Shown: in pieces, positions 1 through 64,000 of the stretch | How positions within the stretch are numbered: position 1 is the first letter of the stretch | Layout of the letters: every line of letters begins with the position of its first letter | Source of the DNA: Microbacterium sp. BLY | GTDB taxonomy: Bacteria; Actinomycetota; Actinomycetes; Actinomycetales; Microbacteriaceae | Length of the DNA stretch: 64,000 nt | Direction: 5' to 3' | Assembly (NCBI RefSeq): GCF_017939615.1 | Contig: NZ_JAGKSR010000001.1 | Span: forward strand, 496,001-560,000 | Notes under the pieces: model-generated | Told to the model about the DNA's origin: nothing | Databases searched by the model: none | Seen by the model: only the letters and a program-made list of their open reading frames with translations | Position numbers and translations under genes: made by a program

Positions 1-771
<771 letters not shown>

Positions 772-829
772 GCGCTCACCTGCTTCCTTGAAGGTTCTGT
801 CGCGATTTCGGCGGACCATTCCGCCGTAA

Positions 830-840
830 ACATCGGATCA
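830..840. promoter_or_regulatory. Imperfect copy of the ACATCSGATGT operator
   Basis: The sequence ACATCGGATCA matches 9 of 11 bases of the palindrome found exactly at 5862, 6015 and 8755. It lies 59 bp upstream of the ABC ATPase start, a sensible place for a repressor site. The right half is broken, so binding is uncertain. Confidence 0.35.
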
Positions 841-872
841 ATTCTGCGACCTGCACCCGGGTCAGTGCAAGT

Positions 873-891
873 TGTATCTAAATGTATCTAA
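873..891. repeat. Tandem TGTATCTAA direct repeat
   Basis: Two copies of TGTATCTAA start at 873 and 883, spaced by 10 bp, one helical turn. They lie upstream of the ABC ATPase gene in an unusually AT-rich stretch. They could be activator half-sites or the promoter of the leftward transcript; on the minus strand TACATT and TAGATA fit a -10 element. Confidence 0.4.
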
Positions 892-951
892 CGAGGGGCG
901 GCGAGGGAAGACCTGTAATAACATCTTGATCTCGAAGCGCGCCGCGCCGCC

Positions 952-1821
952 TCAGTGGAGGCGGATCGAGTCGACCGCGACGAGCTTGTCGCGGATGTAG
1001 GCGTTCGCATGCGCCCCCAGCTCGTCGTTGTCGGTCCAGAGGTTGCGCCAGATGCCGAGCATGCGACTGAGGTCGGGCGCGACCACCGCCGAGGAGAACG
1101 ACTCGAACACGATGGGGCCGTCGTACCCGATGCGCCCGAGCGCCTTGAAGAACGTGTCGAAGTCGACTGTCCCGGTGCCGAGGTAGCCGCGGTGGCTCTC
1201 GCCGATGTGCACGTACCGGAGCGCCGGAGCCGCATCGAGCACCGGCGCGAACATGTCCGACTCCTCGATGTTCATGTGGTACGTGTCGAGGTGGATCCCG
1301 AGGTTCGGACGGTCGACCTCTCCGACATATGCGAGCGCCTGCCGCGCCGTGTTCAGCACGTTGGTCTCGTAGCGGTTGACGACCTCGAGCGAGACCGAGA
1401 CGCCGCGTGCGGCGGCGTGGTCGGCCACCCGCGCGATGGCGCGACGGCTCGATGCCAGGCCCGCGGGCGTCACCGGGTCCATGTACTTCTTCATGGCGCT
1501 GTAGATCACGCCGCAGAAGTGACTGCCGCCCAGCTCGGCGAGCACGTCGACCGCGCGGAGCAGGAGCGCTTCCCCCGCGGCGACCACGGCGGGGTCGCCA
1601 CTCGTGACGTCGGTCTCGTCGGAGAGCCCGAGCGAGGCGCTGACCGCGAGTCCGTGCTCGGCGAGGGCGGCTTTGGCGGCGGTGACATCGAACGAGAACG
1701 GGTCCATCAGGGGGAACTCGATGAGGTCGAAGCCCGCCTGCTTCGTCTTCTCCACCGCGAGGCGGATGCCGTCCGCGTCGAAGGTCCCCGTCCAGACGAG
1801 TCCGTGGCAGCCGATGTTCAT
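952..1821 (-). CDS. Sugar epimerase/isomerase, D-tagatose (D-psicose) 3-epimerase-like TIM barrel
   Basis: A 289-residue TIM-barrel protein of the AP-endonuclease-2/sugar-epimerase superfamily. The pattern fits ketose 3-epimerases: LEVVNRYETN carries the first metal-binding glutamate, HLDTYHMNIEE the Asp/His pair, HIGESHRG the next His, and VFESF the second glutamate. I chose the ATG at 1821 because GGAGGA lies 8 nt before it and MNIGCHGLVWTG matches how such proteins begin; the frame extends upstream without support. It sits divergent from a LacI regulator and upstream of an ABC ATPase. In the cluster it could interconvert ketoses feeding the pathway, but the substrate cannot be read from sequence. 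A LacI-type operator lies about 45 bp upstream. Confidence 0.8.
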   Translation of the reverse strand: MNIGCHGLVWTGTFDADGIRLAVEKTKQAGFDLIEFPLMDPFSFDVTAAKAALAEHGLAVSASLGLSDETDVTSGDPAVVAAGEALLLRAVDVLAELGGSHFCGVIYSAMKKYMDPVTPAGLASSRRAIARVADHAAARGVSVSLEVVNRYETNVLNTARQALAYVGEVDRPNLGIHLDTYHMNIEESDMFAPVLDAAPALRYVHIGESHRGYLGTGTVDFDTFFKALGRIGYDGPIVFESFSSAVVAPDLSRMLGIWRNLWTDNDELGAHANAYIRDKLVAVDSIRLH

Positions 1822-1861
1822 GAACGCTTCCTCCGGCGGGTGTCCGGCACCGTCGCCGCGC

Positions 1862-1883
1862 GGACTTGGCACGTTACAAGTCC
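1862..1883. promoter_or_regulatory. LacI-type operator O1 (inverted repeat)
   Basis: GGACTTG and CAAGTCC form perfect 7-bp arms around an 8-nt spacer. The core TTGGCACGTTACAA has the central CG typical of LacI-family operators. It lies between the divergent epimerase and lacI-type genes, close to the epimerase start. A second near-identical site is at 1934. Confidence 0.65.
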
Positions 1884-1933
1884 GGTGTGCGAGTCACGCT
1901 ACGGGGCGGCGACCTCGGGTGTCAAGAACTTTT

Positions 1934-1962
1934 TTGGCACGTTGCAAGTCGTCCGCTAGCCT
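1934..1962 (+). promoter_or_regulatory. Promoter of the LacI-type gene with overlapping operator O2
   Basis: A -35 element TTGGCA (1934-1939) is separated by exactly 17 bp from TAGCCT (1957-1962). The operator core TTGGCACGTTGCAA (1934-1947) covers the -35 box, so the regulator would block its own transcription. The core differs from O1 by one base. Confidence 0.6.
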
Positions 1963-2011
1963 GGGCGTCATCCGGTCGCCGTCCGACGGCCGCCATCGCC
2001 GAAGGAGGCCC

Positions 2012-3013
2012 ATGCCCGCGAGCGTGAAAGACGTCGCCGCTCTCGCGGGGGTCTCGGCGTCGACCGTGTCGAACTACCTCAACCATCCGCATGTCCTCGG
2101 CGCCGCCAGCCGCGAGCGCGTGCGCGCCGCGATCGCCGAACTCGGCTTCGTGCCGAACGAATCCGCCCGCCAGCTCCGCGCCGGCTCGAGCAAGGCCCTC
2201 GCGCTCATCCTCCTCGACGCCTGGCTGCCGTACTTCAACGATCTCTCCCGCGGCGTCGACGACGTCGCCCGGGAGGGCGGCTGGTCGCTGTTCTTCAGCG
2301 ACAGTGCCCGCGACGTCGCCCGCGAGGAGCAGAACATCGATATGTTCGAGGCCCACCGGGTGCAGGGCATCGTCATCTATCCGCGCGGCGACGTGGTGCC
2401 GCGGCTGGAGCAGCTCGCGGCCCGCGGCATCCGTTCCGTGGTCGTCGGCCCCATCCCCGCCTCCGCGTCCGTCGCCTCCATCACCTTCGACGACCACGGC
2501 GGAGGACGGCTGGCGGGCGAGCACCTGCTCTCCCTCGGCCGCCGCCGCATCCTCTTCCTCGGCGCCCCCGCCGTGAGCCAGTCGAACGACCGTCTGGCGG
2601 GGCTGCGGGACGCCGTGGCGGGATGGGACGCGACGGTGTCGGTGCGGGACGTCGAGCATCTCACGACCGAAGACGGCCTCCGGGCCGGCGCCCACCTCGT
2701 GGAACTCCCCGCGGAGGAGCGCCCGGACGCCGTGTTCGCCGCGAACGACGGGGTCGCCCTCGGCGTGCTCACGCAGCTGCTCCGCCACGGCATCCGCGTG
2801 CCGGAGGAGATCGCCCTCGTCGGATTCGACGACGTGGCCGCCGCGCATCAGAGCGTGGTGCCGCTGACGAGCGTCCGCCAGCCGGGCTATGAGATCGGCC
2901 GGGCCGCCGGGGCTGCTCTGCTGCAGCTCCTCGCCGATCCGACCGCTCCCCCGCCGGCGCCGACGCCGTTCCCCGCCGAGCTCGTCGTGCGGGAGTCCAC
3001 CGTCGGGCGGTGA
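2012..3013 (+). CDS. LacI-family transcriptional regulator
   Basis: A 333-residue repressor-type regulator. The N-terminus VKDVAALAGVSASTVSNYLN is the LacI helix-turn-helix, followed by the hinge helix region ESARQLRAGSSK and a periplasmic-binding-protein-like effector domain (about residues 60-330) with FAANDGVALGVL and LVGFDDVAAA motifs. The start at 2012 is set by a strong GAAGGAGG 4-11 nt upstream; the frame is open further upstream without sense. It is divergent from the sugar epimerase, and two matching operators lie in the gap, one over its own -35 box. It likely senses a sugar of the adjoining pathway. A long hairpin follows its stop. Confidence 0.9.
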   Translation: MPASVKDVAALAGVSASTVSNYLNHPHVLGAASRERVRAAIAELGFVPNESARQLRAGSSKALALILLDAWLPYFNDLSRGVDDVAREGGWSLFFSDSARDVAREEQNIDMFEAHRVQGIVIYPRGDVVPRLEQLAARGIRSVVVGPIPASASVASITFDDHGGGRLAGEHLLSLGRRRILFLGAPAVSQSNDRLAGLRDAVAGWDATVSVRDVEHLTTEDGLRAGAHLVELPAEERPDAVFAANDGVALGVLTQLLRHGIRVPEEIALVGFDDVAAAHQSVVPLTSVRQPGYEIGRAAGAALLQLLADPTAPPPAPTPFPAELVVRESTVGR

Positions 3014-3019
3014 ACCCCG

Positions 3020-3106
3020 CGTTCACAACTCAGGAGAAGAGCGCCGCTCGGCGTCGAATCGGCCGGTCCGGCCGATTCCGCCGACGTTTCTCCTGAGTTG
3101 TGAACG
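3020..3106. terminator. Long nested hairpin between convergent genes
   Basis: A perfect 19-bp inverted repeat (3020-3038 with 3088-3106; outer arm begins CGTTCACAACTCAGG) encloses a second perfect 11-bp repeat GAATCGGCCGG (3056-3066 with 3068-3078) and CGGCG/CGCCG between. It fills the whole space between the stops of the LacI-type and mutarotase genes, so a bidirectional terminator is the simplest reading, although there is no T-tract. Confidence 0.7.
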
Positions 3107-3109
3107 ACG

Positions 3110-3529
3110 TCAGGCCGAGGGGTGACCGACCACGCCCTTCCGGAGCAGCGCGTTGCCGTACTTGCGCGTCTCTCCCGTGCGCACCATCAGGTACGCCTCC
3201 TTCGCGACGTCGTAATAGGCGAAGCGCTCGACGAACCGGGTCGTGTCGAGTTCGGTGCCCGCCGCGGCCATGAGCTCGTGCTGCACCTGCAGCACCTCGC
3301 CGTCGGCGGAGGTCATCAGATCGATCCCCGGAGCGTCGTCGAGGGGCAGCACGCTGCGGATGGCGGCGACGACCTCGGGCGTCGTGGTGCCGGGAAGGTC
3401 GACCACGCGGGCACCGAGACCCCAGGCCGGGAAGTGCGCGTCGGCGACGACCACGGCGTCGGAGTGCCCCATCCGGTCGAGATGCAGCAGCAGCTCCCCG
3501 GTGAGCAACGGGTGGATTCCTTCGAGCAC
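3110..3529 (-). CDS. fucU: L-fucose mutarotase-like protein (RbsD/FucU family)
   Basis: A 139-residue RbsD/FucU-fold protein that would interconvert anomers of the free sugar, supplying the form used by the adjacent dehydrogenase. It contains the family pattern RMGHSDAVVVADAHFP near residues 19-34 and a C-terminal ALLRKGVV strand. The residue set after the histidine and the cluster favour FucU over ribose pyranase; a true RbsD paralogue sits at 11226 with a ribokinase. Start is GTG at 3529 with GAGGAG 7 nt upstream. It lies 27 bp after the aldo/keto reductase and appears to be the last gene of that leftward operon, ending at a long hairpin. Confidence 0.85.
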   Translation of the reverse strand: MLEGIHPLLTGELLLHLDRMGHSDAVVVADAHFPAWGLGARVVDLPGTTTPEVVAAIRSVLPLDDAPGIDLMTSADGEVLQVQHELMAAAGTELDTTRFVERFAYYDVAKEAYLMVRTGETRKYGNALLRKGVVGHPSA

Positions 3530-3556
3530 GGCGGCTCCTCTCGGTCGGGAGGCGGA

Positions 3557-4525
3557 TCAGGATGCGGGGATCAGGCCCTCGGCCGCGAGGTTCTCCCACA
3601 GGGCGGAGGGGATCTCCCGGGCCGCGTACTCGGCATTCTGCCGCAGCTGCGCTGGTCGGCTGCCGCCGACGACCACCGAGCGCACGACGTCGGCCTGCAG
3701 CGGGTACTGGATGGCGGCGGCAGGGAGCGGCACGTCGTGGTCGGCGCAGACTGCGGCGATGCGCACGAGTCGGTCCCAGAGCTCGTCCGGAAGCTGCCCG
3801 TACTCGTACCGGCCGTCCCGACGCGGCTCGTTCGCCGCGAGGAGCCCGGAGTTGAACACCGATGCCGCGACGATCCCCGTGCCGGTCTCCCGACAGGCCG
3901 GGAGCACGTCGACGGCGGCGGGCTGCTCCAGCAGCGTGTACCGACCGGCCACCATCACGAGGTCGAGGTCGGCCGAGCGGACAGACGCTGCCAGGGCATC
4001 GGACACCATCGAGCCGATGCCGATCGCGGTCACCTCGCCGTCCGCGCGCAACTGCTCCAGCGCGGGAAGGGCCTCGGCGAGCGCGAGGTCGAGGTCGTGC
4101 CGCTCCGGATCGTGCAGATAGAGGAGGTCGATGCGCTCGATGCCGAGGCGCTCGCGCGACTCCTCCAGGCTCGTGCGGATGCCGTCGGCCGAGAAGTCCC
4201 ACACGCGGCGGAGGTCGTCCGGCACGTGGAAGTCGTTGGCGGTGTCGAGGCCGCCGTCGTGGTCGGGGTTGGGGCGCAGCAGCCGGCCGACCTTGGTCGA
4301 GAGCACGTACTCGTCGCGGGGCTTCGTCTGCAGGAACGCGCCAAGGCGGCGCTCCGACAGCCCGAGGCCGTAGTGCGGTGCCGTGTCGTAGAACCGGATG
4401 CCGCTCTCCCATGCCGCATCGAGCACGGCCCACGCGTCGTCGTCGGAGAGGGGACGGAACAGGTTGCCGACGTTCGCGGCCCCGTAGCCGAGCCGCGGGA
4501 CGGTCAGGCGCTCAGATGCCGACAT
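3557..4525 (-). CDS. Aldo/keto reductase, probable L-fucose (6-deoxy-hexose) dehydrogenase
   Basis: A 322-residue NAD(P)-dependent aldo/keto reductase. The catalytic tetrad is visible: Asp and Tyr in [10 protein letters not shown], Lys in STKVGR, and His in LLYLHDPE. The C-terminal [11 protein letters not shown] strand is the cofactor 2'-phosphate/ribose loop region. In this cluster the expected reaction is oxidation of the free aldose to a 1,5-lactone, the first step of the non-phosphorylated fucose route. Start chosen at ATG 4525; an upstream GTG at 4531 is possible. It overlaps the end of the dehydratase gene by 14 nt, indicating translational coupling. Sugar specificity is inferred from neighbours. 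Confidence 0.85.
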
Positions 4526-5807
4526 GCGCACCGGTCCAGGTGTATTCCGCGATGCTGTCGGCCTTCATCTCCATGCCCGTGCCCGGTGCGGTCGGCGCCG
4601 TGTAGGAGCCGCCCTGGATGTCGGTCGGCACGACGAAGTGCTCGTGCAGGTGGTCGACGAACTCGATGAGGCGGCCTTCGCGGGTGCCGGAGACGGCGAC
4701 GAAGTCGAACATCGACAGGTGCTGCACGGCTTCGCAGAGGCCGACGCCGCCGGCGTGCGGACACACCGGCACGCCGAATTTCGCGGCGAGCAGCAGGTTG
4801 GCGATGTTCTCGTTGACTCCGGCGACGCGGACGGCGTCGATCTGCATGACCGAGATCGCGTCGGCCTGCAGGAGCTGCTTGAAGATCATCCGGTTCTGCG
4901 CGTGCTCACCGGTGGCGACCCGGATCGGGGCGACGCCGCGGGCGATCTCGGCGTGGCCGAGGATGTCGTCCGGGCTGGTCGGCTCCTCGATCCAGGCCGG
5001 GTGGAACTCGGCGAGCGCGTTCACCCACTCGATCGCCTCCGACACCTCCCAGCGCTGGTTCGCGTCGATGGCGATCGGGAAGTCGGGACCGCACACCTCC
5101 CGCGCCTTCCGGAAGCGGCGGATGTCGTCCTGCAGGTCGGCGCCCACCTTGAGCTTGATCTGCGTGAACCCGTCGGCCATGGCCTCGCGGGCGAGGCGTT
5201 CGAGCTTCTCGTCGGAGTAGCCGAGCCAACCGGGGCTGGTCGTGTAGCCGGGGTAACCGGTGGCGAGGAGCTGCTGCTCGCGCTCGGCGCGACCGGGCTC
5301 CGCCGCCCGCAGGATCTCCAGCGCCTCCTCGCGGGTGAGCGCGTTGGTGAGGTAGCGGAAGTCGACGAGGTCGACGAGCTGCTCCGGGGTCATCCGGGCA
5401 AGGAGCTGCCAGAGCGGCAGGCCCGCGCGCTTGGCCTTGATGTCCCACAGCGCGTTGACGACCGCGCCGATGGCCATGTGCATGACGCCCTTCTCGGGGC
5501 CGAGCCAGCGCAGCTGGGAATCGCCGATGATCTCGCGGAACGTGCCGCCCATGTCGTCGAGCAGGGGTTCGATCTCGCGCCCGACGAGGTGCCCGGCGAG
5601 CGCGTCGATGGCGGCGACCTGCACGTCATTGCCGCGGCCGATCGTGAAGACGAAGGCGTGCCCCTCGATGTCGTCGCCGGCGTCCGTGCGGACGATGACG
5701 TACGCGGCGGAGTAGTCGGGGTCCGGGTTCATGGCGTCGGAGCCGTCGAGGCTCAGCGACGTGGGGAAGCGGATGTCGGTGGTGTCGAGGGCGACGATAC
5801 GGCTCAC
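4512..5807 (-). CDS. L-fuconate dehydratase-like enolase-superfamily enzyme
   Basis: A 431-residue enolase-superfamily acid-sugar dehydratase; fuconate dehydratases are about 430-440 residues. Visible are the KxK base motif in QIKLKVG, metal ligands in [14 protein letters not shown] and ATGEHAQNR, and the general acid/base His in [12 protein letters not shown]. It would convert L-fuconate to 2-keto-3-deoxy-L-fuconate. Translation starts at GTG 5807, preceded by GGAGAGG; a longer upstream frame lacks support. It heads the leftward operon with the aldo/keto reductase and mutarotase. Its promoter (TTGACA at 5879-5884, TACACT at 5855-5860, minus strand) overlaps the rightward FAH promoter around one shared operator. 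Confidence 0.9.
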
Positions 5808-5850
5808 GGGGGTCCTCTCCCTGCACGGGTCATTCTTCCGTGCGGATCCC

Positions 5851-5884
5851 TTGGAGTGTAAACATCCGATGTCTATACTGTCAA
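5851..5884. promoter_or_regulatory. Overlapping divergent promoters sharing one operator
   Basis: Rightward: TTGGAG (5851-5856), 17-bp spacer, TATACT (5874-5879). Leftward: TTGACA (5879-5884 on the minus strand), 18-bp spacer, TACACT (5855-5860). The palindrome ACATCCGATGT (5862-5872) lies inside both spacers, so one bound regulator would silence both operons. The same 11-mer is at 8755 beside the FCD/GntR gene, the likely ligand-responsive repressor. Confidence 0.8.
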
Positions 5885-5930
5885 CGAGACCGGCCGCTGA
5901 GCAGCGGCCTCCCGAACGATCAGGAGAATC

Positions 5931-6791
5931 ATGAAGTTCGCGCGGCTCGGCACCCCGGGGGCGGAGATCCCCGTCCTTGTGGAGGGTGACCGCTACCTCG
6001 ACCTCCGCCCGGTGACATCCGATGTCAACGGCGACTTCCTTGCGGGAGACTTCGTCGCCCGCGTCGCCGCCGCCCGCGACGCCGGGGAGCTCCCCGAGCT
6101 GCCGGACGCCGCGACGATGCGCATCGGCGCCCCGATCGCCCGCCCCAGCGCGGTGATCTGCATCGGGATGAACTACGCCGCGCACGCCGCGGAGTCGGGC
6201 TCCGAGCCGCCGACCATCCCCATCATCTTCCTCAAGACGCCCAACACGGTCGTCGGCCCGAACGACGCCGTGACGATCCCGCGCGGGAGCGAGAAGACGG
6301 ACTGGGAGGTCGAGCTCGGCATCGTGATCGGCACTCGCACCGCCTACCTCGACTCCCCGGAGGAGTCGATGGCGCACGTGGCCGGCTTCGTCGCCGCGAA
6401 CGACGTGTCCGAGCGCGACTTCCAGATGGCGGTCTCCGGCGGGCAGTGGTCGAAGGGCAAGATCGCCTTCGGCTTCAACCCCACGGGTCCCTGGCTGGTC
6501 ACGCCGGACGAGGTCGACCATCAGGCGCTCGGCCTCCGCAGCTTCGTGAACGGCGAGCCGCGGCAGGACTCGAACACGAGCGACATGATCTTCACGGTCG
6601 AGCAGATCGTGCACCACCTGTCGCAGTACGTGACGCTCGAGCCCGGTGACCTGATCCTCACCGGCACCCCGCAGGGCGTGGCCCTGTCCGGCAAGTACCC
6701 CTACCTGGCCGCGGGCGACGTGGTCGAGATCGAGATCGACGGCCTCGGCCGGCAGCGCCAGGACTTCATCGCATGGGAGGCAGAGAAGTGA
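5931..6791 (+). CDS. FAH-family hydrolase, probable 2,4-diketo-3-deoxy-L-fuconate hydrolase
   Basis: A 286-residue fumarylacetoacetate-hydrolase-family enzyme. The core motif [14 protein letters not shown] is followed by [14 protein letters not shown], the metal-binding segment [11 protein letters not shown], the conserved [12 protein letters not shown] and [13 protein letters not shown]. Where many relatives read GKSFDTF the protein reads [13 protein letters not shown], a local difference near the substrate loop. In the pathway it would cleave the diketo acid to pyruvate and L-lactate. ATG 5931 follows CAGGAGA. The gene is first of a rightward two-gene operon with the SDR, and carries an exact operator copy inside codons 29-32. 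Confidence 0.85.
6015..6025. promoter_or_regulatory. Intragenic exact copy of the ACATCCGATGT operator
   Basis: The exact 11-mer of the divergent promoter recurs here, flanked to give the 13-bp palindrome GACATCCGATGTC. It is 153 bp downstream of the promoter copy, inside the FAH gene. An auxiliary looping site or transcription roadblock is plausible. Confidence 0.55.
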
Positions 6792-7558
6792 CGCTTCGAC
6801 AGGCTCAGGGACCGGGCACGGAAGGCCTCGTGGCCATCGTCACCGGTGGCGCGTCCGGCATCGGCGCGGCGATCGCCGACCGTCTGCACGCGGACGGCGT
6901 CATCGTCGCGGTCCTCGACCGCGACACGACCCACGCCGACGAGCGCTTCGCCGCGTTCACCGCCGACGTCTCCGACCGTGCGAGCGTGGACGCCGCCGTC
7001 GCCGCCGTCGCCGAGCGGTTCGGCCGCATCGACATCATCGTCAACAACGCCGGCATCGGAGCGCAGGGCGACATCGCCACGAACGACGACGACGAGTGGG
7101 CGCGCGTCCTCTCCATCAACGTCACCGGCATCGCGCGGGTGACGTCGGCGGCGCTGCCCTGGCTGCGGAAGTCCCCGGCCGCCGCGGTGTGCAACACCGC
7201 GTCGATCGCCTCCACGACCGGAATCCCGCAGCGAGCGCTGTACTCCGCGTCGAAGGGCGCCGTGTCGGCCCTGACCCGCGCGATGGCGGCCGACCACCTG
7301 CGCGAGGGCATCCGCGTCAATGCGGTCAACCCCGGCACGGCGGACACCCCCTGGGTCGGACGCCTGCTCGACTCCGCTGCCGATCCCGCCGCCGAGCGGG
7401 CTGCACTGGAGGCTCGCCAGCCGCACGGCCGCCTGGTGAGCCCCGACGAGGTCGCCGCCGCCGTCGCCTACCTCGTGAGTCCCGCCGCGGGCTCCACCAC
7501 CGGCACCTTCATCGAGGTCGACGGGGGGATGGCGCAGCTCCGCCTCCGCCCCGAGTGA
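6788..7558 (+). CDS. SDR oxidoreductase, probable 2-keto-3-deoxy-L-fuconate dehydrogenase
   Basis: A classical short-chain dehydrogenase of about 256 residues. It has the NAD-binding TGGASGIG motif, NNAG, catalytic Ser in CNTASIAS, and YSASK (Tyr/Lys), with [12 protein letters not shown] after it. It would oxidise 2-keto-3-deoxy-L-fuconate at C4, just before the FAH hydrolase step. GTG 6788 overlaps the previous stop by 4 nt (GTGA) and is preferred; ATG 6773 would overlap by 19 nt. The first codons are made of the dispersed repeat CTTCGACAGGCTCAGGGACC (6794-6813), giving a non-conserved leader TLRQAQGPG before the Rossmann strand. A hairpin terminator follows the stop. Confidence 0.85.
6794..6813 (+). 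repeat. Dispersed repeat unit inside the SDR gene start
   Basis: CTTCGACAGGCTCAGGGACC. The same unit is clustered at 29221-29329, 41744-41794 and 59826-59883. Here it forms codons 3-9 of the SDR gene, counted from GTG 6788. Confidence 0.8.
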
Positions 7559-7570
7559 CCCGATCTTCCC

Positions 7571-7607
7571 GACGGCCCGGTGTCTCCCCGCGAGACCCCG
7601 GGCCGTC
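7571..7607 (+). terminator. Hairpin terminator after the FAH-SDR operon
   Basis: GACGGCCCGG (7571-7580) pairs with CCGGGCCGTC (7598-7607), and inner GTCTC/GAGAC extends the stem, leaving loop CCCGC. It starts 12 nt after the SDR stop. The following 230 bp to the lactonase gene are C-rich and hold GGGATCAGAA in both orientations but no ORF I would call. Confidence 0.7.
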
Positions 7608-7836
7608 CCCGTCCCCTCCCCATCCGGTCCCCATCCCGTCCCGCCCCGCCCCACCGTTCGGGATCAGAACCGCCCCTCCACCCCGCCCCGCACGCCCCTT
7701 TCTGATCCCGCACGCCGCACGCTCCCGGGAGGGTCGATCGTGAGCCGTGCGGCACCCATCCGGCCGGGATCAGAAACGGGCCCGGGCGGGGCTCGGGAGG
7801 TGGCATATCGCACTCGCCCCGCGTAAGGGGGTGGGA

Positions 7837-8736
7837 CTAGAGGGAGTAGACGGAGGTGGCGGTGCCGTGGAAGAGGGCGTCGCGGTCGATGCCGCGGGAG
7901 GAGGCCCAGGTCGCCACGGCGTCGGCCCAGCGGCTGCGCGCGGTCGGCTGATAGGTGGGCGCGCCGTCGGCGGGAGCGTGCGGGTCGCCCGGCTCCGCGG
8001 GACCGATCACCGACACGGGCCAGTCGCTCCCCCACATCAGGCGCTCGGGACCGAAGACGTCGGCCGCGGTGTCGAGGAACGGTTCGAGCTGCGCGAGACT
8101 CCAGTCCCCTCCGGCCTCCGCCGGCAGACCCGACACCTTGCAGAACACCTGAGGATGCCGCGCCAGCTCGGCCAGATCCCGCTCCCACTCCACAGAGGGC
8201 GTGCGCGGAGCGGAAGCCGTCCCGACCTCGGGCTTGCCCAGGTGGTCGAGCACGATCCGCAGCTCCGGGATCGCGCCGGACAGTCGCGCGACGTCGGGGA
8301 GCTGCGCGGCGCGCACGCACGCGTCGAAGGTCCACCCGTGCGCCGCGACCTCACGCGCACCCGAGATGAACGCCGACGAGAGCATCACGCCGTCCGGCTC
8401 CCCCTGCAGCAGATGACGCACCCCGACGACCAGAGGTTCCGCGGTGAGGCTCTCCAAGTGCACCGTGGTGTCGGTGCCGCGGTCCAGGCGGGCGCCGGCG
8501 ACGATGCCGACCACCCCGAGCCGCTCCGCCTGTGCGGCGACCCACCGCACCTCGGCGAGGAAGTCGTCCTCGGCGGTCTCGGCCTGGACGAACACGGCTC
8601 GTTCGGCCGTGGCCGCATCGAGTCGCGCATGCTCCAGCTCGATGTCGCCGAAGCGCCACGCGAGCGGGCCCTCGAGCCACGTGTACGCGAGGACCTCCGG
8701 GTCCCACAGGTGCAGGTGAGAGTCGAGGATGCGCAT
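7837..8736 (-). CDS. Amidohydrolase-family lactonase, probable L-fucono-1,5-lactonase
   Basis: A 299-residue amidohydrolase of the family holding L-fuconolactonase and 2-pyrone-4,6-dicarboxylate hydrolase. Metal-binding HLHLWDP is at the N-terminus (residues 7-13), HLGKPEV in the middle and MWGSDWPVS carries the late catalytic Asp. It would open the lactone made by the aldo/keto reductase to L-fuconate. The start ATG 8736 is preceded by CAGGAT 6 nt upstream, suggesting a leaderless transcript, and the operator ACATCGGATGT (8755-8765) lies directly upstream of that -10. It is divergent from the FCD/GntR regulator. Confidence 0.85.
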   Translation of the reverse strand: MRILDSHLHLWDPEVLAYTWLEGPLAWRFGDIELEHARLDAATAERAVFVQAETAEDDFLAEVRWVAAQAERLGVVGIVAGARLDRGTDTTVHLESLTAEPLVVGVRHLLQGEPDGVMLSSAFISGAREVAAHGWTFDACVRAAQLPDVARLSGAIPELRIVLDHLGKPEVGTASAPRTPSVEWERDLAELARHPQVFCKVSGLPAEAGGDWSLAQLEPFLDTAADVFGPERLMWGSDWPVSVIGPAEPGDPHAPADGAPTYQPTARSRWADAVATWASSRGIDRDALFHGTATSVYSL

Positions 8737-8754
8737 GCCCCCATCCTGCCGCAG

Positions 8755-8765
8755 ACATCGGATGT
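8755..8765. promoter_or_regulatory. Operator ACATCGGATGT between lactonase and GntR genes
   Basis: Exact third copy of the palindrome. It is 6 bp upstream of the lactonase -10-like CAGGAT (minus strand, 8743-8748) and 18 bp upstream of the regulator start, so it would control both, including autoregulation. Confidence 0.75.
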
Positions 8766-8783
8766 TGTGCGAGGATGAGCGCC

Positions 8784-9461
8784 ATGGCTGTGACGGACGA
8801 GGCGATCGAGAAGATCAAGGCGATGATCGTGTCGGGCGAACTGGCCCCCGGCGATCGCCTGCCCCCGGAGAAGGAGCTGTCCGAGCGCCTCGGTCTCTCC
8901 CGCAACTCGATGCGCGAGGCGGTGAAGGCGCTGGAGGTCATCCGCGTGCTCGATGTGCGGCGCGGCGACGGCACCTACGTCACGAGCCTGGAGCCGCACC
9001 TGCTGCTGGAGGCGATCGCGTTCGTGGTGGACATGCACGACGACGACTCGATGCTGGAGATGTTCGCCGTCCGCCGGATGCTCGAGTCGCAGGCCACCGG
9101 GCTCGCGGCCACCCTCGGCACGGACGAGGCGATCGCGGCCCTGCAGGAGGAGGTGGAGGCGGTCGACGCGTCCGTCGGGATCGAGGAGCTCGTCGACCAC
9201 GACATCCGCTTCCACCGCGAGATCGTGGGCATGGCGGGCAACGCCTACCTCGCGAGCCTCATCGAGCACCTGAGCAGCCAGACGGTGCGGGCGCGCGTGT
9301 GGCGGGGCCTCACGGAGGGCGGCGCCGTGGAGCGCACCCTGTCGGAGCACCGGGCCATCGCCGATGCGATCGCGCAGCGCGATTCGGCGCTGGCGACCTC
9401 CCTCGCCACGGCCCATATCGCGGGTGTCGAGCGCTGGCTGCGGCAGGCCGCGTCGGCCTGA
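8784..9461 (+). CDS. FCD-domain GntR (FadR subfamily) regulator of the fucose-type cluster
   Basis: A 225-residue regulator with a winged helix-turn-helix (residues about 1-70: LPPEKELSERLGLSRNSMRE, then RRGDGTYV) and an all-helical FCD ligand domain. FCD metal/ligand residues appear in HDIRFHREIVGMAGN, SEHRAI and TAHIAGVER. Start ATG 8784 is 9 nt after GAGG; ATG 8775 is too close to it. Given the exact palindrome at 8755 and its two other exact copies at 5862 and 6015, this is the best candidate for the protein that binds ACATCSGATGT. Sugar-acid intermediates are common effectors for FCD proteins, so a fuconate-like ligand is my guess. Confidence 0.9.
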   Translation: MAVTDEAIEKIKAMIVSGELAPGDRLPPEKELSERLGLSRNSMREAVKALEVIRVLDVRRGDGTYVTSLEPHLLLEAIAFVVDMHDDDSMLEMFAVRRMLESQATGLAATLGTDEAIAALQEEVEAVDASVGIEELVDHDIRFHREIVGMAGNAYLASLIEHLSSQTVRARVWRGLTEGGAVERTLSEHRAIADAIAQRDSALATSLATAHIAGVERWLRQAASA

Positions 9462-9465
9462 GCCG

Positions 9466-10128
9466 TCAGGCCCCGAGGCGCTGCATCGCGGCGTCGAACT
9501 CGGCTGCCGAGCTGTCGCTCACCTCGTGGAACAGCAGCTCGTCGAGCACGTCGGGCGCGGCGGTGAAGTAAGGCACACCCGCCGCGCGCAGCCCGGTGAT
9601 GTCGTCGGCCGAGCGCAGGGAGGCGGCGAGGACGTTCGAGTCGCTGCCGGCGCACATCTCCTGCATGCGGGCGATGAGCGCGTCGCCGTCCATGCCGGCG
9701 TCCCGCATGCGGCCGAGGTACGGCGCGATGTAATGCGCGCCGATCGAGGCGCACGCCAGCGCCTGCGCGACCGAGTAGACCGCAGTCACGAGCACGGTGG
9801 CTCCGTCCCGGACGAGGGCGGACGCCGCCGCGAAACCGGCCGCCGTCGCGGGCACCTTCACCGCCACCCGGTCGCCGAGCGCGCGGATGCCCTCCGCGTT
9901 CCGGAGGAAGGAGGCGGTGTCGCCGCCCCAGGTCTGGAAGAAGACCTCGCGGGCCCCCTCGTCCACCCAGCGGGCGTAGAGGTCGGGGATCTCCGCGGCC
10001 GTGCGGCCGCCGCGTTCGAGGATCGTCGGGTTGGTCGTGACGCCGTGCACCACCCCGGCGGAGAGCAGCCGCGATACGCGGTCGGTGTCGGCGCTGTCGA
10101 CGTACAGGCGGGGCGCGATCGCGGTCAT
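9466..10128 (-). CDS. Transaldolase-family protein (fructose-6-phosphate aldolase/TalC-like)
   Basis: A 220-residue class I aldolase of the small transaldolase family. LYVDSADTD at the N-terminus, VTTNPTIL, and VKVPAT containing the Schiff-base lysine are diagnostic; VTAVYSVAQAL and IAPYLGRM follow. Small members act as transaldolase or fructose-6-phosphate aldolase; the sequence does not settle which. ATG 10128 follows GAGGAG. It is divergent from a ribokinase-RbsD-GntR operon, and the gap holds two inverted-repeat operators, so it is probably co-regulated with pentose use. It converges with the FCD/GntR gene, ending 4 nt from its stop. Confidence 0.85.
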   Translation of the reverse strand: MTAIAPRLYVDSADTDRVSRLLSAGVVHGVTTNPTILERGGRTAAEIPDLYARWVDEGAREVFFQTWGGDTASFLRNAEGIRALGDRVAVKVPATAAGFAAASALVRDGATVLVTAVYSVAQALACASIGAHYIAPYLGRMRDAGMDGDALIARMQEMCAGSDSNVLAASLRSADDITGLRAAGVPYFTAAPDVLDELLFHEVSDSSAAEFDAAMQRLGA

Positions 10129-10147
10129 CGGGGTCTCCTCGCGGGCA

Positions 10148-10163
10148 ACCTGTCGTTACAGGT
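10148..10163. promoter_or_regulatory. GntR-type operator A (ACCTGT-CGTT-ACAGGT)
   Basis: Perfect 6-bp arms around CGTT, core TGTCGTTACA. It lies between the divergent transaldolase and ribokinase genes, 15 bp from operator B. Likely target of the GntR protein at 11630. Confidence 0.6.
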
Positions 10164-10177
10164 GGGGATTCGGCTAA

Positions 10178-10187
10178 TGTAATGACA
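10178..10187. promoter_or_regulatory. GntR-type operator B (TGTAATGACA)
   Basis: TGTAATGACA is the reverse complement of TGTCATTACA, one base from operator A's core. It overlaps a plausible ribokinase -10 (TAATGT, 10175-10180). The identical 10-mer recurs at 27061 before the KDPG aldolase gene. Confidence 0.6.
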
Positions 10188-10247
10188 GCTCCCGAGCCTT
10201 GTCAAAGACGCGGGAGTCCCGCGCTGTCGAAGAGGATCAGGAGCGAG

Positions 10248-11210
10248 ATGACCCCCGCACACCCCGGCGACCGTTCCGGCGTCGTCATCGTCGGCAGCGT
10301 GACGGCCGACGTCACGACCTTCTCCCAGCGGCTTCCGGCCCGCGGCGAGACCATCCTCGGCGACGAGTTCACGCTGATGCTCGGCGGCAAGGGGGCCAAC
10401 CAGGCCGTCGCGGCCGGGCGCTCCGGCGCCCGCACGAGCTTCGTGGGCTGCGTCGGCGACGACCTGTTCCACGACCTGGTGGTGGACGGGCTCACCGCCG
10501 CCGGCGTCGATCTCGCGCACCTGCGCACCGTGCCGGGGCCGACCGGCATCGCGCACATCCGCGTCGACGCCTCCGCGCAGAACGACATCGTCATGGTCCC
10601 GCTCGCCAACGCCGCCCTCAGCACGGCGCAGATCGACGAGGCGCTCGCGGCGCTCGCTCCGACCACCTCGGTGCTGCTCACCCAGCTCGAGACGCCGTCC
10701 GCCCTGACCGCGCACATCACGGCGCGGGGGCGCGAGCACGGCATGACCGTGATCCTCGATCCGGCACCGGCGGCGGAGCTGGCGCCCGAGATCTGGCGCA
10801 GCATCGACATCGTCACCCCGAACGAGACCGAGGCGTCGCTCATCAGCGGCATCGAGGTGACCGACGCCGCCTCCGCGGAGCGCGCCGGGCACTGGTTCCT
10901 GGAGCAGGGCGTCGGCGCCGCCGTCATCACCCTGGCCGGGCAGGGCTCGTGCGTGGTCACCGCCGACGGCGCGACGGTGGTGCCCCCGTTCCCCGTCGAG
11001 GCCGTCGACACCACCGCCGCGGGCGACGCCTACGCCGGGTACCTCGGCGCGGCCCTCGCGAGCGGGGCGGCGCTCACCGACGCCGTCCGGCTGGCCACTG
11101 CGGCCGGCGCCCTCACCGTCACGAAGCAGGGGGCGTCGCCGAGCCTCCCCCACCGCGCCGACGTCGAGGCCTTCCTCGCCGCGCGCACCGCGGCCGCCGT
11201 CGCGAACTGA
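10248..11210 (+). CDS. rbsK: Ribokinase-like PfkB carbohydrate kinase
   Basis: A 320-residue PfkB-family sugar kinase. It has the N-terminal substrate signature MLGGKGANQAVAAGRSG, the TPNETEA motif, and the C-terminal nucleotide/anion-hole motif DTTAAGDAYAG with the catalytic Asp; ribokinases usually read DTTGAGD, so the first Gly is Ala here. It would phosphorylate D-ribose or a related pentose at O5. ATG 10248 follows GGATCAGGAG; the longer frame upstream runs through the operator region. An RbsD gene follows after 15 bp and a GntR gene after that, making a compact operon. Confidence 0.88.
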   Translation: MTPAHPGDRSGVVIVGSVTADVTTFSQRLPARGETILGDEFTLMLGGKGANQAVAAGRSGARTSFVGCVGDDLFHDLVVDGLTAAGVDLAHLRTVPGPTGIAHIRVDASAQNDIVMVPLANAALSTAQIDEALAALAPTTSVLLTQLETPSALTAHITARGREHGMTVILDPAPAAELAPEIWRSIDIVTPNETEASLISGIEVTDAASAERAGHWFLEQGVGAAVITLAGQGSCVVTADGATVVPPFPVEAVDTTAAGDAYAGYLGAALASGAALTDAVRLATAAGALTVTKQGASPSLPHRADVEAFLAARTAAAVAN

Positions 11211-11225
11211 TCTCAGGAGCACACG

Positions 11226-11630
11226 ATGCGCAAGACCCCGACCACGATCAACCCCGCGCTGTCCCGCGTCATCAGCGAGACCGGTCACACCGACCTGATC
11301 GTCGTGACGGATGCGGGGCTGCCGATCCCACCGGGCTCCGAGCGCATCGATCTCGCCTACCGGCCCGGCGCACCGGCCTTCCTCGACGTGCTCGACACCG
11401 TGCTCGCCGAGCTGGTCGTCGAAGGCGCGACGGTGTCGGCCGAGGTCGCCGAGAAGAGTCCCGAGGTGCTCGACGCCCTGCGTGAGCGCTTCGCGGGGAT
11501 GAGGTTCGAGATCGAGCTCGTCCCGCACGTCGAGTTCAAGAAGCGCACGCATGACGCCCGGGCGTTCGTGCGCTCCGGGGAGTTCACCCCGTACGCCAAC
11601 GTGATCCTGCATGCGGGGGTGGCGTACTGA
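11226..11630 (+). CDS. rbsD: D-ribose pyranase (RbsD family)
   Basis: A 134-residue RbsD-family mutarotase that converts beta-ribopyranose to beta-ribofuranose for the kinase. The catalytic-region motif ETGHTDLIVVTDAGLP is at residues 18-33, and the C-terminal RSGEFTPYANVIL strand is typical. It starts 15 bp after the ribokinase stop, preceded by CAGGAG, and its stop TGA shares one base with the start of the next gene (TGATG). Together with the kinase this supports ribose as substrate, although no ribose ABC importer is adjacent. Confidence 0.88.
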   Translation: MRKTPTTINPALSRVISETGHTDLIVVTDAGLPIPPGSERIDLAYRPGAPAFLDVLDTVLAELVVEGATVSAEVAEKSPEVLDALRERFAGMRFEIELVPHVEFKKRTHDARAFVRSGEFTPYANVILHAGVAY

Positions 11631-12442
11631 TGACGACCGTCGAGGATGCGATCGACCGCCACAGCGCGGCCCCCATGTACGACCAGCTGCGGCAGCTGAT
11701 CATCGACGGCATCGCCCGCGACGGCCTGCAGCCGGGTGATCCGCTCCCCGGTGAGCATCGGCTGTGCGAGCGCTACGGCATCTCCCGCACGGTCGTCCGG
11801 CAGGCACTCGCGCAGCTCGAGCACGAAGGGCTCGTGGAGCGTGTGAAGGGCAAGGGCACGTTCGTCTCGCGCCCGCGCACCAGCGAGAGTCTCGTGCACA
11901 CGCTCGTGGGGCTGTACGACGACGTCGAGCGGCGCGGCGGCCACGTGCACAGCGACGTCCTCCGGCACGAGCAGACCCTCGCGGACGAGGAGGTCGCCCT
12001 CGCCCTGGAGGTGCCGGTCGGGTCGCCCGTGATCGCCCTGGAACGTCTCCGGCACGTGGACGGCGAGCCCTGGTCGCTCTCGACCACCTGGATGCCCGAG
12101 GCGGTCGGTGCGGTCACGCTGGGCGCCGACCTCACCGAGGCGTCGCTGTACCGGCTGCTCGCCGACCACGGCATCGTCGCGACGCACGGCGTCCGCTCGG
12201 CCGAGGCGACGGTCGCGACGCACGAACAGGCGCAGCATCTCGGTGTGAGCGCCGGCTCGGCGCTCCTCCGTCTGCGCAGCATCAGCCGCAGCGAGGACGG
12301 GCTGCCCATCGAGTACTTCATCGCGTACCACCGGGGCGACCGCTCGCGCTTCGAGTTCCAGCTCCAGCAGGAGCAGTCGCAGGCGTCGCTGATGCACGTG
12401 GACGGCTCGGGCGGGGCGTCTCCCGCCGGCACCGTCGGCTGA
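11630..12442 (+). CDS. GntR-family regulator with UTRA ligand domain (HutC subfamily)
   Basis: A 270-residue regulator: N-terminal winged HTH (residues about 10-80, PLPGEHRLCERYGISRTVVR, then VKGKGTFV) and a chorismate-lyase-like UTRA domain (about 95-250) with FIAYHRGDRSRFEF near the end. It overlaps rbsD by one base and is the last gene of the pentose operon. Its probable sites are the TGTCRTTACA-type palindromes at 10151 and 10178, and an identical one before the KDPG aldolase at 27061, which would extend its regulon. The last 20 or so residues are glycine/serine-rich and look unstructured. Confidence 0.88.
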   Translation: MTTVEDAIDRHSAAPMYDQLRQLIIDGIARDGLQPGDPLPGEHRLCERYGISRTVVRQALAQLEHEGLVERVKGKGTFVSRPRTSESLVHTLVGLYDDVERRGGHVHSDVLRHEQTLADEEVALALEVPVGSPVIALERLRHVDGEPWSLSTTWMPEAVGAVTLGADLTEASLYRLLADHGIVATHGVRSAEATVATHEQAQHLGVSAGSALLRLRSISRSEDGLPIEYFIAYHRGDRSRFEFQLQQEQSQASLMHVDGSGGASPAGTVG

Positions 12443-12453
12443 CCCCAGGCCGG

Positions 12454-12466
12454 TACGCTCGAGGGC
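12454..12466 (+). promoter_or_regulatory. Leaderless promoter of the cysteine-synthase-like gene
   Basis: TACGCT (12454-12459) lies 7 nt before ATG 12467, so transcription would begin at or next to the start codon. The only purine run between is GAGGG, too close to serve as a normal ribosome site. Confidence 0.55.
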
Positions 12467-13525
12467 ATGAGCGACTGGAGCAGCACCGCGATCGCCCTGC
12501 TGGAAGCCGATGCCAACCGCAGCGCCGACACGCACCTGCACCTGTTCCCCCTGCCGTCCGAGTGGGGCATCGACCTGTACCTCAAGGACGAGTCGGTGCA
12601 CCCGACCGGCTCGCTCAAGCACCGTCTGGCGCGCTCCCTCCTCCTCTACGGGCTCGTCAACGGGCGCATCCAGGAGGACACGACCCTCGTGGAGTCGTCG
12701 AGCGGCTCGACCGCGGTGTCGGAGGCGTACTTCGCGCGGATGCTGGGGCTGAAGTTCATCACGGTCGTGCCCCGGTCGACGGTGCAGGAGAAGATCGACC
12801 TCATCGAGTTCTACGGCGGCACGTGCCACTTCGTCGACCGCGCGGAGGACATGTCGCCGGAAGCGCAGCGCCTCGCGTCGGACTGCCACGGCCACTACCT
12901 CGACCAGTTCACCTACGCCGAGCGCGCGACCGACTGGCGCGGCAACAACAACATCGCCGACAGCGTGTTCGGGCAGCTGGCCCAGGAGCGGCACCCGATC
13001 CCCCGCTGGATCGTCACGGGCGCCGGCACCGGGGGCACCAGCGCCACGTTCGGCCGCTATGTGAAGTACCGCCGCCATGACACCCGGATCGCGGTCGTCG
13101 ATCCGGAGGGCTCGGCCTTCTACGACGGCTGGGCGGGCACGGTCGACCCGCCGGCCGGGCGGCCGAGCCGCATCGAGGGCATCGGGCGGCCGCAGGTGGA
13201 GGCCTCCTTCGTGCCGTCCGTGATCGACGAGATGATCCAGGTCCCGGACGCGGGCTCCATCGCCGCCATCCGCCTCCTCCGCGAGCGCACGCTGCACTGG
13301 GCGGGCGGCTCCACCGGCACCAACCTCTACGGCGCGTTCCAGCTCATCGCCCGGATGCGCGCCGCGGGCGAGACCGGCAGCGTCGTGACCCTGATCTGCG
13401 ACAGCGGCGTGCGCTACGCCGGCACGTACTACTCCGACGAGTGGGTGGCGCAGCAGGGGTGGGACCTCGCTCCGCACCGTGCGCGACTGGAGCGGTTCCT
13501 GGAGACCGGGGCCTGGGAGGACTGA
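12467..13525 (+). CDS. PLP-dependent cysteine synthase-family enzyme (Cds1-like cysteine desulfhydrase?)
   Basis: A 352-residue fold-type II PLP enzyme. [18 protein letters not shown] supplies the Schiff-base lysine (in SLKHR), [13 protein letters not shown] the substrate loop, [15 protein letters not shown] the phosphate-binding glycine loop, and [13 protein letters not shown] the C-terminal serine region. The HPTGSLKHR form, rather than the NPTGSxKDR of O-acetylserine sulfhydrylases, matches a distinct actinobacterial group that includes the mycobacterial cysteine desulfhydrase Cds1. The reaction could be H2S release from cysteine or a synthase; the sequence does not decide. It stands alone, followed 21 bp later by a double-ACT protein. 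Confidence 0.75.
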
Positions 13526-13546
13526 TCCGCGGGTTACGCTGACCCC

Positions 13547-14062
13547 ATGACCACACTCATCCTCACCGTCGCGGGTGCCGACCGTCCGGGCCTCGTGGCC
13601 GCCGTCGCCGATGTCGTCGACGCCCACGGCGGCAACTGGGAGAACAGCTCCCTCGCCGAGCTCGCCGGCACGTTCGCGGGTGTCATCGAGGTGTCGGTGC
13701 CGACGGAGCGCACCGGCGAACTCGAGACCGCCCTCCGGGCGATCCAGGGTCAGGGGCTGCTCACGCTGTCGGTGCTCACCGGCACCCCGGGCCCGTCCGA
13801 GGACGAGGAGCAGCTGCTCGTGATGCAGGTGCTCGGCAACGACCGTCCCGGCATCGTGCGGGAGGTGTCGGCGGTGCTGAACGCCCATGCCCTGAGCATC
13901 GAGGAGCTCGCGACCGAGACCCGGGACGCCGCGATGGCGGGCGGGCGGCTGTTCGAGGCGTCGGTGATCGCGAAGGTGCCGCCGACGGTCGACCTCGACG
14001 CTCTGCGCGCCGATCTGGAGCGTCTCGCGTCCGAGATCCAGGTCGACATCACGCTCGGGTAG
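13547..14062 (+). CDS. Double ACT-domain protein (GcvR-like)
   Basis: A 171-residue protein built of two ACT domains. The first begins LTVAGADRPGLVAAVADVV (residues 5-23), the second MQVLGNDRPGIVREVSAVL (about 88-106); each has the DRPGIV turn that binds small amino acids at the dimer interface. The architecture matches glycine-cleavage-system regulator GcvR-type proteins; no DNA-binding domain is present, so it would act by protein contact or as an amino-acid sensor. TACGCT (13535-13540) is 6 nt before ATG 13547 with no ribosome site, so the mRNA is probably leaderless. The upstream PLP enzyme of cysteine metabolism is a possible partner. Confidence 0.85.
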   Translation: MTTLILTVAGADRPGLVAAVADVVDAHGGNWENSSLAELAGTFAGVIEVSVPTERTGELETALRAIQGQGLLTLSVLTGTPGPSEDEEQLLVMQVLGNDRPGIVREVSAVLNAHALSIEELATETRDAAMAGGRLFEASVIAKVPPTVDLDALRADLERLASEIQVDITLG

Positions 14063-14068
14063 CCGTTC

Positions 14069-14150
14069 GCCGACCCACCCCTTCCGGTGCCCCCCACCCC
14101 CTTTCGGACGTCCGAAGAGGGCCGGGAGGCACGAAGGGGGGCGGGTCGGC
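14069..14150. terminator. Long imperfect hairpin with inner palindrome between convergent genes
   Basis: GCCGACCC (14069-14076) pairs with GGGTCGGC (14143-14150), with further complementary CCCC, TTC and GTGCC blocks. The centre holds the perfect 14-bp palindrome TTCGGACGTCCGAA (14103-14116). It fills the gap between the ACT protein and the convergent GntR gene. No T-tract is present. Confidence 0.6.
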
Positions 14151-14164
14151 CGGGAAACCAGCAG

Positions 14165-14842
14165 TCAGAGGCCGGAGTACCGCCGCACCCAGTACTCGGT
14201 GTACGCGACGTGGGCGGACGCGGCGGCCGAGGCCGCGACGGGATCCGCGGCGGCGAGGCCACGCAGGATCGCGCGGTGGCCGGCGTCGGAGTGGATCTTG
14301 AGCTCCGCGGCATCCTCCGGGTCGGAGATCCGGTAGGCGCGGGAGCGGGAACGCAGCACGTCGATCAGGCTGGTCAGGGCGTCGTTGCCCGCGACCGACG
14401 AGATGGCCATGTGGAACTCGTGGTCGAGGCGGGACTGCGCCTCGAAGTCGGTCGTCGACTCGATCTCGGTGAGCACGTCGTCGAGCGCAGCCACCGTGTC
14501 CTCGTCGATGCGCGCCGCGGCGAGCGCCGCCGCATGCGGTTCGAGCACCCGCCGGAGCTCCGTCAACTCCAGCACCCCGGCCATCGGCAGCAGTCCGACC
14601 GTGAGGGAGAGACTGCCGATGAGGTCGGCGGCGCGGAGCTCGCTGACATAGCTGCCGGACCCGTGCCGTGTCTCCAGCACGCCCAGTGCGGCGAGGGTGC
14701 GGATGGCCTCGCGCAGCGACCCTCGGGAGACGCCGAGCCGTTCGCACAGCTCCCCCTCGCTCGGCAGCCGGTCGCCGGGGCGCAGCGCGCCGTCGGCGAT
14801 GAGGGCCCGCAGGCCGTGCAACGCCGTGTCGAGTGCGCTCAT
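14165..14842 (-). CDS. FCD-domain GntR (FadR subfamily) regulator
   Basis: A 225-residue regulator with a winged HTH (LPSEGELCERLGVSRGSLRE, then RHGSGSYV) and an FCD ligand domain with metal-type residues in RLDHEFHMAISSVAGN, AGHRAI and SAHVAYTEYW. ATG 14842 is 6 nt after GGGAGG; the preceding ATG 14848 touches that sequence, and the longer upstream frame begins with Cys-rich nonsense. It is divergent from the aminotransferase/ABC importer operon, and the 166-bp gap contains two candidate FadR-like operators. It most likely represses that operon and itself, lifting when the imported compound or its metabolite binds. Confidence 0.88.
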   Translation of the reverse strand: MSALDTALHGLRALIADGALRPGDRLPSEGELCERLGVSRGSLREAIRTLAALGVLETRHGSGSYVSELRAADLIGSLSLTVGLLPMAGVLELTELRRVLEPHAAALAAARIDEDTVAALDDVLTEIESTTDFEAQSRLDHEFHMAISSVAGNDALTSLIDVLRSRSRAYRISDPEDAAELKIHSDAGHRAILRGLAAADPVAASAAASAHVAYTEYWVRRYSGL

Positions 14843-14906
14843 CGTCATCCTCCCTGACCCTCCGCCACCCCTCGTGCAGTCTGTCGGAACCACCGGGCGC
14901 CGCAAA

Positions 14907-14970
14907 CTCGTATGACAACTATGTTCCATCTTCGCGGATTCGTAGCCAAAACAGGAGGCGTGTGGCAAAG
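14907..14970. promoter_or_regulatory. Candidate operators of the FCD regulator upstream of the aminotransferase operon
   Basis: TCGTATGACAA resembles the FadR-subfamily pattern tnGTanTACna, and about 45 bp later GTTGTGCAAC is a perfect palindrome. Both are in the divergent gap in an AT-richer stretch. Assignment to the adjacent regulator is inference. Confidence 0.4.
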
Positions 14971-15008
14971 TTGTGCAACAACTCGCCCCCACTCATCGAT
15001 GAGGTCCG

Positions 15009-16244
15009 ATGCCCGCTCCGCAGTTCCCCGCTCCGCTCACGCTGAACTCCGGCCTGCGAGCGCGCGATGCCTGGCCCCTCGACCCGACGGTGATCCACCT
15101 CAACCACGGATCCTTCGGAGCCGTGCCGTCCGTCGTCGTCGCCCACCAGGACGCGCTGCGCCGCCGCGCCGACCTCAGCCCCGTCGAGTGGTTCCCGCGC
15201 ATCGCGGAGCGGGTGCAGGATGCCAGGGAGCGCACCGCACCGTTCGTCGGTGCCCGCGCGGAGGACAGCGTCTTCGTCCCCAACGCGTCCGCCGCGGCCA
15301 CGGTCGTCTACAACGCGCTCCAGCTCGAGCAGGGCGACGAGATCCTCGTCACGGATCAGGGCTACGGCGCCATCACGATGGGCGCCGAGCGCCTCGCCCG
15401 CCGGTTCGGCGCCTCCGTCCGCACGGTCGCCCTTCCGCTGCTCGCCTCCGACGACGAGATCGTCCAGCTGTTCGCCGACGCGCTCACCCCGCACACGCGG
15501 CTGCTCGTCGTCGACCAGATCACCTCGCCGACTGCCCGCCTGCTGCCCACCCGCCGCCTCGCCGACCTCGCGGCCGCGCGCGGCGTGCGCACCCTCGTCG
15601 ACGGCGCCCACGCTCCCGGTCTCATCCCGGATGCGGCGGCCGTCGCCGGCGGCGACTGGTGGTTCGGCAACCTGCACAAGTGGCCCTGCGCGCCTCGCGG
15701 CTCCGCCCTCCTCGTGACGACCGCCCCCGACCGCGACGAGCTGTGGCCGCTGATCGACTCGTGGGCCGCCCGCGAACCGTTCCCCGAGCGCTTCGACACC
15801 CAGGGCACGATCGACGCGACCACCTATCTCGCCACGCCCACCGCGATCGAGTTCATCGAGGCGGAGTTCGGGTGGGCCGCCGCCCGCACCGCGATGGCGG
15901 AGCGCGCCGATGCCGGCGCCGAGATGATCGCCGAGGCCCTGCGCCCGTACAGCGATGAGGACCCGCTGACCCCGCTGCCCTCGCCGGTGCCGTCGATGCG
16001 GCTGATCCGGCTGCCGCTCGGCCTCGGCGCCACCCGCGAGGAGGCCGACGCGCTGCGGATGGATCTGCTCGACGAGGTGGGCGTGGAGACCGCATTCACG
16101 AGCTTCCGCGGCGTCGGCTACTTCCGCCTGTCGGCTCACCTCTACACGGAGGCCTCCGACGTCGAGGCGTTCGTGGAGCGCTGCGTCCCCGCCATCCTGC
16201 GCCGCGCCGGGATCCGTCCCGCCGAGGCCCTCATCCTCCCCTGA
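15009..16244 (+). CDS. Class-V PLP aminotransferase-fold enzyme (isopenicillin N epimerase-like)
   Basis: A 411-residue fold-type I class-V enzyme. HLNHGSFGAVP (residues about 30-40) is the N-terminal substrate loop seen in isopenicillin-N-epimerase-like proteins, VDGAHAPG holds the PLP-pyridine Asp and His, and GNLHKWPCAPRG the PLP lysine. The family includes epimerases, desulfurases and lyases acting on amino acids. It starts the operon with a solute-binding protein and two permeases, so it probably acts on the imported compound. There are no beta-lactam biosynthesis genes nearby, so true isopenicillin epimerisation is unlikely. GATGAGG upstream is a modest ribosome site for ATG 15009. Confidence 0.8.
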   Translation: MPAPQFPAPLTLNSGLRARDAWPLDPTVIHLNHGSFGAVPSVVVAHQDALRRRADLSPVEWFPRIAERVQDARERTAPFVGARAEDSVFVPNASAAATVVYNALQLEQGDEILVTDQGYGAITMGAERLARRFGASVRTVALPLLASDDEIVQLFADALTPHTRLLVVDQITSPTARLLPTRRLADLAAARGVRTLVDGAHAPGLIPDAAAVAGGDWWFGNLHKWPCAPRGSALLVTTAPDRDELWPLIDSWAAREPFPERFDTQGTIDATTYLATPTAIEFIEAEFGWAAARTAMAERADAGAEMIAEALRPYSDEDPLTPLPSPVPSMRLIRLPLGLGATREEADALRMDLLDEVGVETAFTSFRGVGYFRLSAHLYTEASDVEAFVERCVPAILRRAGIRPAEALILP

Positions 16245-16306
16245 CCCGCATCACCTCCTGCACGACCCACCCGAAAACCCATCCATTCCCCACCGAGAGG
16301 CACATC

Positions 16307-17620
16307 GTGAAGAACAAGATCTTGACGACCGCAGCCGGAGTCGGCACCGTCGCCGTCCTCGCACTCACCGGCTGCTCCGGAGGCTCCGGCTCGTCCGGCG
16401 ACGGCGGCGACGTCACCCTCCAGATGGTCGAGAGCCTGACCAACCCGGCCCGCACCGAACTCATCCGCGGACTGCTCGACGAGTTCGAGAAGGACAACCC
16501 CGACATCACCGTCAACCTGGTCTCACCGCCCACCGAGCAGGCCGACCAGAAGATCCAGCAGATGCTGCAGTCCGGCAAGGGCGTCGACGTGCTCGAGGTG
16601 CGCGACATCACCGTCGGACCGTTCGCGAACAACGGCTGGCTGTACGACCTCGGGCCCGACCTGAAGAAGTGGGACGGCTGGGACGCCCTCACCGAGAACG
16701 CGCAGTCGGCCTCGGTCGCGGAGGACGGCAAGAGCTACTTCGTCCCCTACGGCTTCTACGGTCTCTCCCTCTTCTACCGGACGGACCTCGTGAAGGACGC
16801 CGGATTCGACGGTCCGCCGCACAGCTGGAAGGACCTGCTGGAGCAGGCGTCCGCGATCCAGGACCCGTCGAAGAACATCTACGGGTACGCGTTCCGCGGC
16901 GGTCAGAACGCGAACAGCAACGTCGTCGCCGCGATCGAGGCCTACACGATCGACGGTCTCGACACCGAGGACGCGTTCCTGATGAAGGACGGCTCCACGA
17001 TCTTCGCCGCTCCCGAGGCGCAGGAGGCCGTCGACGACTACTTCGAGCTCTTCACGAAGGCGTCGCCGCCGTCCGCCGTCTCGTGGGGCTACCCCGAGAT
17101 GGTCGCCGGCTTCACGAACGGCACCACCGCATTCCTGCTCCAGGACCCCGAGGTCATCGCGACCGTGCAGGACTCGTCGCTCAGCGAGGACCAGTGGGAC
17201 ACTGCTCCGCTGCTCGTCGGCCCGTCCGGCAAGGCCGCGCAGCCGCTGGCCGTCGCCGGCTGGGGTGTCGCGGAGAACAGCGCGCACAAGGAGGCCGCGG
17301 TGAAGCTCGTCGAGTTCCTCTCGTCCGCTGAGCCCGCCACCGAGTTCGCGCAGGCGAACAGCCTCGTCCCGATCATCGCGGCCGCCGCGGACGACGAGTT
17401 CTACTCGACCGGCCCGTGGACCAGTTACGTCACCATGACCGAGGACCCGGAGACCTACGTCAACGTGCGCCAGCCGCGCGGGGTCAGCTGGTGGACCGAG
17501 TGGATCCAGAAGTCCGACCAGGACGTGCAGAACGTGCTGCTCGGCAACATGTCCACGAAGGACCTCCTCGCCTCCTGGGACGCGTTCTGGACCGAGAAGT
17601 ACGCCGCGGAGAAGGGTTGA
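16307..17620 (+). CDS. Extracellular solute-binding lipoprotein of an ABC importer (family 1, CUT1-like)
   Basis: A 437-residue secreted lipoprotein. The signal peptide MKNKILTTAAGVGTVAVLAL ends in a lipobox LTGC (Cys about residue 23), followed by a Gly/Ser-rich tether. The mature part has the bacterial extracellular solute-binding family 1 layout: early TLQMVESLTNPAR strand, FVPYGFYGLSLFYRTDLV, the SWKDLLEQAS segment and a VAGWGVAENSAHKEAAVKLV helix region. Such proteins bind oligosaccharides, glycerol-phosphate derivatives or other polyols. It lies 62 bp after the aminotransferase, with GAGAGG before ATG 16307, and its permeases follow directly. No ATPase is in the operon; a shared MsmK-type ATPase elsewhere is likely. 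Confidence 0.9.
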   Translation: MKNKILTTAAGVGTVAVLALTGCSGGSGSSGDGGDVTLQMVESLTNPARTELIRGLLDEFEKDNPDITVNLVSPPTEQADQKIQQMLQSGKGVDVLEVRDITVGPFANNGWLYDLGPDLKKWDGWDALTENAQSASVAEDGKSYFVPYGFYGLSLFYRTDLVKDAGFDGPPHSWKDLLEQASAIQDPSKNIYGYAFRGGQNANSNVVAAIEAYTIDGLDTEDAFLMKDGSTIFAAPEAQEAVDDYFELFTKASPPSAVSWGYPEMVAGFTNGTTAFLLQDPEVIATVQDSSLSEDQWDTAPLLVGPSGKAAQPLAVAGWGVAENSAHKEAAVKLVEFLSSAEPATEFAQANSLVPIIAAAADDEFYSTGPWTSYVTMTEDPETYVNVRQPRGVSWWTEWIQKSDQDVQNVLLGNMSTKDLLASWDAFWTEKYAAEKG

Positions 17621-17623
17621 TCC

Positions 17624-18571
17624 GTGGCCCGCACCATCCGTAAAGGGGGCTCCGTCGGCACCGCCGGCGGGGCCTCCCCGGCATCGCGTCGTCGCCCGTT
17701 CCGGGGTCGCACCGCGCTCACCCTGCTGGCGTTCCTCGCGCCCGCGATCGTCTTCGTCTGCTGGTTCACCTACTGGCCCATGCTGCAGGGCGCCCGCATG
17801 GCGTTCCACGACTGGAACCTGTGGGACCTCACGTCGACCCCTTTCGTCGGCTTCGACAACTTCCTCGCCGTGTTCCGCGATCCGGCGTTCCCGACGGTGG
17901 CGTGGAACTCGGTGCTCTGGGTGGTCGGCTCGCTGGTGCCGCAGCTCGTGATCGGCTTCCTGATCGCCCTCGCCCTGCGCAAGCGGTTCCGCTTCCGCGG
18001 CCTCTACCAGGCGCTGGTGTTCTTCCCCTGGGCGGTCTCCGGCTTCCTCATCGGCATGCTGTTCCGCTGGATGTTCAACGCGGAGTTCGGCGTCGTCAAC
18101 GACCTGCTCATGAAAGCGGGCCTGATCGACGCGCCGCTGCCGTGGCTGGCCGACCCGAAGCTCGCGATGTTCGCCGTGATCGTCGCGAACATCTGGTACG
18201 GGGTGACCTTCTTCGCGATCATGATCCTCGCGGCGCTGCAGTCGGTGCCGGACGAGATGCTGGAGGCGGCGAGCCTCGACGGCGCCGGCAAGGTGCGGCA
18301 GCTGTTCTCGATCATCATCCCGTACATCTCGATGACGCTGCTGCTGACGATCCTGCTGCGCGTGATCTGGATCTTCAACTTCCCCGACATCATCTACGCG
18401 ATGACGAACGGCGGCCCCGCCAACCAGACCCACATCATCACGACCTGGATGATCAACTACACGCAGCAGGGCAACTACGGCATCGCGAGCGCCATCGGGC
18501 TCATCGTCGTGGCGTTCCTCATGGTGTTCTGCGCGTTCTACCTGATGGCGATGCGGAGAGTGCAGCGATGA
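17624..18571 (+). CDS. ABC importer permease, MalF/UgpA-like
   Basis: A 315-residue membrane protein with six predicted membrane helices, the first at residues about 27-50 (LTLLAFLAPAIVFVCWF). The EAA loop reads LEAASLDGAGKVRQLFSIIIP, which docks the ATPase. GTG 17624 is 3 nt after the binding-protein stop, so translation is coupled; AAGGGTTGATCC is the only upstream purine run. The cytoplasmic N-terminus is basic and Gly-rich. It pairs with the next permease to form the transmembrane channel. Confidence 0.9.
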   Translation: MARTIRKGGSVGTAGGASPASRRRPFRGRTALTLLAFLAPAIVFVCWFTYWPMLQGARMAFHDWNLWDLTSTPFVGFDNFLAVFRDPAFPTVAWNSVLWVVGSLVPQLVIGFLIALALRKRFRFRGLYQALVFFPWAVSGFLIGMLFRWMFNAEFGVVNDLLMKAGLIDAPLPWLADPKLAMFAVIVANIWYGVTFFAIMILAALQSVPDEMLEAASLDGAGKVRQLFSIIIPYISMTLLLTILLRVIWIFNFPDIIYAMTNGGPANQTHIITTWMINYTQQGNYGIASAIGLIVVAFLMVFCAFYLMAMRRVQR

Positions 18572-19488
18572 CCATCACCTCGTCCGTCCGGACCGGATCC
18601 TCGATCACCGAGACGCGCCGCATCACGGTGCCCGACCCGAAGGCCGCCCCGCGTCCCAAGCCCCGCGTCACGGTGGGCGGCGTGGTGCGCATCGTCGGCC
18701 TGACGCTGTGGCTGCTGATCACCCTGTTCCCGCTGTACTGGATCACGCTCACCGCGTTCAAGTCGCCGGGGACCATCAACCGCTTCCCGATCGAGTACTG
18801 GCCGAGCGAGCCCTCGCTGGACAATTTCACGAGCCTGTTCGAGAAGAGCTCCTTCGGGACGTTCCTGGCGAACTCGGCCATCGTGGCGGTGTCGGCAGGC
18901 GCCGTGGCGACGCTCATCGCCCTGCTCAGCGCGTACGTGCTGGCGCGGTTCGAGTTCCGCGGCAAGGGGGCGGTGCTCATCGCGTTCCTGCTGACGCAGA
19001 TGATCCCGGCCTTCATCGCCCTCGGGCCGCTGTACTCGATGATGACCGAGCTCGGCCTCGTCGACACCAAGCCGGGCCTCATCCTCGTCTACATCGCGAT
19101 CTGCATCCCGTTCTCCACGGTCATGCTGCGGGGCTTCTTCGAGAACGTCCCCGACGCGCTCGAGGAGGCGGCGATGATCGACGGCTGCTCGCGCCTGGGC
19201 GCCCTGTTCCGGGTGCTCGTGCCGGTGATGACCCCGGGCATCATCGCCGCGTTCATCTTCAACTTCGTGAACTGCTGGAACGAGCTGTTCCTGTCGGTCG
19301 TCCTGATGAACACCGACGCGAACCGCACCGTCCCGTCGGCGCTGAACGGCTTCATCTCGACGTTCAACATCGACTGGGGCTCCATGAGCGCCGCGGCCGT
19401 GCTGACGATCCTTCCGACGATGGTGATGTTCGCCCTCGCCAGCCGCTGGATCGTCCAGGGCCTGACCGCCGGCGCCGTCAAGGAGTAA
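18568..19488 (+). CDS. ABC importer permease, MalG/UgpE-like
   Basis: A 306-residue permease with six predicted helices and an EAA loop LEEAAMIDGCSRLGALFRVL. The start ATG 18568 overlaps the previous stop by 4 nt (ATGA) and follows CGGAGAG. The N-terminal 40 residues are polar and Pro/Lys-rich before the first helix at GLTLWLLITLFPLYW. The downstream hairpin at 19500 ends the operon, which therefore consists of aminotransferase, binding protein and two permeases without an ATPase. Confidence 0.9.
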   Translation: MTITSSVRTGSSITETRRITVPDPKAAPRPKPRVTVGGVVRIVGLTLWLLITLFPLYWITLTAFKSPGTINRFPIEYWPSEPSLDNFTSLFEKSSFGTFLANSAIVAVSAGAVATLIALLSAYVLARFEFRGKGAVLIAFLLTQMIPAFIALGPLYSMMTELGLVDTKPGLILVYIAICIPFSTVMLRGFFENVPDALEEAAMIDGCSRLGALFRVLVPVMTPGIIAAFIFNFVNCWNELFLSVVLMNTDANRTVPSALNGFISTFNIDWGSMSAAAVLTILPTMVMFALASRWIVQGLTAGAVKE

Positions 19489-19499
19489 CCCGCCGAGTC

Positions 19500-19542
19500 G
19501 CGCGAATGGTCGCATTCCCGGACGGAATGCGACCATTCGCGC
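19500..19542. terminator. Perfect 18-bp hairpin between convergent genes
   Basis: GCGCGAATGGTCGCATTC (19500-19517) pairs perfectly with 19525-19542 around the 7-nt loop CCGGACG. It lies 12 nt after the permease stop and 12 nt before the convergent aldo/keto reductase stop, so it can end both transcripts. Confidence 0.8.
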
Positions 19543-19553
19543 TCTTCGACGGC

Positions 19554-20567
19554 CTAGACGAGCCGGGACTTCGGCGACACGGAGTACGTGTGCTCGGCGT
19601 CGCGGTTGACCGTGTCGCCGAGGGCCTCGTCGATGGCGGCCATGGTGTCGGCATCGAGCGTCACACCGGAGGCCTTGACCGTGTCGGCGAGCTGCTCCGG
19701 ACGGGAGGCGCCGACCAGGGCCGCTGCGACGTTCGGGTTCTGCAGTACCCACGCGATCGCGAGTTGCGGCATCGACAGCCCCGCCTGCTCGGCGATCGGC
19801 TTGAGGCGCTGCACCGCGGTGAGGATGTCGTCCTGCAGGAAGCTCTTGATGAAGCCCGCGCCCGAGTTCTGATCCGTCGCCCGCGAGCCCTCCGGCACCG
19901 GCTGGCCCGGCAGGTACTTGCCGCTCAGCACGCCCTGCGCCATCGGCGACCAGACGATCTGCGAGATGCCGAGCTCCTCCGACGCCGGAACGACCTTGCC
20001 CTCGATGACCCGCCACAGCATCGAGTACTGCGGCTGGTTCGAGATGAGCTGGATGCCGAGCTGCTTCGCCAGGGCGTGACCTTCGCGGAGCTGCTCCGCC
20101 GTCCACTCCGAGACGCCGATGTAGAGCGCCTTGCCCTGACGGACGACGTCGGCGAAGGCCTGGAACGTCTCCTCCAGCGGGGTCTCGTAGTCGAAGCGGT
20201 GGGCCTGATAGAGATCGACGTAGTCGGTGCCGAGGCGCTGCAGCGAGCCGTTGATCGACTCCATGATGTGCTTGCGGCTCAGGCCGGTGTCGTTCGGGCC
20301 CTTGGGACCGGTGGGGAAGTAGACCTTCGTGAAGATCTCGAGGCTCTCGCGGCGCTGGCCCTCCAGGGCCTTGCCGAGCACGACCTCGGCCGCCGTGTTG
20401 GCGTACGTGTCCGCGGTGTCGAACGTGGTGATGCCGGCGTCGAGGGCGGCGTGCACGGTCTTGACCGCGGCGTCGTCCTCGACCTGCGAGGCGTGCGTGA
20501 CCCAGTTGCCGTACGTGATCTCCGAGACCTTGAGACCGCTGTTGCCGAGATAGCGATAGTTGACCAT
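19554..20567 (-). CDS. Aldo/keto reductase (potassium-channel-beta/YghZ-like group)
   Basis: A 337-residue aldo/keto reductase. The tetrad appears as TTFDTADTYANTAAE (Asp, Tyr), FTKVYFP (Lys) and LYQAHRFDYETP (His). The N-terminus MVNYRYLGNSGLKVSEITYGNW and the ALVGASRPEQL cofactor loop match the Kv-beta-like branch, which reduces aldehydes with NADPH. No substrate can be inferred; it stands alone. TAGCGT (20574-20579 on the minus strand) lies 6 nt before ATG 20567 and no ribosome site exists, so a leaderless mRNA is likely. Confidence 0.88.
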   Translation of the reverse strand: MVNYRYLGNSGLKVSEITYGNWVTHASQVEDDAAVKTVHAALDAGITTFDTADTYANTAAEVVLGKALEGQRRESLEIFTKVYFPTGPKGPNDTGLSRKHIMESINGSLQRLGTDYVDLYQAHRFDYETPLEETFQAFADVVRQGKALYIGVSEWTAEQLREGHALAKQLGIQLISNQPQYSMLWRVIEGKVVPASEELGISQIVWSPMAQGVLSGKYLPGQPVPEGSRATDQNSGAGFIKSFLQDDILTAVQRLKPIAEQAGLSMPQLAIAWVLQNPNVAAALVGASRPEQLADTVKASGVTLDADTMAAIDEALGDTVNRDAEHTYSVSPKSRLV

Positions 20568-20619
20568 GGACCAACGCTAGTCCCGCTCGGGGACCGGCGG
20601 GCCGGATCGGCGGTGATCG

Positions 20620-21117
20620 TCAGGCGGTGGCGGGCGCGGGCCCTCGCCGACGGGACGTGAGCGCGGCGCCGACCAGCACCCCGACCGCGGACAGCGCGCT
20701 GATCGCGTACAGGGGCAGCGCCCACGGGGAGGCATCGGCCCCGCTGATCCCGAACGTGTCGGCGAGCGCCATCCCCGGGCCGAAGGAGGCGACGAAGTAG
20801 GCCGGAGTACCGCCCATGAGCACGGCGAGGAAGGTCATGGCCGGCACGATGGGATGTGCGCGCATGACCACGCAGACCACCGCCACCCCGATCGCCAGGC
20901 AGACCCCGGCACCGAGGATGCCGAGGACCGTCGTCGGCATGAGGCTCTCCCCGGCGTTCGACATCGCCGCGCGGACCTCGTCGAGGGAGAGGTCGCCCGG
21001 AGCCGCGGCGAGCGGGTTGAGCACGAGGATCTGCACAGCGGCGAGCGCCGCGTACGCGGTGACGACGAGCACGCCGGCGACAGAGGTCCAGAGGGTGGAG
21101 CGCGGCACCGGTGTCAT
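20620..21117 (-). CDS. Small four-helix membrane protein of unknown function
   Basis: A 165-residue protein with hydrophobic segments at about residues 10-35, 60-85, 90-112 and 128-152, and a short basic C-terminus SRRRGPAPATA. I do not recognise the family. TAGGGT (21124-21129 on the minus strand) lies 6 nt before ATG 21117, pointing to a leaderless start, although the gene also follows the MocR gene by only 9 nt and could be cotranscribed. The -10 would overlap the MocR stop codon. Confidence 0.7.
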   Translation of the reverse strand: MTPVPRSTLWTSVAGVLVVTAYAALAAVQILVLNPLAAAPGDLSLDEVRAAMSNAGESLMPTTVLGILGAGVCLAIGVAVVCVVMRAHPIVPAMTFLAVLMGGTPAYFVASFGPGMALADTFGISGADASPWALPLYAISALSAVGVLVGAALTSRRRGPAPATA

Positions 21118-21126
21118 GCGGTCACC

Positions 21127-22617
21127 CTAGGCAGGGCCGCTGAGAGAATCCCGGTACTCGCGCCAGGCATCGCCCAGCCGACGCACGCCCTCGGTGAGCA
21201 CGTCGTCCGGCGCGGTGAACGGCAGGCGCACGTGGTCGTCCGGAGCGGCGGCCGAGACCGCGAAGGCGCCGGTGCCGGCGATGGAGACCCCGTGCGCCGC
21301 AGCGATCCGCGCGAGAGCCGACGCGGAGCCCCGCGGCAGGGCGGCCCACAGCGAGAGGCCGCCCCGAGGAGCGTCGTAGGTCCAGTCGGGAAGGTGCGCG
21401 TCCATCAGCTCCTCCAGCAGCCGGAGCCGTTCCTGATGCACGCGGCTGCCCACGCGACGGAGCTCCGTCGCGTGGGCGATGAGGTCGAGGGCGAGCAGCT
21501 GGCCGGGCACGCTCGTGGACTGGTCGGCGAGCTGCCGCGCTCCGCGGAGCCGCCGGACCAGGACGGGATCGGCGCGCAGCCACCCGATCCGCAGGCCTGC
21601 CCAGGCCCACTTCGACACGGACTCGACGACGAGCACCGGGGCATCCGGCCGTTCGGAGGCGAGCGTCGGCGGCACGACCCCGTCGAACGAGATGCCGGCG
21701 ACGACGCGATCCTCGATCACGGGCACCCCGTACTGCGCGGCGAGCGCCGCCACACGATGCCGCGCCGCGGCGGGCAGACGCGTCCCCGTCGGATTCTGGT
21801 GGTGCGGGTTGAGCGCGATGAGGACGGGGCGCAGTCGGGCGATCGCCTGCTCCAGCGCGTCGACGTCGAGGCCGTCCGCGCCCATCGGCACGCCGTGCAC
21901 CGTCCCGCCGCGCAGCCCCACGGAGTCGGTCACACCCGGCCAGGTGATCTCCTCCGCGAGGACGACGTCACCCGGTTCCACGAGCGCGTTGACGACGAGG
22001 CTGATGGCCTGCTGCGCGCCGTGGGTCACGAGGATCTGCTCGGGCGTGGTCGGCGTCCCCTCGGCGCGGTACATGTCCGCGATGAGCTCCCGCAGGGCGG
22101 GGAGCCCCGCGGGATCGGTCTCCGGGAGCAGGGCGAGGTCGAGCCGCGGCCGGTGGTCGCGGATCAGCTGCACCCCGAGCTCCGGGATCTGCGGCACCGT
22201 GCGGAGCAGATCGATCGCGTTCGGGAGAGCCGAGAACAGGGCTTCCCCGCGGCCGGGGCGACGGTCCGCCGCCGGGGTCGAGGGCGTACCGGAGACCCGG
22301 GTGCCGCTGCCCTGCCGCCGTTCGACGAGGCCCCGCTCCGCCAGGGACGTGTAGGCGGCCACGACGGTGCCGCGTGAGACGGCGGCCACAGCGGCGAGCG
22401 CGCGCTCGGCGGGCAGGCGATCGGTCGGACGGAGCTCACCGCTGCCGATGAGGGCGGCGATCCCCGCGGCGAGCCGGGCGGAGAGGGGGCCGTCGCCGTG
22501 CGTCCAGCGACCGAGACGTGCAGCGAGCGCGGCGGCGGACACCTCCCCCGCCTGCACCAGCACGGGGGCCGATCCGTGGGCCACCGGCGCCACATTGGCC
22601 CTGTCCGTCGTGTCCAT
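21127..22617 (-). CDS. MocR-type PLP-dependent transcriptional regulator (GntR fused to aminotransferase fold)
   Basis: A 496-residue MocR/PdxR-type regulator. The N-terminal GntR winged helix (LPAERALAAVAAVSRGTVV, residues about 60-80, then RRQGSGTRVSG) is joined by a linker to a fold-type I aminotransferase domain with the PLP lysine in VESVSKWAWAGLRIGW and the substrate region ALNPHHQNPTGT. Such proteins use PLP as effector or cofactor and usually control a divergent gene. ATG 22617 is chosen; 13 more upstream residues are possible but cross the operators. Repeats GGWCCAAT at 22631-22696 are its likely binding sites. No pdxST genes are adjacent, so the regulated function is unknown. Confidence 0.9.
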   Translation of the reverse strand: MDTTDRANVAPVAHGSAPVLVQAGEVSAAALAARLGRWTHGDGPLSARLAAGIAALIGSGELRPTDRLPAERALAAVAAVSRGTVVAAYTSLAERGLVERRQGSGTRVSGTPSTPAADRRPGRGEALFSALPNAIDLLRTVPQIPELGVQLIRDHRPRLDLALLPETDPAGLPALRELIADMYRAEGTPTTPEQILVTHGAQQAISLVVNALVEPGDVVLAEEITWPGVTDSVGLRGGTVHGVPMGADGLDVDALEQAIARLRPVLIALNPHHQNPTGTRLPAAARHRVAALAAQYGVPVIEDRVVAGISFDGVVPPTLASERPDAPVLVVESVSKWAWAGLRIGWLRADPVLVRRLRGARQLADQSTSVPGQLLALDLIAHATELRRVGSRVHQERLRLLEELMDAHLPDWTYDAPRGGLSLWAALPRGSASALARIAAAHGVSIAGTGAFAVSAAAPDDHVRLPFTAPDDVLTEGVRRLGDAWREYRDSLSGPA

Positions 22618-22630
22618 AGCACCCGATTCT

Positions 22631-22696
22631 GGACCAATGACACGCACCGCGACCACTTACTCCGGAGATCTCGGTCCAATCCAAAGGGATTGGACC
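22631..22696. promoter_or_regulatory. MocR operator array (GGWCCAAT boxes)
   Basis: GGACCAAT (22631-22638) is followed by a perfect inverted repeat of GGTCCAATCC (22673-22682) and GGATTGGACC (22687-22696) around AAAG. Three boxes of one motif beside a MocR gene fit how these dimers bind multiple sites. The inverted repeat lies inside the first codons of the divergent small ORF. Confidence 0.65.
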
Positions 22697-22972
22697 ATCG
22701 GCGAGCTTCTGGTCTGGCTCGCCGACGACATCCGCACGCACGACCCCTCGCTCCGGGACCACCTGGCGCTCATCGAGGCCGCCGTGAGCGGCGCCCCCTG
22801 GCCGACCGCCTCGTCCACCGTCGCCCCGTCCACGGTCGCCGTGATCCGTTCCCTCGCCCTGGCAGCGCGGGCCGGGAACCTCTCCCCCGTGCGAATCGCC
22901 CACTTCGTCCCGAATCCGGCGGAGATGGAGCAAAGGGAGCGATTCGAAACCACGGAGCGTCAGGTGGCCTGA
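22637..22972 (+). CDS. Small uncharacterised protein divergent from MocR
   Basis: A 111-residue hypothetical protein. The segment WTIGELLVWLADDIRTHDPS and the following LRDHLALIEAAVSGAPWP read as amphipathic helices with normal codon bias, and the C-terminus is charged (MEQRERFETTERQVA). I do not recognise a family; no membrane helix or signal is visible. There is no ribosome site, but GATTCT lies 6 nt before ATG 22637, as in other leaderless genes here. Its first 20 codons contain the MocR boxes, making it the natural target of that regulator. It overlaps the convergent DUF4407 gene by 13 nt. It may not be a real gene. Confidence 0.5.
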   Translation: MTRTATTYSGDLGPIQRDWTIGELLVWLADDIRTHDPSLRDHLALIEAAVSGAPWPTASSTVAPSTVAVIRSLALAARAGNLSPVRIAHFVPNPAEMEQRERFETTERQVA

Positions 22973-24438
22973 GCCCCGGGGGTGGTGACGATGTCGGCGC
23001 GATCGCGGAAGCCCTCCGCGGTCACCCTGTCGAGCGCGACCTGCTTGCGGATGGCCAGCGCCTTCTCGTACAGACTCGGGTCGCCGTAGCTCGTCAGCAC
23101 CTTCACCAGCACCGGCAGCAGCTCGATCATGAAGAACAGCGCCGCGATGAGGATGTGCGCCCACAGGATCGCGGGCTCCTTCTCGCTCAGGCGATTGAGA
23201 CCGCTGATCTGACTGAGCAGGCCCACGGCCCCGGCGTTGCCCTGCGCCACGGAATCGGCCCGGGCGTTGTAGGCCGCGAGCGCCTGCTCGTACGTGTCAC
23301 GGGCGGCGGGGAGCTCGTCCTTCGCCTGCTGGCGGTTCTGGGACTCCGATGCCGAGGTGTTCTCCTTGGCGGCGCTGCCGGCGGCCGCGAGTTCCTCGTT
23401 CGCGGTGCGGAGCTGGGCGGCCAGGGCATCGTAGGTCTGCTGGGCCTCGGCGAGCTGGGCCTGAGCGGCCTGCGAGCTCGCACCCTCGCCGTTCACCCCG
23501 GTGCAGCCGGGCACGGTGCCCGCGCCTTCGCCGGTGAGCTCGCACTGATACAGCGTCCGCGCCTGGTCGATCACGGCCTGCTGCTCCGTGAGCTTGGCGG
23601 TGAGGTCGTCGACCGTGGCCTGCGCCGCGGACTCGGTCGCCGACGACGACTCGGTTCCCGCGACGATGCCCGTGGCCGCCTGGTTCTCGAGCGCGGCGAC
23701 ACGCTCGGACGCCGCGTCCAGCGCCTTCTTCTCGGGGCCGGTCTCCAGCGCCTCCTGGTCGGACTGTGCCTGCACGATGTTGGTCGCGGCGACCTCGCGC
23801 GAGATGTCGTTGTGGAAGATCTGCAGCACGAGCGGCTCCGCGACGACGAAGCCGATGATCGCGGCCATGATGACGCGGGGGATCGCGAGACCGATGAGCT
23901 TCCCGATGTTGCGGGTCGACGTCATGGTCGAGGTGAGGAACCGGTCGAGGTTGAAGATGATGAGCGCCCACACGATCGCGAGCGGGACGGCCAGCCAGAT
24001 CGCGGCGCGCACGCCCGTCGTGAGCGCGAACAGCATGGAGATCGCACTGACCAGGGCGGTTCCCGCGAGCACGAAGAACATCTGCACGAAGCGCGGGGTC
24101 TCTCCGGGGACGCGGTCGAGCACCTCGCCTTCCGCGCCGCCGAGGATGGCGAGGGCGCGCAGCCGCTCGGCGGCCGTGCGTCGACGCCGCGGCTTCCGCG
24201 TGCGCGGTGGGCGGGCCGGGCGGTCGGCGACGGCCTCCGCACCATCCGCGGTCGAGGACGCCGTCACAGGCTCGGGCGCCGGGTCGTCGGAGGCGACGTC
24301 GGGCTGCGCAGGTGTGTCGCCGGTCGGCTCGAACTCGCGCAGGAAATCGAGGTCATCGGTCTCGGCGTTCGGGTCGCCGTCGAGGATGATCCGACCCTGC
24401 GAGTCGAAGCGACCCGGGCGGTGGGCGGAATAGGGCAT
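22960..24438 (-). CDS. DUF4407 membrane protein
   Basis: A 492-residue membrane protein with the DUF4407 layout. A disordered Pro/Asp-rich N-terminus (1-75) ends in a basic stretch PPRTRKPRRRRTAAERL. Helices follow at about 115-138, 142-162 and 188-210, then a long extracellular or periplasm-like coiled-coil domain (about 215-400) rich in Ala, Gln and Glu with two Cys (YQCEL and PGCTG), then a last helix near 430-450 (ILWAHILIAALFFMIELLPV). The function of the family is unknown. TAGATT (24445-24450, minus strand) lies 6 nt before ATG 24438, an excellent leaderless promoter. Confidence 0.85.
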   Translation of the reverse strand: MPYSAHRPGRFDSQGRIILDGDPNAETDDLDFLREFEPTGDTPAQPDVASDDPAPEPVTASSTADGAEAVADRPARPPRTRKPRRRRTAAERLRALAILGGAEGEVLDRVPGETPRFVQMFFVLAGTALVSAISMLFALTTGVRAAIWLAVPLAIVWALIIFNLDRFLTSTMTSTRNIGKLIGLAIPRVIMAAIIGFVVAEPLVLQIFHNDISREVAATNIVQAQSDQEALETGPEKKALDAASERVAALENQAATGIVAGTESSSATESAAQATVDDLTAKLTEQQAVIDQARTLYQCELTGEGAGTVPGCTGVNGEGASSQAAQAQLAEAQQTYDALAAQLRTANEELAAAGSAAKENTSASESQNRQQAKDELPAARDTYEQALAAYNARADSVAQGNAGAVGLLSQISGLNRLSEKEPAILWAHILIAALFFMIELLPVLVKVLTSYGDPSLYEKALAIRKQVALDRVTAEGFRDRADIVTTPGAQAT

Positions 24439-24501
24439 TCCGACAATCTACGAAACTTCGCCTGTGCATAGCGTGGAAGAGCGGGGCGAGAACCCTTCGA
24501 A

Positions 24502-25059
24502 TCACCGGGTGAGTGAGGCGGCGTAGGCGGCCAGGGCGTCGTCGAGGGTGAAGTGGCCCGCCGCGGCGAGGGTGCCGAGGCCGTGCATCAACCCCCACAG
24601 CGACACGACGTCCGTCGGGCGGTCGAGCCCCGCCGCGGCGGCCGCCTCCGCCAGCATGCCCTCGAGCGCGTCGATCAGCGGGGCCATGGTCTCGGTGGGA
24701 GACCCCGGGACGCAGACGGTGGGGTCGTAGACGGCATCGAACGCGTGAGGATGCTCGACGGCGAAGCGGATGTAGGCCGATCCCCCGGCCACGAGCGTGT
24801 CGTACGGCGTCGCTGCCCCCTCGGCCGCTGCGCGCACCTGCTGGAGGAGCTCGGCCATGCTCCGCTCGGCCAGGGCCTTGAGCAACCCGAGGCGGTCGGA
24901 GAAGTGATGGTAGGGGGCGTTGTGGCTGACGTTCGCCGCGCGCGCGACTTCGCGGAGGCTGATCTCGGCGGCCGGTCTTGTCTCGAGCAGCCGCATCGCG
25001 GCGTCCTCGAGCGCACGGGCCAGATCACCGTGATGGTAGCCGCCCTTCGAACTTGACAT
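24502..25059 (-). CDS. TetR-family transcriptional regulator
   Basis: A 185-residue repressor with an N-terminal HTH: GYHHGDLARALEDAAMRLL then ISLREVARAANVSHNAPYHHF. The rest is the helical ligand-binding domain with a WGLMHGLGTLA segment typical of the TetR_C_33/WHG-type group. Start ATG 25059 is chosen; ATG 25068 is nine bases upstream and neither has a good ribosome site. It is divergent from a quinone-reductase-like gene. The intervening direct repeat at 25079-25111 is the likely operator for both, so this protein probably senses a quinone or electrophile. Confidence 0.88.
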   Translation of the reverse strand: MSSSKGGYHHGDLARALEDAAMRLLETRPAAEISLREVARAANVSHNAPYHHFSDRLGLLKALAERSMAELLQQVRAAAEGAATPYDTLVAGGSAYIRFAVEHPHAFDAVYDPTVCVPGSPTETMAPLIDALEGMLAEAAAAAGLDRPTDVVSLWGLMHGLGTLAAAGHFTLDDALAAYAASLTR

Positions 25060-25078
25060 GAGCAACATTGTCTCTTAT

Positions 25079-25111
25079 GTTGACACTGTCCAACCAGGTT
25101 GACACTGTCCA
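25079..25111. promoter_or_regulatory. Tandem operator GTTGACACTGTCCA x2
   Basis: The 14-mer GTTGACACTGTCCA starts at 25079 (to 25092) and again at 25098, a 19-bp repeat. Each copy holds the palindrome GACA-C-TGTC. It sits between the TetR gene and the oxidoreductase gene, and TTGACA in each could also be a -35 element. Confidence 0.65.
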
Positions 25112-25123
25112 GATGGGAACCGC

Positions 25124-25747
25124 ATGTCCGCACTCGTCATCGACGGCCACCCCGACGCCCGCTCGCTCACCGCCGCCCTTGCCCGCCGTTACGCGGACGG
25201 CCACGGCGATGCGCGCCTGCTCGCGCTGCGCGACCTCGACTTCGACCCGAACCTGCGATTCGGCTACCGGGAGCGCATGACGCTCGAACCCGACCTCGTC
25301 GACGCGCGGCGCGCGCTCCACGACGCCGACGCGCTCGTGGTCGCCACCCCGCTGTGGTGGGGCTCGGTGCCCGCACTGCTCAAAGGGTTCTTCGACCGCA
25401 CCCTCCTCCCCCAGCAGGAGTATCGCTACACGAAGCGCGGACTCCCCCAGGGCCTCCTCCCGGCGCGGCACGGCCGGCTGCTCCTGCTCGCGGACACGCC
25501 CTGGTACGCCGTGCCGTTCACCGGGCTGCCCGCGCACACGCAGGTCGCCCGCAACACCCTGCGCTTCTGCGGCGTCCGCACCGTCCGCACGACGCGGATG
25601 CTGGGCGTGAAGCACGCCCGCCCCGCGACCATCACCGGATGGCTCGACCGGGCCGAGCGCCTCGGCGCCGGGGATGCGACGCGGGACCGCGCGCGTCAGG
25701 CCAGCGCGGCGGAAGCGGCCTCGTCCTCGGACGTCGCGACCAGCTGA
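25124..25747 (+). CDS. NAD(P)H:quinone oxidoreductase-like flavodoxin-fold protein
   Basis: A 207-residue flavodoxin-fold oxidoreductase of the NQO1/KefF/MdaB group. [20 protein letters not shown] is the N-terminal FMN/FAD phosphate-binding region, and [24 protein letters not shown] the flavin isoalloxazine motif. Such enzymes perform two-electron reduction of quinones or electrophiles. ATG 25124 follows GATGGGAACCGC, a weak ribosome site. The last 17 codons overlap the convergent rlmN gene by 52 nt; the C-terminal tail [16 protein letters not shown] is low-complexity and encoded inside that overlap, as if the original stop was lost. Confidence 0.85.
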
Positions 25748-26985
25748 CCGCACGCCCCGTCGATCTCCTTGCCGCGGGTGTCGCGGAGGGTCGTCGGGAT
25801 GCCGGCGTCGTTGAGCCGCCGCACGAACTCCTCGGTCACGTCCTTCTCCGAGGACGTCCAGATCGAGCCCGGCGTCGGGTTCAGCGGGATCGGGTTCACG
25901 TGCACCCACCCGCGACCGCGCTGGTTGAGCTTGTCCGCCAGCAGGTCGGCCCGCCAGGCGTGGTCGTTCATGTCCTTGATGAGCGCATACTCGATCGAGA
26001 CGCGCCGGCCGGTCTTCGCGTAGTAGTCGTAGGCCGCGTCCAGCGCCTCGTCGACCTTCCACCGCGAGTTCACCGGGATGAGCTCGTCACGCAGGTGGTC
26101 GTCCGGAGCATGGAGCGACAGCGCGAACGTGACCGGGATGTTCTCGTCGGCGAGCTTCCGGATCGCGGGCACGAGACCGACCGTGGAGACGGTGATCCCC
26201 CGTGCGCTCATGCCGAGCCCGTCGGGCTGCGGGGCGACCATGATGCGCACCGCGTCCATCACGCGCTTGTAGTTCGCGAGCGGCTCGCCCATGCCCATGA
26301 AGACGATGTTCGACACCCGCTCCATGCTGTGGTCGTCACGCTTCTTGCCGCCGAGCTCGCCGTTGGCGATGGCCCGGTTGGCCCGCACGATCTGCTCGAT
26401 GATCTCGGCCGTGGACATGTTGCGCGTCAGCCCCGCCTGGCCCGTGGCACAGAACGGGCAGTTCATGCCGCAGCCGGCCTGGCTCGACACGCACAGCGTG
26501 ATGCGGCCGGGGTAGCGCATGAGGACCGACTCGACGAGCGCGCCGTCGTGCAGCCGCCACAGGAACTTGATCGTGTCGCCGCGATCCGTCTCGAGCCGGC
26601 GCACCTCGGTCATGAGGGGCGGGAGCATGCCGCCGACGAGATCGTCGCGGATGGCGGCCGGAAGGTCCGTCATCTCGGCAGGGTCGGACGTGTAGTGACG
26701 GAAGTAGTGCGTCGCGAGCTGCTTGGCCCGGAACCCGGGGAGGCCCAGCTCCTTCACCTTCTCGATACGCTCGGCCGGGGTGAGGTCGGCGAGGTGCACG
26801 GGCGGCTTGCCGCGCTTCGGGCTCGCGAACTGCAGGAGCGGCCGCCCCTCGGCGTCCTTCTTCTGCGTCCACCCCTCGGTCGCGGGCCGCACCTGCGGGG
26901 TGCGGGTCTCGCGGATCGCCCCCGAACGGGACGACGCGGGCGCGGTCGCGGGGCGCGTGTCGGGCGTGCGGGGGTTCTCGGCCAT
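25696..26985 (-). CDS. rlmN: Dual-specificity 23S rRNA/tRNA adenine-C2 methyltransferase RlmN
   Basis: A 429-residue radical-SAM methylase that methylates A2503 in 23S rRNA and A37 in some tRNAs. The SAM cluster motif is CGMNCPFC (CxxxCxxC); the methyl-carrier cysteine is in DGACGQL near the C-terminus, and GMGEPLANY and ALSLHAPDD are the other family landmarks. The first 40 residues are a Pro/Arg/Thr-rich extension longer than in E. coli. TACCCT (26992-26997, minus strand) lies 6 nt before ATG 26985, with GGAGGG between, so a leaderless or minimal-leader start is likely. Its 3' end overlaps the convergent quinone-reductase gene. Confidence 0.95.
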
Positions 26986-27060
26986 CCCTCCAGGGTACCG
27001 GGATGCGGGTGGGAGGCGGCTGGGCAGGCGAGTCAGCCGGCCGACCCGCGCATCACAGCT

Positions 27061-27070
27061 TGTAATGACA
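27061..27070. promoter_or_regulatory. GntR-type operator C (TGTAATGACA) before the KDPG aldolase gene
   Basis: Exact copy of operator B at 10178, here with flanks giving CTTGT-AATG-ACAAG. It overlaps TTGTAA (27060-27065), which with GAGAAT (27084-27089, 18-bp spacer) makes a plausible promoter. Confidence 0.55.
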
Positions 27071-27116
27071 AGTTGGGGTGCGCGAGAATGGGGCGTCCCC
27101 TCGATCTAGGAGCCGC

Positions 27117-27755
27117 ATGTCCGACCGTCTCGCCCGCGCCCGCACCACCGGCATCCTCGCCGTCCTCCGCGCCCCTTCGCCGGAGCAGGCCCTGGAGGCA
27201 TCGGAGGCGATCCTCCGCGGCGGGGTCTCCGGCATCGAGGTGACCTTCTCGACTCCTGACGCGCCGGCGGTGATCCGGGAGCTCATCGCCCGGCACGGCG
27301 ACACCGCGTACATCGGTGCCGGCACCGTCACGACGGCGGAGCAGGCGACTCAGGCCGCCGACGCGGGCGCCGCGTTCCTCGTCAGCCCCGGGACGCTCCC
27401 CGACCTCACCCGCGCCATGCTCGACACCGGCCGGGTCGTGATGACCGGGGCGATGACGCCCACGGAGGTCATGGGGGCACTCGAACTCGGCGTCGACGTC
27501 GTGAAGATCTTCCCCGCCTCCCTCGGCGGGCCGTCCTACCTCGGTGCGCTGCGCGGGCCGTTCCCCGACGCACCCCTCATGCCCACGGGCGGCGTGAAGC
27601 CCGACAACCTCGCCGACTGGTTCGCGGCCGGCGCCGTCGCGGTCGGCGCGGGCGGCGACCTCGCCAACGGCGCGGCGATCGCGAACGGCGACTGGGCGGA
27701 CATCGAGCAGCGCGCCGCGCGCTTCGCCGCCGCCCTCGCAGCCACGCGAGGCTGA
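27117..27755 (+). CDS. eda: 2-dehydro-3-deoxy-phosphogluconate (KDPG) aldolase-family protein
   Basis: A 212-residue class I aldolase of the KDPG/KHG family. ILAVLRAPSPEQAL opens the barrel, GIEVTFST carries the catalytic Glu, GAGTVTT the phosphate-site turn, and DVVKIFPAS the Schiff-base Lys; PTGGVKPDNL and GAGGDL close the phosphate site. It would cleave a 2-keto-3-deoxy-6-phospho sugar acid to pyruvate and a triose phosphate. ATG 27117 follows AGGAG. No partner kinase or dehydratase is adjacent; the upstream operator matches those of the pentose cluster at 10.2 kb, suggesting joint control. Confidence 0.9.
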   Translation: MSDRLARARTTGILAVLRAPSPEQALEASEAILRGGVSGIEVTFSTPDAPAVIRELIARHGDTAYIGAGTVTTAEQATQAADAGAAFLVSPGTLPDLTRAMLDTGRVVMTGAMTPTEVMGALELGVDVVKIFPASLGGPSYLGALRGPFPDAPLMPTGGVKPDNLADWFAAGAVAVGAGGDLANGAAIANGDWADIEQRAARFAAALAATRG

Positions 27756-27792
27756 GCCGTCGACCTCCGGGATCGTTTGGTATACCGGATGC

Positions 27793-28470
27793 ATGCGGAT
27801 ACGACGGATGGCGGCGGCCGTCGCGCTCGCGGGAACGCTGCTTCTCGCCTCGGCCTGTACCGCCGCACCCTCGGCACCGACCCCGGAGGCTCCCATGACC
27901 GACGCCACATCCGCCCTGCTCACCGCGGCCGCCGCAGGGGATGCTGACGGCGTCCGCCGCGCCCTCGACGCGGGCGCCGACATCGACGCGCGGGGCGACG
28001 GCGGCATGACCCCCCTGGTCGCGGCCACCAAAGCGAACCACGTCGACGCGGCGCGAGTGCTGATCGACGCCGGCGCCGACGTGAACGCCAAGGACTCCGC
28101 CTACCTCTACGCCGGCGCCCGCGGACACGACGAGATCCTGCGGATGACCCTCGATCACGGGGCCGACGTCCGCAGCACGAACCGCTTCGGCGGCACGGCG
28201 CTGATCCCGGCGTCCGAGCGGGGCCTGCGGCCGACGGTCGAGATCCTGCTGGAGGCGGGAGTCGATCCGAACCACGTCAACGACCTCGGCTGGACCGCCC
28301 TGCACGAGGCGATCGTGCTCGGCGACGGCTCCGCCCGCTACGTCGAGGTGGTGCGCGCCCTCCTCGACGGCGGCGCCGATGCGACCATCCGCGACGGCGA
28401 CGGCGTGCTGCCGGTCGACCTCGCGACCGACCGCGGGTACGACGCCATCGTCGCCGAGCTGCGGCGGTGA
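27793..28470 (+). CDS. Ankyrin-repeat lipoprotein
   Basis: A 225-residue secreted lipoprotein. The signal peptide MRIRRMAAAVALAGTLLLAS leads to a lipobox LASAC (Cys about 22), followed by a Pro/Ala tether and about five ankyrin repeats from residue 40 on. Recognisable repeat cores include RRALDAGADIDARG, ARVLIDAGADVNAKD, EILLEAGVDPNHVND and VRALLDGGADATIRDG. Its partner is unknown. It is coupled to the next permease-like gene by a 4-nt overlap (GTGA), so the two products may act together at the membrane. TATACC just upstream of ATG 27793 is a partial -10 match. Confidence 0.85.
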   Translation: MRIRRMAAAVALAGTLLLASACTAAPSAPTPEAPMTDATSALLTAAAAGDADGVRRALDAGADIDARGDGGMTPLVAATKANHVDAARVLIDAGADVNAKDSAYLYAGARGHDEILRMTLDHGADVRSTNRFGGTALIPASERGLRPTVEILLEAGVDPNHVNDLGWTALHEAIVLGDGSARYVEVVRALLDGGADATIRDGDGVLPVDLATDRGYDAIVAELRR

Positions 28471-29216
28471 CGGCCCTCGATCCCTGGGCCTGGGCCGCGC
28501 TCGGCGCGGCCGCGGTCGTCATCGGGATCTCGAAGACCGCCCTTCCGGGCGGCAGCATCCTCGCGATCGCGCTGTTCGCCGCGGTCCTCCCCGCACGCAC
28601 GTCGACGGCCGCGATGCTCCTGCTGCTCATGGTGGGCGACGTGTTCGCCCTGCTCGCGTACCGCCGGCACGCGCACTGGCCCACGCTGCTGCGGCTCGCT
28701 CCGGCCGTCGTGGCCGGGCTCCTCCTCGGCTTCGCCTTCCTCGCCCTCACCGGCGACGGCATCGTGCGCCGCGCCATCGGCGTCATCCTGCTGCTCATGA
28801 TCGCCGTGACCCTGTGGCGGCGCTGGCGGCAGACCAGGGCGGAGCAGGAGGTCGCCGCCCGCGGGGGCATCGTGCTCGCCGGGGTCTACGGGACGCTCGG
28901 CGGCTTCACGACCATGGTCGCCAACGCGGGCGGGCCGGTGATGTCGATGTACTTCCTCGCCACGCGCACACCCGTCCAGGTGTTCCTCGGCACCTCCGCC
29001 TGGTTCTTCGCGATCATCAACGTGATCAAGGTGCCGTTCCTCGCCGGGATCGGACTGTTGACCGGTCCCGTGCTGCTCACCGACGCGATCCTCGCGCCGC
29101 TCGTGGTGCTCGGCGCGCTGCTCGGGCTGCGGCTGGCGCGCCGCCTCGACCAGCGGCTCTTCGACCGCATCGTGATCGTGCTGACGGTGCTCGGCGCCGT
29201 CTACCTCCTGCTCTAG
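28467..29216 (+). CDS. TauE/SafE-family permease
   Basis: A 249-residue membrane protein with about seven to eight hydrophobic segments. The family duplication is visible in GISKTALPGGSILAIALFA near residues 20-38 and GGFTTMVANAGGPVMSMYFLA near 145-165, with GTSAWFFAIINVIKVP between. Members export or import sulfoacetate, taurine-derived sulfonates, sulfite or other organic anions. Start GTG 28467 overlaps the ankyrin gene stop. Substrate cannot be told. A repeat cluster capable of forming a hairpin follows its stop. Confidence 0.85.
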   Translation: MTALDPWAWAALGAAAVVIGISKTALPGGSILAIALFAAVLPARTSTAAMLLLLMVGDVFALLAYRRHAHWPTLLRLAPAVVAGLLLGFAFLALTGDGIVRRAIGVILLLMIAVTLWRRWRQTRAEQEVAARGGIVLAGVYGTLGGFTTMVANAGGPVMSMYFLATRTPVQVFLGTSAWFFAIINVIKVPFLAGIGLLTGPVLLTDAILAPLVVLGALLGLRLARRLDQRLFDRIVIVLTVLGAVYLLL

Positions 29217-29220
29217 CCCA

Positions 29221-29329
29221 TCGACACGCTCAAGGCGCTCCGACAGGCTCCGGCCCTTCGACAGGCTCAGGAACCCAAGGCCCTTCGGCAGGCTCGGGAG
29301 CCGGCGGTGGGTCGCTGAGCCTGTCGAAG
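29221..29329. repeat. Dispersed-repeat cluster, also a likely bidirectional terminator
   Basis: Four degenerate direct units (29221, 29238, 29254, 29281) share the core TTCGACAGGCTCAGG, and a fifth is inverted. CTTCGACAGGCTCAG (29256-29270) pairs perfectly with CTGAGCCTGTCGAAG (29315-29329). It fills the gap between two convergent genes. Confidence 0.8.
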
Positions 29330-29333
29330 CGCG

Positions 29334-30167
29334 TCAGTCGAGGAAGATGTCCGGGAACAGCGCGCTGTCCGGAGTCCCCGGCACGGCGGCGTAGCCGGAG
29401 AAGTCGGTGACGCCGTTCGCCTCCAGCACGTCCTCCACGATGAGCGTCTGCCCCGTGTACGAACGCGCCGGCTGGGTGAGCACGGCGTGCGCCGCGTCGG
29501 CGTAGATGTCGGCCGTGCGGCTCGCCGCCATCACCCGGTCGCCGCCGAGGAGGTTCTGCACCGCCGCCGTCGCGATGGTCGTGCGCGGCCACAGCGTGTT
29601 GGCGGCGATACCGTCCTCAGCGAACTCCGCCGCGAGCCCGAGCGTGACCATCGTCATCCCGAACTTCGCCAGCGTGTACCCGGTGTGCGCGCCGAGCCAC
29701 TTCGGCGTGGGGTTGAGGGGCGGCGAGAGGGAGAGGATGTGCGGGTTCTCGGCGTCCTTGAGGATCGGGACCGCCGCGCGGGAGAGCATGAACGTGCCGC
29801 GGACGTTGACGTCCTGCATCAGGTCGTACTTCTTGGCGGAGAGGTCGAGGGACCGGGAGAGGTCGATGACGCTGGCGTTGTTGATGACGATGTCGATGCC
29901 GCCGAACTCGCCCTGCGTCTTCATGACGGCCTCGGTGATGTGGTCGTCGTCGCGCACGTCACCCACGATGGGGAGGGCCTGACCGCCGGCGGCGCGGATC
30001 TGCTCGGCCGCGCTGTGCACCGTGCCCTCGAGCTTCGGGTGCGGGGCGTCCGTCTTCGCGAGCATCGCGATGTTCGCCCCGTCGGCCGCGGCGCGCAGGG
30101 CGATCGCGAGGCCGATCCCCCGGCTTCCGCCCGACATGAGGATGGTCTTTCCAGCGAGTGTGCTCAT
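29334..30167 (-). CDS. SDR oxidoreductase, HSDL2-like
   Basis: A 277-residue short-chain dehydrogenase. MSGGSRGIG is the cofactor loop, INNAS the NNAG equivalent, and HILSLSPPLNPTPKW ... GYTLAKFG supplies Ser, Tyr and Lys. The KTDAPHPKLEGTVHSAAEQI and LSLSPPLN stretches are typical of hydroxysteroid-dehydrogenase-like-2 proteins, thought to act on fatty-acyl substrates. ATG 30167 is chosen because MSTLAGKT begins the Rossmann fold; the upstream extension runs into operator-like repeats. It follows the second SDR gene by 80 bp, both reading leftward. Confidence 0.85.
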   Translation of the reverse strand: MSTLAGKTILMSGGSRGIGLAIALRAAADGANIAMLAKTDAPHPKLEGTVHSAAEQIRAAGGQALPIVGDVRDDDHITEAVMKTQGEFGGIDIVINNASVIDLSRSLDLSAKKYDLMQDVNVRGTFMLSRAAVPILKDAENPHILSLSPPLNPTPKWLGAHTGYTLAKFGMTMVTLGLAAEFAEDGIAANTLWPRTTIATAAVQNLLGGDRVMAASRTADIYADAAHAVLTQPARSYTGQTLIVEDVLEANGVTDFSGYAAVPGTPDSALFPDIFLD

Positions 30168-30175
30168 GGTTCTCG

Positions 30176-30236
30176 TTTCGAATCGCTTGATTGGCGGGGT
30201 TTCCGGTTCGAATCGGACCATTCAGGCGATTCGAAA
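30176..30236. promoter_or_regulatory. TTCGAATC repeat cluster between two SDR genes
   Basis: TTTCGAATCGC (30176-30186) pairs perfectly with GCGATTCGAAA (30226-30236), and GGTTCGAATCGGACC lies between. Three copies of one octamer in 61 bp suggest regulator binding upstream of the HSDL2-like gene, or a terminator of the preceding gene. Confidence 0.45.
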
Positions 30237-30247
30237 GCCGGGAGGCG

Positions 30248-31006
30248 TCACCGGGGAGCCATGCGGATGGCGCCGTCGAGGCGGATGGTCTCGCCGTTGA
30301 GGTAGCCGTTCTCGACGATCTGCTGCACGAGGGCGGCGTACTCGTCGGGACGACCGAGGCGAGCGGGGAACGGCACCTGCTGGCCGAGCGAGTCCTGCGC
30401 CTCCTGCGGCAGGCCCATGAGCATCGGGGTCTCCATGATGCCGGGCGCGATCGTGCACACGCGGATGGCGTGACGGGCGAGCTCGCGGGCGATCGGGAGG
30501 GTCATGGCGTGCACGCCGCCCTTGGACGCGGAGTAGGCCGGCTGCCCGATCTGCCCGTCGAAGGCCGCGACACTCGCGGTGTTCACGATGACGCCGCGCT
30601 CCTCGTCGTGCGGCTCGTTCGCCGCGATGACGGCCGCGGCCTGGGAGATGACGTTGAAGGTGCCGACGAGGTTGATGCGCACGATGCGCTCGAAGTCGGC
30701 GAGGACGGCGGGGGTGCCGTCGCGGTCGAGCACCTTGGCCGGCGGGGCGATGCCCGCGCAGTTGACGACCACCCGCAGCGGCGCGGCGGCCTGCGCCGCG
30801 GCGACCGCGGCCTGGACCTCGTCGACACTCGTCACATCCGCGGCGACGAAGAGCCCCCCGAGCTCGGCCGCGATCTCCTCCCCCTTCGACGAGGCGAGGT
30901 CGATGATGGTGACGTGCGCGCCGGCGGCCGTGAGCCGACGGGCGGTGGCCAGTCCCAGTCCGGAGGCGCCGCCGGTGACGAGGGCACCCTGTCCGCTGAT
31001 CTGCAT
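30248..31006 (-). CDS. SDR, 3-hydroxyacyl-CoA dehydrogenase type (HSD17B10-like)
   Basis: A 252-residue SDR. Motifs are TGGASGLG, VNCAGIAPP, NTASVAAFDGQ and YSASKGG, followed by CTIAPGIMETPM. The NCAGIAPPAKV and FDGQIGQPAYSASK forms are typical of type-II 3-hydroxyacyl-CoA (2-methyl-3-hydroxybutyryl-CoA) dehydrogenases in branched-chain and fatty-acid breakdown. ATG 31006 follows AAGGAGAA. It precedes the HSDL2-like SDR; together with the acyl-CoA hydrolase at 45 kb this hints at acyl-CoA metabolism, but no thiolase or acyl-CoA dehydrogenase is adjacent. Confidence 0.88.
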   Translation of the reverse strand: MQISGQGALVTGGASGLGLATARRLTAAGAHVTIIDLASSKGEEIAAELGGLFVAADVTSVDEVQAAVAAAQAAAPLRVVVNCAGIAPPAKVLDRDGTPAVLADFERIVRINLVGTFNVISQAAAVIAANEPHDEERGVIVNTASVAAFDGQIGQPAYSASKGGVHAMTLPIARELARHAIRVCTIAPGIMETPMLMGLPQEAQDSLGQQVPFPARLGRPDEYAALVQQIVENGYLNGETIRLDGAIRMAPR

Positions 31007-31140
31007 CTGATGTTCTCCTTCGAACGTCGTCGTGGGACATGCATGGAACGCAGTCCCAGCCTATGCGGTTCTTGGTTTCATCGCAGGCCCGCCGCGTCGC
31101 CCCCGAGCCTACGACACCGAGGTTCCGGCAGGATGAGGAG

Positions 31141-31866
31141 GTGAGCATCCCCGCAGCGTCCATCGAGGTGCCCGACCGCGTGCGCCATCTCGCCGCCGGC
31201 GCCGCGCTGACGCCGGTCTGGCGCAACGCGATCGGCGGCCTCACCTTCCGCACCGACGACGGCCGGTACATCAAGTGGGGCCCGCACGACCCCGAGGCCA
31301 CCATGCGCGACGAGGCCGAGCGGATGCGCTGGGCGCGCACCTGGATCACCGTGCCCGACGTGATCGCGCAGGGCCAGGACGAGGCGCACGAGTGGCTCGT
31401 CACGGCGGCGCTCCCCGGGCACAGCGCCGTGGACCCGTGCTGGGCCTCGTCGCCGGAGACCGCCGTGCGCGCGGTCGGTCTCGGTCTCCGGGCCCTGCAC
31501 GACGCCCTCCCCGTCGCGGAGTGCCCGTGGACCTGGAGCCCGGACGAGCGCATCGCGAATGCTGCGGTCCGCGGCACGACGGTGCCGACCGATCTGCACG
31601 AGGCACCGTCGATCGACCGCCTCGTCGTGTGCCACGGTGACGCCTGCCTCCCCAACACACTGCTCGACGACGACGGCCGCCCCCTGGCCCACGTGGACCT
31701 CGCCGCGCTCGGGGTCGCCGACCGGTGGGCCGACATCGCCGTGGGGGCGATGAGCACGCTGTGGAACTTCGGCCCGGGCTGGGAGGACACGCTGATCGCC
31801 GCGTACGGCGTCGACCCGGACCGCACCCGCCTCGAGTACTACCGGCGGCTGTGGAACGCGACCTGA
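31141..31866 (+). CDS. Aminoglycoside 3'-phosphotransferase-like kinase
   Basis: A 241-residue protein of the APH(3')/choline-kinase fold. The catalytic loop VCHGDACLPNTLLDDDGR has the HGDxxxxN Brenner motif, and the following HVDLAALGVADRWADIAVG supplies the metal-binding Asp and the APH(3')-type GVADRxxDIA signature. The nucleotide-binding Lys is in DGRYIKWGPH. Start GTG 31141 directly follows GATGAGGAG, closer than ideal; the frame is open upstream to 31039. It is slightly shorter than the 260-270 residues usual for APH(3'). It sits in ordinary chromosomal context with host-like codon use and no mobile element, so an intrinsic kinase is more likely than an acquired resistance gene. Confidence 0.8.
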   Translation: MSIPAASIEVPDRVRHLAAGAALTPVWRNAIGGLTFRTDDGRYIKWGPHDPEATMRDEAERMRWARTWITVPDVIAQGQDEAHEWLVTAALPGHSAVDPCWASSPETAVRAVGLGLRALHDALPVAECPWTWSPDERIANAAVRGTTVPTDLHEAPSIDRLVVCHGDACLPNTLLDDDGRPLAHVDLAALGVADRWADIAVGAMSTLWNFGPGWEDTLIAAYGVDPDRTRLEYYRRLWNAT

Positions 31867-31878
31867 ATCGTCACCGCC

Positions 31879-33351
31879 TCACGCTTCCGGATGCGCGTCG
31901 CTGAGGAGGCTCCCGTCGGCGGGACGCCGATCCCAGGACGGCTTCCGCAGCGCATAGAACAGCAACGGCGGAGCACCGAGCACGACGATCACCAGACCCA
32001 CGATCCACGGGTACGCGGCGGCCGGGAAGGCCGTGAACCCCTGCGGCGGGATGAAGGCGAGCACGAACGCCGCGAGGCAGGCGACGAAACCGACCCCGGC
32101 GACGAACGGCAGCGCCTTCACCCGGTACGCCCGCGGGACGTCCGGCGCCTTGCGCCGCAGCACCATCGCCGAGGCGAACATGAGCATGTACATGATGAGG
32201 TACAGGGCGGCGGCCATGTCGATCAGCGCGACGAACGCGGCGCTGACGTTGGGAACCACGATGAAGATCGCCGCGAGGATCGTGACGATCGTGCCCTGGA
32301 GCATCAGGATGCCCGACTGCACCCCGGCCTTGTTGCGCTTCTGCAGCAGCGGCGGCAGCAGTCCCGTCTCCGCGGCCGCCAGCACGCCCTTCGACGGACC
32401 GGCCACCCAGGTGACGACCGAGGCGAGGGCTCCGGCGGCGATGAGCGCCGAGACGACGGCGGTCGCCCAGCTCATGTCCCAGTGGTCGAAGTACTCCCCG
32501 AACGCGAGCATGATGCCGTTGGTCAGCCCGAGCTTCTTCTCGGGCACCGCGACCGAGATCGCGATGGTCGGCAGGATGAACACGAGCAGGATGAGACCGG
32601 CGGCGAGGAACACCGAGCGCGGGTAGCCCTTGCCCGGGTCCTTCATCTGGTTCACATGGACGGCGTTCACCTCCATACCGGCGTACGCGAGCACGTTCGA
32701 CACGATGAGCACGATGGAGGCCAGGCCCGTGAACGGCGGGATGATCGCCGAGGCGTCCAGCGGCACCTGGCTCTTCTCCCCGCTGAACACCCAGATGGCC
32801 CCGAACACGATCAGCATGATCGCCGGGAGCACCGTACCGAGGATGCCTCCCCAGGAGCCCAGCTTCGCGAAGAGGTCGCCGCCGCGGAGGGTGACCAGGG
32901 TGGAACCCCAGTAGAAGACGATGATGATGACCGCGGTGAAGAACCCGGAGCTGGACAGCGAGGGATCAAGGAAGACGAAGGCGAGAGCGCCCGCGACGAA
33001 CGCGAGCTGCGTGGGGAACCAGACCACGTTCTGGATCCACTGCAGCCACACCGCCGTGAACCCCCAGCGGTTACCGAGGGCCTCCCGCACCCAGACGTAC
33101 ACGCCGCCCTTCCACCCGGTCGCCAGTTCGGCGGCGACGAGGGCGGTGGGGATGAGGAAGACGATCGCCGGGATGATGTACAGCGTGACGCTGCCCAGAC
33201 CGTAGATCGCCATCGCGGGAAGGGACCGCAGGCTCGCCACGACGACGAGCGTGAGGAGGGCGAGCTGGCCGACGCCGAGGACGGCGACGGCGGGACGGGA
33301 GACCTGCGGCGTCGAGGCCGCACCGGTCGCACCAGACTGCTGCGCAGACAT
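31879..33351 (-). CDS. gadC: APC-family amino-acid antiporter, probable glutamate/GABA exchanger (GadC-like)
   Basis: A 490-residue permease with about twelve hydrophobic segments of the glutamate:GABA antiporter branch. The first unwound helix region is VASLRSLPAMAIYGLGSVTLY, and NVLAYAGMEVNAVHVNQMKDPGKGYP is typical of GadC/YjeM-like proteins. It starts 10 nt after the glutamate decarboxylase gene, with GAGGAGG before ATG 33351, so the pair is an operon exporting GABA in exchange for glutamate and consuming protons. The C-terminal soluble tail SWDRRPADGSLLSDAHPEA is shorter than the pH-gating plug of E. coli GadC. Confidence 0.85.
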   Translation of the reverse strand: MSAQQSGATGAASTPQVSRPAVAVLGVGQLALLTLVVVASLRSLPAMAIYGLGSVTLYIIPAIVFLIPTALVAAELATGWKGGVYVWVREALGNRWGFTAVWLQWIQNVVWFPTQLAFVAGALAFVFLDPSLSSSGFFTAVIIIVFYWGSTLVTLRGGDLFAKLGSWGGILGTVLPAIMLIVFGAIWVFSGEKSQVPLDASAIIPPFTGLASIVLIVSNVLAYAGMEVNAVHVNQMKDPGKGYPRSVFLAAGLILLVFILPTIAISVAVPEKKLGLTNGIMLAFGEYFDHWDMSWATAVVSALIAAGALASVVTWVAGPSKGVLAAAETGLLPPLLQKRNKAGVQSGILMLQGTIVTILAAIFIVVPNVSAAFVALIDMAAALYLIMYMLMFASAMVLRRKAPDVPRAYRVKALPFVAGVGFVACLAAFVLAFIPPQGFTAFPAAAYPWIVGLVIVVLGAPPLLFYALRKPSWDRRPADGSLLSDAHPEA

Positions 33352-33361
33352 ATCGGCCTCC

Positions 33362-34726
33362 TCAGTGGTGGAACGCGGAGTCGGGCTGTTCGGCGGGCAT
33401 GGGGGCCTCCAGGGCGTCGAGGTACGCGACCTCGGCCTTGATCGTCTCCAGCAGCTCCGCGGCGAGGTCCATGCTCAGCCCGTTGCGGACGACGATGCGC
33501 TGCACCGTGAGGTCTTCGAGATCCGCGGGCATCGGGTAGGCCGGGACGAGCCAGCCGCGCATCCGGAGGCGGTCCTGCAGGTGATAGAGCGTCCACTTGT
33601 CGGTGTGGCCCTCCTTCAGGCGCCACGCGAACACCGGGATGTCGCTGCCGTCGTTCCACAGCTCGAACGCATCGAGCTGACCGATGCCCGCCGAGAGGAA
33701 CTTCGCCACGTTCTGCGACGCCTGCTGGACGGCGCGATACCCCTCGAACCCGAGGCGGAGGAAGAGGTAGTACTGCAGGAGCACCTGGGCCCCGGGGCGG
33801 GAGAAGTTCAACGCGAACGTCGGCATCTCCCCGCCGAGGTAGCTGACCTGGAACACGAGGGAGTCCGGCAGCCACTGGGCGTCGCGCCACACCACCCACC
33901 CGAGGCCCGGGTAGACGAGACCGTACTTGTGCCCCGAGGTGCTGATGGAGTGCACGCGCTCCAACCGGAAGTCCCAGACGAGATCGGGCTGGAGGAAGGG
34001 GGCGATCATCGCCCCGGAGGCGCCGTCCACGTGGATCGGGATGTCGAGACCGGTGTTCTTCTGGATCTCGTCGAGGGCGGCGGCGATCTCGGCCACCGGT
34101 TCGTACATGCCCGTGTAGGTGACCCCCATGATCGCGACGACGCCGATGGTGTTCTCGTCGACGTACTTGTCGAGGTCGTGGCCGTCGAGCGTCTTGTGCT
34201 CCTCGCTGATGGGCACGAAGCGCGGTTCGACGTCGAAGTAGTTGCAGAACTTCTCCCAGCACACCTGCACGGCGCTCGACATCACGAGGTTCGGCGAGGA
34301 GGCGTCCTTGCCGGCGGCGCGCCTGGCCCGCTGCCAGCGCCGCTTGAACGCGAGACCCCCGAGCATGCAGGCCTCCGAGGAGCCGATCGTCGAGGTGCCG
34401 ATGCTGCGGCTGGCGTCCGGCGCGTTCCACAGGTTCGCGAGCATGTGCCAGCAGTTGTCCTCGATGGCGGCGGTCTGCGGATACTCGTCCTTGTCGATCA
34501 TGTTCTTGTCGAAGGAGGCCATGTAGACCTGCTTCGCCTCGTCGTCCATCCACGTGCTGACGAAGGTGGCGAGGTTCAGGCGCGCATTGCCGTCGAGGAT
34601 CGTCTCGTCCTCCACGATCTGCTTCGCGGTCGCGGGGAGCGACTCGCTGTCGGGGATCACATGCCGGGGGGCTACGGTGGCTTCCCCCGGGCGGGTGAAC
34701 AGCGGCTGGTCGTCGGAGATGCTCAT
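33362..34726 (-). CDS. gadB: Glutamate decarboxylase
   Basis: A 454-residue PLP enzyme that converts glutamate to GABA plus CO2. Landmarks: STIGSSEACMLGGLAFKRRW, HVDGASGAM (PLP ring Asp), and SGHKYGLVYPGLGW with the PLP lysine. The C-terminus ends SAFHH; the penultimate-His tail recalls E. coli GadB, where a C-terminal His closes the active site at neutral pH. ATG 34726 is 7 nt after AAGGGA; ATG 34741 lies on top of that site. A -10-like TAGCGT is about 60 bp upstream. The following antiporter gene makes an acid-resistance operon. Confidence 0.95.
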   Translation of the reverse strand: MSISDDQPLFTRPGEATVAPRHVIPDSESLPATAKQIVEDETILDGNARLNLATFVSTWMDDEAKQVYMASFDKNMIDKDEYPQTAAIEDNCWHMLANLWNAPDASRSIGTSTIGSSEACMLGGLAFKRRWQRARRAAGKDASSPNLVMSSAVQVCWEKFCNYFDVEPRFVPISEEHKTLDGHDLDKYVDENTIGVVAIMGVTYTGMYEPVAEIAAALDEIQKNTGLDIPIHVDGASGAMIAPFLQPDLVWDFRLERVHSISTSGHKYGLVYPGLGWVVWRDAQWLPDSLVFQVSYLGGEMPTFALNFSRPGAQVLLQYYLFLRLGFEGYRAVQQASQNVAKFLSAGIGQLDAFELWNDGSDIPVFAWRLKEGHTDKWTLYHLQDRLRMRGWLVPAYPMPADLEDLTVQRIVVRNGLSMDLAAELLETIKAEVAYLDALEAPMPAEQPDSAFHH

Positions 34727-34842
34727 GGGACGTCCCTTCATTCGGTGTCACTTCGGCACTGCGTCGTTGAGGCGCGGTCTTCTGCGCACGCTAGACCTCT
34801 CCCCGATGGACTTCTAGGGTCTCTGGTCCTATGGGAGACCGG

Positions 34843-35634
34843 TCAGGCGGGACCGAGGATGAAGTTCCAGGCGCCGGTGGCGACCGCAGCGGCGATCGCG
34901 ATCCCCGAGATCGCCGCGCCGACGGCGAGCAGGATCCACTCGGGGGCACCGAAGCGCGACTCCCGCGCCCACGTCCGCCGGACCGGCGCGCCGAACCCGC
35001 GGGCCTCCATCGCGGTCGCGAGCTTCGCGCCGCGGCGGATCGACAGCACCAGCAGCGCGAAGGCCATGCCGAGGAAGCGGCGGAGCCGCCCGCGGTCGGC
35101 GACGCCCCGCGCCCGGCGGGCGAGCTCCAAGGCGCGCCAGTCGTCGAGGAACAGGCCCACCATGCGGAGCCCGGCGAGCGCGCCGAGCACGAACCGGGCG
35201 GGTAGACGCAGGATCTGCCCGAGGCCGTCGGCGAGGTCGGTGGGGTCGACCGTGATGAACAGCACCACCGACGGCAGGGCGATCGCGAGCACGCGCAGCG
35301 TCGTCGCGAGGGCGAGGGCGAGCGAGCCCTCGCTGATGCGCAGCACGAACCAGTCGACGTAGACGGTGCCGCTCGTCTCCCCGTAGAGCGCGATGGTGAG
35401 ACCGGTGAGCGGCGCCGCGAGCCACACCGGCCAGGTGCGCACCCAGAACTCCCGCCACCCGATGCCGGCGAAGAGGAACAGCACGGCCTCCAGCGCCAGC
35501 GCGACCGACGCCGACACCGGGTCGAGCGTGAGGATCAGCGGCAGGGCGATGAGGGCGCTGACGCCGAGCTTCGCGACCGGGTTGATGCGGGCGACCACGC
35601 CGGTGCGGGCGGGTGCCGTGGCGAGATCCGTCAT
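34843..35634 (-). CDS. ykoC: ECF transporter transmembrane (T) component, YkoC-like
   Basis: A 263-residue EcfT protein with about five to six helices. The two coupling-helix motifs with Ala-Arg-Gly are visible as LARRARGVAD and AMEARGFGAPV; these grip the ATPases. ATG 35634 overlaps the ATPase stop by 4 nt, so it is the last gene of the riboswitch-controlled operon. A weak hairpin (GGTCTC/GAGACC) lies just downstream, before the gadB start. Confidence 0.9.
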   Translation of the reverse strand: MTDLATAPARTGVVARINPVAKLGVSALIALPLILTLDPVSASVALALEAVLFLFAGIGWREFWVRTWPVWLAAPLTGLTIALYGETSGTVYVDWFVLRISEGSLALALATTLRVLAIALPSVVLFITVDPTDLADGLGQILRLPARFVLGALAGLRMVGLFLDDWRALELARRARGVADRGRLRRFLGMAFALLVLSIRRGAKLATAMEARGFGAPVRRTWARESRFGAPEWILLAVGAAISGIAIAAAVATGAWNFILGPA

Positions 35635-37088
35635 GCCCGCACCCCCAGCGCGAACCGGGTGGCGTGCAGGGCGCGCGCCACGTCGAGGTCGTGGGTGATG
35701 GTGACGATGGCGGAGCCTTCGTCCCGGAGCACGGCGAGCATGGCGACGAGCTCGGCCCAGGTGCGGGCGTCCTGGCCGAAGGTCGGCTCGTCGAGGACGA
35801 GCACGCGGGGACGCGTGGCGATCGCCGCGGCGACGGTCAGGCGGCGCTTCTCCCCGCCGGAGAGCGTGTACGGGTTCGCGGCACCGAGGGCGGTGAGCCG
35901 CAGCCGCGCCAGCAGTTCGTCAACGCGCGCCGTGATCTCGTCCTCCGGGAGGCCGAGGGCCCGCGGGCCCACCGCGAGTTCGTCGCGGACGGTCTTGGCG
36001 AGGAGCTGGTGCTCCGGCTCCTGGAACACCATGCCGATCCGGGTCAGCAGGTCTCGGGACGCCCATCGGATCGGGGAGGCCTCCGCCCCCTGCTCGAGCG
36101 CCGGCGCGGCGGTCACCGCGCCGTCCGCCGGAGGCAGGAGACCGGCGAGCGTGAGGCCCAGCGTCGACTTTCCCGCCCCGTTGGGTCCGGTGATGGCGAG
36201 GGCCTCCCCGGCATGCACGTCCAGGTCGATGCCGTGCGCCACCGGGCGCCCCTTCACCCGCGCGACGGCCAGCTCGCGCGCCGACAGCAGCACCTCACCC
36301 GGACCGGCGAGTGGCGCCGGGGGCTCGGCGGGAGGGCGGCCGGGCACCCACACACCGTCCGCTGCGAGGCGCGCGCCCTGCGCACCGAGGACCTCGGCGG
36401 GTGGGCCGTCCGCGATCACGCCGCCGGCGCCGAGCACGATGACCCGGGTGAGCAGCGGCAGCCACACCTCGAGCCGGTGCTCCACGACCACGAGGGTCGC
36501 GGGCCGGACCGCCAGCATGCGCTCGACCGCCTCCCTGACCTCCTGCACGCCCTCCGGGTCGAGGTTGGCCGTCGGCTCGTCGAGCAGGACGAGGCCGGGC
36601 CGCATGGCGAGCATGCCGGCGAGGGCGAGGCGCTGCTTCTGCCCGCCGGAGAGCGCCTTCGTGGGGTGGTCGAGCGGGAGATCGAGCCCCACGGCCGCCA
36701 GGGCCTCCTCGACACGCGACCAGATCTCCGCGCGCGGCACCCCGAGGTTCTCACAGCCGAACGCGACGTCGTCGCCCGCTCTGGCGAGGATCACCTGCGA
36801 ATCCGGATCCTGCAGGACGAGCCCGGACCGCCCCCGCGTCGCCACGGCCGGGGCGCCGTCGACGAGCAGCTCGCCCTCGCTCTCGCCCTCCTCCTCGCCG
36901 CCGAGCACGCCGGCCAGCCCGTGCAGCAACGTGGACTTGCCCGCACCGGACGCACCGAGCACGAGCACGCGCTCCCCGGACTCGATGCGGAAGGAGACGT
37001 CGCGCAGCGCCCAGGCGCGGCGACTCGCGTGCCGCCACCCCCACCCGCGCGCCTCGACGGCGGCGGGGGCGACCTCCTCCGCCGCCAT
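35631..37088 (-). CDS. ykoD: ECF transporter double ATPase, YkoD-like
   Basis: A 485-residue fusion of two ABC ATPase domains. The first has Walker A GASGAGKSTL, signature LSGGQKQRLAL and Walker B LVLLDEPTANLD; the second Walker A GPNGAGKSTL, signature LSGGEKRRLTV and Walker B VLVLDEPTFGQD, both with His switches (VVVEHRLE, VTITHDLD). It powers vitamin uptake with the T and S components. ATG 37088 shares one base with the ykoE stop (TGATG), and the ribosome site lies in the ykoE end. The linker around residues 255-275 is Pro/Ala-rich. Confidence 0.93.
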   Translation of the reverse strand: MAAEEVAPAAVEARGWGWRHASRRAWALRDVSFRIESGERVLVLGASGAGKSTLLHGLAGVLGGEEEGESEGELLVDGAPAVATRGRSGLVLQDPDSQVILARAGDDVAFGCENLGVPRAEIWSRVEEALAAVGLDLPLDHPTKALSGGQKQRLALAGMLAMRPGLVLLDEPTANLDPEGVQEVREAVERMLAVRPATLVVVEHRLEVWLPLLTRVIVLGAGGVIADGPPAEVLGAQGARLAADGVWVPGRPPAEPPAPLAGPGEVLLSARELAVARVKGRPVAHGIDLDVHAGEALAITGPNGAGKSTLGLTLAGLLPPADGAVTAAPALEQGAEASPIRWASRDLLTRIGMVFQEPEHQLLAKTVRDELAVGPRALGLPEDEITARVDELLARLRLTALGAANPYTLSGGEKRRLTVAAAIATRPRVLVLDEPTFGQDARTWAELVAMLAVLRDEGSAIVTITHDLDVARALHATRFALGVRA

Positions 37089-37729
37089 CAGACGCGGACG
37101 CGCGCCTCGCGGCCGGACCCGAAGCGATCCAGCGCCCCGGTCGCCGCGATGCCGCGGGCGAGCACCCAGGAGAGGGCCCCGGCGATGACGGCACCAGAGA
37201 CCACGGCGCTCACGAGGTAGATCACGGTGAACGCGGGGCCGGACCCGGCGTACCAGAGGATGAGGTTGTTGATGCTGCCCGCGAGCGCGGCGCCCGCCCC
37301 GGCGAGGATCGCGACCGGCAGCGACCAGCGGCGGTAGAAGAACAGCAGGAAGATCAGCTCGGCGCCGAGGCCCTGCACCAATCCGGCCTCGATCGTGAGG
37401 AATCCGCCCCACTGGTTGCCGACGAGCGCCGACACCACGGCCGCCAGCGTCTCGACGTAGATCGCGGCCCCCGCCTTGCGGATGATGAGGCCGCCGAGAA
37501 CGCCGGCGAACAGCCACGGACCGTCCAGGAGTCCCTGCAGGCCGGGGAGCAGCGGCTCCAGCAGAGCCTTGGGGCCGAGGTAGCCGACGTTCCAGGCGAG
37601 GAAGATCAGACCGGCGGCGACACCGAGGACGCTGGCGACGACGATGTCGACGATGCGCCACCGCAGATAGCCGCGTGCCGGAGCGGTCGTCGTCTTCGCG
37701 GACGGGGACGTGGACGTGGACGTACTCAT
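37088..37729 (-). CDS. ykoE: ECF substrate-binding (S) component, YkoE family (thiamine/HMP)
   Basis: A 213-residue membrane protein, first gene after a TPP riboswitch. A Ser/Thr-rich N-terminus precedes helices starting at WRIVDIVVASVLGVAAGLIF. The motif KAGAAIYVETLAAVVSALVGNQWGGF (middle) and GLGAELIFLLF are characteristic of YkoE. It captures thiamine or its pyrimidine moiety HMP. ATG 37729 follows the strong GGGAGGAG that closes the riboswitch; an upstream ATG lies within the aptamer and is not the start. Confidence 0.93.
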   Translation of the reverse strand: MSTSTSTSPSAKTTTAPARGYLRWRIVDIVVASVLGVAAGLIFLAWNVGYLGPKALLEPLLPGLQGLLDGPWLFAGVLGGLIIRKAGAAIYVETLAAVVSALVGNQWGGFLTIEAGLVQGLGAELIFLLFFYRRWSLPVAILAGAGAALAGSINNLILWYAGSGPAFTVIYLVSAVVSGAVIAGALSWVLARGIAATGALDRFGSGREARVRV

Positions 37730-37739
37730 GTGAACTCCT

Positions 37740-37826
37740 CCCTGCGCTGGCATGACCCAGATCAGGTTCGACGGTCGAAGCGCGATTCGCTCCCTCTCAG
37801 CCCGGCTCGCCGGACTCCCGTGGTTG
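37740..37826 (-). promoter_or_regulatory. TPP (thiamine pyrophosphate) riboswitch
   Basis: On the minus strand the aptamer core is clear: CACGGGAGTCCG at the 5' side, GGGCTGAGAGGG, and GAACCTGATCTGGGTCATG followed by CCAGCGCAGGGA. These are the conserved CUGAGA and ACCUGAUCUGG...UGCCAGCG elements. The ribosome site GGGAGGAG of ykoE abuts the 3' strand, so control is most likely by masking the ribosome site when TPP is bound. Confidence 0.95.
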
Positions 37827-37908
37827 TGGTGACGATTCTACCGCTTTCCGTCCGCGCGTCCGGAGCCCTGCACGGCGGATTCCTGACGGGATTCGGTACC
37901 GTAAGCGA

Positions 37909-39435
37909 GTGACCGCTTCCGATCCCCCCGCCGAGGCGTCCGTCGGCGTCGGCGTCGACGCCCGGCCCGACCGCACCGCACCGGTGCCGACGAACCCCGC
38001 CGCCACGGAACCCGCCGTCGACGCGGACGACTCCGCCCCGGCGAGCGAGGACAGCGCCGCCACCGGCACGGTTGCCTGGGCCGATGCCTCCGCACCGGCC
38101 ACCGCCCTGACCTGGGTCGACCCCGATGCGGTCGCCGCCGGCTCGTCGACGCCCGACTTCGACGCGTCGCCCGACGCGGAGGGCACGACGGGACTGCTGC
38201 GCGACGCCCGGCTGCGTCCGGCGATCGCCGGCCCTGGCCTGCTCCTCCCACTCGGGGTGCTCGCCGGCCTCGTCGCCTCCTACGCGGGCACCACGCTGCT
38301 CTGGCCGCTGCACGAGATCCCTCCGACCGTCCAGGCCGTCGAGTTCACCCCCGTCGCCGCCCCCACCGCGGCACTCGCCTGGCCCGCCGTCGGTGACGGC
38401 GCCGTCGGGATCACCGGCATGACCACCGCCGCTTCCACCACCGCGCCGGTGAGCATCGCGAGCATCACCAAGGTGGTCAGCGCGCTCATGGTCCTGGACC
38501 GCCTGCCGCTGGCCCCCGGGGAACAGGGCCCGGAATTCTCCTTCACGTACGCCGACAGCGTCCGCTACTGGGACTACCGCATCTCCGACCAGTCCGCGCT
38601 GGACGTCCCTGTCGGCGGGGTACTGACGGAGTACCAGCTGCTGCAGGGGACGCTGCTGGGCTCGGCCAACAACTACATCGACCGGCTCGCGACGGAGATC
38701 TGGGGGTCGAACCGCGAGTTCGCCGCGGCCGCGGAGCGCTGGCTCAGCGAGCGGGGCCTCTCCGGGATCACCGTGGTCACACCGTCCGGATTCGACGAGC
38801 GCAACGTCGCCACCCCGGAGGCCCTCGTCGCGCTCGGAGAGGTGGCGATGCGGAACCCGGTGTTCGCGGAGATCGTGGGCACCCGCTCGGTCGACCTCCC
38901 GGGCGCCGGCACCGTCGTCAACACGAACGGGATGCTCGCCGACCCCGGTGTCGTCGGCATCAAGACCGGCACGCTCGTCGGGTGGAACCTGCTGACCGCC
39001 AAGGACGTCACGGTCGGCGACTCGACGGTCCGGCTCTACGCCGCCGCGCTCAACCAGGAGGACGACGACGCCCGCCTCGCCCTCACGCGCGCCCTGTTCG
39101 CCCAGACCGAGGCCGCACTGCAGGCCCAGGGCCCGGTGGTCCCCGCCGGCACCGTGGTCGGGCGCGTCGCGACCGTGTGGGGGGAGAGCGTCGACGTCGT
39201 CACGGGTGCGGACGCGGATGTCGTGCTGTGGAACGGCGCGACCGCGACCGCGTCCCCGCAGTTCGACCTCGGCGAGGAGCGGGAGGCGGACGGCACCGTC
39301 GGCACGCTCACCACGACCGGCCCCATCGACAGCACCGAGACCGCGCTGGTCCTCGACGAGGACGTGGAGGGTCCGAGCCCCTGGTGGCGGCTCACGCACC
39401 CGCTCGAGCTCCTCGGTATCACCTCCGCCGACTGA
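37909..39435 (+). CDS. D-alanyl-D-alanine carboxypeptidase-type serine peptidase (S11 family)
   Basis: A 508-residue penicillin-binding-type enzyme. A long Ala/Asp/Pro-rich cytoplasmic N-terminus (1-100) precedes one membrane anchor (about 108-130, GLLLPLGVLAGLVASYAG). The catalytic triad of motifs is complete: SITK (in SIASITKVVS), SAN (LGSANNYID) and KTG (VGIKTGTLVGW). It trims pentapeptide stems of peptidoglycan outside the membrane. The C-terminal 120 residues form an added domain with no motif I recognise. TACCGT (37897-37902) is 6 nt before GTG 37909 and no ribosome site is present, so a leaderless mRNA is likely. A strong hairpin follows. Confidence 0.88.
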   Translation: MTASDPPAEASVGVGVDARPDRTAPVPTNPAATEPAVDADDSAPASEDSAATGTVAWADASAPATALTWVDPDAVAAGSSTPDFDASPDAEGTTGLLRDARLRPAIAGPGLLLPLGVLAGLVASYAGTTLLWPLHEIPPTVQAVEFTPVAAPTAALAWPAVGDGAVGITGMTTAASTTAPVSIASITKVVSALMVLDRLPLAPGEQGPEFSFTYADSVRYWDYRISDQSALDVPVGGVLTEYQLLQGTLLGSANNYIDRLATEIWGSNREFAAAAERWLSERGLSGITVVTPSGFDERNVATPEALVALGEVAMRNPVFAEIVGTRSVDLPGAGTVVNTNGMLADPGVVGIKTGTLVGWNLLTAKDVTVGDSTVRLYAAALNQEDDDARLALTRALFAQTEAALQAQGPVVPAGTVVGRVATVWGESVDVVTGADADVVLWNGATATASPQFDLGEEREADGTVGTLTTTGPIDSTETALVLDEDVEGPSPWWRLTHPLELLGITSAD

Positions 39436-39443
39436 CTCCGCAT

Positions 39444-39482
39444 GCACGACGCCCCGCTCCGGTCCGGAGCGGGGCGTCGTGC
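39444..39482. terminator. 19-bp perfect hairpin terminator
   Basis: GCACGACGCCCCGCTCCGG (39444-39462) pairs perfectly with 39464-39482. It lies between the carboxypeptidase gene and the convergent ABC exporter gene, 10 nt from each stop, and probably ends both. Confidence 0.85.
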
Positions 39483-39492
39483 CTGATGCGGG

Positions 39493-41808
39493 TCAGGGGC
39501 GAGGCGTCGTGCCGTCCGCGCCGTCCTCCAGCAGCGCCTGCGCGGCGGCGGTCTCGGCCGCCGGCACCTGGGCACCGACCGCGGCCCCGGCCGCGGCGGC
39601 CGCCGCCTGCGCCTCGGCGCTCCCGTCCTCCTCGGCCTCACCGGTCACGACGACGGGAGAGGATCCGGTGAGCGCGGCTTCCGCGTCGAGATCCGTCGCC
39701 GCCTGCTCGAACTGCGACTGGTACAGCCGCCAGTACGCACCCTGCGCGGCGATGAGTTCGTCGTGCGTGCCCTTCTCCACGATGTCGCCGTGCTCCATCA
39801 CGAGGATGAGGTCGGCGTCCCGGATGGTCGACAGGCGGTGCGCGATGACGAACGAGGTGCGCCCCTGGCGGAGCGCGGCCATCGCGTGCTGCAGCAGCAG
39901 CTCGGTGCGGGTGTCGACAGCGGACGTCGCCTCATCGAGGATGAGGATCGACGGCTGGGCGACGAACGCCCGGGCGATCGTGATGAGCTGCCGCTCTCCG
40001 GCGGAGACGTTCGAGGCGTCCTCGTCGAGCACGGTGTCGTATCCGTCCGGCAGCGCGTGCACGAACCGGTCGACGTACGTCGCCTTCGCGGCGGCGAGCA
40101 CTTCCTCGTCTGTCGCGGTCGAGCGACCGTACCGGATGTTCTCGCGGATGCTCCCGGCGAAGAGCCACGGGTCCTGGAGCACCATTCCGGTGCGGGACCG
40201 CAGCTCGTCGCGCGTGATGGTCGAGATGTCCTGACCGTCGAGCGTGATCCGTCCGCCGCTGAGCTCGTAGAACCGCATGATGAGGTTGACGAGCGTCGTC
40301 TTGCCGGCACCCGTGGGGCCGACGATCGCGACGGTCTGCCCCGGCTCCACACGGAACGACAGATCGGTGATGAGCGGTCGCTCCGGCGAGTACGAGAACG
40401 AGACGTTCTCGAACTCGATCACGCCCTCCCCCTCCCGGAGCGCGGGAGCGTCGGGGTCGTCGGCGTCCTGTTCGTCGGCATCGAGCAGGTCGAACACCCG
40501 CTCGGCCGACGCGGTGCCGGACTGCACGACCGCGGCCATGCCGCCGAGTTCGGACAGCGGCTGCGTGAACTGCTGCGAGTACTGGATGAACGCCTGCACA
40601 TCGCCGAGGCGCAGCTGCCCGTTGGCGACCATGAGGCCGCCGAGCACCGCGATGCCGACGTAGGTGAGGCTGCCGACGAAGGTCATCGCGGGCATGATGA
40701 TGCCCGAGAGGAACTGCGCCTTGAAGCTCGCCTGGAAGAGCTCCTCGTTCTCGGCCTTGAACTTGTCCAGGGCGTCCTGCTCGCGGCCGAACACCTTCAC
40801 CAGCGCGTGGCCGGAGAAGGCCTCCTCGACGCGGGCGTTGAGCCGGCCGACCTTGCGCCACTGGGTGCCGAACGCCTTCTGCGACCGCGGACCGATCACC
40901 CCGAAGATGACGGCCATGAGCGGCAGGGCGACGAGCGCCACGAGGGCGAGCTGCCACGAGATCGAGAACATCATCACCAGCACGCCGATCACCGTGAGCA
41001 CGGCGGTCAGCGCACCCGACAGCGACTGCTGCATGGTCTGGGTGATGTTGTCGATGTCGTTCGTCACCCGCGAGATGAGCTCACCACGCTGCACCTTGTC
41101 GAAGTACGACAGGGGCAGGCGGTTGATCTTCGCCTCCACGGCCTCGCGCAGGCGCCACATGGTGCGCACCATGATGACGTTGATGACGTAGCCCTGCAGC
41201 CAGCTGAGGAACGCGGCGACCACGTAGATCGCCAGGACCGCGGCGATGACCCAGCGCAGCGCATCGAAGTCGATGCCGTCGCCGACCCGGAAGTCGCCGA
41301 GGGCGGCGACCTGGTTCGCGAAGTCGGTCTGTCCGGCGTCGCGCAGCGCCTCGGCCACGACGTCCTGCGGCGTCCCCGCGGGGAACCCGGGGAAGTCGCC
41401 GCTCGGCTGACCGAGCTGGATCGAGATGAAGCCGCGGTAGACGATGTTCGTCGCCTCGGCGAGCACCTTCGGCGCGGCGACGGTCAGGACGACGCCGATC
41501 GCTCCGAGGATCGACACGAAGACGAACCACACGGCGGAGGGCTTGAGCAGCCCGATCATCCGGGCGAAGCTCGCCCCGAAGTTGTCGGCCTTGCCCGGCG
41601 CGACGCTGTCCCAGGATCCGGAGTTCTGCCGCGCCTGCTCGGCAAGGTCGGCCTCGTACTGCTCCTCGGGGGTGAGCTCCCGCTCGACCGCGGGAGCCGT
41701 GGCCTTGCCCCGACCGCGGCGGCGCGGGTTCCCCGCCCCCTCGTTCCCTGACCCCTGGGTCCCTGACCCCTGGGTCCCTGAGCTTGTCGAAGGGTCCTGC
41801 GCGCTCAT
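39493..41808 (-). CDS. ABC exporter half-transporter, catalytic partner (TM288/LmrD-like)
   Basis: A 771-residue exporter: transmembrane domain (residues about 80-430) with an unusually long first extracellular loop, then ATPase domain with Walker A GPTGAGKTTL, Walker B ILILDEATSAVD with catalytic Glu, and H-loop FVIAHRLSTI. The signature is degenerate (VSAGERQL), which pairs with the degenerate site of the partner. ATG 41808 overlaps the partner's stop by 4 nt. The first 30 residues come from a tandem repeat (41744-41794) and are low-complexity, and the C-terminal 75 residues are Ala/Glu-rich. It probably exports drugs or lipids as a heterodimer. Confidence 0.92.
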   Translation of the reverse strand: MSAQDPSTSSGTQGSGTQGSGNEGAGNPRRRGRGKATAPAVERELTPEEQYEADLAEQARQNSGSWDSVAPGKADNFGASFARMIGLLKPSAVWFVFVSILGAIGVVLTVAAPKVLAEATNIVYRGFISIQLGQPSGDFPGFPAGTPQDVVAEALRDAGQTDFANQVAALGDFRVGDGIDFDALRWVIAAVLAIYVVAAFLSWLQGYVINVIMVRTMWRLREAVEAKINRLPLSYFDKVQRGELISRVTNDIDNITQTMQQSLSGALTAVLTVIGVLVMMFSISWQLALVALVALPLMAVIFGVIGPRSQKAFGTQWRKVGRLNARVEEAFSGHALVKVFGREQDALDKFKAENEELFQASFKAQFLSGIIMPAMTFVGSLTYVGIAVLGGLMVANGQLRLGDVQAFIQYSQQFTQPLSELGGMAAVVQSGTASAERVFDLLDADEQDADDPDAPALREGEGVIEFENVSFSYSPERPLITDLSFRVEPGQTVAIVGPTGAGKTTLVNLIMRFYELSGGRITLDGQDISTITRDELRSRTGMVLQDPWLFAGSIRENIRYGRSTATDEEVLAAAKATYVDRFVHALPDGYDTVLDEDASNVSAGERQLITIARAFVAQPSILILDEATSAVDTRTELLLQHAMAALRQGRTSFVIAHRLSTIRDADLILVMEHGDIVEKGTHDELIAAQGAYWRLYQSQFEQAATDLDAEAALTGSSPVVVTGEAEEDGSAEAQAAAAAAGAAVGAQVPAAETAAAQALLEDGADGTTPRP
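41744..41794 (-). repeat. Dispersed plus tandem repeat in the exporter gene start
   Basis: On the minus strand the dispersed unit CCTTCGACAAGCTCAGGGA is followed by two 15-bp tandem copies of CCCAGGGGTCAGGGA. They encode the low-complexity segment DPSTSSGTQGSGTQGSG at residues 5-21 of the exporter. Confidence 0.8.
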
Positions 41809-43532
41809 GCGTCCACCCCCAGCTGCGACTCGACGATCTCGCGGTAGGTCTCGCTGCTCTCCAGCAGCTCTTCGTGGGTGCCGACGCCGACCATGGTCCC
41901 GCCCTCGAGCACGACGATGCGGTCGGCGTCGGTGATGGTGGAGACGCGCTGCGCGACCACGATCTTCGTCACGTGCGGGAGCTCTCGCCAGAGCGCCTGC
42001 CGCAGGCGCGCGTCCGTCGTGAGGTCGAGTGCCGAGAACGAGTCGTCGAACACGAGCACCTGCGGCCGGTGGACGATGGCCCGGGCGATCGCGAGGCGCT
42101 GTCGCTGCCCGCCGGACACGTTGGTGCCGCCCTGCGCGATGCGGGATTCGAGGCCGTCCGGCATCTCCTCCACGAAATCGCGCCCCTGCGCGATCTCCAG
42201 CGCGTGCCAGAGCTCCTCGTCGGTGGCGTCCTCGCGGCCGTAGCGGAGGTTCGACGCGACGGTGCCCGTGAACAGGAACGGTCGCTGCGGCACGAGGCCG
42301 ATGCTGTCCCACAGCGCTTCGACGTCGGCCTCGCGCACGTCGGTGCCGCCGACGTGCACGGACCCGCCGGACACATCGAACAGGCGCGGGATGAGCGAGA
42401 CGAGCGTGGTCTTGCCGGACCCCGTGGAGCCGACGATCGCGACGGTCTCCCCGGGCTCCGCGGCGAAGCTGATACCGGTGAGCACGGGGGCGTCAGCGCC
42501 CGGGTAGGTGAACTCGACGTCGTCGAAGGCGACGGCGCCGGGAGCGGGGAAGGCGGTGACGCCGTTCGCCGGACGTGTCATCGTGGATTCGGTGCCCAGC
42601 ACCTCGCCGATGCGCTCCGCCGAGACGGCCGCGCGCGGGATCATCATCGCCATGAAGCTCGCCATGATGACACCGCCCATGATCTGGCCGATGTACTGCA
42701 TGAAGGCGAACAGCGTGCCCACCTGCACGGTGCCGTTGTTGACCTCGATGCCGCCGAACCAGATCACGGCGACGACGGTGACGTTGAGGATGAGCATGAA
42801 CAGTGGGAACAGCAGCACGAACAGGGAGCCCACCTTGCGGCCGACGACCATGATGTCGGTGTTCGCGCCGCGGAAGCGTTCCTCCTCGATGCGCTCGCGG
42901 ACGAAGGCCCGCACCACGCGCACGCCCGTGAGCTGCTCGCGCATGATGCGGTTCACGTTGTCGAGCTTGCCCTGGTAGCTGCGGAACAGCGGCACCATGC
43001 GGCCGATCACGAGGGCGGCGAGCAGGAGCAGCACCGGCACCGAGACGGCGATCAGCCAGCTGAGTCCGGCGTTGGTCTGCACGGCGAAGATGATGCCGCC
43101 GATCGCGAGCAGCGGTGCCGTGACCAGCATCGTCGCGCCCATCATGGCGAGCATCTGCACCTGCTGCACGTCGTTCGTGTTGCGGGTGATGAGGGATCCG
43201 GCGCCGAACTGCGAGACCTCGCGTTCGGAGAAGCCGCTGACCTTGCCGAACACGTCGGCGCGGATGTCACGCCCCGCGCCCATCGCGGCGCGTGCGGCGA
43301 AGTAGGTGGCGATGACCGAGGCCACGATCTGGCCGAGGGACACGGCCAGCATGAACAGGCCGGTGCGCCAGATGTACGCGGTGTCGCCCTGCGCGACGCC
43401 CTTGTCGATGATGTCGGCATTCAGGCGGGGCAGGTAGAGGGTGGCGGCGGCGCTGGCGAACTGGAAGACCAGCACCGCGACGAGGAGCCACTTGTAACGG
43501 GACAGATATCGGAGGAGGAGTTTTCCCAGCAC
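41805..43532 (-). CDS. ABC exporter half-transporter, degenerate-site partner (TM287/LmrC-like)
   Basis: A 575-residue exporter with six helices in residues 1-310 and an ATPase domain. Walker A is GSTGSGKTTL and the signature VSGGQRQRLA is canonical, but Walker B reads VLVFDDSFSALD with Asp in place of the catalytic Glu, and the H-loop reads VVAQRVSTI with Gln for His. That is the pattern of the non-hydrolysing site in heterodimeric exporters such as TM287/288. Start is GTG 43532, with no purine-rich ribosome site upstream; a 28-codon leader ORF ends 11 nt before, so reinitiation or coupling is likely. The partner gene overlaps its stop. Confidence 0.92.
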   Translation of the reverse strand: MLGKLLLRYLSRYKWLLVAVLVFQFASAAATLYLPRLNADIIDKGVAQGDTAYIWRTGLFMLAVSLGQIVASVIATYFAARAAMGAGRDIRADVFGKVSGFSEREVSQFGAGSLITRNTNDVQQVQMLAMMGATMLVTAPLLAIGGIIFAVQTNAGLSWLIAVSVPVLLLLAALVIGRMVPLFRSYQGKLDNVNRIMREQLTGVRVVRAFVRERIEEERFRGANTDIMVVGRKVGSLFVLLFPLFMLILNVTVVAVIWFGGIEVNNGTVQVGTLFAFMQYIGQIMGGVIMASFMAMMIPRAAVSAERIGEVLGTESTMTRPANGVTAFPAPGAVAFDDVEFTYPGADAPVLTGISFAAEPGETVAIVGSTGSGKTTLVSLIPRLFDVSGGSVHVGGTDVREADVEALWDSIGLVPQRPFLFTGTVASNLRYGREDATDEELWHALEIAQGRDFVEEMPDGLESRIAQGGTNVSGGQRQRLAIARAIVHRPQVLVFDDSFSALDLTTDARLRQALWRELPHVTKIVVAQRVSTITDADRIVVLEGGTMVGVGTHEELLESSETYREIVESQLGVDA

Positions 43533-43543
43533 AGGCGGACTTT

Positions 43544-43630
43544 CTAGGAAGGAGGAGGCGGCGGGTCTCCCGGCAGGCGGATGCCGACCGACGACGGGCC
43601 ATAGGACAGGGTGCCACGAAGCGGTGACAT
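43544..43630 (-). CDS. Polyproline leader peptide ORF (28 aa), candidate attenuator of the ABC exporter
   Basis: A 28-residue ORF starts at ATG 43630, 6 nt after a strong GGAGGGGG (43637-43644). It begins MSPLRGTLSYG and ends GDPPPPPS before the TAG stop, 11 nt ahead of the exporter GTG. Five consecutive prolines at the end are a classic ribosome-slowing sequence. Its own ribosome site overlaps the palindrome CCCTCCGGAGGG, and its last codons read CCTCCTCC on the mRNA, which can pair with that same site. Upstream, TTCGCT-GTG-AGCGAA forms another small hairpin. The exporter has no ribosome site of its own. All this fits translational attenuation or induction; no family is known to me. Confidence 0.6.
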   Translation of the reverse strand: MSPLRGTLSYGPSSVGIRLPGDPPPPPS

Positions 43631-43696
43631 TCGGATCCCCCTCCGGAGGGACCTTCGCTCACAGCGAACCGCTCCATGTATCACTCGCCTGACACA

Positions 43697-43713
43697 ACTT
43701 GTGATAGACATGT
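43697..43713. promoter_or_regulatory. Candidate YtrA/GntR operator ACTTGT-GATAG-ACATGT
   Basis: Near-palindromic arms (5 of 6 pairs) around a 5-nt centre, 22 bp before the start of the membrane-protein gene whose operon ends with a YtrA-type regulator. Autoregulation is typical of that subfamily. It also lies 66 bp upstream of the divergent leader ORF and could affect the exporter. Confidence 0.5.
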
Positions 43714-43735
43714 GACACAAAGAACGGAGTCCGAC

Positions 43736-44758
43736 ATGCCGAACGCCACCCTGCCCGACATCGTCGGCGCGATCCTCTCCTCGCCCGCCGTCTCCCTGCT
43801 CCTCGGAATCGTGGTCGCCGCTCTGGTCTCCGTGACGCCGTGGTGGCGCACGCGGCGTGTGCCCGCGGCACGCCTCACCGGCGACGGGGCCCTCGCCCTC
43901 GCCGCGCGCCACACCCCCGAGCGCCGCCTCCTCGCCGTCGGCGCTCTCGCCGTCCTGGCGACGGGGGTGACCGTGGAGGTGCTCGCGCGGCACGTGCTCA
44001 CGCTGAGCGGCCAGGTGTCGTGGTGGCGGTACGCCGCTCCGGTGTTCTCCGCCGCCGCGGTCCTCGCCGTGCTGGCGCTCCTCATCACGATCCGACGGGT
44101 CCGGGGCACGACGCGACCGGTGGTCACCGGGGCGCGTCGGACCTGGCTGTCCTTCCGCCCCCGCGTCGGCCTGCCGGCCGCAGGCCTCTCCCTGCTGGCG
44201 CTCGTCCTCACGACGATCGCAGCCGGCTGCGCCTCCTCGAACATCCACGGCGGCCCGTTCGTGTTCCTGGAGATCCCCGCACCGAACACCGACGTCGACC
44301 CGATACGGGTGTGGTTCTTCGGATGGGCCTACGGTATTGCCGTGCTGATCTGCTGCGCGCTGCTCGCCGTGTCCGCCGTCTGGGCGCTGACGGCGAACGC
44401 GACGCGTCCCTTCCTCCGCGCGGAGACCGTTCCGGCCGAGCACCACGAGCGCGCCCGGATCGCCGCAGGCATCGCGCAGATCGCGACCGGGGGCGTCCTC
44501 CTGACGCTGGCCACCGCGTGGCGGTTCATCGGGGACGCGGGCCGGATCGGCCCCCTCACGATCGAGGACGCGGGCACGTTCGAGACCGTCTGGCGCTACG
44601 CCGACATCGCGGGCGCGGCCGGCGCTGCCGCCCCCGTGCTGGAGGTGGTGGCCGTCGCGCTTCTGGTGCTCTCCGCGCTGTCGATGCGATCGAGCGCTCC
44701 CGGCGGCCGCGCGGGCGGGTCCGCGGTCTCGCCGCTGCAGACGGAGGGGGCCCGATGA
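43736..44758 (+). CDS. Polytopic membrane protein coupled to a YtrA-type regulator
   Basis: A 340-residue membrane protein with about seven to eight hydrophobic segments (for example VSLLLGIVVAALVSVTPWW, AVGALAVLATGVTVEVLA, WAYGIAVLICCALLAVSAVW). The loop GCASSNIHGGPFVFLEIPAP is probably extracellular. I do not recognise a family. ATG 43736 follows ACGGAG; the frame extends to 43676 through the operator, so that start is rejected. It overlaps the regulator gene by 4 nt. YtrA-type regulators usually sit with ABC transporters; here the divergent ABC exporter is the nearest one. Confidence 0.75.
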   Translation: MPNATLPDIVGAILSSPAVSLLLGIVVAALVSVTPWWRTRRVPAARLTGDGALALAARHTPERRLLAVGALAVLATGVTVEVLARHVLTLSGQVSWWRYAAPVFSAAAVLAVLALLITIRRVRGTTRPVVTGARRTWLSFRPRVGLPAAGLSLLALVLTTIAAGCASSNIHGGPFVFLEIPAPNTDVDPIRVWFFGWAYGIAVLICCALLAVSAVWALTANATRPFLRAETVPAEHHERARIAAGIAQIATGGVLLTLATAWRFIGDAGRIGPLTIEDAGTFETVWRYADIAGAAGAAAPVLEVVAVALLVLSALSMRSSAPGGRAGGSAVSPLQTEGAR

Positions 44759-45162
44759 CGCCGCGCGCTCCGCTGGCCGGCGCCGACGACGCCCTCCCGG
44801 CCCTGGACATCTACCGGCAGTTCCGCGGCCTGATCGTCTCCGGGCGGCTCGGAGCCGGGGAGCGCCTGCCCTCGGTCCGGCAGACGGCCAGCGACCTCGG
44901 CGTCGCCCCCGGTACCGCGGCGCGCGCCTACAAGATGCTCGAAGCCGACGGCCTGGTCGTCTCCCGCACCGCCGCCGGCACGCGCGTCTCGGAGTCGGCG
45001 GCCCTGCTGCCGGCCCCGGTCATCCGAAAGATCCGTGATCTGGTCGACGTCGCGCAGGACGCGGGGGTCGACGCCGGCGACGTGACCGACGTCCTCCGCA
45101 CGATCTGGCGCTCCCCCCACCTCGACGACGGGCGCCCCGACGCCCTCTCCGGCGAGAGCTGA
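44755..45162 (+). CDS. GntR-family regulator, YtrA subfamily
   Basis: A 135-residue one-domain regulator: winged HTH (IYRQFRGLIVSGRLGAGERL then SVRQTASDLGVAPGTAARAY, wing SRTAAGTRVSE) plus a short C-terminal dimerisation helix (VIRKIRDLVDVAQDAG). The lack of a ligand domain defines YtrA. ATG 44755 overlaps the membrane-protein stop (ATGA). Such proteins repress their own operon and respond to cell-wall antibiotics in Bacillus and related bacteria. It ends 7 bp before the convergent acyl-CoA hydrolase gene. Confidence 0.9.
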   Translation: MTPRAPLAGADDALPALDIYRQFRGLIVSGRLGAGERLPSVRQTASDLGVAPGTAARAYKMLEADGLVVSRTAAGTRVSESAALLPAPVIRKIRDLVDVAQDAGVDAGDVTDVLRTIWRSPHLDDGRPDALSGES

Positions 45163-45169
45163 CGACGAG

Positions 45170-46231
45170 TCAGAACAGCGCGGGCTGCGGGACGTACGTG
45201 CGGGCCGGCGCCCCCGCGTCGGGCCCGAGCTCGGCGAGCGAGGCGGGCTGCCACTGCGGGTTGCGGTCCTTGTCGACGAGCTGCGCGCGGATGCCCTCGA
45301 CCAGATCGGGGTGCTCGTTCACGAACCACATCACCCGTCGGTACTCGCCCTCGAGGGCGGCCCGCACGCCCGGCATGCCGCGCGCCTCGCGCACCGCGTC
45401 GAGCGTGACGACGAGGCCGGTCGGGGCGAGACCGTCGAGGAGGTCGGCGATGGCGGCGGCCTCCGTCGTGCCGAGCGCGTGGAGGCGGTCCAAGATCTCG
45501 GGCACGCTCGGCGCCGCGAACGCGTCATCGATCCAGGCCCGTGCGGCGGGGAGGGTGGACGGCTCCGGCGTCTCGTCGAACAGCAGCACGATCTCGCTGG
45601 GGCCGGTCGGATCGGCCCGATACGCCAGCGCTTCGCGGAGCGCGTCGAGACGGTCGGAGGGGACGACGTGGTCGGCGAAACCTGCATACACCGCGTCCGC
45701 ACCGTTCATCGTCGCTCCCGTGAGACCGAAGTACTCGCCGAGCCGTCCCGGCGCCCGGCCGAGGAGCCAGGTCCCGCCGACGTCCGGCGTGAAGCCGATC
45801 CGCGTCTCCGGCATCGCGAGCTTCGAGCGCTCCGTCACGATGCGGATCGCGGCGTGGCCCGCGAGCCCGATGCCGCCGCCCATGGTGATGCCGTCGGCGA
45901 ACGCGACGACCGGCTTCGGGTACTCCGCGATCATCGCGTTCATCGCGTACTCGGCGCGGAAGAACTCTGCGGAACGCTCCGGGTGGCCCGACACGATCTG
46001 GCTGTGGAGGCGGCGGACGTCGCCGCCGGCGCACAGGCCGCGGTCCCCCTCCCCGTCGATGAGGACGATCTGCACGTCGGAGTCGTCGCGCCACGCGACG
46101 AGTGCCTTCGTGATCTCCGCGATCATGTCCTCGTCGAGGGCGTTGATCGCCTCGGGACGGTTGAGGGTGAGCCGCCCGAGCGCTCCTTCGGTGCGGATGA
46201 GGACACGGGGCGCGGTGGGGGTATCGGTCAC
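45170..46231 (-). CDS. Enoyl-CoA hydratase/isomerase family, 3-hydroxyisobutyryl-CoA hydrolase-like
   Basis: A 353-residue crotonase-fold protein, longer than simple hydratases and matching 3-hydroxyisobutyryl-CoA hydrolase (valine breakdown). LTLNRPEAINALDEDM begins the fold; GDRGLCAGGDVRRL and ADGITMGGGIGLAGH form the oxyanion holes; AMPETRIGFTPDVGGTWLL holds the catalytic Glu/Asp region typical of HIBCH. Start GTG 46231; TAGCCT (46239-46244, minus strand) is 7 nt upstream without a ribosome site, so leaderless translation is likely. No valine-catabolic genes are adjacent. Confidence 0.88.
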   Translation of the reverse strand: MTDTPTAPRVLIRTEGALGRLTLNRPEAINALDEDMIAEITKALVAWRDDSDVQIVLIDGEGDRGLCAGGDVRRLHSQIVSGHPERSAEFFRAEYAMNAMIAEYPKPVVAFADGITMGGGIGLAGHAAIRIVTERSKLAMPETRIGFTPDVGGTWLLGRAPGRLGEYFGLTGATMNGADAVYAGFADHVVPSDRLDALREALAYRADPTGPSEIVLLFDETPEPSTLPAARAWIDDAFAAPSVPEILDRLHALGTTEAAAIADLLDGLAPTGLVVTLDAVREARGMPGVRAALEGEYRRVMWFVNEHPDLVEGIRAQLVDKDRNPQWQPASLAELGPDAGAPARTYVPQPALF

Positions 46232-46341
46232 GGGTGCCAGGCTACCCCGTCGCGTGAGGCCGGATTCCGCACGAAATGCGGGTTCCGGGGCGGTTTTCCG
46301 GCAGGATAGGGGGAACTGTTCATCGCAACGAGAGGTCCCGG

Positions 46342-48426
<2,085 letters not shown>

Positions 48427-48438
48427 GCCCCGCTGACA

Positions 48439-48476
48439 GACGAACGCCCTCCCGGTGGTCCGGGAGGGCGTTCGTC
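48439..48476. terminator. 17-bp hairpin terminator between convergent genes
   Basis: GACGAACGCCCTCCCGG (48439-48455) pairs perfectly with 48460-48476 around TGGT. It lies 12 nt after the ABC ATPase stop and 8 nt before the convergent gene's stop. Confidence 0.85.
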
Positions 48477-48484
48477 ATGAAGGG

Positions 48485-48934
48485 TCAGGCCGGGCGCGGC
48501 CGGATCACCGGGCGGCGGCTGCCCCTGGAGACGGGGGTGGGGGACGTCGCGACGATCTCCTCGACGGTGGTCGGCTCCTCCGAGACGGGGAGGCGAAGCG
48601 CCTGGGTCAGTGCGAGACCGTGCCGGGTGGTGAGGATCAGCCGGTTGTACTGCGGGTCGCCCTCGAGGTCGACGACCACGCTCGGGCGACGGCGGCGGAT
48701 CAACACGAAATCAAGGCTGCCGGCGGCCTTCCAGCTTCCGGCGGCCAGCACACCGGGGATGTGCGTGCCCGGGTTCGGGACGCCACGGAGCCAGGTCCAG
48801 GCGTCGTCGGTGAGCTGCACCTTGGTGATCGTGTCGCGCACGATGCGGACGTTCTCTCGATGGAAGGTGGCGGCACGTTCGATGGGCGAGAGCACGACCT
48901 CGAGTTGCGTCTGATCCAGCAACAACGTCACCAT
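48485..48934 (-). CDS. Conserved actinobacterial hypothetical protein, PH-like
   Basis: A 149-residue soluble protein. The start MVTLLLDQTQLEVVLSPIERAA and later IVRDTITKVQLTDDAW and VVVDLEGDPQYNRLILTTR read as beta-strands separated by a helix, suggesting a small PH-like barrel; this is inference only. The C-terminus is basic (SRRPVIRPRPA). CAGACT (48941-48946, minus strand) is 6 nt before ATG 48934, so leaderless expression is likely. No functional context. Confidence 0.7.
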   Translation of the reverse strand: MVTLLLDQTQLEVVLSPIERAATFHRENVRIVRDTITKVQLTDDAWTWLRGVPNPGTHIPGVLAAGSWKAAGSLDFVLIRRRRPSVVVDLEGDPQYNRLILTTRHGLALTQALRLPVSEEPTTVEEIVATSPTPVSRGSRRPVIRPRPA

Positions 48935-49248
48935 GCCCCCAGTCTGCCAGCGCCGTCCTTCCGGTTGGCTGGAAGTTGCTCACAGGAACGCAACGATCCC
49001 TTGTCGGAATCCCCCACGTCCAGCCCTCACGGCTCCTCCGCGAGGGCAGCCTCCCACGCAAGAACAGGCGCCGCCGCGCGCGTCAGCCTGACTCCGCGCG
49101 AAGGCCTGATGCCGATGACCTTCGGGCCTGCAGGCGTTCGCGGGAGATCAGGCAACGGTGTCCAAGGGTTCCTGTCCCCGCGCGGGTGCCTGTTCTCACG
49201 CGAACAAGCCTCGCGAACGAGCCTCGCGGGCGTCCGCGCGAGCAGCCG
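48935..49248. other. 314-bp gap without a recognised gene
   Basis: No frame here has a convincing protein. It holds the leaderless promoter of the 48485 gene at its left end. GAACAGGC (about 49060) and GCCTGTTC (about 49190) form a distant inverted repeat, each within similar ACGCAAGAAC/ACGCGAACA contexts, and CCTCGCGAACGAGCCTCGCG is a local repeat. A small RNA or decayed sequence is possible, but nothing shows it. hemL ends at 49249 with no clear terminator except this region. Confidence 0.5.
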
Positions 49249-50571
49249 TCAGGGGCGCGCGGTGGCGGCGGCCTCGGCGGCGTGCGGCAGGGCGGCCTCG
49301 ATGCGCTGGAGCTCGTCCTCGCCGTGCGCGGCGGTGAGGAACCAGGCCTCGAAGACGCTCGGCGGCAGCGCGACGCCGTGCTCACGCATCGCGTGGAAGA
49401 ACGCCGCGTACCGGAACGACTCCTGCGCCTGCGCCTCGGCGTAGTCGCGCGGGGCGGAGGCGCGGAACGAGGCGCTGAAGAGGTTGCCGGCGGAGGCGAG
49501 GGCGTGCGTCACTCCGGCCTCGGTGAGCGCGCGGTCGAGAGCCGACGACACCCGGGCGGCGGCGGCATCGACCGTGGCGTAGACCTCGGGCGTGGCGAGT
49601 CGCAGCGTGGTCAGGCCCGCGGCCACCGACAGCGGGTTCCCGGACAGCGTGCCCGCCTGGTAGACGGGGCCGAGCGGCGCCAGGAGGTCCATGACCTCGG
49701 CGCGGCCGCCCAGAGCCGCCAGCGGCATGCCGCCGCCGACGACCTTCCCGAAGGTGAGGATGTCGGGCAGGTAGTCCTCTCCGGACTGTGCCTGGAGCCC
49801 CCAGAACCCGGCCGGGTGCACCCGGAAGCCGGTGAGCACCTCGTCGAGGATCATCAGCGCGCCGTGGGCGTGGGCGGTCTCCGCGATGAGCCGGTTGAAG
49901 CCCGGCAGCGGCGGAACGACCCCCATGTTCGCGGACGACGCCTCGACGATGACCGCGGCGATGCGCGGGCCGTGCTCGGCGAAGACCGCGGCGAGCGCCT
50001 CGGGGTCGTTGTAGCGGATCACGAGCGTCTGGGCGGCGATCGGCGCGGGCACGCCCGCCGAGCCGGGGAGGGCGAGCGTGGCGACCCCGGATCCCGCCTC
50101 CGCCAGAAGGCCGTCGGAGTGACCGTGGTAGTGCCCGGCGAACTTGACGAGCAGATCGCGCCCGGTGGCGCCGCGCGCGAGGCGGATCGCGGTCATGGTG
50201 GCCTCGGTGCCCGTCGACACGAGACGGACGCGCTCCACGGGACGGATCTCGCCGAAACGGACGCGATCCGCGATGAGGGCGGCGAGCTCGACCTCCCCCT
50301 CCGTCGGGGCGCCGAAGGAGAGCCCGCGGGTCGCGGCCTCCTGCACCGCGGCGACGACCTCGGGCTGCGCGTGCCCCAGCAGCGCGGGGCCCCAGGACGC
50401 GACGAGGTCGACGTACTCGCGGCCCGCGGCGTCGGTCACCGTGGCTCCGCGCGCCGAGGCGAGGAACCGCGGCGTCCCGCCGACCGACCCGTAGGCGCGC
50501 ACCGGAGAGTTCACCCCACCGGGGATCACCGCTCGGGCGGCAGAGAAAAGGTCGTCATTGCGGTCGGTCAT
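49249..50571 (-). CDS. hemL: Glutamate-1-semialdehyde 2,1-aminomutase
   Basis: A 440-residue class-III aminotransferase-fold enzyme that turns glutamate-1-semialdehyde into 5-aminolevulinate. [17 protein letters not shown] at the N-terminus, [23 protein letters not shown]-type [10 protein letters not shown] (PLP ring Asp), and [11 protein letters not shown] (PLP Lys) are diagnostic. ATG 50571 follows GGAGGAG; an upstream in-frame ATG is not used. It is the last gene of the leftward haem operon, 96 bp after hemB. Confidence 0.96.
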
Positions 50572-50667
50572 CGCGGCTCCTCCGTGATGCACGGAACTCT
50601 CCCGGCATCCCTTCCAGGCTAACCCGCCGCGTCTCCCCCGGAGGCCGCCGGCAGGCAGCAGGACGGC

Positions 50668-51645
50668 TCAGCCGCGCAGCCAGCGGGCCGCCTCGGTGGC
50701 CCAGTACGTCAGCACCGCGTCGGCGCCCGCGCGGCGGATCGACAGCAGCGACTCGAGGACCGCGGCGCGCCGATCGATCCAGCCGTTCGCGGCGGCGGCC
50801 TCGATCATCGCGTACTCACCCGACACCTGGTACGCCCACACCGGGACGGTCACGGCGTCGCGCACCTCGCGGAGCACGTCGAGGAAGGCCATCGCCGGCT
50901 TCACCATGACGATGTCGGCGCCCTCATCCTCGTCGACCAGCGCCTCCCGCACGCCCTCGCGGCGGTTGCCGGGGTCGAGCTGATACGTGCGACGGTCGCC
51001 CTGCAGCTGCGAGTCCACCGCCTCGCGGAACGGCCCGTAGAACGCGCTCGCGTACTTCGCGGCGTACGCCAGGATCAGGGTGTCGGTGAATCCTTCGGCG
51101 TCGAGCGCCTGACGGATCACGGCGACCTGGCCGTCCATCATCCCGGACAGCCCGAGCAGCTGCGATCCCGCACGCGCCTGGGCGAGGGCCATCGAGGCGT
51201 ACCGCTCCAGGGTCGCGTCGTTGTCCACCGAGCCGTCGGCGGCGAGGACGCCGCAGTGCCCGTGATCGGTGAACTCGTCGAGGCAGAGGTCGGTCTGCAC
51301 GACGAGCGCATCGCCGACCTCGGCCGCCAGCGCCTCGGTGGCGACGTTCAGGATGCCCTGAGGGTCGTCCGCGCCGGAGCCGCGGGCGTCGCGGACCGCG
51401 GGAACGCCGAACAGCATGACGCCGCCCACTCCGGCCTCCGCGGCCTCTGCGGCGGCCGCTCGCAGCGAGTCGATCGAGTGCTGGGCGACGCCGGGCATCG
51501 ACCCGATGGGGACCTGTTCGCTCAGGCCCTCGCGGACGAAGAGCGGGAGCACGAGCTGACGCGGCTCGAGGGAGGTCTCGCGCACGAGGTCGCGGACGGC
51601 GCGCGACTGACGCAGTCGGCGCAGCCGGATGTCGGGGAAGCTCAC
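50668..51645 (-). CDS. hemB: Delta-aminolevulinic acid dehydratase (porphobilinogen synthase)
   Basis: A 325-residue enzyme that condenses two aminolevulinates to porphobilinogen. The active-site lysines are in [14 protein letters not shown] and [11 protein letters not shown]. The metal motif reads [14 protein letters not shown], which has the cysteines of a zinc-type enzyme at two positions. ATG 51645 overlaps hemD by 4 nt. Length and motifs are normal. Confidence 0.97.
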
Positions 51646-52439
51646 GGCGCGAACTCGTCTGCCGCGTGCGGGAGGGTGAACTGCGAGACGGCCTCGATCA
51701 GCGCATCGATGGTCTGCCGGTCGGCGACCACCGAGACGGGCAGGCCGGCGCGCTCGGCATCCTTCGCCGTGCGCGGGCCGATGGCGGCGAGGAGGGTCTC
51801 GTCCGGGATCTCGGGGAACTGCTCCCGCACCTGCTCGGCCACCGAGCCGCTGGTGATGAGGATCGCGTTGATGCGTCCGTTCTCGACGTCGCGGCGGATG
51901 CGCTCCGTCACCGGGACGCCGACCGTGCGGTAGGCGACGACGCCATGCACGTCGTGTCCCGCCTCGGACAGCAGGATGCTGAGGACGGGCTTGGCGATCT
52001 CGCTGCGCAGCGCCAGGATGCGGCGGGGCTCGTGCTCGAGGGCGATGAGCTGCTGCGCCATGCCCTGCGCGGAGTTGTCCTGCTCGGGGACGAGGGCGAC
52101 CTCGTAGCCGACCGCCTGCAGCGCCGCGGCCGTCGTCTCACCCACGGCCGCGATCTTCGTGGTCTTCGGCACGACGGCGCGGTGGGCGAACAGCACGTCG
52201 ACCGTGGTCGCGCTCGTGACCGTCAGCCAGTCGAACTCCCCGGCCGCGAGCTGCTCCAGGGCCCGGTCGAGGGTCGCCTGGTCCGTCGTCGGAGCGAAGT
52301 TGATGAGCGGGGCGACGACGGGGACGGCGCCGAGCGCCCGGAGGCTGGCGGCGACGCTGTCGCCCCAGGGCCCGCCACGGGGCACGAGGATGCGCCAGCC
52401 GTCCAGCGGTCGGTCCTGCTTGCTTTCAGAAGTGGTCAT
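51642..52439 (-). CDS. hemD: Uroporphyrinogen-III synthase
   Basis: A 265-residue HemD-fold protein that cyclises hydroxymethylbilane. Sequence is typically divergent, but [45 protein letters not shown] and [12 protein letters not shown] are the family strands. It overlaps hemC and hemB by 4 nt on each side, so identification is strongly supported by position. No methyltransferase domain is fused. Confidence 0.92.
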
Positions 52440-53437
52440 GACAATTCGGATTGCTCTTGAGGGACGAGGTCGGCCGCCCCTTGATCGAGCAGCCGACGGG
52501 CAACAGCGAGCCCGAGCTCACGCGCTGCGTGCATCGGGTCTGCACCATCGGCAGCATCCGCACCATTGCCACTGCCGTTCCGATGAATATACTCCCCGTT
52601 CAGGGCTTCCGTGACGTCCAAGCCGATTCGCCGACCGCCGTCCGGGGCGTAGACGACCGTCCTGACGCGGATCTCGGACCCCTGGACCACCGCGTGGGCC
52701 GCCATGGGGGCTTGACAACCGGCGTCCAGTCCCTCCAGGATTGCCCGCTCGACGGTGATCGCGAGTCGTGTCTCCGGGTGATCCAGCGCCGACAGCGCGG
52801 TGCGCAGTTCCGCCGGCGCATCCGCACGGGTCTCCACCGCGAGCGATCCCTGTCCTGGCGCGGTCGGCCACTCGGCCAGGCCCAGTTCCTCCCGGTGCAG
52901 CGGCGAATCGGTCCCCAACCGCGAGAGCCCGGCGGCCGCGAGGATGACGGCATCCAGCTCTCCGGACGTCACCCGCGCGAGGCGGGAGTCGACGTTGCCG
53001 CGGATGTCCACCACTCGGGCGCGCGGAGCACGTCGGTGCACCTGCGCGATGCGCCGCGGGGAGCCGGTACCCACCGCGCTCCCTGCGGGCAGCTCGTGCA
53101 GCGGGACACCGTGACGGGTGAGCACCACATCGCGGGCATCCTCCCGTCGGGGCGTCGCCGCGATCACGAGCGACTCCGGCACGGCCGTCGGAAGATCCTT
53201 GAGGGAGTGCACGAGGAAGTCGCACTCGCCCGCCAGCAGGGCCTCGCGGAGACGGGTGGCGAAGATGCCCAGGCCGCCGATCTCGGACAGCGAGGCGCGG
53301 TTGGTGTCGCCCTCGCTGGTGATCGGGACGAGCTCGACGCGGCGGCCCGTGACCTTCTCGAGAGCGGCGGCGACATGACCGGACTGCGCCTGCGCGAGCG
53401 CGCTGCGGCGGGTACCGAGACGGAGGGGGGTGCTCAT
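52436..53437 (-). CDS. hemC: Hydroxymethylbilane synthase (porphobilinogen deaminase)
   Basis: A 333-residue deaminase. LRLGTRRSALAQAQSG at the N-terminus, DFLVHSLKDLPT, GTGSPRR and the cofactor-attachment cysteine in LDAGCQAPMAAH are all present. A short Gly/Asn/Ala-rich insertion (NGSGNGADAADGAD) near residue 290 is unusual and sits in the third domain. It starts 5 bp after hemQ in the operon and overlaps hemD by 4 nt. Confidence 0.97.
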   Translation of the reverse strand: MSTPLRLGTRRSALAQAQSGHVAAALEKVTGRRVELVPITSEGDTNRASLSEIGGLGIFATRLREALLAGECDFLVHSLKDLPTAVPESLVIAATPRREDARDVVLTRHGVPLHELPAGSAVGTGSPRRIAQVHRRAPRARVVDIRGNVDSRLARVTSGELDAVILAAAGLSRLGTDSPLHREELGLAEWPTAPGQGSLAVETRADAPAELRTALSALDHPETRLAITVERAILEGLDAGCQAPMAAHAVVQGSEIRVRTVVYAPDGGRRIGLDVTEALNGEYIHRNGSGNGADAADGADPMHAARELGLAVARRLLDQGAADLVPQEQSELS

Positions 53438-53442
53438 GGCGA

Positions 53443-54120
53443 TTACTGCAGCACGTCCGCGATCTCGTCGAAGCGCAGGCGGCGCCCCGTGTAGAAGGGC
53501 ACCTCCTCCTTCACGAACATGCGGGCGTCGGTGTAGCGGAGGTCGCGCATCATGTCGACCAGATCGGTCAGCTCATCGGCCTCCAGCGGCAGCAGCCACT
53601 CGTAGTCGCCGAGGGCGAACGAGGCGACCGTGTTGGCGACGACGCCGGTGAACGCGGCGCCCTTGCGACCGTGGTCGGCGAGCATCGCGCGACGCTCGCC
53701 CTCCGGCGCCAGGTACCACTCCGGCGTGCGGACGAACGGGTACAGGCAGAGCCAGTCCTTCGGCTCGATGCCCCGGAGGAAGCCGGGGACGTGCGCGCGG
53801 TTGAACTCCGCGTCCCGGTGCACGCCCATGACGTTCCACACCGGCAGGAGCGAGCGCAGCATCTCGGTGCGACGCAGGCGGCGGAGCGCCTTCTGCAGCT
53901 CCTCAGCAGTGTCGCCGTGCAGCCACACCATGAGGTCGGCATCCGCCTTGAGCCCGGAGACGTCGTAGAAGCCGCGGACCGCGACGCCGGAGTCCTCGAT
54001 GTGGGAGACGATCGACTCGAGCTCGGTCGCGTCGTTCTCGGTGACAGGGGCGTCGGGATTGCGTCGCCAGACGGCCCAGAGGGTGTAACCGGACGGGTTC
54101 TCTTCGCGCAGCTCGGACAT
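53443..54120 (-). CDS. hemQ: Coproheme decarboxylase (HemQ/ChdC)
   Basis: A 225-residue chlorite-dismutase-fold enzyme that makes haem b from coprohaem III. YPFVRTPEWYL holds the catalytic tyrosine, and ADHGRKGAAF the proximal histidine; the distal-side residues of true chlorite dismutases are absent in this context. CAGACT (54127-54132, minus strand) lies 6 nt before ATG 54120 with no ribosome site, a good leaderless promoter, so the hemQ-C-D-B-L part may have its own transcript. Confidence 0.95.
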   Translation of the reverse strand: MSELREENPSGYTLWAVWRRNPDAPVTENDATELESIVSHIEDSGVAVRGFYDVSGLKADADLMVWLHGDTAEELQKALRRLRRTEMLRSLLPVWNVMGVHRDAEFNRAHVPGFLRGIEPKDWLCLYPFVRTPEWYLAPEGERRAMLADHGRKGAAFTGVVANTVASFALGDYEWLLPLEADELTDLVDMMRDLRYTDARMFVKEEVPFYTGRRLRFDEIADVLQ

Positions 54121-54195
54121 GATCCCAGTCTGCCCCCTTTGCGGAGGAGCCGCTAATCAGGGGAATACCGCCACACCCGGGGGCGAGGGGGCGGG

Positions 54196-54468
54196 TCAGC
54201 GAGCGATCGCGCGGGCGATCGCCCACACGGCGCCGCCGACCGCGGCCGCGATCCCCACCGTCGCCGCGATCGCGGCGGCGGGGTTGCGGTCCGCGAACGC
54301 CCGCGCCTTGACGGCGGCGCGCGCCGACGCCTTCTCGACGCGTCGGGGGATGTTGCCCTTGACCTCGATGGCGGCGAGCGCCGCCTTCAACTCCGCCCGC
54401 GCCGAGGCGACGGGATCAACGATGCCCGCGGGGACCGCGGTGCGCGGCAGGGACTCAGGGGTGCTCAT
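54196..54468 (-). CDS. Small membrane-anchored protein (DUF3618-like)
   Basis: A 90-residue protein with a helical, charged N-terminal half (ASARAELKAALAAIEVKGNIPRR) and one C-terminal membrane segment (AAAIAATVGIAAAVGGAVWAIA). The arrangement resembles DUF3618 proteins that accompany holin-like and YtxH-like genes in actinobacteria. It overlaps the previous gene by 14 nt, so it is the last of a three-gene envelope module. Confidence 0.75.
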   Translation of the reverse strand: MSTPESLPRTAVPAGIVDPVASARAELKAALAAIEVKGNIPRRVEKASARAAVKARAFADRNPAAAIAATVGIAAAVGGAVWAIARAIAR

Positions 54469-54862
54469 CGCCGGCCTCCTTCACGATACGGATGTCCTCG
54501 GCCACGGCCTGCGCCGGGTTCTGGCGGCGGAGCACCTTGCGGAACTTCAGGATGCCGAGCAGTGCGAACAGCAGCACGGCGACGATGAGGATGCCCAGCA
54601 CCGCCAGCGCGGACAGCCACACCGGCCACCACGACGACAGGCCCGCGATCGCGAACACGAGGATCACGGGCACCGCCCAGAACAGGAAGAACAGCGCGAC
54701 GAGGAACCAGACCGAACCGATCCCCGCGTCCTTCGCCGTGCGCGACACCCAGGCCTTGGCCGCGTCGATCTCGGCCTTGACCAGGTTGGTGACGAGCTCG
54801 GGCAGGTCGCCGAGCAGCGTCAGCAGGCTGTCGTCGGCGCGATCCCGGTATCCGCGGGGCAT
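54455..54862 (-). CDS. Phage-holin-family/actinobacterial holin-X-like membrane protein
   Basis: A 135-residue protein: an amphipathic N-terminus (DDSLLTLLGDLPELVTNLVKAEIDAAK), then two strong membrane helices (GIGSVWFLVALFFLFWAVPVIL and LSALAVLGILIVAVLLFALLG) and a basic/acidic tail. This matches the chromosomal holin-X/YqjE-type family linked to envelope stress, not prophage lysis; no other phage gene is present. It starts 1 nt after the YtxH-like gene. Confidence 0.8.
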   Translation of the reverse strand: MPRGYRDRADDSLLTLLGDLPELVTNLVKAEIDAAKAWVSRTAKDAGIGSVWFLVALFFLFWAVPVILVFAIAGLSSWWPVWLSALAVLGILIVAVLLFALLGILKFRKVLRRQNPAQAVAEDIRIVKEAGDEHP

Positions 54863-54863
54863 G

Positions 54864-55274
54864 TCAGTCGTCGGACTTCCGCGGAGCGGGCTTCTTCGCG
54901 GCGGGCTTGGCCGCCGGCTTCTGGGCCTCGGCCGCGCGCTCCTTGACCTCGTCGACCGCGTCCTCCGCCGCCTCCGAGATCTCCTCCGCCGCGTCCTTGC
55001 CCGAGGCGATGACCGCGTCGAGCTTCTGGCCGGGGGAGCCGTCACCCGTGACCGACTTGACGATCTTCACGGCACCGGTCCAGACGGCACCCGGAACCGC
55101 GGCGGCCTTGTCGCCCACGAAGCCCTTGACCTTGTCGACGCGCTCCTGCACCGGGTCCGTGTTCCAGACCTTCAGCCACTGCGTCTTGATCTGCTCGTAG
55201 CGCTCGCGTCCTGCGCGGGTGCCGAGCACATAGCCGACGCCGAGTCCGACGACGAGTCCGATCTTCCCCTTCAT
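54864..55274 (-). CDS. YtxH-like envelope/stress protein
   Basis: A 136-residue protein with one N-terminal hydrophobic segment (KIGLVVGLGVGYVLGTRAG), a helical stalk and an Ala/Lys/Pro-rich tail (AKPAAKKPAPRKSDD) that could bind DNA, wall polymers or acidic lipids. TRAGRERYEQI is a common actinobacterial signature following the anchor. ATG 55274 follows GAGGAG. A -10-like TACGCT (55355-55360, minus strand) gives a leader of about 74 nt, and an inverted repeat ATGCCGA-TT-TCGGCAT lies near the -35. Confidence 0.8.
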   Translation of the reverse strand: MKGKIGLVVGLGVGYVLGTRAGRERYEQIKTQWLKVWNTDPVQERVDKVKGFVGDKAAAVPGAVWTGAVKIVKSVTGDGSPGQKLDAVIASGKDAAEEISEAAEDAVDEVKERAAEAQKPAAKPAAKKPAPRKSDD

Positions 55275-55367
55275 GGGGTCTCCTCACGTTGTTCCGGCTG
55301 TGGTCCGTCCCGGGGGACGCCGATCATCCGCGTCTCCGCCGCGATCAGGTACCCAGCGTAACGCCGT

Positions 55368-55383
55368 ATGCCGATTTCGGCAT
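55368..55383. promoter_or_regulatory. Inverted repeat upstream of the envelope-gene module
   Basis: ATGCCGA-TT-TCGGCAT, 7-bp arms, ends 8 bp upstream of the -10-like TACGCT of the YtxH-like gene. It could be an operator or the terminator stem of hemY. Confidence 0.4.
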
Positions 55384-55438
55384 CAATCGATCAGAGGGTT
55401 GACACGGAGCCGCGGAGCGCACTCGCCCGGTCGTGCAC

Positions 55439-56950
55439 TCAGTCCCAGAGGAGGGCGCGGCGGAGGCGATCCGCCTCCCCGGTCGCATCCGGCACGACCT
55501 GGGCGAGCCCGGTGCCGGCGAGCCACGCGCCCACCGCAGCCAGACCCGGAACCGCCTGCACGGCCTCCCGCGCCGCCGTCCGACGCTCCCCGGATCCGAT
55601 GATGGACGCCGGCTGCGCCTGCACGAACCGCCCCCGATGTCCGGCGAGGACCTGGTCCGCCGTGAGGGGCACGCCGAGAAGGGTCGACGCCTCCCGGCGG
55701 GCGAGGTCGATCGCCGCCTCGTCGTCCATCGACGCGGTGACCGCCGGCTCCCCCTGCGCGCCGAACGAGACGCGGACGACCTCACGATCGCCGGCGGCCT
55801 CGCGCACCCAGGCCCACTTGGCTGTCGAGTGCGTCAGCGCCTTCGCCGTGTGACTGTGCGGCACGGTCAGCACCCCCGTCCCCCGGGGCGGCGTGCGCAG
55901 CGCCGGGGCGTCGAGGAGGAGCGTCACGATCTCGATCTCGGGCGAGGGGGCGGGCTCCGCCGCCGCGAGGGCGGGCACTGCCTCCGCGAGCAGCTCGCGT
56001 GCGACCTGCTCGGACGTCGCGACGATCACTGCGTCGGCGGCGATCTCCGTCTCCGACGACTCCTCCTCGTCGGTGTCGCCCGCCGGCTCCTCGACGACGA
56101 CACGCCAGCCGGTCCCGTCGGTGGCGAGGCGGCGCACCGCGACGGCCGTGCGCACAGTCGCGCCGAGTTCCTCCAGGTCAGCCGCGAGGGCATCGACGAG
56201 CGCGCTCATCCCGCCGACGAGGCCTTCGACCGCGGCACCCGGCGTCTTCGCCCCGGCCGCGGCGTTCTCACCGCGGAGAGCCAGCACCGCGCCGGACAAC
56301 GACCCGACCCGGGTGAGGGCGGCGTTCAGACCGGGGGCGGCGACGTCGATGTCGATGTCGTCCGGAGAGGCCGAGTACACACCTGTCGTGACCGGGGCGA
56401 CGAGACGGTCGCGCACCTTCTCGCCCATCCGCGAGGCGACGAGACGCCCCAGGCTGAGCTGGTGCCCGATCGTGAGCGGCGGGCGGACGCGGTCGAGGTA
56501 CGCCCGCCAGGCGCCGGACCAGCCGATGATGCGGCGGACGTCGTCCTGGAACGGGTTGCCCGGGATGCCGAGGATGCCGCCGACCGGGAGCGGCGCCGCC
56601 CCACCGCCCGGGAGCCCGGCGAGCCAGGCACCACCGGCCTGCGGTGTGACGACGCGATCCGTGAGTCCGAGGTCGTCCACGAGAGCCCGGACGTACCCGC
56701 CCTTCGTCGCATAGCTCTCCGCTCCGGCATCGAGGACGACACCGTCCAGGTCGACCCGCCGGATCACACCGCCCAGGTCGTCCGCCGCCTCGAGCAGCGT
56801 CACCCGCATGCCGACCTTCGCGCATTCACGGGCGGCCACGAGTCCGCCGACGCCGCCGCCCACCACGACGACGTGCGTCCGTGCGGCACGGGCGGCCAGG
56901 TCGGCCGGTTCTACGGAGGATGATGCGGGGCCGGGGCGCTCGGAGCTCAT
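55439..56950 (-). CDS. hemY: Coproporphyrinogen III oxidase, HemY/CgoX type
   Basis: A 503-residue flavoprotein oxidase. HVVVVGGGVGGLVAARECAK is the FAD dinucleotide-binding motif, followed by VTLLEAADDLGGVIR and DAGAESY; the C-terminal GAWLAGTGLAQVVPDATGEA segment closes the FAD site. In coproporphyrin-dependent bacteria this enzyme oxidises coproporphyrinogen III to coproporphyrin III. A glutamate/aspartate-rich loop (AGDTDEEESSETE) is inserted near residue 275. AAGGAT lies 6 nt before ATG 56950, so leaderless expression is possible. It follows hemE by 93 bp. Confidence 0.93.
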   Translation of the reverse strand: MSSERPGPASSSVEPADLAARAARTHVVVVGGGVGGLVAARECAKVGMRVTLLEAADDLGGVIRRVDLDGVVLDAGAESYATKGGYVRALVDDLGLTDRVVTPQAGGAWLAGLPGGGAAPLPVGGILGIPGNPFQDDVRRIIGWSGAWRAYLDRVRPPLTIGHQLSLGRLVASRMGEKVRDRLVAPVTTGVYSASPDDIDIDVAAPGLNAALTRVGSLSGAVLALRGENAAAGAKTPGAAVEGLVGGMSALVDALAADLEELGATVRTAVAVRRLATDGTGWRVVVEEPAGDTDEEESSETEIAADAVIVATSEQVARELLAEAVPALAAAEPAPSPEIEIVTLLLDAPALRTPPRGTGVLTVPHSHTAKALTHSTAKWAWVREAAGDREVVRVSFGAQGEPAVTASMDDEAAIDLARREASTLLGVPLTADQVLAGHRGRFVQAQPASIIGSGERRTAAREAVQAVPGLAAVGAWLAGTGLAQVVPDATGEADRLRRALLWD

Positions 56951-57043
56951 GCCCCCATCCTTTCACCGCCACCTGTGCGTCGAATCGCCCGATTGGCCGG
57001 GAAATCACCGCGGATGGGGCCGGGTGCGGGATTCGAACCGAGA

Positions 57044-58066
57044 TCAGCCCGCGTGCACCAGCTCGACGATGCGGGTGAGCTGGTCGGGGTCGGTCTCCGG
57101 GGGTACGCCGTGGCCGAGGTTGAGGATGTGGCCGCGAGCCGCGCGACCGCGGCCGAGCACGTCGCGGACATGCGCCTCGAGCACCGGCCACGGCGCTCCG
57201 AGGAACGCCGGGTCGATGTTGCCCTGCACCGACACGTCCGGGCCGAGGATCGCGGCCGCCTCATCGAGCGGCAGCCGCCAGTCCACGCCCACGCCGTCCG
57301 CGATGCCGCCGAGGCGCATGTCGCCGAGGAAGGGCCCGGTGCCGACGCCGAAGTGGATGGTCGGAACGCCGATGCCGTCCAACGCGGTCCGCGAATGCGG
57401 CGCGACGAACGTGCGGTAGTCAGCCGGGCTCAGCGACCCCGCCCAGCTGTCGAACAGCTGCACGACCGCGGCGCCGGCGTCGCGCTGCGTCTCCAGGAAG
57501 CGCCGGGAGATCTGCGCCAGCCAGCCCGCGAGACGGTGCCAGGCCTCGGGCTCCGCGTGCATCATGCCGCGGGCGCGCAGGTGCTCCTTCGACGGACCGC
57601 CCTCGACGAGGTACGCGGCGAGGGTGAACGGCGCCCCCGCGAAGCCGATGACCGGGGTGTCGCCCAGCTCGGCGGCCACGATGCGGACGGCCTCCGCGAT
57701 CGCGGTGCCGTCGAGGCTGTCCGGATCGATCGCCGTGATGCGGTCGACGTCGGCCAGCGTGCGCACGGGGTCCGCGAACACGGGGCCGCGCCCGGGCTCG
57801 ATCTCCACCTCCACACCCGCCAGGCGCAGCGGGATGACGATGTCGCTGAAGAACACCGCCGCGTCGACACCGTGGCGGCGCACGGGCTGCAGGGTGATCT
57901 CGGCGGCGAGGTCGGGGGTCAGGCAGGCGTCGAGCATGCGCGTGCCCACCCGCAGCTCCCGGTACTCGGGGAGGGACCGACCCGCCTGGCGCATGAACCA
58001 GACCGGAGCGGTGGCGGGGCGATCGCCGGTGAGGGCGCGCAGCAGCGGGGCGTCGGAGAGTGCCAT
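57044..58066 (-). CDS. hemE: Uroporphyrinogen decarboxylase
   Basis: A 340-residue decarboxylase that converts uroporphyrinogen III to coproporphyrinogen [22 protein letters not shown] holds the substrate-binding Arg residues, FFSDIVIPL the Asp, [16 protein letters not shown] the loop, [10 protein letters not shown] the active-site Tyr/Ser region and [13 protein letters not shown] the C-terminal signature. ATG 58066 follows GGATGGAG. It is divergent from hemA with a 72-bp gap, and 93 bp upstream of hemY. Confidence 0.97.
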
Positions 58067-58126
58067 AACTCCATCCTCCCATCCGGCGCCCGCTGACCGG
58101 CCGAGTCCGGGCTCCGGACGCTCGGG

Positions 58127-58138
58127 TACAATCGAAGA
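58127..58138 (+). promoter_or_regulatory. Leaderless promoter of hemA
   Basis: TACAAT (58127-58132) is 6 nt before the GTG start at 58139, so the transcript would begin at the start codon. No -35 is obvious. Confidence 0.6.
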
Positions 58139-59443
58139 GTGCTGCTGTGTGTGACGGCGAGTCACAAGACCGCCTCCTTCGAACTGCTCGAACGCCTGAG
58201 CCGCACCCCCGACGACGTCGCTCCCACCATCGTGGGCATGGCGCCGTGCGTGCAGGGTGCCGTGGTCCTCGCGACGTGCAACCGCTTCGAGGCGTACGTG
58301 GAAATGGACGAGCCCGTGACCGCGGCCGGCGCCATCGGCGTCGAAGCCGTGATCGAGGCCGTCGAGTCCGCGACCGGCATCCCCGCCGCCGACCTGGACG
58401 GTGCGTACGCCGTGCACTCCGGGCGCCGCGTCGCCGAGCACCTCTTCTCCGTCGCCTCCGGCCTCGAGTCGGTCGTCTCCGGTGAGGGTGAGATCGCCGG
58501 GCAGGTGCGCCGTGCGCTGAAGTCCGCCCGCAAGGACGGCACCACCTCGCCCGAGCTCGAGCGCCTGTTCCAGCGCGCGAGCCAGGCACAGCGCAAGGTC
58601 AAGAACGTGACCGCCCTGGGCCGCGCCGGCCGCTCGCTCGTGCGTCTCGCGCTCGAACTGGCTGACAGCCGGATCGCCGACTGGTCGGCCGAACGCGTGC
58701 TCCTGGTGGGCACGGGCGCCTACGCCGCCGTCACCCTCGCTACCCTCCGCGAGCGCGGCGCCGTCGACATCTCCGTCTACTCCCCCTCGGGCCGCGCCGA
58801 GATCTTCGCCGCCAAGCACGACATCCGGCCCGTTCCGGCCGACGAGTACGCGCGCACCGCCGCGCAGTCCACCCTGCTGATCACCTGCACGTCCGCGACG
58901 GAACCGGTGCTCGGCCCGGAGCACCTGCAGCTCCCGGTCGGCCTCGCCGCCGCGGGCTGCCCGGTGGGCGCGAGCGCCCGCCCGAACCAGCTCGTCGTCG
59001 ACCTCGGGATGCCGCGCAACGTCGACCCGGCCGTCTCCTCCCTCGAAGGCGTCGCGCTGCTCGACCTGGAGACCATCCGTCTGCACGCGCCGCTGGAGGA
59101 GCTGCAGGCGACGGACGCCGCCCGCAGCGTCGTCCGCGAGGCCGCGGAGACCTTCCACGTCGTCGGCGCCCGTCAGAGCGTGACCCCCTCGGTGGTCGCG
59201 TTCCGCTCGCACATCTTCGAGCTGCTCGAGCGGGAGATCGCCCGGGCGCGCGCCCGCGGCGATGAGGACGGCAAGGTCGAGCAGGCCCTCCGGCACCTCT
59301 CGGGTGTGCTGCTGCACACGCCGACCGTGCGGGCGCACGAGCTCGCCGCCGCCGGCCGTGCGGACGAGTTCGCGGCCGCTCTCGCGACCCTGTACGGGAT
59401 CACCCCGGCCGCGGACACCGCCGAGGACGCCGCCACCGCCTGA
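58139..59443 (+). CDS. hemA: Glutamyl-tRNA reductase
   Basis: A 434-residue enzyme making glutamate-1-semialdehyde from Glu-tRNA, the first committed step. The catalytic Cys is in [12 protein letters not shown], preceded by [26 protein letters not shown] and the NADP motif [15 protein letters not shown] follow, then [12 protein letters not shown]. The GAGEMG-type NADP loop is GTGAYA here. GTG 58139 has no ribosome site and TACAAT is 6 nt upstream, so it is probably leaderless. Divergent from hemE; the rest of the pathway lies on the other strand. Confidence 0.96.
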
Positions 59444-59505
59444 CCCGCGTCGGCATTGCGGCGGAAGCCGTCTGGCGAGAACCGTGCGGATGCGAGACTT
59501 GTCCC

Positions 59506-60138
59506 ATGGCCCTTCACATCACCGGAGACACCGCCGCCGACGCCCTGCTGACCGAGAACCCGCTGGCGCTGCTGGTCGGGATGCTGCTCGACCAGCAGAT
59601 CCCCATGGAGACCGCGTTCACCGGTCCGCTCAAGATCGCCGAGCGGACGGGCGCCGCCGACGCCGCCGCGATCGCCGGCATGGCCCCCGAGGAGTTCCTG
59701 GAGGCCTTCCGGCAGACGCCGGCGGTGCACCGGTTCCCCGGGTCGATGGCGACGCGCGTGCAGACGCTGTGCCAGGCGATCGTCGATGAGTGGGACGGCG
59801 ACGCCGCCGCCCTGTGGACGCGGCCGTCGACAGGCTCAGACCCTTCGACAGGCTCAGGGACCCATTCGACAGGATCGGGGACCCCGCCGACCGGGGCCGA
59901 GGTACTGCAGCGACTCAAGGCTCTCCCCGGTTTCGGCGAGCAGAAGGCGAAGATCTTCCTCGCCCTCCTTGGCAAGCAGTACGGCTTCACCGGAGAGGGC
60001 TGGCGCGAGGCGTCGGCCCCCTACGGCGAGGAGGGATCGTTCCGCAGCGTCGCCGACATCGTCTCGCCCGAATCCCTCACGAAGGTGCGCGAGTACAAGA
60101 AGGCGATGAAGGCCGCCGCGAAGGCCGCGAAGGAATAG
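59506..60138 (+). CDS. HhH-GPD base-excision repair-type protein with in-frame repeat insertion
   Basis: A 210-residue protein of the endonuclease III-like HhH-GPD family. [17 protein letters not shown] opens the helical domain, and [24 protein letters not shown] is the helix-hairpin-helix; a catalytic Lys is not obvious, so glycosylase activity is uncertain. Between these, residues about 105-126 are encoded by three copies of the dispersed repeat and read [16 protein letters not shown], a flexible insertion. GAGACT lies 6 nt before ATG 59506 (leaderless). The C-terminus is Lys/Ala-rich. Confidence 0.82.
59826..59883 (+). repeat. Three dispersed-repeat units inside the HhH-GPD gene
   Basis: GTCGACAGGCTCAGACC (59826), CTTCGACAGGCTCAGGGACC (59843) and ATTCGACAGGATCGGGGACC (59864) follow head to tail with period about 20-21 bp, keeping the frame open. 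The middle copy is identical to the one at 6794. Confidence 0.85.
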
Positions 60139-60145
60139 CGCCGAA

Positions 60146-60164
60146 ACCCCGGGGAGGGCGGGGT
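60146..60164. terminator. Short hairpin between convergent genes
   Basis: ACCCCG (60146-60151) pairs with CGGGGT (60159-60164) around a 7-nt loop, between the HhH-GPD gene and the convergent membrane-protein gene. Confidence 0.45.
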
Positions 60165-60176
60165 CTCAGCGGAGGG

Positions 60177-60899
60177 TCAGCGGGAGCGGAGGCGGGTCAG
60201 CGCGGCGGGGACGGCGAAGACGAGGACGATCGCGAGGACGATGCCGCGGACGATCCACATGCCGGGCTCCCAGAGCACCTCATAGCGGCCGGGAAGACCG
60301 AAGAACGCGGCGATGATCGACCCCCACGAAGCGCGACCGCTGCTCTCCGTGTCGATCGACAGCCCGCCCACGATGCTCATCACGCCGAGGCTCATCAGCA
60401 CGAGCGGCATGATCAGCGCGCCGCCCTTCGCCTCTCCCCGCGCCATCAGGCGGATCACCGTGACGATCGAGACCAGCGGGAACACGAAGAAGAACCACAC
60501 GAGCGCGCCCAGCAGCAGGCCCACGATGATGAAGATGGGCACCCAGACCAGCATCCAGGGACCATCGTCCGCGATGAAGTACTCCGGGTCGCGGATGAGC
60601 GCCACGACGAATCCCCCGAGCGTCCCGAGGGGCAGCACCGCCAGCACCCACCAGAACACGGCCTTCGGAACCCGTTTGCGGTCTCCCAGCCGCGTCATCA
60701 CGATCTGGATGATGACCGACGCCGCCAGCGCCGGGATGCCGAACATCGCGATGATCGGCCCCGCGCCGTCGTTCTCGCGGAGGTCGAGGATGGTGAGGAT
60801 CATCCACGACACGGCGAGCGCGCTGAGGACGATCGCCGCGACAGGACGGACGGGCGAGGACTCCTCCGCCCGCGTGCCGACTCCCCCCGGTGTCGTCAT
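60177..60899 (-). CDS. Polytopic membrane protein of unknown function
   Basis: A 240-residue protein with about six hydrophobic segments (VAAIVLSALAVSWMILTIL, IIAMFGIPALAASVIIQIV, AVFWWVLAVLPLGTLGGFVV, MLVWVPIFIIVGLLLGALVW, LIMPLVLMSLGVMSIVGGLS and a last one near the C-terminus). I do not recognise it. It starts 1 nt after the glyS stop, so the two are cotranscribed, but this need not imply shared function. Confidence 0.75.
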   Translation of the reverse strand: MTTPGGVGTRAEESSPVRPVAAIVLSALAVSWMILTILDLRENDGAGPIIAMFGIPALAASVIIQIVMTRLGDRKRVPKAVFWWVLAVLPLGTLGGFVVALIRDPEYFIADDGPWMLVWVPIFIIVGLLLGALVWFFFVFPLVSIVTVIRLMARGEAKGGALIMPLVLMSLGVMSIVGGLSIDTESSGRASWGSIIAAFFGLPGRYEVLWEPGMWIVRGIVLAIVLVFAVPAALTRLRSR

Positions 60900-60900
60900 G

Positions 60901-62286
60901 TCAGGCGCCGCGGAGGCGTTCCGCCAGGTAGGCGTGCAGTTCGTCGATCGGGACGCGCTCCTGCGCCATCGTGTCGCGGTCGCGCACGGTGACCGCGCGG
61001 TCGTCGAGCGAGTCGAAGTCGACCGTGACGCAGAACGGGGTGCCGATCTCGTCCTGGCGGCGGTAGCGCCGGCCGATCGCGCCGGCGTCGTCGAAGTCGA
61101 CGGCCCACGAGCCGCGGAGGGTGTCGGCGACCTCGCGGGCGAGCGGCGACAGGTTCTCGTTGCGCGACAGCGGCAGCACGGCGGCCTTGACGGGAGCCAG
61201 GCGCGGGTCGAGCTTGAGCACGGTGCGGGTGTCGGTGCCGCCCTTGGCATTGGGCACCTGCTCCTCGACGTACGCGTCGACGAGGAAGGCCATCATGGCG
61301 CGGGTGAGACCGAAGGACGGCTCGATCACGTACGGCGTGTAGCGCTCGCCCGTGGCCTGGTCGAAGTAGGTGAGGCTCTGGCCAGACGCCTCGCTGTGGC
61401 TGGAGAGGTCGTAGTCGGTGCGGTTGGCGACACCCATGAGCTCGCCCCACTCCTTGCCCGCGAAGCCGAAGCGGTACTCGACGTCGATGGTGCCGGCCGA
61501 GTAGTGCGCGCGGTCCTCCTCCGGCACATCGAACTGACGCATGTTCTCCGGGTCGATCCCGAGGTCGATGAACCAGTTCCAGCAGGCCTCCACCCAGTGG
61601 TCGAACCACTGCGGCGCCTCGGCGGGCGGAGTGAAGAACTCGATCTCCATCTGCTCGAACTCGCGGGTGCGGAAGATGAAGTTGCCGGGCGTGATCTCGT
61701 TGCGGAACGCCTTGCCGACCTGACCGATGCCGAACGGCGGCTTCTTGCGGCTGGCGGTGAGCACGTTCGAGAAGTTCACGAAGATGCCCTGTGCGGTCTC
61801 CGGACGCAGGTAGTAGAGGCCCGACTCGTCGTCGACGACGCCGAGGTACGTCTTCACCAGACCGGAGAACGCCTTCGGCTCGGTGTACTGCCCCTTCGTG
61901 CCGCAGTTGGGGCAGGGGATGTCGGCGAGGCCGTTCTCCGCCTTGCGGCCCTTGCGGGCCTCGAAGTCCTCGATGAGGTTGTCGGCACGGAAGCGCTTGT
62001 GGCACTGCAGGCACTCGACCAGCGGGTCGGTGAAGGTGGCGACGTGGCCGGAGGCCTCCCAGACGCGCTTCGGCAGGATGATGCTGGAGTCGAGGCCGAC
62101 CATGTCGCCGCGTCCGCGCACGAACGTCTGCCACCACTGCCGCCGGATGTTCTCCTTCAGCTCCGTGCCCAGGGGTCCGTAGTCCCATGCCGACCGGGAA
62201 CCGCCGTAGATCTCACCCGCCTGGAAGACGAAACCGCGGTGGCGGGCGAGGGCGATGACCTTGTCAAGACGGGACTGTTCGGCCAC
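60901..62286 (-). CDS. glyS: Glycyl-tRNA synthetase, alpha2 type
   Basis: A 461-residue class II synthetase of the dimeric (eukaryote/archaeal-like, also actinobacterial) type. [22 protein letters not shown] (motif 1 region start), the zinc-type residues CLQCHKRF and CPNCGTKG, motif 2 [19 protein letters not shown], and motif 3 [17 protein letters not shown] are visible; the anticodon-binding domain fills the last 110 residues. GTG 62286 follows GGAG. Essential housekeeping gene; divergent from a peptide transporter. Confidence 0.96.
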
Positions 62287-62401
62287 GGTGGCTCCAATGG
62301 TCGGATGCGGAGAATGCCCGTGAGCACGGGCACCCCCATTCTATCCGGGGTCGTGGCGCACCCCCTGGCCGCGGAGCGCGACGGAGAGTACCGTCCCACG
62401 C

Positions 62402-63871
62402 ATGAGCCCCACCGCACACCGGTCCGCCTCCCGTGACGAGGACACCCGCTTCTTCGGGCAGCCGTGGTCGCTCGTGCACATCTTCGGCGTGGAGATGTGG
62501 GAGCGCTTCAGCTTCTACGGCATGCAGGGCATCCTGCTCATCTACCTGTACTTCTCCGTGACGAAGGGGGGCCTCGGCCTGCCGGAGGCGGTGGCCGGCG
62601 GGATCGTCGGCGCCTACGGCGGCTCCGTGTACCTCTCGACCATCCTCGGCGCGTGGCTCGCGGACCGGTTGTTCGGCTCCGAGCGGGTGCTCTTCGTCAG
62701 CGCCATCGTCATCGTCTCCGGTCACCTGGCGCTCGCGCTGCTCCCCGGATTCGTGGGGGTGGGGGTGGGTCTCGTGCTCGTGGCCCTCGGCTCCGGAGGC
62801 CTGAAGGCGAACGCGACCTCGGTCGTGGGCACCCTGTACCGCCCGGACGACGTGCGGCGCGACGCCGGGTTCTCCCTCTTCTACCTGGGCATCAACCTGG
62901 GCGCATTCCTCGGCCCCATCCTCACGGGGCTCCTGCAGTCGACCCTCGGCTTCCACTGGGGGTTCGGTCTCGCCGCCCTCGGCATGACCCTCGGTCTCGT
63001 GCAGTACTCGTTCGGCCGCCGCGGACTGCCCGCCTCGGCCCGTGAGGTGCCGAACCCGCTGCCCCGGTCGCGGTACCCCTTGGTCGCCGGGATCGCGGTC
63101 GGCGCCATCGCCGTCATCGCGGTGCTCGTGCTGACCGGCGTGATCCAGGCCGACAACCTCGCCCTCATCGTGATCGTCGTGACGGTGGTCGCCGCCGTCG
63201 CCTACTTCACGGTGATCCTCGGCAGCCGGCGCATCGACGCCACCGAGAGGTCACGGGTGTGGGGGTTCCTGCCGCTGTTCCTCACGAGCGTCGCGTTCTG
63301 GTCGCTGTACCAGCAGCAGTTCACGGTGCTGACGATCTACTCCGACAAACGACTCGACCGCGACCTGTTCGGGTGGGAGATGCCGGTGTCGTGGGTGCAG
63401 TCGATCAACCCGGTGTTCATCATCATCCTGTCCGGCGTCTTCGCGGCGATCTGGACGAAGCTGGGGACGCGGCAGCCGTCGACCCCCGTCAAGTTCGGGC
63501 TGGCCGCCATCATCATGGGCGCGGCGTTCCTGCTCTTCCTGCCGTTTTCCGGCGGCGGGGCGAACTCGACGCCGCTGCTCGCGATCGTCGGCATCCTCTT
63601 CGTGTTCACCGTCGCCGAGCTGCTGCTGTCGCCGGTCGGGCTGTCGGTGACGACCAAGCTCGCCCCGGCCGTCTTCCACACGCAGATGGTCGCGCTGTTC
63701 TTCCTGTCGATCGCCCTCGGCACGGCCATCTCGGGCGAGCTCGTGAAGTTCTACGACCCGGACAACGAGGTGCCGTACTTCTCGATCCTCGGGAGCATCG
63801 CGATCCTCGTCGGCATCGGACTGCTGCTGAGCGTGAAGCCGGTGCTGCGGCTCATGCGCGGCGTGCGGTGA
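62402..63871 (+). CDS. Proton-dependent oligopeptide transporter (POT/PTR2 family)
   Basis: A 489-residue carrier with about fourteen hydrophobic segments that imports di- and tripeptides with protons. The ExxER proton-coupling motif is EMWERFSFYGMQG (helix 1), and the PTR2 signature FYLGINLGAFLGP follows in helix 5. A short charged loop after residue 205 splits the two halves. TACCGT (62389-62394) lies 7 nt before ATG 62402 and no ribosome site is seen, so it is probably leaderless. Confidence 0.93.
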   Translation: MSPTAHRSASRDEDTRFFGQPWSLVHIFGVEMWERFSFYGMQGILLIYLYFSVTKGGLGLPEAVAGGIVGAYGGSVYLSTILGAWLADRLFGSERVLFVSAIVIVSGHLALALLPGFVGVGVGLVLVALGSGGLKANATSVVGTLYRPDDVRRDAGFSLFYLGINLGAFLGPILTGLLQSTLGFHWGFGLAALGMTLGLVQYSFGRRGLPASAREVPNPLPRSRYPLVAGIAVGAIAVIAVLVLTGVIQADNLALIVIVVTVVAAVAYFTVILGSRRIDATERSRVWGFLPLFLTSVAFWSLYQQQFTVLTIYSDKRLDRDLFGWEMPVSWVQSINPVFIIILSGVFAAIWTKLGTRQPSTPVKFGLAAIIMGAAFLLFLPFSGGGANSTPLLAIVGILFVFTVAELLLSPVGLSVTTKLAPAVFHTQMVALFFLSIALGTAISGELVKFYDPDNEVPYFSILGSIAILVGIGLLLSVKPVLRLMRGVR

Positions 63872-63886
63872 CGGCCGCGCGTCCGC

Positions 63887-64000
63887 TCACGCCGTGAAGA
63901 GGTAGCCGCGGCCGGTGTCGAAGCCCGCGATGGTCAGACCGCTGCCGAGCAGTCCCTCCATCTGCGCGCGCAGACGCAGCCGCCACTCGTGCGCGGCCTC
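63887..64000 (-). CDS. Unidentified gene, C-terminal 37 codons only
   Basis: The minus-strand frame from the window edge to a TGA at 63887-63889 reads EAAHEWRLRLRAQMEGLLGS then LTIAGFDTGRGYLFTA. The helix-then-strand pattern and codon use look like real coding sequence ending convergently to the peptide transporter. It is too short to assign a family. Confidence 0.55.
   Translation of the reverse strand, partial: EAAHEWRLRLRAQMEGLLGSGLTIAGFDTGRGYLFTA

Follow-up and report, generated by a model that had tools for sequence, protein, structure and literature searches.

A GntR-family repressor with an FCD domain probably shuts off two overlapping divergent promoters from a single operator, O1, and reaches by a DNA loop to a second operator, O2, within the first gene of the rightward transcript. 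This reading is drawn from the genome of Microbacterium sp. BLY, of which we analyzed one stretch of 64,000 nucleotides (the window, to whose first letter all positions refer unless another contig or locus is named), and from the comparison of the same locus among relatives.

The divergent gene cluster and its relatives

The genes around the two promoters belong to families of sugar breakdown, all recognized with Pfam. Leftward, on the minus strand, lie an MR_MLE-family dehydratase with a GTG start, likely an L-fuconate dehydratase (4512-5807), an aldo/keto reductase that is possibly an L-fucose dehydrogenase (3557-4531) and an RbsD/FucU mutarotase (3110-3529). Rightward, on the plus strand, the first gene encodes an FAH-family hydrolase (5931-6791) and is followed by a short-chain dehydrogenase (SDR; 6773-7558). 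Beyond them are an amidohydrolase, likely a lactonase (7837-8736, minus strand), and the candidate repressor, a GntR regulator with an FCD domain (8784-9461, plus strand). A dehydrogenase, a lactonase, a dehydratase, a second dehydrogenase and an FAH hydrolase are thus present together, and these five enzyme families are those of the non-phosphorylating (oxidative) L-fucose route. The NCBIfam fucose models matched below their curated cutoffs, and the best model for the FAH hydrolase, also below its cutoff, was that for L-rhamnonate, from the rhamnose route, so that we only infer the sugar. L-Fucose is the most likely substrate of the regulon, favored by the fucose mutarotase and by a fucosidase gene that shares the operator.

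Some further features of these genes were seen along the way. A second RbsD/FucU-like frame, found by eye at 11226-11630, lies about 8 kb from the Pfam-checked mutarotase, and a promoter-like pair, TTGACA-18-TACATT (10205-10176, minus strand), is found near the start of a transaldolase-like gene (9466-10128). In one relative (G043), the homologs of the dehydratase (C3:1409028-1410311) and of the regulator (C3:1415660-1416331) each contain one in-frame TGA and are possibly decaying copies.

The dehydratase was found in 161 of the 366 genomes of the genus at an E value of 1e-200 or better. For the comparisons, we gathered 241 loci (sets of 60, 100, and 80 and the window), which cover only part of these 161 genomes, and dropped 81 of them: 38 that did not have both genes, 20 in which no divergent dehydratase reached 70%, 22 that were identical, and 1 that was truncated. 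This left 160 loci for the comparison of the locus. O1 was exact in 151 of them, carried one mismatch in 7 and was absent from 2. At the position of O2 (hydrolase +84), the match was exact in 108 loci, while 23 had one mismatch, 1 had two, and 28 had three or more; the latter are the loci that we call without O2, and 26 of them have O1. When a single mismatch was allowed in O2, both operators were kept in 131 of the 160 loci.

Two overlapping predicted promoters share one operator

The predicted rightward promoter was read from the sequence and consists of a −35 element TTGGAG (5851-5856, plus strand) and a −10 element TATACT (5874-5879, plus strand), in place in 107 and in all of the 132 O2-bearing loci, respectively. 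Its leftward counterpart came from a promoter scan and has a −35 element TTGACA (TGTCAA on the plus strand; 5879-5884, minus strand), in place in 132/132 of these loci, and a −10 element TACACT (AGTGTA on the plus strand; 5855-5860, minus strand), in place in 123. The main operator, O1 (ACATCCGATGT, 5862-5872; operators are given without strand), sits inside the spacers of both, which measure 17 bp in the rightward and 18 bp in the leftward promoter when the coordinates are re-read from the sequence. An earlier, sequence-only reading had placed this palindrome in the two spacers, which is exact to the base, and had pointed to a compact geometry with one operator within reach of both promoters, which the re-read coordinates support. 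The layout is AGTGTA a ACATCCGATGT c TATACT; one base separates O1 from either −10 hexamer, the whole being an imperfect palindrome of 25 bp, and both −10 elements share bases with the −35 of the opposite promoter.

In an automatic scan of 12 kb, the leftward promoter was one of 2 matches against 0.4 expected; the rightward promoter fell below the cut of that scan of the 12 kb and has, by our own count, 3 of 6 matches in its −35 and 8 of 12 in total. A bidirectional promoter with a shared −10 was also considered and rejected, since there are two separate −10 elements. The promoter-operator block is nearly frozen among relatives. Among the 26 loci with O1 but without O2, many of which come from other genera (Agromyces, Cryobacterium, Planctomonas, and others), TTGACA was in place in 16 and TATACT in 9. 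These two elements are invariant in the presence of O2 and patchy in its absence, and the symmetric double promoter is therefore mainly a feature of the O2-bearing group.

Operator copies across the genome

The word ACATCSGATGT was found at 5 places in the 3.24-Mb genome, and its reversed control at none. Within the window, a search for the exact word that allowed one mismatch gave 6 strand-matches (3 places) against 0.94 expected, a number reached by none of 100 shuffles of the window. Besides O1, these places are O2 (6015-6025), which is identical to O1 and covers codons 29-32 (counted from 1) of the FAH-hydrolase gene, and O3 (8755-8765), found in the genome motif search between the lactonase and regulator genes. 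The start codons of these two genes are 48 bp apart with O3 between them (8736-8784), and the −10-like elements CAGGAT and GAGGAT end 6-7 bp ahead of them, a layout that suggests leaderless transcripts for both genes.

The two remaining sites lie 1.78 Mb away, at L005 7940 and 10490. The first immediately precedes an alpha-L-fucosidase gene (PF01120, 9.6e-83); the second is flanked by a ROK gene and a sugar ABC transporter. The regulon is consequently wider than the sequence-only reading foresaw, since it extends to this distant fucosidase/transporter locus. The start of the fucosidase gene (L005 7969) is arranged much like the gap between lactonase and regulator. A comparable pair of sites, 2.48-2.63 kb apart and either enclosing or adjoining the ROK ortholog, was seen in at least 13 other genomes of the genus, in a count of sites and ROK orthologs made by eye.

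O2 is selected at the DNA level

Two codons of O2 are ones that the same genes seldom use elsewhere. We compared 148 hydrolase genes of at least 68% identity, taking their remaining codons as the reference. The first codon of O2 (codon 29) was ACA in 120 of the 148 genes, against 40 of the 2,118 Thr codons elsewhere, and the third was GAT in 123 of the 148, against 462 of the 2,962 Asp codons elsewhere. When the 221 codon columns of 131 genes were ranked by their departure from codon usage, those of ACA and GAT came first and second. A protein-only reason for the intragenic site was rejected accordingly, with these rare codons at the top of the scan. The encoded peptide was TSDV in 130 of the 131 genes with O2; the 28 genes without it encode TADI (8), TPDI (4), TSDI (3), and others. 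Judged by its codons, the intragenic operator is selected as DNA, and it seems to have arisen at one codon position through both silent and amino acid changes, with the direction of change taken from the outer groups.

O1 and O2 keep helical register

Because O2 is fixed at one codon, its spacing from O1 can vary only with the length of the leader. This spacing is 153 bp in the window (about 14 turns). The 131 loci with both operators had spacings of 144 bp (3 loci), 153-156 bp (69), 164-168 bp (45), and 174-178 bp (14), and not one of them fell at 145-152, 157-163, or 169-173 bp, the limits of these gaps being defined after the data were seen. Where O2 was missing (26 loci), O1 stood 146 to 238 bp from the equivalent codon; 14 of these loci were within 144-178 bp, and 10 of them fell in the gaps.

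We applied a Rayleigh test in which the period was free between 10 and 11.5 bp and the reference was 2,000 draws of uniform integers over the same range. The loci with O2 gave R of 0.78-0.83 (P = 0.0005, the floor of 2,000 draws) at five thinning levels that reduced them from 110 to 24; with the 24 loci below 84% identity, R was 0.79 and P was at the same floor of 0.0005. Without O2, R was 0.26-0.32 and P was 0.37-0.45 with 25 down to 18 loci (for example, R = 0.31 and P = 0.44). The spacing classes changed at least 16 times on a quick tree of the 160 loci, or 11 times when nodes under 95 were collapsed in the most lenient way, within the limits set by many weak nodes, by shared ancestry, and by the origin of most O2-less loci in other lineages. 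The centers of the classes are uneven (144, 153.5, 166.1, and 176 bp), and the best period shifts with the weighting, from 10.75 bp for distinct values to 12 bp for all loci; in two of the five thinned tests it lay at the upper limit set for the period.

By this comparative evidence, O1 and O2 are in helical register, which argues for one protein assembly bridging the two. For lac loops in vivo, published fits give helical repeats of 10.95-11.60 bp per turn (PMC1762422). LacI was also described to form out-of-phase loops of 153 bp in vitro with similar stability (PMC2553838), so phase is not required by every looping protein. The strict register seen here suggests, by way of conjecture, that the bridge is stiffer or that repression has to be tight.

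The candidate regulator

The protein encoded at 8784-9461 has an N-terminal GntR winged helix (PF00392, E = 2.5e-18) and a C-terminal FCD domain (PF07729, E = 2.9e-26), and it matches 10 PDB sequences, the best being 7c7e, 6az6, 7xp0, and 2di3. Its domains place it in the FCD (FadR) subfamily; that it owns the site is less sure. The usual operator of the FadR subfamily is TKGT-N3-ACMA, to which NanR and BioR are named as exceptions (PMC4494728). ACATCSGATGT, the common core of the five genome sites, has AC before GT and does not fit this consensus, so that the identity of the candidate rests on co-occurrence. The proposal of the sequence-only reading that this FCD protein is the regulator thus holds in so far as it is the best candidate by co-occurrence, but O1 is not of the kind usual in its subfamily.

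Among 119 genomes of the genus, the 53 with an FCD ortholog (E cutoff of 1e-80, set by us) had 3.15 sites on average, and 47 of them had two or more; the 66 without it averaged 0.5 sites, and 6 had two or more. Since the dehydratase and the regulator go together here, these counts cannot separate the regulator from the genes that it would control. Five of the 6 exceptions (G013, G018, G026, G080, and G087) have their sites far apart or on separate contigs, and the genome of the other (G030) is 77% complete. In the window, a complete site begins 29 bp ahead of the regulator's own start codon. When 71 distinct upstream regions were compared (regulators of at least 60% identity), ACATCSGA lay within 50 bp of the start codon in 63 of them; 19 of the 71 regions had a full site, 12 a site with one mismatch, and 28 a site with two, most often ACATCCGATCA (25). 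The degraded sites are as for a weaker, self-controlling operator.

To look for an operator that co-varies with its regulator, we also scanned 8 loci of regulator paralogs (40-45%) and dehydratase paralogs (60%). CATCSGATG was absent from 6 of them and present in L096 (regulator of 63%) and L102, and the 8 loci had no motif in common. The window encodes another FCD-GntR-like protein at 14177-14842 (minus strand), which shares 37% identity with the candidate, and similar copies are found near the cluster in several relatives.

Proposed mechanism and alternatives

In the absence of inducer, the FCD-GntR protein would occupy O1 in both spacers and would presumably be a steric block to both promoters, so that RNA polymerase would take neither. 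The same protein assembly would also grip O2, and the intervening DNA would loop out. The loop would raise the occupancy of O1 and keep both transcripts tightly off. The genes of the regulator and the lactonase would be under O3, and those of the fucosidase and the sugar ABC transporter under the two remote sites. A sugar acid of the pathway in the FCD domain would free the repressor. What the sequences show are the sites and their conservation, the DNA-level selection on O2, the helical classes of spacing, and the co-occurrence of the regulator; we infer repression, the identity and oligomeric state of the binding protein, the loop, the inducer, and the sugar. The sequence-only reading did not foresee an identical, in-register O2 within the first rightward gene, and a single protein at a single operator is therefore probably only half of the mechanism.

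The two operators could also work independently and without a loop, O1 blocking both initiations and O2 acting as a roadblock to leaky rightward transcripts in the first gene. Such an arrangement would need no partner and would be compatible with the identity of O1 and O2 and with the position of O2 downstream of the rightward start. We nevertheless consider it unlikely, since a roadblock has no need of helical register, yet the 131 loci with O2 keep to it and the 26 without O2 do not. The same lack of phasing without O2, the 11-16 changes of spacing class, and the first and second ranks of ACA and GAT among 221 columns make it scarcely credible that the intragenic copy is a coincidence at the protein level and the spacing classes an inherited accident, even if the loci are related and the gap limits were fixed after the data were seen.

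A role for the operators under another regulator, either a protein outside those compared here or a LacI or ROK protein, would explain the misfit between ACATCSGATGT and TKGT-N3-ACMA, and a ROK gene adjoins one of the remote sites. ROK orthologs (E cutoff of 6e-132, set by us) were nevertheless found in only 26 of the 119 genomes and LacI orthologs in 15, too few for either to cover the site pattern, and both were rejected as owners of the sites; the 29 genomes with an FCD but without a ROK ortholog still averaged 2.24 sites. Moreover, in 63 of 71 relatives the FCD gene is itself preceded by an intact or damaged site, and another owner seems quite improbable to us. The chance that the protein bound at O1 activates one or both promoters from the spacer, in the manner of MerR, is very slim. 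O1 does lie within the spacer, and the 18 bp of the leftward promoter are slightly long; on the other hand, the promoter hexamers are good, both spacer lengths (17 and 18 bp) are close to optimal, and the FCD proteins compared here, Atu1419 and NanR, are repressors.

Consequences of a proposed looped repressor

With the looped FCD-GntR repressor as the preferred reading, we lean towards a broader view, in which selection on this repressor has shaped both the coding sequence of an enzyme and the length of a leader throughout the genus. Leaders would shift by about whole turns, and the loop would clamp a double promoter of two-fold symmetry, silencing both strands. Most of what is known of the helical phasing of looped operators comes from constructs built in E. 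coli. If this view is true, more than 100 genomes would amount to a natural experiment on the phase rule of the lac reporter constructs, in which the phasing signal is evolutionarily repeated and has an internal control, as the loci without O2 show no phasing. It would also be a clear case of regulatory DNA dictating the codons and amino acids of an enzyme, and a regulator of the FCD-GntR type would gain a new candidate for its operator motif. The double promoter is very compact and easy to examine with reporters.

The leader has a feature of its own. A short GC hairpin, GGCCGCTGAGCAGCGGCC, is found at 5892-5909, just inside the predicted rightward transcript. Of 130 leaders, 44 had stems of at least 7 pairs, where single-base shuffles gave about 16, and the hairpin of some relatives has different letters on both arms. 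It is possible that this hairpin is a 5′ stabilizer of the mRNA.

Comparison with known systems

Among the titles and abstract openings listed for related work, we recognized no report of this regulon, of its operator, or of helical register in natural variation, and among the listed papers that contain the operator words, no title pointed to a bacterial regulator. The lac and gal systems combine a promoter operator with an auxiliary operator inside the first gene. Repression of lac depends on helical phase (PMC1762422). These systems differ from the present one in their regulators, of the LacI/GalR families, and in that phase was shown with constructs and not, as here, by natural variation among species.

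The double promoter itself is like the bidirectional promoters of E. coli, where pseudo-symmetric DNA serves both strands and polymerases exclude one another (PMC12825309). In the latter, transcription starts around or within one shared −10 (PMC12825309), whereas the present locus has two −10 elements with 13 bp between them, and both overlap the −35 of the opposite promoter. Overlapping divergent promoters under one operator are also found in the RcoLS20 system of pLS20, whose second operator is bridged by a tetramer through a loop (PMC4207663). That system has a spacing of 75 bp with a static bend and another motif and regulator (PMC4207663); its second operator is outside the coding sequence of a metabolic gene, and one of its promoters drives the regulator itself.

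The closest likeness in the regulator is to Atu1419 of Agrobacterium fabrum, an FCD/GntR tetramer that represses by looping two palindromes (PMC7797058). A loop between sites 190 bp apart was seen there by electron microscopy, and a degenerate palindrome, separated from its partner by 109 bp, lies within an open reading frame (PMC7797058). Both cases have an FCD-domain GntR protein, a candidate in ours, and identical short palindromes at promoter elements. They differ in the palindrome, which is ATGTATACAT for Atu1419, in the pathway, and in the intragenic site, which is degenerate in Atu1419 (PMC7797058). The part of that account considered here speaks neither of conservation nor of helical register, whereas O2 in the present locus has the same sequence as O1, keeps to one codon position, and is phased with O1.
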